Source: a virus
DNA: 22,886 nt
Virus record (IMG/VR): IMGVR_UViG_3300023219_000675
Span: 1-22,886 of that record
Direction: 5' to 3' (one strand)
The notes beneath the pieces are model-generated. The model saw only the letters and a program-made list of their open reading frames with translations. It was not told the origin of the DNA and made no database searches. Made by a program: the position numbers and the translations under genes. Positions 1-22,886 of this stretch are shown one piece after another; the first letter of the stretch is position 1, and each line of letters starts with the position of its first letter.

Positions 1-1
1 G

Positions 2-127
2 TATCAAGATAACAAGATTGCTGAAATGGTTGCCGATGGAGCCGATCCTATAGAGGCAAAGTGTGCCATTACAGGCCCAATAGGATTAGCTTGTGTTGAT
101 GTGGTTCGGTTCAATAGACAGCCATGA
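2..127 (+). CDS. C-terminal end of an unidentified early protein (5' truncated by window)
   Basis: An open frame runs from the window edge to a TGA that overlaps the next ATG (ATGA). The 41 visible residues end in IGLACVDVVRFNRQP and include the stretch MVADGADPIEAKCAI. The frame is open from the first full codon and its stop is coupled to the next gene exactly as at other junctions in this operon, which is why I take it as the real end of a gene. The start lies outside the window. I do not recognise the family, and 41 residues are too few to assign a role. Confidence 0.6.
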   Translation, partial: YQDNKIAEMVADGADPIEAKCAITGPIGLACVDVVRFNRQP

Positions 128-360
128 AATGGACCGCCGCCCTCAAACGTCACGCTGCCGAGGTAGCAGAGAGAGGATGTTTGGTTTGCGAAGCTCCTGA
201 TCCATGCGTCCATCATGAAAAGCACGGATGGGAAGGACGGGACCATAACTTTATAGTCGGGTTGTGCAATGACCATCATCTGGAGCGGCATCGAATCGGA
301 CTGGATAAGTTTAACGAGAAATATAATGTGGACATGAGGAAGGAGGCAGGACGTGACTGA
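124..360 (+). CDS. Small Ref/DUF968-like HNH-type zinc-binding protein
   Basis: A 78-residue protein with a metal-site pattern: C19-x2-C22, then H30-H31, then C48-x2-H51-H52 and H56, followed by IGLDKFNEKY. This order (CxxC, HH, CxxHH, H, then a G..KF...Y helix) resembles the treble-clef core of phage P1 Ref and of DUF968/HNH-fold proteins, which are DNA nucleases or their relatives. It is only the core module; Ref itself is longer. The ATG overlaps the preceding stop as ATGA. Its place in an early accessory operon fits a recombination or DNA-processing accessory role. Nuclease activity is inferred from the fold pattern only. It could also be a non-catalytic zinc finger. Confidence 0.72.
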   Translation: MKWTAALKRHAAEVAERGCLVCEAPDPCVHHEKHGWEGRDHNFIVGLCNDHHLERHRIGLDKFNEKYNVDMRKEAGRD

Positions 361-562
361 ATATTGGGCTGCAACATGGACACACTGGAACAATAAGAGT
401 TATTTCTGTGTCAACTTATATAGACATATGGTTCATGACCAACTTCTGGAAGTGTGGTTTCCAAAAGAAGTTTATGCCAACAAACGTGACAGAAGCAATT
501 GTCTTCGGCGGCTTAGATATAAAGGGCTGCTAGTTGAGAAAGTAAGAGTTGTGAAGGCATGA
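353..562 (+). CDS. Hypothetical basic small protein
   Basis: A 69-residue protein starting at GTG, with an AGGAGG-type ribosome site a few bases upstream (AGGAAGGAGG around 337-346). It overlaps the previous gene by 8 nt. The N-terminal half is rich in Trp and Tyr (EYWAATWTHWNNKSYF). The C-terminal half is basic (KRDRSNCLRRLRYKGLLVEK) and could form a recognition helix plus wing like that of a small winged-helix protein, but this is speculative. I do not recognise the family. It sits in the coupled early operon and its stop overlaps a tiny downstream ORF as ATGA. Confidence 0.6.
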   Translation: MTEYWAATWTHWNNKSYFCVNLYRHMVHDQLLEVWFPKEVYANKRDRSNCLRRLRYKGLLVEKVRVVKA

Positions 563-621
563 TCTTCCTCAGAAAACATACCATAGAGAAGGCTTGGGGA
601 GAGAAGGAGGCGGGATGGTGA
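559..621 (+). CDS. Possible 20-residue coupled mini-gene
   Basis: An ATG overlaps the upstream stop as ATGA and opens a 20-codon frame (MIFLRKHTIEKAWGEKEAGW) whose TGA overlaps the next start by 7 nt (ATGGTGA). It fills exactly the 52 nt that would otherwise be the largest gap in the early operon, which is the main argument that it is translated. It may only serve to carry ribosomes to the next start. There is no recognisable domain, and the length alone gives no coding support. Confidence 0.35.
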   Translation: MIFLRKHTIEKAWGEKEAGW

Positions 622-836
622 ACGAAGAAAACATGGAGGACGTAATGCTTCCGATAGGAATTGTAATAGGCTGTTTTATCTGTGCGGTGATATGGGGCTT
701 TACTGATGAAGTCTTTCACATTGATGACCGGCTGGATTTTACTACAAATTACGCCAAGATTACCTGCCCCGATGGTCACGATTGGCGGAATGACAGCCTT
801 TATTGTCTCGTCGGCGAGGACTGGATCAAACAATGA
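615..836 (+). CDS. Small single-pass membrane protein
   Basis: A 73-residue protein starting at ATG 615, behind a strong GAAGGAGG site at about 603-610. A longer TTG reading at 594 is less likely. Residues near 11-29 (MLPIGIVIGCFICAVIWGF) form one hydrophobic segment, preceded by an acidic N-terminus. The C-terminal domain carries Cys and His (CPDGHDW and LYC), possibly exported and disulphide-bonded or metal-binding. The family is unknown. Small membrane proteins in early phage operons often act in exclusion or host takeover, but nothing here shows that. Its stop overlaps the next ATG as ATGA. Confidence 0.65.
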   Translation: MVNEENMEDVMLPIGIVIGCFICAVIWGFTDEVFHIDDRLDFTTNYAKITCPDGHDWRNDSLYCLVGEDWIKQ

Positions 837-1249
837 TCTACGTCTACTGCTCAGAAATAGACCTTGTATGGGGAGGGAAGGAGATTGTGCTTCGTGCCCG
901 CGACAAGGATGCCGAGGAAAAGCTGCGGAAGGTCCCCGAAAACCAGATACTTCAGGTATCAACCAAGAAGATTTCCGACCGAAGTTACAAACAATTAGCG
1001 TTAGCACAGAAGATGATTGATGTGACCTTTGAAAACCAACAACAATTTGCTACCCGAGAATTACTCCGGGATGCGCTGTCAATTGCGGTCGGACATTGTG
1101 AAATCAGACAGAAGTTGAACGGCGATTCCTATTTAGTAGCGGCCTCTTGGTCTTTCAAAGAGACAGAACACGAGAAATTCAACGCTTTAACTGATAGAAT
1201 TCTGCTGAAGATTGATGAGCATTTTGGATTCAATCCATTGGAGAAATGA
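833..1249 (+). CDS. DUF1367-like phage protein
   Basis: A 138-residue protein that I start at ATG 833 because it overlaps the previous stop as ATGA; an upstream GTG (803) is possible but lies inside the previous gene. After a beta-rich N-terminus, the stretch KQLALAQKMIDVTFENQQQF is followed by a helix, then SIAVGHCEIRQKLNGDSYLV and a segment with the pattern SWSFKETEHEKFNALTDRIL. This resembles the DUF1367 phage family: a hydrophilic X-QN-like region, then AVGH.E.....G and a SxSF..m.e..F motif. The family is of unknown function and is common in nin-like accessory regions. The assignment rests on motif memory. Confidence 0.68.
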   Translation: MIYVYCSEIDLVWGGKEIVLRARDKDAEEKLRKVPENQILQVSTKKISDRSYKQLALAQKMIDVTFENQQQFATRELLRDALSIAVGHCEIRQKLNGDSYLVAASWSFKETEHEKFNALTDRILLKIDEHFGFNPLEK

Positions 1250-1250
1250 G

Positions 1251-1535
1251 ATGTTGACAGATAAGGAATTGAGGGAGCTTTCGTCCGACGAGCTCTCGCT
1301 TATGGCAATGGAAGAAGCGGCAGAGGTTATTCAGGCGGCCTCAAAGATGAAACGATTTGGACTGCTTGGCCATCACCCGGATAAAACCGAGCTAAACGTG
1401 ACAGCGTTTTTCAGAGAATTTCACCAATTAAAACAAACTGTCCGCATATTTTGCGGGAAGGTCGGGATAAACTACGGAGATGTCATGGGAGCGAAATGGG
1501 AACGTTTGCCACAAAAGAAATATTCCAATGAATAA
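1251..1535 (+). CDS. MazG-like protein with degenerate catalytic site
   Basis: A 94-residue all-helical protein. The start at ATG 1251 lies 1 nt after the preceding stop and behind GGAG. Residues LSLMAMEEAAEVIQAASKMK match the EExxE helix of MazG-type NTP pyrophosphohydrolases, followed by GHHPDK. The second motif expected further on (ExxD, as in ELGD) is replaced by FREFHQLKQ, so one pair of metal ligands seems missing. The protein aligns with the MazG-like protein encoded at 1997-2305 over about 60 residues, including the shared H-x-PDK turn. I infer a diverged paralogue that has lost hydrolysis and may bind nucleotides or pair with the intact copy. Confidence 0.7.
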   Translation: MLTDKELRELSSDELSLMAMEEAAEVIQAASKMKRFGLLGHHPDKTELNVTAFFREFHQLKQTVRIFCGKVGINYGDVMGAKWERLPQKKYSNE

Positions 1536-2004
1536 GCCAGACCTTCATCTAGTGGATGAGCCTCCCTGTGGCATACCCGATGATGAGTTGGAGAAACGAT
1601 ATAAGGAATGTGAAAAAATGACCGATCTTGAAACCGCCACCGAAGCCACCCGAGAGCTAGACGATGAAGTGCTACTGGCGTGTGGGTGGACGAAAAAGCG
1701 ATTTGTTGGCCCGGAAAACGATGAGGTCCACTGGCGCGATCCTGCTGGAAAGCGTGTTGGAAAACCCAAGCCCACCCGCTCAGTAGACGATGCCCTGATG
1801 TTGGTGCCAGAGGGGTGGGTGATGAAATATATGGAGGGGCCATATCCACCCAAATACAAACCACATGATTTCGAGATCGGAGATACTTCGCGTGTTCATT
1901 TAGTCACATTAGGCGCGTGGCCAGAGTGTGTGGTTATTGGAATGGCAGCAACCCCAGCTCTCGCCCTGTGCCAAGCAATTATATGGAGTCAGCAGGATGA
2001 GTGA
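1528..2004 (+). CDS. Phage ABA-sandwich-like protein (function unknown)
   Basis: A 158-residue protein, started at ATG 1528 (8-nt overlap with the upstream gene). Visible features are an N-terminal acidic helix, then LLACGWTKKRFVGPENDEVHW, a SVDDALMLVPEGW motif and a C-terminal ATPALALCQAIIWSQ. The combination of LACGW, DAL.LVPEGW and ATPALALC.A is typical of small phage proteins of the ABA-sandwich type found in nin-like accessory regions. Their biochemical role is not known to me. It sits between the two MazG-like genes. Confidence 0.65.
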   Translation: MNKPDLHLVDEPPCGIPDDELEKRYKECEKMTDLETATEATRELDDEVLLACGWTKKRFVGPENDEVHWRDPAGKRVGKPKPTRSVDDALMLVPEGWVMKYMEGPYPPKYKPHDFEIGDTSRVHLVTLGAWPECVVIGMAATPALALCQAIIWSQQDE

Positions 2005-2305
2005 GCATTTCAACAAATTAACGCCCGCTGAAGCCGAGCGACTGGCGTTGCTTTCCGAAGAAATGGGTGAAGCTCAGCAGGCTATCGGGAAAATATTGCG
2101 GCATGGATATGAAAGCCATAATCCAGATAAGCATGCAGGGCCATCAAACCGACGAGATCTGGAACAGGAGCTTGGAGATGCCAAACACGCGACAGAACGC
2201 ATGGTTTTAGCAGGCGATTTATGTGCCCGCCTGATTAACGTCTCTGCCGCCGATAAACAAATAAAGGTCGAAAGATATTTGCACCATCAGGAGCAATCCC
2301 AATGA
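1997..2305 (+). CDS. MazG-like nucleotide pyrophosphohydrolase
   Basis: A 102-residue helical protein whose ATG overlaps the preceding stop by 8 nt (ATGAGTGA). It carries the MazG pattern: SEEMGEAQQAIGK (EExxE) and RRDLEQELGDAKHATERM (ExxD), separated by RHGYESHNPDK. In this family these acidic residues hold Mg2+ and cleave NTPs or dNTPs to NMP plus pyrophosphate; phage versions may clean up non-canonical nucleotides or alter host (p)ppGpp levels. All catalytic acids look present, unlike the upstream paralogue. The length suits a single-domain phage MazG. The exact substrate cannot be told from the sequence. Confidence 0.8.
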   Translation: MSEHFNKLTPAEAERLALLSEEMGEAQQAIGKILRHGYESHNPDKHAGPSNRRDLEQELGDAKHATERMVLAGDLCARLINVSAADKQIKVERYLHHQEQSQ

Positions 2306-2739
2306 CCCCGGACCCCGTTGATATCATACTGGCGCGGGAACTATGTTGGCAAAATTGTCAACGCTGCCCAAATGAGCATCACTGCGATGGTTGCCAAGAT
2401 CAGCACGTGATGGACGGACATCATGGTGATAACGCCCACAGCCTTAAACAAGCACTCAAGGCAGCAGGCTACCGCATCGTGGGTCCTGAACAGCCGATAA
2501 CGTCGGAAGAATTAGCTAAACTTGTGGCGGAATTGCCGGAAAGAATGAGGCAAGCCAGGCGATCTATGCCCTCAGAAACGCGGCTCCTTGTGGCCGGAGT
2601 CCGCACCGCCGCCAAGGCTGTAGGTATCTCGCCAACGACTTATTGCAGGGCGGAAAAAGACGCCAGCAAAATAGATTTATCAAGCGTTCGCAAGATTTTG
2701 AAATGGACTGAAGCCATGCTGGAGGCCAGTGATGAGTAG
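2302..2739 (+). CDS. Cys-rich N-terminus plus helix-turn-helix protein
   Basis: A 145-residue protein starting at an ATGA overlap. The N-terminus has Cys at 15, 19, 22, 28 and 31 (C-x3-C-x2-C-x5-C-x2-C) followed by His-rich HVMDGHHGDNAH, which suggests a metal site. A linker helix (SLKQALKAAGYRIVG) follows. Residues about 92-143 look like an XRE-type helix-turn-helix, with GVRTAAKAVGISPTTYCRAE as helices 2-3 and a terminal helix ending WTEAML. I infer a DNA-binding regulator, possibly metal- or redox-sensing. It has no close neighbour with an obvious target operator. The HTH assignment is moderately sure; the metal site is inference. Confidence 0.62.
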   Translation: MTPDPVDIILARELCWQNCQRCPNEHHCDGCQDQHVMDGHHGDNAHSLKQALKAAGYRIVGPEQPITSEELAKLVAELPERMRQARRSMPSETRLLVAGVRTAAKAVGISPTTYCRAEKDASKIDLSSVRKILKWTEAMLEASDE

Positions 2740-3019
2740 AAAGCTTGGACCAAGACAGATCGAACTTCTAATTTGTTTCGAGGACGAAGCTTATACTGAT
2801 GGCGGTAGTTTTATCCCGTGCCGTAATGGGGACGTCTGGCCCGATATGAAGCCGCTGATCTATAGGGGTTTGCTTTGGGTGCGTCGTGAGAAAAGATCTC
2901 ATTGGATGCCTGACAGTAACAACTGGCTGGAGGAACCGGGGTTTCGCTGCGTTGCCAAACTTACAAGCGATGGCAGAGAAGCCCTCACCGCCTTTAGGGA
3001 GAGCCGTGATGCTGAGTGA
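2732..3019 (+). CDS. Hypothetical protein
   Basis: A 95-residue protein. A GGAGG site at 2721-2725 favours the ATG at 2732 over the GTG directly before it. It overlaps the upstream gene by 8 nt. Segments RQIELLICF, MKPLIYRGLLWVRRE and FRCVAKLTSDGREALTAFRE follow the layout of a small winged-helix protein (helix, helix, then a strand ending in LTxxGREAL), similar in plan to the product at 3009-3284. There is no family match I can name. It lies in the coupled early operon. Confidence 0.6.
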   Translation: MSRKLGPRQIELLICFEDEAYTDGGSFIPCRNGDVWPDMKPLIYRGLLWVRREKRSHWMPDSNNWLEEPGFRCVAKLTSDGREALTAFRESRDAE

Positions 3020-3284
3020 CGCACAAATAGGTGGCCGTCTGAGTTATCAATCATTCATGAAAATGTCGGTGGAGGAACGTCGCACCTACTTGCTTCAGAC
3101 TGCTGATGATGGAGGGTTTTGGGTACATGAAGGGGCAATACAGCCCTGCAATAAAGAAGCGCAATTTAATGTAGTCGCAGACCGCCTCGTCAACGAAGGA
3201 TTGTTAATTCGAGGGGAACCCACAAAACCTGGGCTCGGTGGCGATACTCCATACAAAATCACCCCAGCAGGAAGAAGGCCCTGA
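3009..3284 (+). CDS. Hypothetical winged-helix-like protein
   Basis: A 91-residue protein started at ATG 3009 (11-nt overlap with the previous gene; the adjacent GTG at 3006 is an alternative). The C-terminal half reads FNVVADRLVNEGLLIRGEP, then YKITPAGRRP. A helix ending in L...GLL followed by a wing and a final YxIT.AGRR strand is the usual plan of winged-helix modules. I infer possible DNA binding, without a target. The final codons (AGG CCC TGA) belong to a repeated junction sequence that flanks the next gene. Confidence 0.58.
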   Translation: MLSDAQIGGRLSYQSFMKMSVEERRTYLLQTADDGGFWVHEGAIQPCNKEAQFNVVADRLVNEGLLIRGEPTKPGLGGDTPYKITPAGRRP

Positions 3285-3296
3285 GCGATGAGTGAT
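3276..3296 (+). repeat. Direct-repeat gene junction, left copy
   Basis: A 21-nt stretch, AGGCCCTGAGCGATGAGTGA plus T. It matches 3777-3797 at 19 of 21 positions and in the same register: upstream Arg-Pro-stop codons, a 3-nt spacer, then the next ATG. The two copies lie exactly at the two ends of the DUF1643 gene. A shorter relative with a 3-nt gap occurs at 2723-2739. Confidence 0.6.
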
Positions 3297-3785
3297 TTGT
3301 TGACCCGTAGCTTTGATCTGTTCAGCGACGACCGGCGATTCAGGTATGTCATGGGGCATATTTGGGATGAGGATTTGCCGGCCTTGTGTAGCTGCGCGCT
3401 GAATTCCTCGAAAGGGTCAAAGGACAAAAACGACCCTACAAATACTCGTCTTCAGGTGCGTGCTATGGCCATGAATCTCGGTGGCGTGATCTATGTGAAC
3501 GGCTTCCCCTTTGTCAGTTCGTCGCCAAAGGAAATGATGAAACAGGCTGATCCATTCGGGGATCGCGATCTAGCCGATAGCATCATCCTTAAATATGCAG
3601 CCAATAACTTCTTACTTTGTGGGTGGGGAAATCACGGCACGCACATGGGCCGCGACCAAGAACTTATCCACCTGTTCACAGATGCGGGAATCAAAATGCA
3701 CGCCCTAAAAATTACCACGCAAGGCCAGCCGTGGCATCCGCTTTACCTGAGTTATGACACAAAACCATTCGAATGGAGGCCCTGA
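3288..3785 (+). CDS. DUF1643 family protein
   Basis: A 165-residue protein with the DUF1643 pattern: an opening with DDRRFRYVMGHIWDEDLPAL, an NSSKG...NDPTNTR turn, AMAMNLGGVIYVNGFPF, a DPFGDRDLAD segment, LLCGWGNHGTHMGRD and a C-terminal G.PWHPLYL....FEW. This is close to full length for the family. The biochemical function is unknown; members occur in phages and near nucleotide-metabolism or defence genes. Its start lies 3 nt after the upstream stop and its 3' end has nearly the same junction sequence, so the gene looks like an exchangeable cassette. The family call is confident, the function is not. Confidence 0.85.
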   Translation: MSDLLTRSFDLFSDDRRFRYVMGHIWDEDLPALCSCALNSSKGSKDKNDPTNTRLQVRAMAMNLGGVIYVNGFPFVSSSPKEMMKQADPFGDRDLADSIILKYAANNFLLCGWGNHGTHMGRDQELIHLFTDAGIKMHALKITTQGQPWHPLYLSYDTKPFEWRP

Positions 3786-3797
3786 GTGATGATTGAT
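3777..3797 (+). repeat. Direct-repeat gene junction, right copy
   Basis: The right partner of the repeat at 3276-3296, with 2 mismatches in 21 nt. It contains the Arg-Pro-TGA end of the DUF1643 gene, a GTG triplet as spacer and the ATG of the next gene. Confidence 0.6.
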
Positions 3798-4001
3798 TAT
3801 TCGAAAATAAAGCCCGGCCAGAAACTTAGAATAACTGGGATGGGTGCGCCGGGATTCGCAAAGCTAGGCGACGTTGTAACCGTGAAAAGCTGCACATCAA
3901 AAAATAACGGCAGATGTGATGTTGTTCATGATGAATCGGGTAGGGAGGCGTTCTTTGTTTTAACATGCGGGGCTCAAAGGCTTGAAGAGATATCCCAATG
4001 A
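3789..4001 (+). CDS. Small beta-barrel (SH3-like) hypothetical protein
   Basis: A 70-residue protein at ATG 3789 (GTG at 3786 also possible). The sequence IKPGQKLRITGMGAPGFAKLG followed by DVVTVKSC, then CDVVHDESGREAFFVL, alternates short strands and turns like a KOW/SH3-type small barrel. Comparable small phage proteins are usually unannotated. It lies 3 nt after the DUF1643 gene, and its stop overlaps the next ATG as ATGA. I do not assign a function. Confidence 0.62.
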   Translation: MIDYSKIKPGQKLRITGMGAPGFAKLGDVVTVKSCTSKNNGRCDVVHDESGREAFFVLTCGAQRLEEISQ

Positions 4002-4438
4002 CCACTGATACAGATTTCCAGGCAGAGCGGGTAGCGCGAGCGATATGCGTGGCTGACGGGGAAAATCCGGATCAAGTTCTTGGGTTTATGGACGAGGAAG
4101 GTTGTTATCATTCAGACGGCAAGCTCAAATGGAAACTCTATATCGACCAAGCCAAAGCCGCCATAGCCGAGTGCCAGCGGTGGACGAAGTTTGATCCAAA
4201 CGATGTAGCAACGTGGCCGGATGAGAATCTAGATTGGGAGGTGTCCACCAAAGACGGTTATGTGGTGACGCCCTGTTCGTTTGAGGGCCACTCATCGGCG
4301 GCAGACGTTCCCGCTTTTTGGCAATACATCATTGAGACAAATGATGTTGCTGAACTTGAGGATGTTATTGCCTATCGGCGCTCGCCAACCAACTTAATGC
4401 CCCTACCAGCAGAGGATATCGTGGAGAAGGCGGGATGA
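3998..4438 (+). CDS. Phage accessory protein, weakly DUF551-like
   Basis: A 146-residue protein beginning at an ATGA overlap. The N-terminal helix module (RVARAICVADGENPDQVLGF, then YIDQAKAAIAEC) is common in small phage proteins of temperate phages. The C-terminal part reads RWTKFDPNDVATWP, then AYRRSPTNLMPLPAED, which recalls the DUF551 layout (W...... near the start, ....W.PLP at the end) in a diverged form. The role is unknown. Its stop overlaps the next ATG as ATGA. Confidence 0.6.
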   Translation: MTTDTDFQAERVARAICVADGENPDQVLGFMDEEGCYHSDGKLKWKLYIDQAKAAIAECQRWTKFDPNDVATWPDENLDWEVSTKDGYVVTPCSFEGHSSAADVPAFWQYIIETNDVAELEDVIAYRRSPTNLMPLPAEDIVEKAG

Positions 4439-4671
4439 ATAATCAACAAAAGAAGGAAGCCCGGGAAATTATACAGAGGTTATCCCTGCCTATAACTAAT
4501 CAGGAAAGGCGACGGATTTTAGATTATGTTATTGGGAAAACGTCAAATCTGTTTCTTCGTATCACTATTTCTAATGAAAGCCATTGTGGGATACAAATTC
4601 CACACCATTCTAATGCAATCTGTAAAGACAATACGATAACCAATTGTGTAATGGTGCCGGCATCAGAGTAA
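4435..4671 (+). CDS. Hypothetical protein, last gene of the early operon
   Basis: A 78-residue protein behind GGAGAAGGCGGG, with an ATGA overlap to the previous stop. The N-terminal half is a basic helix (KKEAREIIQRLSLPITNQER, then RRILDYVIG). The C-terminal half is polar with two Cys and may be small beta structure. There is no recognisable family. It is the last plus-strand gene before the convergent late genes. The minus-strand reading across the same DNA is judged a shadow. Confidence 0.5.
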   Translation: MNNQQKKEAREIIQRLSLPITNQERRRILDYVIGKTSNLFLRITISNESHCGIQIPHHSNAICKDNTITNCVMVPASE

Positions 4672-4722
4672 AGCCTATTGCTAAATCTCAGGACCCGGCA
4701 TCTCAAGAGAATTCTCCGTAAA

Positions 4723-4752
4723 GAGGGATCATATTGCCTCTGAGTATCCCTC
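4723..4752. terminator. Weak candidate bidirectional terminator at convergent junction
   Basis: An inverted repeat, GAGGGAT (4723-4729) and ATCCCTC (4746-4752), with a 16-nt loop, sits between the ends of the plus-strand early operon (4671) and the minus-strand late operon (4729). The minus-strand copy is followed by only three T residues and the plus-strand copy by none, so a classical intrinsic terminator is not shown. The placement is its main support. One arm overlaps the last codons of the zinc-ribbon gene. Confidence 0.28.
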
Positions 4753-4905
4753 AACCAAAGTCGGCCCGTGTAGTTCAATGTGACATTCCGAACACCGAAT
4801 ATACCATTCTTTGGGATCGTCTTTCGGGTAAAGCAGAAGCCATTCGGTATTCCCACAAGGACATTTCTGGATAAAATGAATCTCCGGAAAATCAACAATA
4901 TTCAT
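4729..4905 (-). CDS. Small zinc-ribbon protein
   Basis: A 58-residue protein on the minus strand, beginning MNIVDFPEIHFIQKCPCG. Cysteines 15, 17, 38 and 41 form a CxC...CxxC zinc ribbon (CPCGNTEW, then RCSECHIELHG). The regular ribbon spacing and the acidic tail show it is coding, although it is short and overlaps a longer but implausible frame. It is the last late gene, starting 12 nt after the lipoprotein stop, without a strong ribosome site. Such mini-ribbons occur in many phages, often without known function; DNA or protein binding is an inference. Confidence 0.72.
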   Translation of the reverse strand: MNIVDFPEIHFIQKCPCGNTEWLLLYPKDDPKEWYIRCSECHIELHGPTLVEGYSEAI

Positions 4906-4917
4906 TGTAATTGATTA

Positions 4918-5280
4918 TTATTCAATCTCAGGAACACCCCCGCCCTCGATAATCCTGATAACTCTATCCAGAACACCCGGAGCCAATTCACCAAAGGTTT
5001 GAGCCAGGAATTTTTCAACTTCGGCGCGGGTTCTTTGGCCTTCGAATGCCAAAACCTGTGAACCGTAAATTAATGAAAATGTTCCATCTGGGTTCTTACG
5101 AATTTCGATATTCCGGGAACCCTCTTTGCCATCAATGACGATCAAATGACATAACTGAAGTGTTTCAGGACAGGCTTCCGCCTCGAAATAAGTGATCCCT
5201 GCATAATCCTGTTTGCTCCACGGTGCGACACAACCGGTCAAAAGTCCCAACATCAGAATCGCAACTATATTCTTGATCAT
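4918..5280 (-). CDS. Phage lipoprotein, candidate outer-membrane spanin subunit
   Basis: A 120-residue protein with a clear lipoprotein signal: basic MIKN, hydrophobic IVAILMLGL, lipobox LLTGC with Cys17. The mature part has further Cys residues (EACPETLQLCHLIV), beta strands (NIEIRKNPDGTFSLIYG) and a helical C-terminus. It overlaps the holin-like gene upstream as ATGA and lies three genes after the endolysin. By position it could be the outer-membrane spanin partner of the coiled-coil protein at 5460-5783. However, it is longer and less proline-rich than Rz1-type o-spanins, so another periplasmic role, such as exclusion, is possible. Confidence 0.72.
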   Translation of the reverse strand: MIKNIVAILMLGLLTGCVAPWSKQDYAGITYFEAEACPETLQLCHLIVIDGKEGSRNIEIRKNPDGTFSLIYGSQVLAFEGQRTRAEVEKFLAQTFGELAPGVLDRVIRIIEGGGVPEIE

Positions 5281-5456
5281 TTGTCTTCCTCTTTTGTTTC
5301 GTTTCGGAAAACATTGATCAAGCCCATCAACGCCATCCCTGTACCAATAATTGCTGTCGCTTGTTCAGGATTAAGTGAGATTCCAGCAACAGCAAGTATG
5401 CTGATAATTCCGCGCCAAGTCGAGGGTTGCCGCCCATATTTAAGCAATTTATCCAT
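5277..5456 (-). CDS. Small holin-like membrane protein
   Basis: A 59-residue minus-strand protein, MDKLLKYGRQPSTWRGII and onward. Hydrophobic segments SILAVAGISL and ATAIIGTGMALMGLINVF are separated by NPEQ, and the C-terminus is charged (RNETKEEDK). A QPSTWRG opening followed by two hydrophobic stretches around SLNPEQ is a common pattern of small phage membrane proteins encoded next to endolysins and often called holins. Its stop overlaps the lipoprotein ATG (ATGA). Its start lies 3 nt after the previous stop. Holin function is inferred from size, topology and place; this module has other candidates. Confidence 0.72.
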   Translation of the reverse strand: MDKLLKYGRQPSTWRGIISILAVAGISLNPEQATAIIGTGMALMGLINVFRNETKEEDK

Positions 5457-5459
5457 ATC

Positions 5460-5783
5460 TTAATTATCCGTTATCACCGCTTTGGCAAATTCTATCAGAT
5501 CGAGAATATTCTGTTTCTGAGATGTCAAGCGAGCCCGATCCTCACGAAGTCTGGAATTCACGGGGTCCTGCTCAATCTTGAAATCGACCATTTCAAGATC
5601 AGCATTAATTAATCTGAGTTCCGCGTAATGAATCTGGAGGTCCTGCCGGGCATTGATTTTCTGATCACCGCTGATATGTTCGGCCAATACATTACTAGTC
5701 GGAGGCAACCAGCCAGCGGAGTGAAGCCCAAAAATGATTGCGGCGATTCCGGCAATGGCCGAGACGGTAATTTTGGTATTCAT
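5460..5783 (-). CDS. Candidate inner-membrane spanin (Rz-like)
   Basis: A 107-residue protein. I use ATG 5783, which overlaps the endolysin stop as ATGA; the longer frame upstream is basic shadow sequence. An N-terminal membrane anchor (ITVSAIAGIAAIIFGLH) is followed by SAGWLPPTS and then a long helical, coiled-coil-like region rich in charged residues (HYAELRLINADLEMVDFKIE, then RLREDRARLTSQKQNILDLI). One membrane anchor plus a periplasmic coiled coil is the architecture of i-spanins, which link the inner membrane to an outer-membrane lipoprotein and cause membrane fusion at lysis. No sequence family is recognised, so the call rests on architecture and context. Confidence 0.62.
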   Translation of the reverse strand: MNTKITVSAIAGIAAIIFGLHSAGWLPPTSNVLAEHISGDQKINARQDLQIHYAELRLINADLEMVDFKIEQDPVNSRLREDRARLTSQKQNILDLIEFAKAVITDN

Positions 5784-6262
5784 GCTCTTTCCAATGCGTC
5801 TATGAAGTCTTGTTCGGTGGCGGCTCCGGCAGAAGAGTTCCAAAATTGCTTATAAATACCCGCCAAGGCCTCCAGATCGTCGCTGGGAGGCAGTTTGAAT
5901 GGGTGACGGTAGTATTGTAGCCGACAGGCTGCTGTGGCGTAACGCGCGTTATAGAGGTTCCACTGGTTATCTACGGAAAGACCTTTTTCGGCGAAACGCT
6001 CCAGTTGCGTCAGTCTATCTGGTTTCCACGGATGTGACGGATCAGGACCAATTAGATAATGATTGAACAAATCTTTGAATGTGTTTGGCTCGTGTTGATA
6101 GAGACCCATCGCCGGGCCGCCGTCTTGGTGGTGATATCTCAGTCCACCAGACTCATGCAGGGCGGTCCCCAAGAGGAGCTTTACAGCAGCGCCGGAGTGC
6201 ATACCCAGATCGAGCAGAACCGGCGTTATGATTTTCTGAGCAAATATTTCAGCCGATTTCAT
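5780..6262 (-). CDS. Lysozyme/transglycosylase-like endolysin
   Basis: A 160-residue protein, started at ATG 6262 because it overlaps the upstream stop as ATGA and follows GGAAG; starts at 6274 and 6283 would only add a few residues. It has the goose-lysozyme/SLT-like pattern LLGTALHESGG with probable catalytic Glu37, then GGPAMGLYQHEP (the Q.EP motif near residues 49-59) and NARYATAACRLQYYR. The expected role is cleavage of peptidoglycan glycan strands at lysis. It has no signal peptide, so it would need a holin; small membrane genes lie on both sides. It could alternatively be virion-associated, but its place in the lysis cluster favours endolysin. Confidence 0.78.
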   Translation of the reverse strand: MKSAEIFAQKIITPVLLDLGMHSGAAVKLLLGTALHESGGLRYHHQDGGPAMGLYQHEPNTFKDLFNHYLIGPDPSHPWKPDRLTQLERFAEKGLSVDNQWNLYNARYATAACRLQYYRHPFKLPPSDDLEALAGIYKQFWNSSAGAATEQDFIDALERA

Positions 6263-6486
6263 CTTTTCTTCCATACATTCCATATACCGACAGCACTACT
6301 TACAAAAGAGACTATAACACCAGATAGAATGATCAATCCGCCGTTTGTAAAGCCAAGTCCGTCAATCGGATATTGATTGAGAAGATTCTCCTGTGTCTTT
6401 TCGATAATATCAACGCTCGCTGCCGTCCCCGTCGCCATCCAGCCTATCATCTGAGGCTTCATGTCTGTCAGAATGTGATTTATCAT
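6259..6486 (-). CDS. Small membrane protein, holin candidate
   Basis: A 75-residue protein with one strong hydrophobic segment near the C-terminus (NGGLIILSGVIVSFVSSAVG) and a basic tail (WNVWKKR). The N-terminal 40 residues are soluble and include DIIEKTQENLLNQYPID. Both ends show ATGA overlaps: the start with the upstream multi-pass gene, the stop with the endolysin. Internal ATGs (6462, 6450, 6438) are also possible starts and would reduce the overlap with the gene at 6410-6577. It is directly upstream of the endolysin, a usual holin place. One membrane segment with a soluble N-terminus would fit a pinholin or antiholin, but this is inference. Confidence 0.62.
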   Translation of the reverse strand: MINHILTDMKPQMIGWMATGTAASVDIIEKTQENLLNQYPIDGLGFTNGGLIILSGVIVSFVSSAVGIWNVWKKR

Positions 6487-6577
6487 TTCGAGCGGCCCAT
6501 GCCTTTATGGCCATGTAAAAGATTTGGAATGCGGCGGCGAGAATAATGATTCCCCCTAACCACTGTGCGTCGGTCAC
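6410..6577 (-). CDS. Overlapping small membrane protein with acidic tail
   Basis: A GTG-started, 55-residue frame lying across the junction of two other genes. It has a neat N-terminal membrane segment (WLGGIIILAAAFQIFYMAIK) followed by a highly charged tail (RNDKSHSDRHEASDDRLDGD). This amphipathic split and its codon choice look coding, whereas the overlapped C-terminus of the upstream gene (residues 141-171, many Arg/His) looks like a shadow. It overlaps 95 nt of the gene at 6483-6998 and 77 nt of the gene at 6259-6486, in different frames. The ribosome site is weak. It could be a holin-type protein. I cannot decide from one sequence which of the frames are all translated. Confidence 0.5.
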   Translation of the reverse strand: MTDAQWLGGIIILAAAFQIFYMAIKAWAARNDKSHSDRHEASDDRLDGDGDGSER

Positions 6578-6998
6578 GATAAATCTGCCATCCAGTGATT
6601 AAAAGCTGTAGGCCGAACAATGCCGTTAAATACCAATAGTATTGATTTGAATTTATCTGTGGAAGGATTTGAATGTTCCCAATTTTGATGCCCACAAATG
6701 CGGCATGACCGAGAATCATAAATCCGTAAATTGTTCCGATCACCCAAACCCATCTCATCCAAACCTGCCGCCTGTGCAAGAAAATTAAAACATAACTCAA
6801 CAATATCATACCAGACGCAAAGTCAGCAATTAAATAAACTTCGAGTGGTATGTTCTGACCCATCCACTGAGCGATCTGTGCCATACTCCAGCCTGTAAAA
6901 AGTAATCCGGCAACCAGAGTTGTGACATTCCAGTGGAAAAGAGACCAGACAAAAAGAAATGTCGTGACTGAACCAAATATTATCGATTCAAGGTGCAT
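6483..6998 (-). CDS. Multi-pass membrane protein in the lysis region
   Basis: A 171-residue protein with about five hydrophobic segments: SIIFGSVTTFLFVWSLF, VTTLVAGLLFTGWSMAQIA, VYLIADFASGMILLSYVLIF, WVWVIGTIYGFMILGHAAFV and YLTALFGLQLLITGWQIY. The last 31 residues are basic and overlap another frame. The start ATG overlaps the upstream stop by one base (TGATG), and the stop overlaps the next ATG as ATGA. The aromatic multi-helix pattern resembles uncharacterised membrane proteins encoded near lysis genes of marine and soil phages. A role in lysis timing or exclusion is possible but not shown. Confidence 0.68.
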   Translation of the reverse strand: MHLESIIFGSVTTFLFVWSLFHWNVTTLVAGLLFTGWSMAQIAQWMGQNIPLEVYLIADFASGMILLSYVLIFLHRRQVWMRWVWVIGTIYGFMILGHAAFVGIKIGNIQILPQINSNQYYWYLTALFGLQLLITGWQIYRDRRTVVRGNHYSRRRIPNLLHGHKGMGRSK

Positions 6999-7165
6999 CA
7001 GCAGTGTGGATCATTACCACCTGAAAATGGAGGACAATGAGACGCAATGGTCACATCTTGCTGCATACGGTCAAGTACCTCGTTTAACTGGTCATCTGCC
7101 AGATTTCTTAAACTGTTGATAGCGTTTTCGATGGCTTCGATTCTTTGTCTTGCGCCCATTTCCAT
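6998..7165 (-). CDS. Small helical hypothetical protein
   Basis: A 55-residue protein starting MEMGARQRIEAIENAINS. AAGGAA about 8 nt upstream favours ATG 7165 over ATG 7159. The first 35 residues form a helix with heptad-like spacing (RIEAIENAINSLRNLADDQL, then NEVLDRMQQ). The tail has two Cys with Pro/Gly (HCPPFSGGNDPHC). The stop overlaps the next ATG (TGATG). It is the first gene after the tailspike and probably the start of the lysis segment. I do not recognise a family. Confidence 0.6.
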   Translation of the reverse strand: MEMGARQRIEAIENAINSLRNLADDQLNEVLDRMQQDVTIASHCPPFSGGNDPHC

Positions 7166-7215
7166 TTTTCATTTCCTTCAGTGGATTAAATCATGAAATA
7201 TAGTTGCTAACTTCA

Positions 7216-9207
7216 TCAGTATTTTAACCTTATAAACAAAGTACCCAACGTTCCACCGCTGGCAAAGTTATATTCAGAAAACACCGGGTCTGCTGCAAGT
7301 GTAGCTGTAAATACATTTATAATACGAGCTGATCCGGAAATATCTATTGTATAAATAACCGTTCTGTTAAATGGTTCAGCCCCGGTTCCTATTTCTCCAT
7401 ATCCAAAAAGTTCAACTTGATAAAGTCCCGATCCAGAAGCCCATCCTATATCCAAAGACATATTATTTGCAGACGATATAGCAGAAAGTGGAAGATCAGG
7501 CCCACTTATTTGTGTAAAGGTGAAAACCTGGGGAGTAGCCCCATCTGTTTCTATCTTATAAACTGATTCTTCGGTCAGGAAAGGAGATGAACCGCTTGTT
7601 CGATAGTCTCCACCTCCATTAAGAAAGTTATTTTTCACATTGTGATTGTCTGCATTGGGCTGACCACCAAATGTCGAGGCGAAATTATGAAATGGTAAAC
7701 CTCCATCCTCGCCATATTGACCCGTCATTGTAATCCAGTCACCTGCACGGGTTCTGACAAGGGCCGTCAGTGCAGTGGCAACAACAACATTTGCAATAAG
7801 TTCATTTCCTTCCACATACAAATTATTGCACGCAGCAAAGTCCATCAGGAAATTTTCAGTTGTTTCTGAGCCGATCACAGTATTATTTATGACCTTCAAA
7901 CTATCATTCACCTGACCTTGAATCATGAAACAAGTATTATTGGAAATAATATTTCCCGAAGTCTTCGCTGGATCAGTATTTAAAGTTGCTGTTGAAATTT
8001 TCAGATCACTAATTCTCGGGACTGTTAAATTTTCAGTCTGGATTCGTCCGGAATTGCCGTCAACAAGATTATTCTTTGCCTCAAAATTCCCCGCATCTAT
8101 CTCAATATCAATGGTTCCGGAAATCCGGCTATTGATAAATTTGTTTTCATTTCCGTAAGTAAGCGCTATTGCTTGGCGGGTTTGACCAAATATCTCACAA
8201 TCATCTACAATATTATTGTCGGATGAATCCGTTAAGCGCCCAGTTTGCTGTCCTAGCAAAATACCATCACCGCGTGGATCAAAAATCTTCAGACGCTCCA
8301 TCTTGCAATTATTGCTGCCCCAGACTCTTATGCTATGCGAAAAATTATCTCCCCCCCCTGTTTGGGTAGCCTTTTGACCATCCATAGAGAAATCTCTCAG
8401 AATAACATTCTCCACCCCCGCAGAGGCATCGCCCAGTTCAATACCAGCATTTCCGGTAGTTGCATGAGGAATAAATTTAAATATTGAAGAAACGCCTTCA
8501 CCTTCAATAATAATATTGGATGGTGGATTTAAAGTATCATGGAAATAAGTGCCAACTAATAACCGCCATGTCCCCCCTCCCAATACTCCAAGAGCACCGA
8601 GCAATGCTTGTATTGCTATAGTATCATCAGTAGTTCCATCTCGTTTTGCATTAAACCATTCTGCAAGAAAAGGCCCATCGACGAGCATCAGCCACCTTCC
8701 CGTTCCACCTTCATCTGTCGCTAATATAGTTCCTGCATTGGCTGTGGCGGTTGATGCCGCAATGAATTGAAAAATAACAGGTTCTATGTCTCCTGCTGTA
8801 TTACGACCATTGACTTGACGTAATGTACCATCTGTTAAGGTTGCCTTCAAAAGCGCTGTCAAAGCGGCATAGGTATCCACCGAGGCCGTTCCGGTCACAT
8901 CTATCTGTGTGATATTGGAAACATTATCCCGTGCCCAGATTTCCGAACCGCCGGGAGCGGCTAAAAGACGAACATTGTAGGAAAGCTGTTGCAGGAAAAT
9001 AGCCGCATCCGGAAACGGACGTCCATCTGACCCCAATATAACCGGATTTGGATTTTCATTACCTGGGGTTAAATCCTTATCGGTGAAAGTATCCTGATCT
9101 GTAGTTGTTGATCCAGCCTCCAAAAATTCCACCGCTCCGCCAGAAACAGGATCACCATTGAGATCAAGAAACTGAGGATTGGGGTTGCTGAGATAATTAC
9201 CCGCCAT
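7216..9207 (-). CDS. Tailspike protein with P22-like head-binding domain and beta-helix
   Basis: A 663-residue protein, started at ATG 9207 behind GGAAGA (11-nt overlap with the previous gene). Residues 1 to about 100 (SNPNPQFLDLNGDPVSGGAV, GSDGRPFPDAAIF, YNVRLL) match the P22-tailspike-type particle-binding domain that docks on the portal/tail hub. From about residue 190, FNAKRDGTTDDTIAIQALL and GGGTWRLLVGTYF open a pectate-lyase-type parallel beta-helix, with repeated Asn/Asp-rich turns (NNCKMERLKIFDPRGDGILL, NNIVDDCEIFGQ, ENKFINSRISG). The C-terminal region of about 140 residues is beta-rich and probably trimerises. The protein should bind, and perhaps cleave, host surface polysaccharide. 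The catalytic residues and the sugar cannot be named. It takes the gene 9 place of P22. Confidence 0.88.
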   Translation of the reverse strand: MAGNYLSNPNPQFLDLNGDPVSGGAVEFLEAGSTTTDQDTFTDKDLTPGNENPNPVILGSDGRPFPDAAIFLQQLSYNVRLLAAPGGSEIWARDNVSNITQIDVTGTASVDTYAALTALLKATLTDGTLRQVNGRNTAGDIEPVIFQFIAASTATANAGTILATDEGGTGRWLMLVDGPFLAEWFNAKRDGTTDDTIAIQALLGALGVLGGGTWRLLVGTYFHDTLNPPSNIIIEGEGVSSIFKFIPHATTGNAGIELGDASAGVENVILRDFSMDGQKATQTGGGDNFSHSIRVWGSNNCKMERLKIFDPRGDGILLGQQTGRLTDSSDNNIVDDCEIFGQTRQAIALTYGNENKFINSRISGTIDIEIDAGNFEAKNNLVDGNSGRIQTENLTVPRISDLKISTATLNTDPAKTSGNIISNNTCFMIQGQVNDSLKVINNTVIGSETTENFLMDFAACNNLYVEGNELIANVVVATALTALVRTRAGDWITMTGQYGEDGGLPFHNFASTFGGQPNADNHNVKNNFLNGGGDYRTSGSSPFLTEESVYKIETDGATPQVFTFTQISGPDLPLSAISSANNMSLDIGWASGSGLYQVELFGYGEIGTGAEPFNRTVIYTIDISGSARIINVFTATLAADPVFSEYNFASGGTLGTLFIRLKY

Positions 9208-11884
9208 TTTGATCTTCCAATGCGATTGCGATATGACCCAAACCAATGGCTTCCAACATGCGGAAAGCAGCCCGTCTGTTTTTTGTAGCCCTTACCTGGG
9301 TGAGTTGAACCATGATTTCAGGATTAGCCAGAATATTATCCAGTGAACGGATGGTCGATTCCCTGTTGGTTCTGAGAAGTCCGGTTAAAGCCCTTCCTTC
9401 CCGTGTCAGGGGGGGAAAGGTTACTCTAAGTAATCCCTGGACCACGCTTCCCGGCTCTCCTGCAGCCTGCATAGCCTGAATAGCTGCGGCATCGGTAGGA
9501 CGCATTCTGGTGGTATCGAGAGCTTCCGTGAAAACCTCAAATCCGCGCCGCCATCTGGGTCCCATAATCCGGGTCAGTTCTTCAACGATTTCCTTGTTCT
9601 GGGATAGTCCGACCAGACTGGTAAAATCCAGCCTTCCGGGTTCCTGAGAAGTGGCGCGGGTGCTGGCACGACGCAACTGGGCAAGGGTGGCTTTTTGAAA
9701 TTCTTCAAAGACAACTGGATCACGTTTGGCAATGATCCGTGCCCGGCGCAGATTTTCCGGAATATCTCTGGCCCGTCCACTGAAGACCCGGTTCATAACC
9801 TGTGTCGGATCGAGTTTCTGGAGATTCATTCCGAAAGTGCGATTGAGATCATCGGTGATCCGGGTCAACCGGGTCGTCAGTCTTTCGGATTCACCCAAAG
9901 TGCCGCTCAGTGTTGAAAGTGTTTTGTTTGTTTCTTCATCAAAGAAAGCGTTCAGAACGGTCTGGTTTTTGTTGCGGAAATCCTTGAATCTCTTTGCTGT
10001 CATTCTGCCCGTTTTTGGATCAAGAGCCGCCTCACGCATTGCCGACAGTAATCCTTGTTGAATTTCCAGTCTTGCTCCCGGCTGGAATTGAAAAGTCGGA
10101 TCGCTGAAGACATCGGCCATCTTGCGGGCCAAATCAGGACTTCTTAAAATGGTTGGAATTACTCTATCATCGGCCAGTCTGAATCCACCGCCCTCTGCCG
10201 GTTGTAACAATCTTCCGACCAGACCCCTATCTATCCGGCCTTTTGCAGCGGCGAAATCGGCCTCCAGATTAACCATATCCAGGGCAATGTCCGGCCTTCC
10301 TCTGAGGGCGGCACCACGGGCGATTTCAAGCGATTCTATCAGGGATTCGATCTGTCCGATATTTCGTCGAGGAGAAAGATTCTTTCTGATCAGGCGTCGT
10401 TCGGCACGAAGATCGGAGAGGGCTCTTTGTACAACTTCGAAAGAAGCCACACCCTCACTGGCTCCAATCGCATCTTCAATCACTGTTCTATTTTCCGGTG
10501 CAAGCGAAGCAAATATATCTTCATCCAACTGTTTTAATGATCGTCTTGCCGTCAATGCAATAGGGGCCAGACTGACCTGTGTATCTCCGGTTGCCGCTCT
10601 TAATTGGTCATAACGGGCGTCAAAGCGGGTTTCCAGTGCGTCTCTCTCACCTTCGAGGGTGGCTCGGATGGCTGCGCCAGCATCAATTGCCTGAACGGTG
10701 GTTAATTGTTCCTGCCGCTGTAAACCAACATCAAAGGCTTGCAATTGACGACGTTGTTCAGCTATGGCCGCTTGTGGAGCCTGACGGGCGACCTGTTGTA
10801 ACTGTCGGCCCGCCACAGCCGTCGGAACACCTTCCGGACCGAGAACCTGTTCTGCCGCTTGTTCAACAGCTTCGAATTGTTGTCTTCGTTGCGCGCGTAA
10901 TTGTTCGCCGGGAGGTCTGGCGCGGATCGCTTCGGTGGCTCCTCTGAGTTCTCTGGATTGAACAGCGGCCACATCCCGCAAGACTTGTTCGGTATTCAAG
11001 GGCAGATCGGTACCAAAACTTTCCGAAAACTCGGCCTGAAGCCTTCTGCCGGCTGTCAGTCCTTCCTCTAAAGCCGGCCCGCCAAATTCTTCCAATACTC
11101 CGGCAGGCGCGGTTGGTGTGGGGGCTCCCCGCAAGAGACGTCTTACACCCGTTCCCACACCAAAGGTCAGAGCATCAATCGCTGCCGCTTGTCCGGCTTC
11201 GGTGGCGGCCATAATGGCTTGTTCGCGTGCCGTAAGATCGGGATTAACATCTAAGGCTCGGCCAATTTCCAGACGGATAGCCTCACCGATTCCTGCCCCC
11301 AATCCAGCTCCAGCAATACCTCCTGGCGCACCTCCTGCCAAGGCTCCAGCCACCCCTCCGACAACTTCGGGTACTGCCACGGCAGCGGCACCGGGTATAG
11401 CACCAATATCTGCCGGATCAAATCCGGGTGGATTAAAGAATTCTTCCTGACCTGTTTCAGGGTTGATAAACGTAATTCTTCCTCCAATTTCAGGACGTTG
11501 GCCGATAGTAACAGGCTGACCGAATTGTTGTTCCAGAGTAATTCTAGCTCCCTCCGAAGGATCGGCAGCAAATCCGGCCCTTGCTCGGGCACTGATTTCA
11601 GCCCCTCCGGGCGCTATTCCGGCAGCAGCACCCAAAACACCGGGCGTTGGAGGAACGGTTGGTTCAACACCAGCGGCTCGTGCAAAAGTCCCAGCAAGCG
11701 GGTCCAGTGGTGTTGGTGGCACGGCGCCGATGACTTGCTGTTGCTCTGCGGTTAACGGAGGTAAGCCCAATAAACCTCTTTGTGTAAGTTCATCGATTAC
11801 AAATTCTCGGGGGTTCGCTGTTCCATCGGGAATCTGGGCAACGATTTGTCTGCCATCAGGTAAAATAACTTCAACCTCTGCCAT
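9197..11884 (-). CDS. Large DNA-ejection (internal virion) protein, P22 gp16 position
   Basis: An 895-residue protein. The N-terminal about 45 residues (EVEVILPDGRQIVAQIPDGT) form a small beta module also seen on other phage ejection proteins. Residues about 165-205 are a Gly/Ala-rich hydrophobic stretch (VVGGVAGALAGGAPGGIAGA, then GLGAGIGEAIRLEIGRA) that could insert in membranes. The remainder is almost wholly helical, rich in Arg, Gln and Glu, with coiled-coil parts around 330-420. By order it is the third of three ejection proteins (gp7, gp20, gp16 in P22), stored in the capsid and delivered through the envelope ahead of the DNA. There is no sequence match I can vouch for. The start overlaps the upstream stop by 1 nt (TAATG). 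Confidence 0.8.
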   Translation of the reverse strand: MAEVEVILPDGRQIVAQIPDGTANPREFVIDELTQRGLLGLPPLTAEQQQVIGAVPPTPLDPLAGTFARAAGVEPTVPPTPGVLGAAAGIAPGGAEISARARAGFAADPSEGARITLEQQFGQPVTIGQRPEIGGRITFINPETGQEEFFNPPGFDPADIGAIPGAAAVAVPEVVGGVAGALAGGAPGGIAGAGLGAGIGEAIRLEIGRALDVNPDLTAREQAIMAATEAGQAAAIDALTFGVGTGVRRLLRGAPTPTAPAGVLEEFGGPALEEGLTAGRRLQAEFSESFGTDLPLNTEQVLRDVAAVQSRELRGATEAIRARPPGEQLRAQRRQQFEAVEQAAEQVLGPEGVPTAVAGRQLQQVARQAPQAAIAEQRRQLQAFDVGLQRQEQLTTVQAIDAGAAIRATLEGERDALETRFDARYDQLRAATGDTQVSLAPIALTARRSLKQLDEDIFASLAPENRTVIEDAIGASEGVASFEVVQRALSDLRAERRLIRKNLSPRRNIGQIESLIESLEIARGAALRGRPDIALDMVNLEADFAAAKGRIDRGLVGRLLQPAEGGGFRLADDRVIPTILRSPDLARKMADVFSDPTFQFQPGARLEIQQGLLSAMREAALDPKTGRMTAKRFKDFRNKNQTVLNAFFDEETNKTLSTLSGTLGESERLTTRLTRITDDLNRTFGMNLQKLDPTQVMNRVFSGRARDIPENLRRARIIAKRDPVVFEEFQKATLAQLRRASTRATSQEPGRLDFTSLVGLSQNKEIVEELTRIMGPRWRRGFEVFTEALDTTRMRPTDAAAIQAMQAAGEPGSVVQGLLRVTFPPLTREGRALTGLLRTNRESTIRSLDNILANPEIMVQLTQVRATKNRRAAFRMLEAIGLGHIAIALEDQNGG

Positions 11885-13107
11885 TATTGTCTCAAATCTA
11901 TGATAAGACGGCCAACCGGATCACGTTGTTCACCAATAAATTCAGGCGAAACAAGCTCCGGAACAGCAAGATTGGAAGCCTGAGCGCGGAACCGGACACC
12001 CTCACTGAGACGGCGGAAATCATCAATGAATATTTGTCTGAGAATTAACGGATCGGATTGATTTTGTCCCAATGTTTCCAATTGATTGGAAATATCTTTG
12101 TCTGACAATGCTCTGCCACTGCCTAAACCACTGGCAATAGCACGTTGAATCGCTAGAGCAAGAAAGGCATTCTTAACACGGGCATTTTCTCCAGCCAATC
12201 CTCCGGCCTGGAACGCGCCTTTGAAGTTATTCTGGTCAAAAGCCTTGGAACCGCTTTCAAATTCCACTCCAGCCCGGCTGGCTAGTGTTCTGACTTCCTG
12301 TCTTAACCGGTTTCCCACATTGGCCAGACCGGCTGTCAGAGTATTGGCTCCACCTTCACCGACAATCTCAAGCAACTGCTGACCTGCGGCACCGAAGGAA
12401 TTTACGGCTGCGGCTTGTTCATTGATATCGATTTGCAATTTGCCAAGTTGAACAGGTGTCCCAAATGGAGCGCGGCGTTCAAATTGTTCAATTCTCTTAA
12501 TTCGTTCAACTTGTTGGAAGTTGGGATCGGCTGCCAGTCTATCAGCTTCCGGTGAATCTCTTCTCACATCTTGAATCTCACCTGTAGTGGGATTCTCAAA
12601 CTGGATAAATGCACCGGTCGGCTCTTCAATGCCGAGTTCTTCCAGAGGTAGGCCCGACACCGCTCCAAACTCAGCAATCATTTCTTTGGCAAAGTCTCGT
12701 ATCTCATCATCTGTCTTGTCATCAAGACTAGTACCCTGATCTTCCAATCCCTGAACGAATTCAGGAAAAGCCGTCCGAAGAAAAGTTAAAGGACTGGCTG
12801 AATCTCTAACAAGGATCGCTCCCCGTACTGTTTGTATCGCTTCTCGTTTTTCTTGTGCCTGTTCTTGTGTAATCTGGGTTTGCTGAAATTCTTGGGCTTG
12901 AATTGCGCGTTGTGGGTCGAGTGCAAACATTTGTGCAAGCACATTCTGGTCCCCATCTTGCAGATGCTGCTGTAATAACGGATTGAATTGAGCGGCACGC
13001 TGGGCCAGAATGTTTTGTTGCTGGTTGGCCTGACGGGCACCAATGATCTGTTCTCTCTGCAAAAGAGCATTGCCAACATTAAAAGTTCCGAATTGACCGT
13101 CTGTCAT
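11884..13107 (-). CDS. DNA-ejection protein, P22 gp20 position
   Basis: A 407-residue, Gln- and Ala-rich helical protein. The N-terminal 90 residues are strongly Gln-rich (ALLQREQIIGARQANQQQN, QEFQQTQITQEQAQEKREAI). The middle carries a short FENPTTGEIQDVRRDSPEAD segment, and the C-terminal half (from about residue 225) resembles helical modules of podophage injection proteins (ARVKNAFLALAIQRAIASGL, then GSGRALSDKDI). The Gln-rich start and its place between the gp7-like and gp16-like genes support a role as an internal virion protein released at DNA entry. The stop overlaps the next ATG by 1 nt and the start overlaps the previous stop as ATGA. Confidence 0.8.
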   Translation of the reverse strand: MTDGQFGTFNVGNALLQREQIIGARQANQQQNILAQRAAQFNPLLQQHLQDGDQNVLAQMFALDPQRAIQAQEFQQTQITQEQAQEKREAIQTVRGAILVRDSASPLTFLRTAFPEFVQGLEDQGTSLDDKTDDEIRDFAKEMIAEFGAVSGLPLEELGIEEPTGAFIQFENPTTGEIQDVRRDSPEADRLAADPNFQQVERIKRIEQFERRAPFGTPVQLGKLQIDINEQAAAVNSFGAAGQQLLEIVGEGGANTLTAGLANVGNRLRQEVRTLASRAGVEFESGSKAFDQNNFKGAFQAGGLAGENARVKNAFLALAIQRAIASGLGSGRALSDKDISNQLETLGQNQSDPLILRQIFIDDFRRLSEGVRFRAQASNLAVPELVSPEFIGEQRDPVGRLIIDLRQ

Positions 13108-13802
13108 CCGAGAAATCCTCCTCCAGCAATGGCAGGTAGAGCGAATTGTTGAGTAGAAGGAGGTGGTGGATTTGATCCGGGAAGTGTCAGGAAATTACTT
13201 AAGCCGCCCTGAATGGCTCTGTTCAAACCAGAGAGTCCACGACCAAACGCTTGGGCTCCACCGGTGATACCGGAAGCTCTCGCGGCAGCGCCTTGCGTCA
13301 GGAAGTTACTGCCAATCAACGCTGTTTGTTGGGCACCCTGACCGGCGAGGAAATTAGCATTGCCTAAGGCCAGATTTTGTATGGGGTTCTGAAATCCAGT
13401 CAGAAAGTTTTGATTGGCCAGTCCAATCGCGTTAGCCTGCAAGGCATCTAGTGTGCCTCCACCTGCTAATCCGCCTCGGGCAGCCGCACTTCGTTCGATG
13501 GCTTGCTGGGAACGATCCAGAGCAAATTGAAAACCCGGCGTTCCCTGAAAGTCTGGTGCTTGGCCTCCAAGGCCGAGAATCCCTCTTAAAGCATTTAATG
13601 CCTCAGTTTCTGCCTCTCTGCGGGGCGCGGTAAAACCCAGACTCTGTTCAAAAGCTTCTTGCTGACGTCCAGCGGCTTCCACACCGGCCTGTTCTTGGAG
13701 AAGACCGGCACGTCTCTGAGCTTTGGATTCTTTGACTCCGGCAGCGATAGCGAGTCCACCACCGATTATAGCACCACCTGCGACTATTGCGAGAGGAGGC
13801 AT
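13104..13802 (-). CDS. DNA-transfer protein, P22 gp7-like
   Basis: A 232-residue protein beginning with a Gly/Ala hydrophobic segment (PPLAIVAGGAIIGGGLAIAA), then a charged helix and the diagnostic stretch TPGFQFALDRSQQAIERSAA followed by ARGGLAGGGTLDALQ, GLANQNFLTGFQN and Gly/Asn-rich repeats. The TPGFQFALDQG..AI.RSAAARGGL.SG.tl.AL pattern is typical of gp7-type ejection proteins of P22-like phages. These are packaged inside the capsid and help DNA cross the envelope. AAGGAAAG precedes the start, and the start lies inside the end of the GNAT gene (19-nt overlap). The C-terminus is proline-rich and then Gly/Phe-rich. Confidence 0.87.
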   Translation of the reverse strand: MPPLAIVAGGAIIGGGLAIAAGVKESKAQRRAGLLQEQAGVEAAGRQQEAFEQSLGFTAPRREAETEALNALRGILGLGGQAPDFQGTPGFQFALDRSQQAIERSAAARGGLAGGGTLDALQANAIGLANQNFLTGFQNPIQNLALGNANFLAGQGAQQTALIGSNFLTQGAAARASGITGGAQAFGRGLSGLNRAIQGGLSNFLTLPGSNPPPPSTQQFALPAIAGGGFLG

Positions 13803-14176
13803 TGATCTTTCCTTATTTCAAACCATTCCACCAGAGGACCGCCGGACATGCTTTCAGCGATTCCATAGGATTTTAATCCGGCCCATCGAGCCATCAACTT
13901 TGCCGGACGGTCTTCGACGGGGATTCTTCCGATCACCGTATGCACCCCGGCATGGAAAACATAATCGAGCGCATCCTTGCACGCCTGAACAGCGTGTTTG
14001 CCACGACCTTTCGGATGAAAGAAAAAATGCGCCTCGACAATCGAGCCATAAGGTGTAACTGGATCAAAGAAAAATCCTCCATAATCTGTAACCAATATTA
14101 AACATTGTTCAGGCGGCTCTATCTCAGCAAGAGCAAAAATAAATGCCCGGTCGGATTCAACCGCTTCCCTGATCAT
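13784..14176 (-). CDS. GNAT-fold protein in P22 gp14 position
   Basis: A 130-residue protein with a GNAT layout: strand SIVEAHFFFHPKGRGKHAVQ containing the acyl-CoA pyrophosphate loop (GRGKHA), helix ACKDALDYVF, strand VHTVIGRIPVEDRPAKLMA and the final LKSYGIAE segment. Many podophages have such a protein here: T7 gp13-type and DUF2824-type (P22 gp14) head-assembly proteins share this fold. It lies between the gp26-slot gene and the gp7-like gene, as gp14 does in P22. I infer a role in head or injectosome assembly rather than, or besides, acetylation. The overlap with the previous gene is ATGA. Confidence 0.82.
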   Translation of the reverse strand: MIREAVESDRAFIFALAEIEPPEQCLILVTDYGGFFFDPVTPYGSIVEAHFFFHPKGRGKHAVQACKDALDYVFHAGVHTVIGRIPVEDRPAKLMARWAGLKSYGIAESMSGGPLVEWFEIRKDQCLLSQ

Positions 14177-14670
14177 GCCAATTGTCCCGATGTTCTCATC
14201 ACACCCAGTAATTCATCCACCTTGTCGCTGATCGCTTGTACTTCAGCTATGGTTGGACCGACGATAGTCTGATTAAGATCGGTAACGGCTGTAGATTGCT
14301 TGACAACACCTTGTAGAGCCGTCGTGGCGGCGTCCAATAGAGTAGTGGCCTGAGTCCCGGTAAGTTGTTCAATGTCGCCTGTGGCGGCTGTGATCCGTCC
14401 CAGAAACTGACTGGTAGAGATTTGTTGTAATCTGTTAAAATTTATACCATTCAAAACGATACCGATAACAACCGTCTGTTCGGGACCGTTATCTGTCAGT
14501 GAAAGACCATTGGCGACGGCAAGAATTCGCTCGGCAGTAAGAGAATCGTTCGATGCCAAAACAACAAACGAATCTCCGGTTGAATCATTTGTAAGTGTCG
14601 CGACTTCACCAGCCTGACCGGATACGGTGATTCCCTGACCTATAGAATTTCTGACATCCAGAAGGGTCAA
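14173..14670 (-). CDS. Putative tail needle or fibre protein (P22 gp26 position), start uncertain
   Basis: At least 165 residues from the TTG at 14670, which has AGGGA just upstream. The N-terminal half is a small beta domain (GQGITVSGQAGEVATLTNDS). The centre reads STSQFLGRITAATGDIEQLT, a linker seen in phage fibre proteins. The C-terminus is a helical, heptad-like stretch (TIAEVQAISDKVDELLGVM) that could trimerise. In P22 this slot encodes the tail needle gp26 that plugs the portal channel. The open frame continues upstream to 14763 with convincing codons (IPQEWNPQWFLEFIRDVL) but no ATG, GTG or earlier TTG, so the real start may be unusual or hidden by an indel. Confidence 0.7.
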   Translation of the reverse strand: MTLLDVRNSIGQGITVSGQAGEVATLTNDSTGDSFVVLASNDSLTAERILAVANGLSLTDNGPEQTVVIGIVLNGINFNRLQQISTSQFLGRITAATGDIEQLTGTQATTLLDAATTALQGVVKQSTAVTDLNQTIVGPTIAEVQAISDKVDELLGVMRTSGQLA

Positions 14671-14747
14671 AACATCCCTGATGAATTCAAGAAACCACTG
14701 CGGATTCCATTCCTGCGGAATCTGGTGGGGAATGCCCTGGATACCGG

Positions 14748-16118
14748 CTATGCCACCCTCGCTTCATAATTGGTGTCCATCAGAAAAGAATCTACCGGAT
14801 CGGACATCTGGCATTGATAGACACGGTTATAGGAACTTCCCAGACCGGTCCAGAAAACCCGTGTGGTTCTGTCTCCCAACTTTCCGAGTTTCCGGCGCTG
14901 ATATTCGGTAAAAACTGATCCGCCATCGTCGGAGACAAACAGAATAATCTCTGGATCGGAACCCTGTCCAGATGTTGTTCCCCGGCCAACCGATATATTC
15001 AGTTCCAGCCGATCATGGAGAAGTCTTTTGCCTTCGGCATAGATCGATTGATAAGTCCACTGAACCAGTTGGGTTAATCCAAATTCAGTTTTCGTTGCCG
15101 AATTCAGTTTACCAATTTCTCCCGTCGTTGAGTTAAGGACGACAAGATCGTTATTAAACTTGATAACATCGATCGGGACCCAAAAATCCTTGTTTCTGGT
15201 TTCACGTTCATGCCATTCGTTTCCACCGATGTCATATTCCAGCGTCAGTGAATCGAAGGTCAGAACATAATAGAACTTTTCTTCAAAAGTATAAGCAAAA
15301 CCAAAGGCGCGAGAGGTATCCTGCTTTTTGATCAGATCAGCAATACCAATATTTGAAATAACGGTTGGAATACGATTTACCAGCCTTCTCACCGTGTTAT
15401 CGTCTGCCAACCAAAAAACTGTGTTATCGATTTTGGCCAGTGTCTCTCCAGAAGCACAACCGATTTCTAAAAATCCCGAAGGCGAACGGGAAAACGGACT
15501 CCCGACAGGATTTGCGGCATTGAAAAAGAGTTCAATGGTATCTTCTCCTGCCAGAAAGATTTCCCGGTGATCGACGATTAATCCTACCAGATTATCCGAA
15601 TCTCCCTCGGCCTCTTTAAAGTCCAGTGGACTAAACGTGCGACTTTTCAATTTAGTATTAAAAAATATTTGAGAATTAGGGCGTCTGAAAACAAAAAAGC
15701 CATCAATAAAATCAACATCTCCAGCTCCACCTGCGCTGAAAAAGGGATCAGTAATGGGATCGACCGTCACTCCGTCGCTAAAAAATCCATCGGGTTCAGC
15801 AACAATAGCCATTTCAAAACCATTATCGGCTATGGAAACTCTTTGAGAGCCGGGAATTGATCCTATTGTTGTGACCACTCCGGCTTTGGTTGTCTTGAAA
15901 AGAGATTCACCAGAAACCGTATATAAGTCTTCCTTGAAAACATGACCCCCCCTATGTTTGGTTCCGGCGGTAACAAAGGAATCAATACCCGGCATTCTCT
16001 TGACGACCACAGGTGTTTTATTGGCTACGGTTTCAGTGGTGCAATTCAGCAACCGCCGCGAAGACACGCTGGGATCGGCGTAGGTATAACTGCCTATGGG
16101 AAGAGGGAGACTAACCAT
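14748..16118 (-). CDS. P22 gp10-like packaged-DNA stabilisation / tail hub protein
   Basis: A 456-residue beta-rich protein of the P22 gp10 (Phage_stabilise) type. It opens with a PLPIGSYTYADPSVSSRRLL module and continues with blade-like repeats (LYTVSGESLFKTTKAG, VDFIDGFFVFRRPNSQIFF, EIFLAGEDTIELFFNAANPV). The SPSGFLEIGCASGETLAKID and DNTVFWLADDNTVRRL segments are typical, as is the C-terminal GLGSSYNRVYQCQMSDPV. gp10 forms the second ring under the portal, holds the DNA in and connects to the tailspikes and needle. The length is close to P22 gp10. It overlaps the gp4-like gene by 8 nt. Confidence 0.9.
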   Translation of the reverse strand: MVSLPLPIGSYTYADPSVSSRRLLNCTTETVANKTPVVVKRMPGIDSFVTAGTKHRGGHVFKEDLYTVSGESLFKTTKAGVVTTIGSIPGSQRVSIADNGFEMAIVAEPDGFFSDGVTVDPITDPFFSAGGAGDVDFIDGFFVFRRPNSQIFFNTKLKSRTFSPLDFKEAEGDSDNLVGLIVDHREIFLAGEDTIELFFNAANPVGSPFSRSPSGFLEIGCASGETLAKIDNTVFWLADDNTVRRLVNRIPTVISNIGIADLIKKQDTSRAFGFAYTFEEKFYYVLTFDSLTLEYDIGGNEWHERETRNKDFWVPIDVIKFNNDLVVLNSTTGEIGKLNSATKTEFGLTQLVQWTYQSIYAEGKRLLHDRLELNISVGRGTTSGQGSDPEIILFVSDDGGSVFTEYQRRKLGKLGDRTTRVFWTGLGSSYNRVYQCQMSDPVDSFLMDTNYEARVA

Positions 16119-16509
16119 TTGTTATGTTGAATACTCTTCTACGCCTGCCAAGAGGAAGATGATCGAAACTGTTCTCCATCATTTCCGCTGTACCCTTGGC
16201 CAGATCGTTGAGACTATCTTTAGCAACGAATCTTGTTTCATCTGTCAGAGTAATCGATTTGCGGGCAGCAAGTTCCACCGCCAAACCGTATTTTACGCCT
16301 CTCAGATCAGCATCCTGTAAGGGTGATGTCGCGGCCAGATTTGTCTGGGGAAAATAACCCAGTTCGATACCCTTTTTATCCCATGCGGCCAGAAGATCGT
16401 TCATGGCCTCCAGACCCTCAGCGGCAATCTCTGCCGATGGCGCTTCGTTCTCGTTTATGAGATTGATGATCCGGTAAGCGGTTGTGATTATGTCAAGATT
16501 GGTTGCCAT
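16111..16509 (-). CDS. P22 gp4-like head completion / tail accessory factor
   Basis: A 132-residue helical protein with the gp4 pattern: DIITTAYRIINLINENEAPS, then EGLEAMNDLLAAWDKKGIEL, followed by a helix with YGLAVELAARKSITLTDE. In P22, gp4 is a ring of twelve that binds the bottom of the portal and starts tail assembly. It is shorter than P22 gp4 (which has a C-terminal extension), as in many environmental relatives. It lies directly upstream of gp10, as in P22, and a hairpin pair (16525-16560) sits before its start. Confidence 0.87.
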   Translation of the reverse strand: MATNLDIITTAYRIINLINENEAPSAEIAAEGLEAMNDLLAAWDKKGIELGYFPQTNLAATSPLQDADLRGVKYGLAVELAARKSITLTDETRFVAKDSLNDLAKGTAEMMENSFDHLPLGRRRRVFNITNG

Positions 16510-16524
16510 TTCGCCGCCCCTCGC

Positions 16525-16560
16525 CCTCTCACTTTGGCAGTGAGGGGCCTTTCGGCCCCT
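16525..16560 (-). other. Two overlapping, mutually exclusive hairpins upstream of the gp4-like gene
   Basis: On the minus strand, AGGGGCC (16560-16554) and GGCCCCT (16549-16543) form a 7-bp GC-rich stem with a GAAA (GNRA) loop. A second stem pairs AGTGAG/CTCACT (16528-16533 with 16539-16544) around a 5-nt loop, with further flanking pairs. The two share 16543-16544 (up to 16547 with the extra pairs), so only one can be fully formed. There is no T-run, so this is not a standard terminator. It fills the 65-nt gap between the decoration-like gene and the gp4-like gene and may be an mRNA processing, stability or translation-control site. Confidence 0.55.
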
Positions 16561-16574
16561 TCACTCCATATTTC

Positions 16575-17045
16575 TTATGCGAACGGTGTAGCCAAAGTGC
16601 CAACACCATGAATCACACCCTCGATTCCCCATGTAGTTAAACTGAGGCATGTGAGCTTCACTTGGGTGCCAACATTACGGCCTGTGACAGCACTGTCAAA
16701 GTCACACGACACAGTTGACGAAATGGTGGCGACGAAACTGTCGCCACCTTCAGCTACCACGGTAGAAACAGCAGCAACGCCACCACCGATAAAGGTGGTA
16801 GCCGCGTCCGTGTCAATGGAGTAAGAATTACTCGAACCTGCAACTGTGATCAGAAACTCAAACTCCATACCAACCGCAGGTGCGGGCAATGTGTAGATAA
16901 TGCCAGCAGCCCGGTCAAACATACAAAGCGAACCTGACTCTGATGCTAACAAGATACGAGTTGCACCTTCACCAGAAATGACCTGCCTGCGTTGACCTTG
17001 TACCAGCGCTCCATCAGGAGAATTTGTTCCAATTTGTTCAGCCAT
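16575..17045 (-). CDS. Putative capsid decoration / head structural protein
   Basis: A 156-residue beta-rich protein. Features are an N-terminal polar arm (AEQIGTNSPDGALVQGQRRQ), ATRILLASESGSLCMFDRAA, then TLPAPAVGMEFEFLITVAGS, IDTDAATTFIGGG and a C-terminal WGIEGVIHGVGTLATPFA. The pattern (LPAP..G..F.F.VT, later GT....C....W.v.g....GT....F) is common among structural proteins encoded just after coat in marine and soil phages and fits a jelly-roll or trimeric decoration protein. It starts with a 1-nt overlap (TAATG) with the small gene before it. P22 itself has no gene in this slot. Confidence 0.7.
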   Translation of the reverse strand: MAEQIGTNSPDGALVQGQRRQVISGEGATRILLASESGSLCMFDRAAGIIYTLPAPAVGMEFEFLITVAGSSNSYSIDTDAATTFIGGGVAAVSTVVAEGGDSFVATISSTVSCDFDSAVTGRNVGTQVKLTCLSLTTWGIEGVIHGVGTLATPFA

Positions 17046-17236
17046 TATCTGATCCTTCCTTGTTCCGGATTCCGTCTGGCTGAGAGTTTACCTTCTCCCT
17101 TGATTTCATACTCATCCGGCTTTTTGAGCTCTTCAAGTAAAGCGAAAGGGTCTTTCTTCCAGCCTTTTGGATTTATGCCATTAACGACTCGGTAAACAAC
17201 CTCGCCATCAATTATCTTGTAAACATGTCTATCCAT
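17045..17236 (-). CDS. Small hypothetical protein between coat and decoration genes
   Basis: A 63-residue basic protein with an N-terminal beta hairpin (HVYKIIDGEVVYRVVNG), NPKGWKKDPFALLEELKKPD and a basic tail (KGEGKLSARRNPEQGRIR). The start overlaps the coat stop by 8 nt and the stop overlaps the next ATG by 1 nt, which supports a real gene. It could be a minor head protein or an assembly chaperone; the sequence gives no direct hint. I do not recognise the family. Confidence 0.65.
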   Translation of the reverse strand: MDRHVYKIIDGEVVYRVVNGINPKGWKKDPFALLEELKKPDEYEIKGEGKLSARRNPEQGRIR

Positions 17237-18428
17237 CAGCGTGAATCCTTGCTGCTAAACGACCTTCACGGAGCGTTCTGAAGCCGTAGAGGACATCAAT
17301 ACGGGCCGGAAAGAGATCATTGTTAATGTCATAATTGCGGACAATCCGCATCGAGATTCCTTCAAAAACTTCACGGGCTGCGAAATGTAATCCTTCAGGC
17401 ATGATCAAATCCGCAGTTGCGAAGGTGAAGGCATCGCGGTGGAATACCAGATCGCCATTCAAGGATTCACCGGCTCCGGCACCAACCTTGACAATTGCCG
17501 CGTCATCGGCAGGAGAGCCAGTGACGTTCTGTTTTGCGCCGGAAACCACCATTACCGGAGTAATCGCCAACGAAGTAGCCGAAGCCCCGGAATCCGCAGT
17601 AATCGCAAATTCTTTCAGAAAACCCTGATCGATCTTGGTTTCCTGATGAACCTGATTAACACCGGCAAAGGTAATGATGTCACCTTTGAGGAAGGTTGTG
17701 CTTCCGGTATCGATCGTGATTGATGCGCCCGACTGGCCGGCTCCGTTAACCAGATAAGCCGTGGTCTTGGCAGCGGTTCCAGTGACATGATCCGCAACAT
17801 GGGTGGTGGCAAAGAAATCAAAGCCAGCCGTGCGGCCCATCATGCCATCCAGATATTGTTCGGAAATCTGGGTCGAATCTTGAAACAAACCCTTCAGTGA
17901 ATCAACGATAGTCACCTGTGATCCAGTGGAAAGTAGAGCCGTTCTGGTGCTATCCATCGGTGCCAGATTGTCATCCAGCGCCTGTCCGCCCTGAAGAATA
18001 TTCAGAAAAGACAGAGCCGCCGCATCATTGTCAACGATGTTGGGTACATCCAGCGTCACACTCTGAAGAACATCTGCCTCAATATTTGAAGCCAAAACCG
18101 CCATTGCCGGATCGAGAATCCTATGGGAAAAATCATCCAACTCCATTGTCAGTTCACGGCTTGAAAAGGTCGTATCAACACCTTTTTGGGTCGCGACCGT
18201 CAAAGTTTCAGAGGCCTCAACAGTATCCTGTACCTGGATCGTTGCGCCCGTTCGTATCACATATTCATTAGGCAGTCTGATTCGCAGGTTTTCACCAATC
18301 TTGGCACCTTCATTGGCAAAACGATCATCATATTGACGATTGATCCTGCCGATAAAGGTCATTTTCTGATGTAATATCCGCAAAGCTTCACGGGTAATTA
18401 TATCAGGGGTTAAAATGGTGTTTGCCAT
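17229..18428 (-). CDS. Major capsid protein, P22 coat-like
   Basis: A 399-residue HK97-fold coat protein of the P22 type. The start MANTILTPDIITREALRIL, then RQYDDRFANEGAKIGENLRI and QKGVDTTFSSRELTMELDDF match the N-arm and E-loop area of P22 coat homologues. The central LDDNLAPMDSTRTALLSTGS and the late GFRTLREGRLAARI are also typical. The protein forms the icosahedral shell around the scaffold. It begins directly after the scaffold stop (TAAATG) with AGGA about 9 nt upstream. The length is near that of the P22 coat (about 430). Confidence 0.92.
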   Translation of the reverse strand: MANTILTPDIITREALRILHQKMTFIGRINRQYDDRFANEGAKIGENLRIRLPNEYVIRTGATIQVQDTVEASETLTVATQKGVDTTFSSRELTMELDDFSHRILDPAMAVLASNIEADVLQSVTLDVPNIVDNDAAALSFLNILQGGQALDDNLAPMDSTRTALLSTGSQVTIVDSLKGLFQDSTQISEQYLDGMMGRTAGFDFFATTHVADHVTGTAAKTTAYLVNGAGQSGASITIDTGSTTFLKGDIITFAGVNQVHQETKIDQGFLKEFAITADSGASATSLAITPVMVVSGAKQNVTGSPADDAAIVKVGAGAGESLNGDLVFHRDAFTFATADLIMPEGLHFAAREVFEGISMRIVRNYDINNDLFPARIDVLYGFRTLREGRLAARIHADG

Positions 18429-19250
18429 TTATCTTAGTCCTTTTGCGCGACGCTCCTCATTTCTTTGATTAATCCAGTCTGCTGTACTGAGAGACGCGGC
18501 ATCTATGGTTGGCTGTGTGCCTCCGACTGGATTAGGTGGTTCCGGAGCATTCGTCTGTTGCGGTTTAGGACTGGGTTTTGACACTTCGGCCTCAAGACGG
18601 CCAATCGCCAATGCCATTTTTTGAAGCGGCAGACGAGAAATCCGGGCAGCGACATCCGGGTTTTTCCCCAGATGATAAGCAATGTCGGGACCTTTATCCG
18701 ATTCCATGAAGATATTGGCCATGTCCTCGGTAATCCGGATCGTTGGATTCTTTACGACATCATCAAAATCAGCATGCTTCTCAGCAAATTCTGCCGACTT
18801 GTTTTGCCATGTGTCCCGTATTCCTGCCTGTTCATTCACGCCGGCCTGCTGTTTTAAGGCAGCATCGACCGTCGCCTTGGCAATCTGGGCAGCCTGATCC
18901 GTGACCCATTTATTGTTTGCGACCGCAAACTTGTCTTGGTCAAACTCAAACTGTTCCAGGGTTGGCTGTGGCTCAGACTTTACGGGTTGCGGCGTTTGGG
19001 GAGGAGTTATCTGATTTCTCAGACTCAAAACCTCCTGCCTCATATATTCACCATATTCCCGCAAGGACTTAACGTCACTTACCAGTCCGGTTATACGTTC
19101 TTCAGCCCGATTACGCTTGGGCTCTTCGATTTCCGGGGGCGATTCCGGCTCCGCAACCGTCTGTTTGGGGGACGAATCCACTTGTGAAGATTCCGCATCT
19201 TCGGGCGAGGGGGATGTTTCCGCTACATCCGGAGCGATTTGATCAGTCAT
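18429..19250 (-). CDS. Capsid scaffolding protein
   Basis: A 273-residue, highly charged protein. The N-terminus is acidic and Pro/Ser-rich and disordered (DVAETSPSPEDAESSQVDS). A coiled coil follows (RITGLVSDVKSLREYGEYMR). The centre is helical (WVTDQAAQIAKATVDAALK, FAEKHADFDDVVKNPTIRI, DIAYHLGKNPDVAARI). The C-terminus ends basic (WINQRNEERRAKGLR), like the coat-binding tail of P22 gp8. The place between portal and coat and the low complexity are typical of scaffolds, which guide procapsid assembly and leave before packaging. TTAAGG precedes the ATG. Confidence 0.88.
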   Translation of the reverse strand: MTDQIAPDVAETSPSPEDAESSQVDSSPKQTVAEPESPPEIEEPKRNRAEERITGLVSDVKSLREYGEYMRQEVLSLRNQITPPQTPQPVKSEPQPTLEQFEFDQDKFAVANNKWVTDQAAQIAKATVDAALKQQAGVNEQAGIRDTWQNKSAEFAEKHADFDDVVKNPTIRITEDMANIFMESDKGPDIAYHLGKNPDVAARISRLPLQKMALAIGRLEAEVSKPSPKPQQTNAPEPPNPVGGTQPTIDAASLSTADWINQRNEERRAKGLR

Positions 19251-19271
19251 AATAACCTTAATGGTCCTTCC

Positions 19272-19299
19272 TTGTCAAATGTTAACCTTGAGATAAGAT
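19272..19299 (+). promoter_or_regulatory. Putative sigma-70 promoter for the antisense two-gene cassette
   Basis: TTGTCA (19272-19277; one mismatch to TTGACA), a 16-nt spacer and TAAGAT (19294-19299; four of six to TATAAT) lie just upstream of the plus-strand genes. The start point would fall near 19306, giving a very short leader. On the minus strand the same -35 bases read TTGACA, but a matching -10 there would overlap the scaffold ATG. Seen by eye only. Confidence 0.4.
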
Positions 19300-19321
19300 T
19301 TTAGAGGTGGTATCGGTGGAT

Positions 19322-19525
19322 ATGCCTACAATCCATGATGATCTAATCAAGGAAATGGCCGCCCTGATAAAAAGAGTGACCAAGAAAGCCGATCTCAAAT
19401 TGGTTGCTGCCGAAATGTTGAGATTAGTAAATGATGATATTGTAGAACATCCTGATTTGTGGCCTAAAGATTTGGAAACCCAGATGGCAGAGGCTAATGT
19501 GTTGATTTCGGAGCATTTCTCGTGA
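19322..19525 (+). CDS. Antisense cassette gene 1, small helical protein
   Basis: A 67-residue helical protein on the plus strand, within an otherwise minus-strand virion operon. It reads MPTIHDDLIKEMAALIKRVT and continues with charged helices (LVAAEMLRLVNDDIVEH and LETQMAEANVLISEHF). GAGGTGG at 19304-19310 could serve ATG 19322 or GTG 19316. The stop overlaps a GTG of the next gene (GTGA), so the two form a coupled pair. I know no family for it. A separate promoter and reverse orientation suit a moron-type insert: a gene expressed independently of the lytic late genes. Confidence 0.65.
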   Translation: MPTIHDDLIKEMAALIKRVTKKADLKLVAAEMLRLVNDDIVEHPDLWPKDLETQMAEANVLISEHFS

Positions 19526-19692
19526 GTAAAAAGAATAGATTAATCCCGTTCGATCAGATGGTCCGAGAAACCTTGGCGCTTGCTAAGAAACACTCGAAGG
19601 ATTTAACTCCAGAAGAACAGGAACAATTCCTGAAAGGTGTTTTCTATTTCTTTGCTGGTCAACCCTTTGGTGAAACTAATCCCCCACATTAA
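19522..19692 (+). CDS. Antisense cassette gene 2, small protein
   Basis: A 56-residue protein that starts at GTG 19522, overlapping the previous stop as GTGA. It reads MSKKNRLIPFDQMVRETLAL followed by KKHSKDLTPEEQEQFLKG and an aromatic end (VFYFFAGQPFGETNPPH). It is basic at the start, helical in the middle. Its end overlaps the 3' end of the portal gene tail-to-tail by 17 nt. I do not recognise it. With gene 1 it could be an antitoxin/toxin-like or anti-host pair, but no known toxin motif is visible. Confidence 0.6.
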   Translation: MSKKNRLIPFDQMVRETLALAKKHSKDLTPEEQEQFLKGVFYFFAGQPFGETNPPH

Positions 19693-21766
19693 TCCTGACC
19701 TGACCCGTATCTGAGCGAGCCAGCCTGATTTCCTCTTCCTTCAACATGTTATCCAGTTTCTTTTCAACAATCGCTTCCATCTGCTGCTGAATGTCCAAAG
19801 GCAGTCTTTGCTGGGCTTCGTCAGTGGCCTGGGCGTCCTTGGCGGCCTTGGCCTGTGAAGCCTGGGCTTTGGCCTGTTCGGATTTGATCAGGGCCAACTG
19901 GACCGGATCAGGCTGCTGGGGAGGAATGGCCTCGGCCTCTTCCTGGGTCGGCTCTACATCACCGCTGGCAATAAGTCTGCGCCTGACCCTCTTTTCAAAC
20001 TCGTCAGCATCGGGAATATCCAGATTCTTGACAATCAAATCCGCGCCGACCTCAGCAAGAACGGGTATGAGTCCGGTGGCTTCAATCAGATCACGGACGG
20101 CTTGTCGTTTCTGGGTGGCAAAGGCCGGTCCGATGGTCACTTTGACATTGTAACGTCCGGCAGAGAGGTCCATTTTTCTGCTTTTGGCCTCGTCATAAGC
20201 GTTGATTTTGACGAATTCCTCCTGACCATCTAACCCTAAGATTCTCACCGTTCTTTCGGTGTCATAGACCTTGGGAATCATATCGATGAGAATTTCACCG
20301 GTGAATTCCAGAGCCTTGGTCAGATTGTCCATGAATTCAAAGGAACCGACATCTCCCTGACGCTGGCGGGCGCGGATGGCTTCACCGGATTCCTGTGGAC
20401 CCTGTTCTCCCATGGCCGGTTCAAAGAAACCATTGGTGGCTCTGATGTCGTCAGCGTCCATAGTGGCTAATGAAATCAAGGCAGCAGGAACCTGAGCACC
20501 GGAAATCCGTTCGGGCCGAATACCGGGAGCCAATGGATCGGGATTATAGGTTAAAACAGGTTTATTCTTGGCATTGGCATCGGCCCATTCGGTTTCCTTG
20601 CCAGTGATCATCTTGTCCGTAACCAACCACTGGGCACGTGGGGTGTTGGCAACCACCTCGGTCATGGTGGTACGGCTAAAGTTATAGACCCGTTGAGCAT
20701 CATGGGAATGGCGGATCAGCGACTGGGAAAGATGTTCGCCTTCGATATTAATGAAACGACCACACATTTTGACCACCGGAATAAATTGCCAGTCGTATTC
20801 TATCGGGCCTTCGAGAATCTGGGCCCCGTCAATCTTCCACCACGTCACTTTGGAAGCACGGGCCTCGCGGATTTTCTCTTTACCCTCGGAATCCTTGGCA
20901 ATCACCGGCAACGGTGCAAAATCTTGATCATCGGATCTTTTTTCATTCTCTCCTGCGGCTTCCTTGAGGGCGGCCTCAACCTCTTTGGTCAGCTCAACCG
21001 TTCTGCCGTCGGTAAGAAGAGCGATTTTCTTATCGACCGGATCACGCCGGAAATATTCTGCCACCCGTAACTGATCCCGCTCGAACCAGCCCCGGTTATC
21101 ACGGGGAACACCAATACTTTGGGCCTTATCGGCTTTATCGTCACCGAACAAGGCCCGATGCCGTTCCTTAGAAATCCGCTCGGCAATCAGACATTTGTTC
21201 TGATCGCGTTTGCGGGGGTCCTGGGCCACGGGGTCCCAGAAGACAGTAAACGGATTATAGACCGGCTTGATGAAGATTTCCTGATCGAAAGAGCGGTCGG
21301 AAGCAAACTGGGGTAATATCCGCCATGCTCCCCATCCTCCCGCTACCGCATGTTTGAAGGCCATGTCGTAAGCGGTCTGGGCATCGGACATATCTTCGAT
21401 ATTACGGATCAGTCCAGAAAAAACTTCCGCCAGTTCGGGATCGGAATCGCCGTCTGTGCCCCTGATCTTTATCTGGGGGGTGGCTTGACGCTGATCACCG
21501 ATAACCTGATTGACGGCCCCGATAAGCCGGTTAAACACGTAACAGGGCCGGTTGCCGCGTTCACGAACAGTTTCCTGATCCCAGTGGGTATCATCGCGAT
21601 AAACCATATGAAGGTCTTCGCGCATTCTCTCCCGTTCCAACGAATCGGCCCCATTGGAATTCTTCATGAACTCCTTGACCTCGCGGATTAAATCCGCTTC
21701 ATCATGGGGTGGGCCTACCTGATCATTATGCTCACTGCCGTGTTTGCTTCCGTTATGTTTACTCAT
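19676..21766 (-). CDS. Portal protein, P22-like
   Basis: A 696-residue protein of the P22 portal (gp1) type. RGNRPCYVFNRLIGAVNQVI, then GDQRQATPQIKIRGTDG, is the family's signature near residues 70-105. Further typical parts are FKHAVAGGWGAWRILPQF, YNPFTVFWDPVAQDPRKRD and the central NGFFEPAMGEQGPQESGEAI. The C-terminal about 70 residues are a long Gln/Ala/Lys helix (SEQAKAQASQAKAAKDAQA), like the barrel helix of P22 portal that projects into the head. It makes the dodecameric DNA channel and binds terminase, gp4 and the shell. The length is close to P22 gp1 (725). The start overlaps the terminase stop as ATGA. Confidence 0.92.
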   Translation of the reverse strand: MSKHNGSKHGSEHNDQVGPPHDEADLIREVKEFMKNSNGADSLERERMREDLHMVYRDDTHWDQETVRERGNRPCYVFNRLIGAVNQVIGDQRQATPQIKIRGTDGDSDPELAEVFSGLIRNIEDMSDAQTAYDMAFKHAVAGGWGAWRILPQFASDRSFDQEIFIKPVYNPFTVFWDPVAQDPRKRDQNKCLIAERISKERHRALFGDDKADKAQSIGVPRDNRGWFERDQLRVAEYFRRDPVDKKIALLTDGRTVELTKEVEAALKEAAGENEKRSDDQDFAPLPVIAKDSEGKEKIREARASKVTWWKIDGAQILEGPIEYDWQFIPVVKMCGRFINIEGEHLSQSLIRHSHDAQRVYNFSRTTMTEVVANTPRAQWLVTDKMITGKETEWADANAKNKPVLTYNPDPLAPGIRPERISGAQVPAALISLATMDADDIRATNGFFEPAMGEQGPQESGEAIRARQRQGDVGSFEFMDNLTKALEFTGEILIDMIPKVYDTERTVRILGLDGQEEFVKINAYDEAKSRKMDLSAGRYNVKVTIGPAFATQKRQAVRDLIEATGLIPVLAEVGADLIVKNLDIPDADEFEKRVRRRLIASGDVEPTQEEAEAIPPQQPDPVQLALIKSEQAKAQASQAKAAKDAQATDEAQQRLPLDIQQQMEAIVEKKLDNMLKEEEIRLARSDTGQVRINVGD

Positions 21767-22885
21767 GGCATACCCGTGGCAAAGATCATCGGTCGGATGA
21801 CATTCTCCTGTTTATGTTCGGCAAAGCGTTTCATCATGATGGCATAACGAACCGCATCGATGACATCGTCATTGGTTTTAACCACAAGTCCGTCTTTCCG
21901 GTGATACATGCGATAATTATCCCAGAAACAATCGAGAGTTTCATTAATCTTAAGTCGGCCTTGCTTGAACCGTTCCTGCATTTCCAAAATACCTGCCTCT
22001 CGACCAAATCCGCCCTTTGAATGGGTGGCATGGACATGGAACATACTGAATCCGGCCTCACGATAAAGTTCAGCCAGCTCGGCACCTGAATTATCATGTT
22101 TGAACCCGTCGTGGGGCCATGCCGTGGGAACATCCGCCGCCCAGGATTTTACAGCGCCAAACATATCAAGGGGTTTGGTTTGTTTGGCCGACCTTCCTCT
22201 CAACACATGGATAACATCTTCATCCTTATCCCAACCGATCTGGATACAGGCCTGGGGATGATCCCAACCAAAATCAAGTGCATTCAGATAGAACCAGTGT
22301 TCGGGTGGATAGACAATATGTGGTTCGGAAATCTGGGATTCCGGAAACTGGAAAATCCGTCCCGATCCAAGAATAGGGACTCCCATGGCCCGTGCTTCCC
22401 GTTCATATTCGGGATATTCGGCCTTGATTCTTATTTTTTCCTCTTCAGAATGATGATCAACGTCGTCGATGGTCATCATGATTAGTTGCTGATCCGGCGT
22501 AGGCTGAGTATAAAATCCTTTGGCCAGATCGGTCATTCCCAGCAATGGAGTAAAAGTGAGCATGGTAAACTGGCCGAGCTGTCCGTTATTTGTCCGGGTT
22601 TTCCCTTCCGAATAAATATCCATCGGAGGTTCTTCATCGAACCATACCCAATCGAGGGTTTCCGCCTGGAATTTTTCCCGGCCAGAAGCATAGGATTTGA
22701 AAAAGATAATCGAAGTTCCGCCGGAGACATGTTTGACCTTAACATGATCCATCAGATCGACGGTGCCGCGGGCGCGGACCTTACCTTCGATACAATCTTT
22801 TGGAATTGCCCCCTGTACCCAAAGCCTCTTCACCAGACTGAATTCTGCCAATCAGAAGTTTCTGGGTCGAATCCCTAACAGCGTC
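21763..22885 (-). CDS. Terminase large subunit, 5' truncated by window and frameshifted
   Basis: The packaging motor ATPase/nuclease. From 22809 down it reads AIPKDCIEGKV, then VKHVSGGTSIIFFKSYASGR, Walker B with catalytic acids (LDWVWFDEEPP), coupling motif MLTFTPLLGM, and the nuclease domain with LDFGWDHP, AWPHDGFKHDNSGAEL and NDDVIDAVRYAIM. Upstream of a G5 run the matching sequence continues in another frame (22885-22811: VRDSTQKLLIG, later EEALGTG), so GTG-AIPKD is rejoined only if one G is left out. Without this correction the frame is closed by TGA at 22852-22854, and the TTG at 22851 would be a false start. Walker A lies beyond the window edge. The stop overlaps the portal ATG. Confidence 0.88.
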
Positions 22886-22886
22886 C

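Follow-up and report, generated by a model that had tools for sequence, protein, structure and literature searches.

The window analysed here is a virus record of 22,886 bases from a relative of Salmonella phage P22 (a P22-head phage), and its right two thirds are occupied by a minus-strand virion operon that carries terminase, portal, scaffold, P22-type coat and tail genes. Within this operon, the genes for the P22-type coat protein (17229..18428, P22_CoatProtein, E 6.1e-36), the scaffolding protein (18429..19250, PHROG 8865, E 7.5e-44) and the portal protein (19676..21766, P22_portal, E 9.5e-156) all lie on the minus strand. An earlier note had placed two small, GTGA-coupled plus-strand ORFs between scaffold and portal, and this was confirmed for frames at 19307..19525 (ORF A) and 19522..19692 (ORF B, 56 aa). 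The reported geometry held as well, as ORF A stands head-to-head with the scaffold gene across a divergent spacer (19251..19315), while ORF B is convergent with the portal gene and covers its 3' end with its last 17 nt (19676-19692). The G+C content of the scaffold-portal gap, 40%, falls in the bottom 2.5% of operon windows of equal size, which we counted in favour of the accessory reading given below.

The start of ORF A has to be corrected. The frame is open up to GTG 19307, corresponding to 72 aa, and the likely start is GTG 19316, giving a gene at 19316..19525 that encodes 69 aa. The latter codon is preferred because it is preceded at 5 nt spacing by a strong SD sequence, UAGAGGUGG, with a duplex energy of -10.3 kcal/mol, and GTG 19307 has no comparable one; an SD as good as this is found at 0.66% of the start codons in the window. 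ORF B has an SD of -5.8 kcal/mol at 7 nt, and its translation would probably be coupled to that of ORF A via the GTGA overlap.

To what extent such frames arise by chance was assessed with 20,000 dinucleotide-preserving shuffles of the scaffold-portal gap. Tandem ORFs with minimum lengths of 70 and 55 aa occurred in 0.25% of the shuffles, and 0.055% contained such a pair overlapping by 4 nt. Codon usage deviated from the shuffles with z values of 3.05 for ORF A and 3.19 for ORF B, and the codon scores of 0.30 and 0.26 bits/codon fall within the range of the 20 accepted genes (-0.05 to 0.40). Since both scores exceed those of all 59 spurious ORFs of at least 50 aa in the same late operon, the highest of which reached 0.22, both frames look translated. 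The alternative that chance frames in a degraded insert or a spacer, rather than genes, account for the ORFs would agree with the lack of a homologue in any search, and a single ORF of 70 aa would indeed mean little, as 25% of the shuffles contain one of at least this length. However, the codon signal in both frames, the strong SD and the 4-nt coupling render this explanation improbable.

The description of both proteins as unrecognised in the earlier note was borne out by every type of search. Profile scans against Pfam, PHROGs, NCBIfam and PADLOC gave only matches at E ≥0.07, and nothing usable was obtained from tblastn searches of phages (ORF A and ORF B) and plasmids (ORF A only), from phmmer against the PDB, or from viral-contig scans with ORF A, ORF B and portal patterns. 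Likewise, no homologue of ORF A or ORF B was present among 322 loci, including relatives with complete head genes, or in 369 genomes of the class of locus L176 (described below), while 50 whole records yielded matches only at E ≥0.08, most of them in long unrelated frames. The ORF A product is acidic (pI 4.8) and predicted to be helical in a low-confidence three-helix AlphaFold model computed without an alignment (pLDDT 65.9), for which a fold search returned no match in the PDB and viral matches only at E>2. For the ORF B product (pI 8.1), a weak AlphaFold model, likewise without an alignment, predicts two helices (pLDDT 70.4).

Two small coupled genes with an acidic first product and a second product of pI 8.1 may recall a toxin-antitoxin or exclusion pair, in which the acidic protein A would neutralise B and the module would serve the prophage or infecting phage for stability or for the blocking of rivals; morons of lambdoid phages often act in exclusion, for example sieA of P22 (PMC2629481). 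Nevertheless, the net charge of the ORF B product is only +0.7, the fold models are weak and without a match for ORF A, and many other functions fit the layout too. Pfam, NCBIfam, PADLOC and PHROGs place neither protein in a type II toxin-antitoxin family, and a SieA-like function finds neither a family match nor a phage homologue for either ORF. We therefore file the pair as a moron rather than as a toxin-antitoxin or exclusion system, which we regard as unlikely. Of the candidate roles proposed in the earlier note, the moron-like accessory one is retained on account of the coding signal, the layout and the varying cargo of the junction, whereas toxin/antitoxin or exclusion activity lacks support from homology.

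No recurrence of the pair was found, but the region is missing from the only near relative. This nearest phage (L248, IMGVR_UViG_3300023284_001041) is 88% identical in coat and syntenic in the tail region, and its contig starts 26 nt before the coat gene and contains no portal. The portal of the window is divergent, with a highest identity of 43% among those found, and no relative of ORF A or ORF B is present in L273-L278, the six loci whose portals come closest after that of L053. No integrase was detected in the window or in a 30-kb relative, both of which are fragments; several coat relatives are located on long bacterial scaffolds, as would be the case for prophages. Two further observations concern the comparison with L248. 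A 156-aa protein encoded downstream of coat (16575-17045, minus strand) is 92% identical in this phage and is more conserved than the coat protein. In addition, a tailspike-like gene encoding a right-handed beta helix (7216-9246, minus strand) matches this relative only in its N-terminal part, a pattern to be expected when a receptor-binding part has been swapped.

Relatives were collected with the coat protein gene as query, and 161 loci with recognisable portal, scaffold and coat (not dereplicated) were surveyed, the scaffold being taken as the long ORF directly before coat. The gap between portal and scaffold had a median of 76 nt; it was shorter than 150 nt in 98 of the 161 loci and measured at least 150 nt in the other 63. 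Most of the cargo lies on the same strand as the virion genes, and its contents differ between loci. Hence, phages of the wider P22-head lineage accommodate cargo at the portal-scaffold junction. In P22-like phages, morons in the morphogenetic cluster were described only between genes 16 and 9 in the epsilon34 study, which asked whether this position is the sole one tolerating insertion (PMC2629481). The remark in the earlier note that P22 has no genes at the place of the pair agrees with this description, although the wider lineage uses the site often. The ant moron of P22-like phages (immI and sieA region) differs from the pair in position, between genes 16 and 9, and in its proteins; no relation of ORF A or ORF B to ant, arc, mnt or sieA was detected. 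Apart from this junction, six loci (L039, L040, L046, L048, L050 and L055) have about 0.6-1.1 kb between the scaffold match and coat, which makes a second variable junction, and in L014:5001-6516 (MW202674) the annotation splits the P22-type coat gene into two pieces, which are separated by about 220 nt and flank a small ORF.

Cargo of a recognised family was encountered in L176, a phage in a Glaciecola MAG with 64% coat identity, where a Tad2-like (anti-Thoeris) gene (4703-4972, plus strand, PF11195, E 2e-24) occupies the junction. As in the window, small accessory genes lie between portal and scaffold; unlike the window pair, this cargo has the same orientation as the virion genes and belongs to a recognised anti-Thoeris family. 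A small gene of unknown family follows the Tad2-like gene. Antisense cargo was seen in two relatives. L043 (IMGVR_UViG_3300009788_001785) has the same layout as the window, with two small overlapping antisense genes (1674-2166, minus strand) that stand head-to-head with scaffold and end at the portal stop. Its proteins are unrelated to ORF A and ORF B, and the overlap amounts to 14 nt versus 4 in the window; the first protein (103 aa) matches RNA_pol_A_CTD, the RNA polymerase alpha C-terminal domain, at E 1.6e-5, and neither protein was matched in the phage collection. L032 has one antisense gene (3403-3987, minus strand), which also ends at the portal stop and encodes a 194-aa protein with an N-terminal CxxCxxCC motif and no Pfam match. 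The antisense layout thus recurs at the junction, and the proteins do not. A candidate antisense ORF at the junction of L180 had no database match, and antisense ORFs in L008, L024, L122, L137 and L201 were set aside, as a same-strand ORF explains the gap equally well or better.

Being on the other strand, ORF A and ORF B cannot be expressed from the late transcript, and the orientation makes it likely that the pair is expressed independently of the surrounding operon. Most simply, transcription would start from an own promoter in the 19251-19315 spacer, which holds the SD of ORF A and a weak sigma-70-like site (TTGTCA-16-TAAGAT, 19272-19299). The promoter-like sequence mentioned in the earlier note does exist, with a 9/12 match, but it is indistinguishable from chance, as eight such sites were found in the region versus 6.4 ± 2.6 expected from shuffles. 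A better minus-strand match (TTGACA-18-TATTAT, 11/12) overlaps the scaffold start codon and would initiate inside the gene, so it was considered incidental. An Rfam match to mir-219 was likewise dismissed, scoring under the gathering score and being meaningless in a phage.

Between ORF B and position 20964, no plus-strand terminator-like hairpin was found, and plus-strand transcription would therefore yield RNA complementary to part of the portal mRNA. Together with the head-to-head and convergent positions relative to scaffold and portal, and with the alpha-CTD-like protein of the L043 pair, this could point to a regulator of the late operon, the RNA or proteins of the pair tuning portal and scaffold as antisense RNA or by binding the divergent spacer. 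On the other hand, the junction is short or empty in most relatives, so that such control is not needed for assembly, and no DNA-binding family was found for ORF A or ORF B. We thus hold a regulatory role to be rather unlikely.

Taken together, ORF A and ORF B probably constitute a small antisense accessory cassette, a moron of ORFan genes at the portal-scaffold junction, with the layout of a noncontiguous operon and shut-off by late transcription. Morons are defined as independently expressed extra genes of an operon that look inserted in a comparison of related phages (PMC2629481); the prevalence of gaps below 150 nt and the different cargo of other loci correspond to the insertion part of this definition. 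A further trait of morons is that virion assembly and lysis do not depend on them, and relatives with complete head genes contain no homologue of ORF A or ORF B. The codon usage of the pair resembles that of late genes, which we counted against the moron reading, and a recent foreign origin is thus not shown. A precedent for the layout is the immune gene taiEcA of phage phi80, which is divergent and interrupts the Q-controlled late operon as a noncontiguous operon; it is made in the lysogen, and its product falls once Q is supplied or the late operon is on (PMC11364771). The window pair shares the opposite orientation inside a late operon, and a continuous late transcript across 19251-19675 is assumed. 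The two differ in that the pair is known from its sequence and comprises two ORFan proteins (56-69 aa), whereas taiEcA is located close to the packaging module, its 26-kDa product has a known target in tail assembly, and a separate counter-defence gene accompanies it.

By analogy, the cassette would be expressed while the late operon is silent, in early infection or lysogeny, and late transcription crossing it from the other side would switch it off, as in phi80 taiEcA. The two small helical proteins would probably act jointly, with the host or rival phages as their target. It is a doubtful extension that they form a two-protein module of no known family, which would be switched by collision of its own transcription with the late virion transcript, be directed against rival phages or host defences and, as a side effect, control portal dosage through antisense transcription.

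For the wider P22-head lineage, these results mean that the portal-scaffold junction carries extra sequence in about two fifths of the 161 loci of the survey, which were not dereplicated, with cargo that is antisense a few times and once includes a Tad2-like anti-defence gene. The window pair belongs to the few antisense examples, and both of its proteins are ORFans; the survey thus marks the portal-scaffold junction as a site where new accessory genes can be sought.
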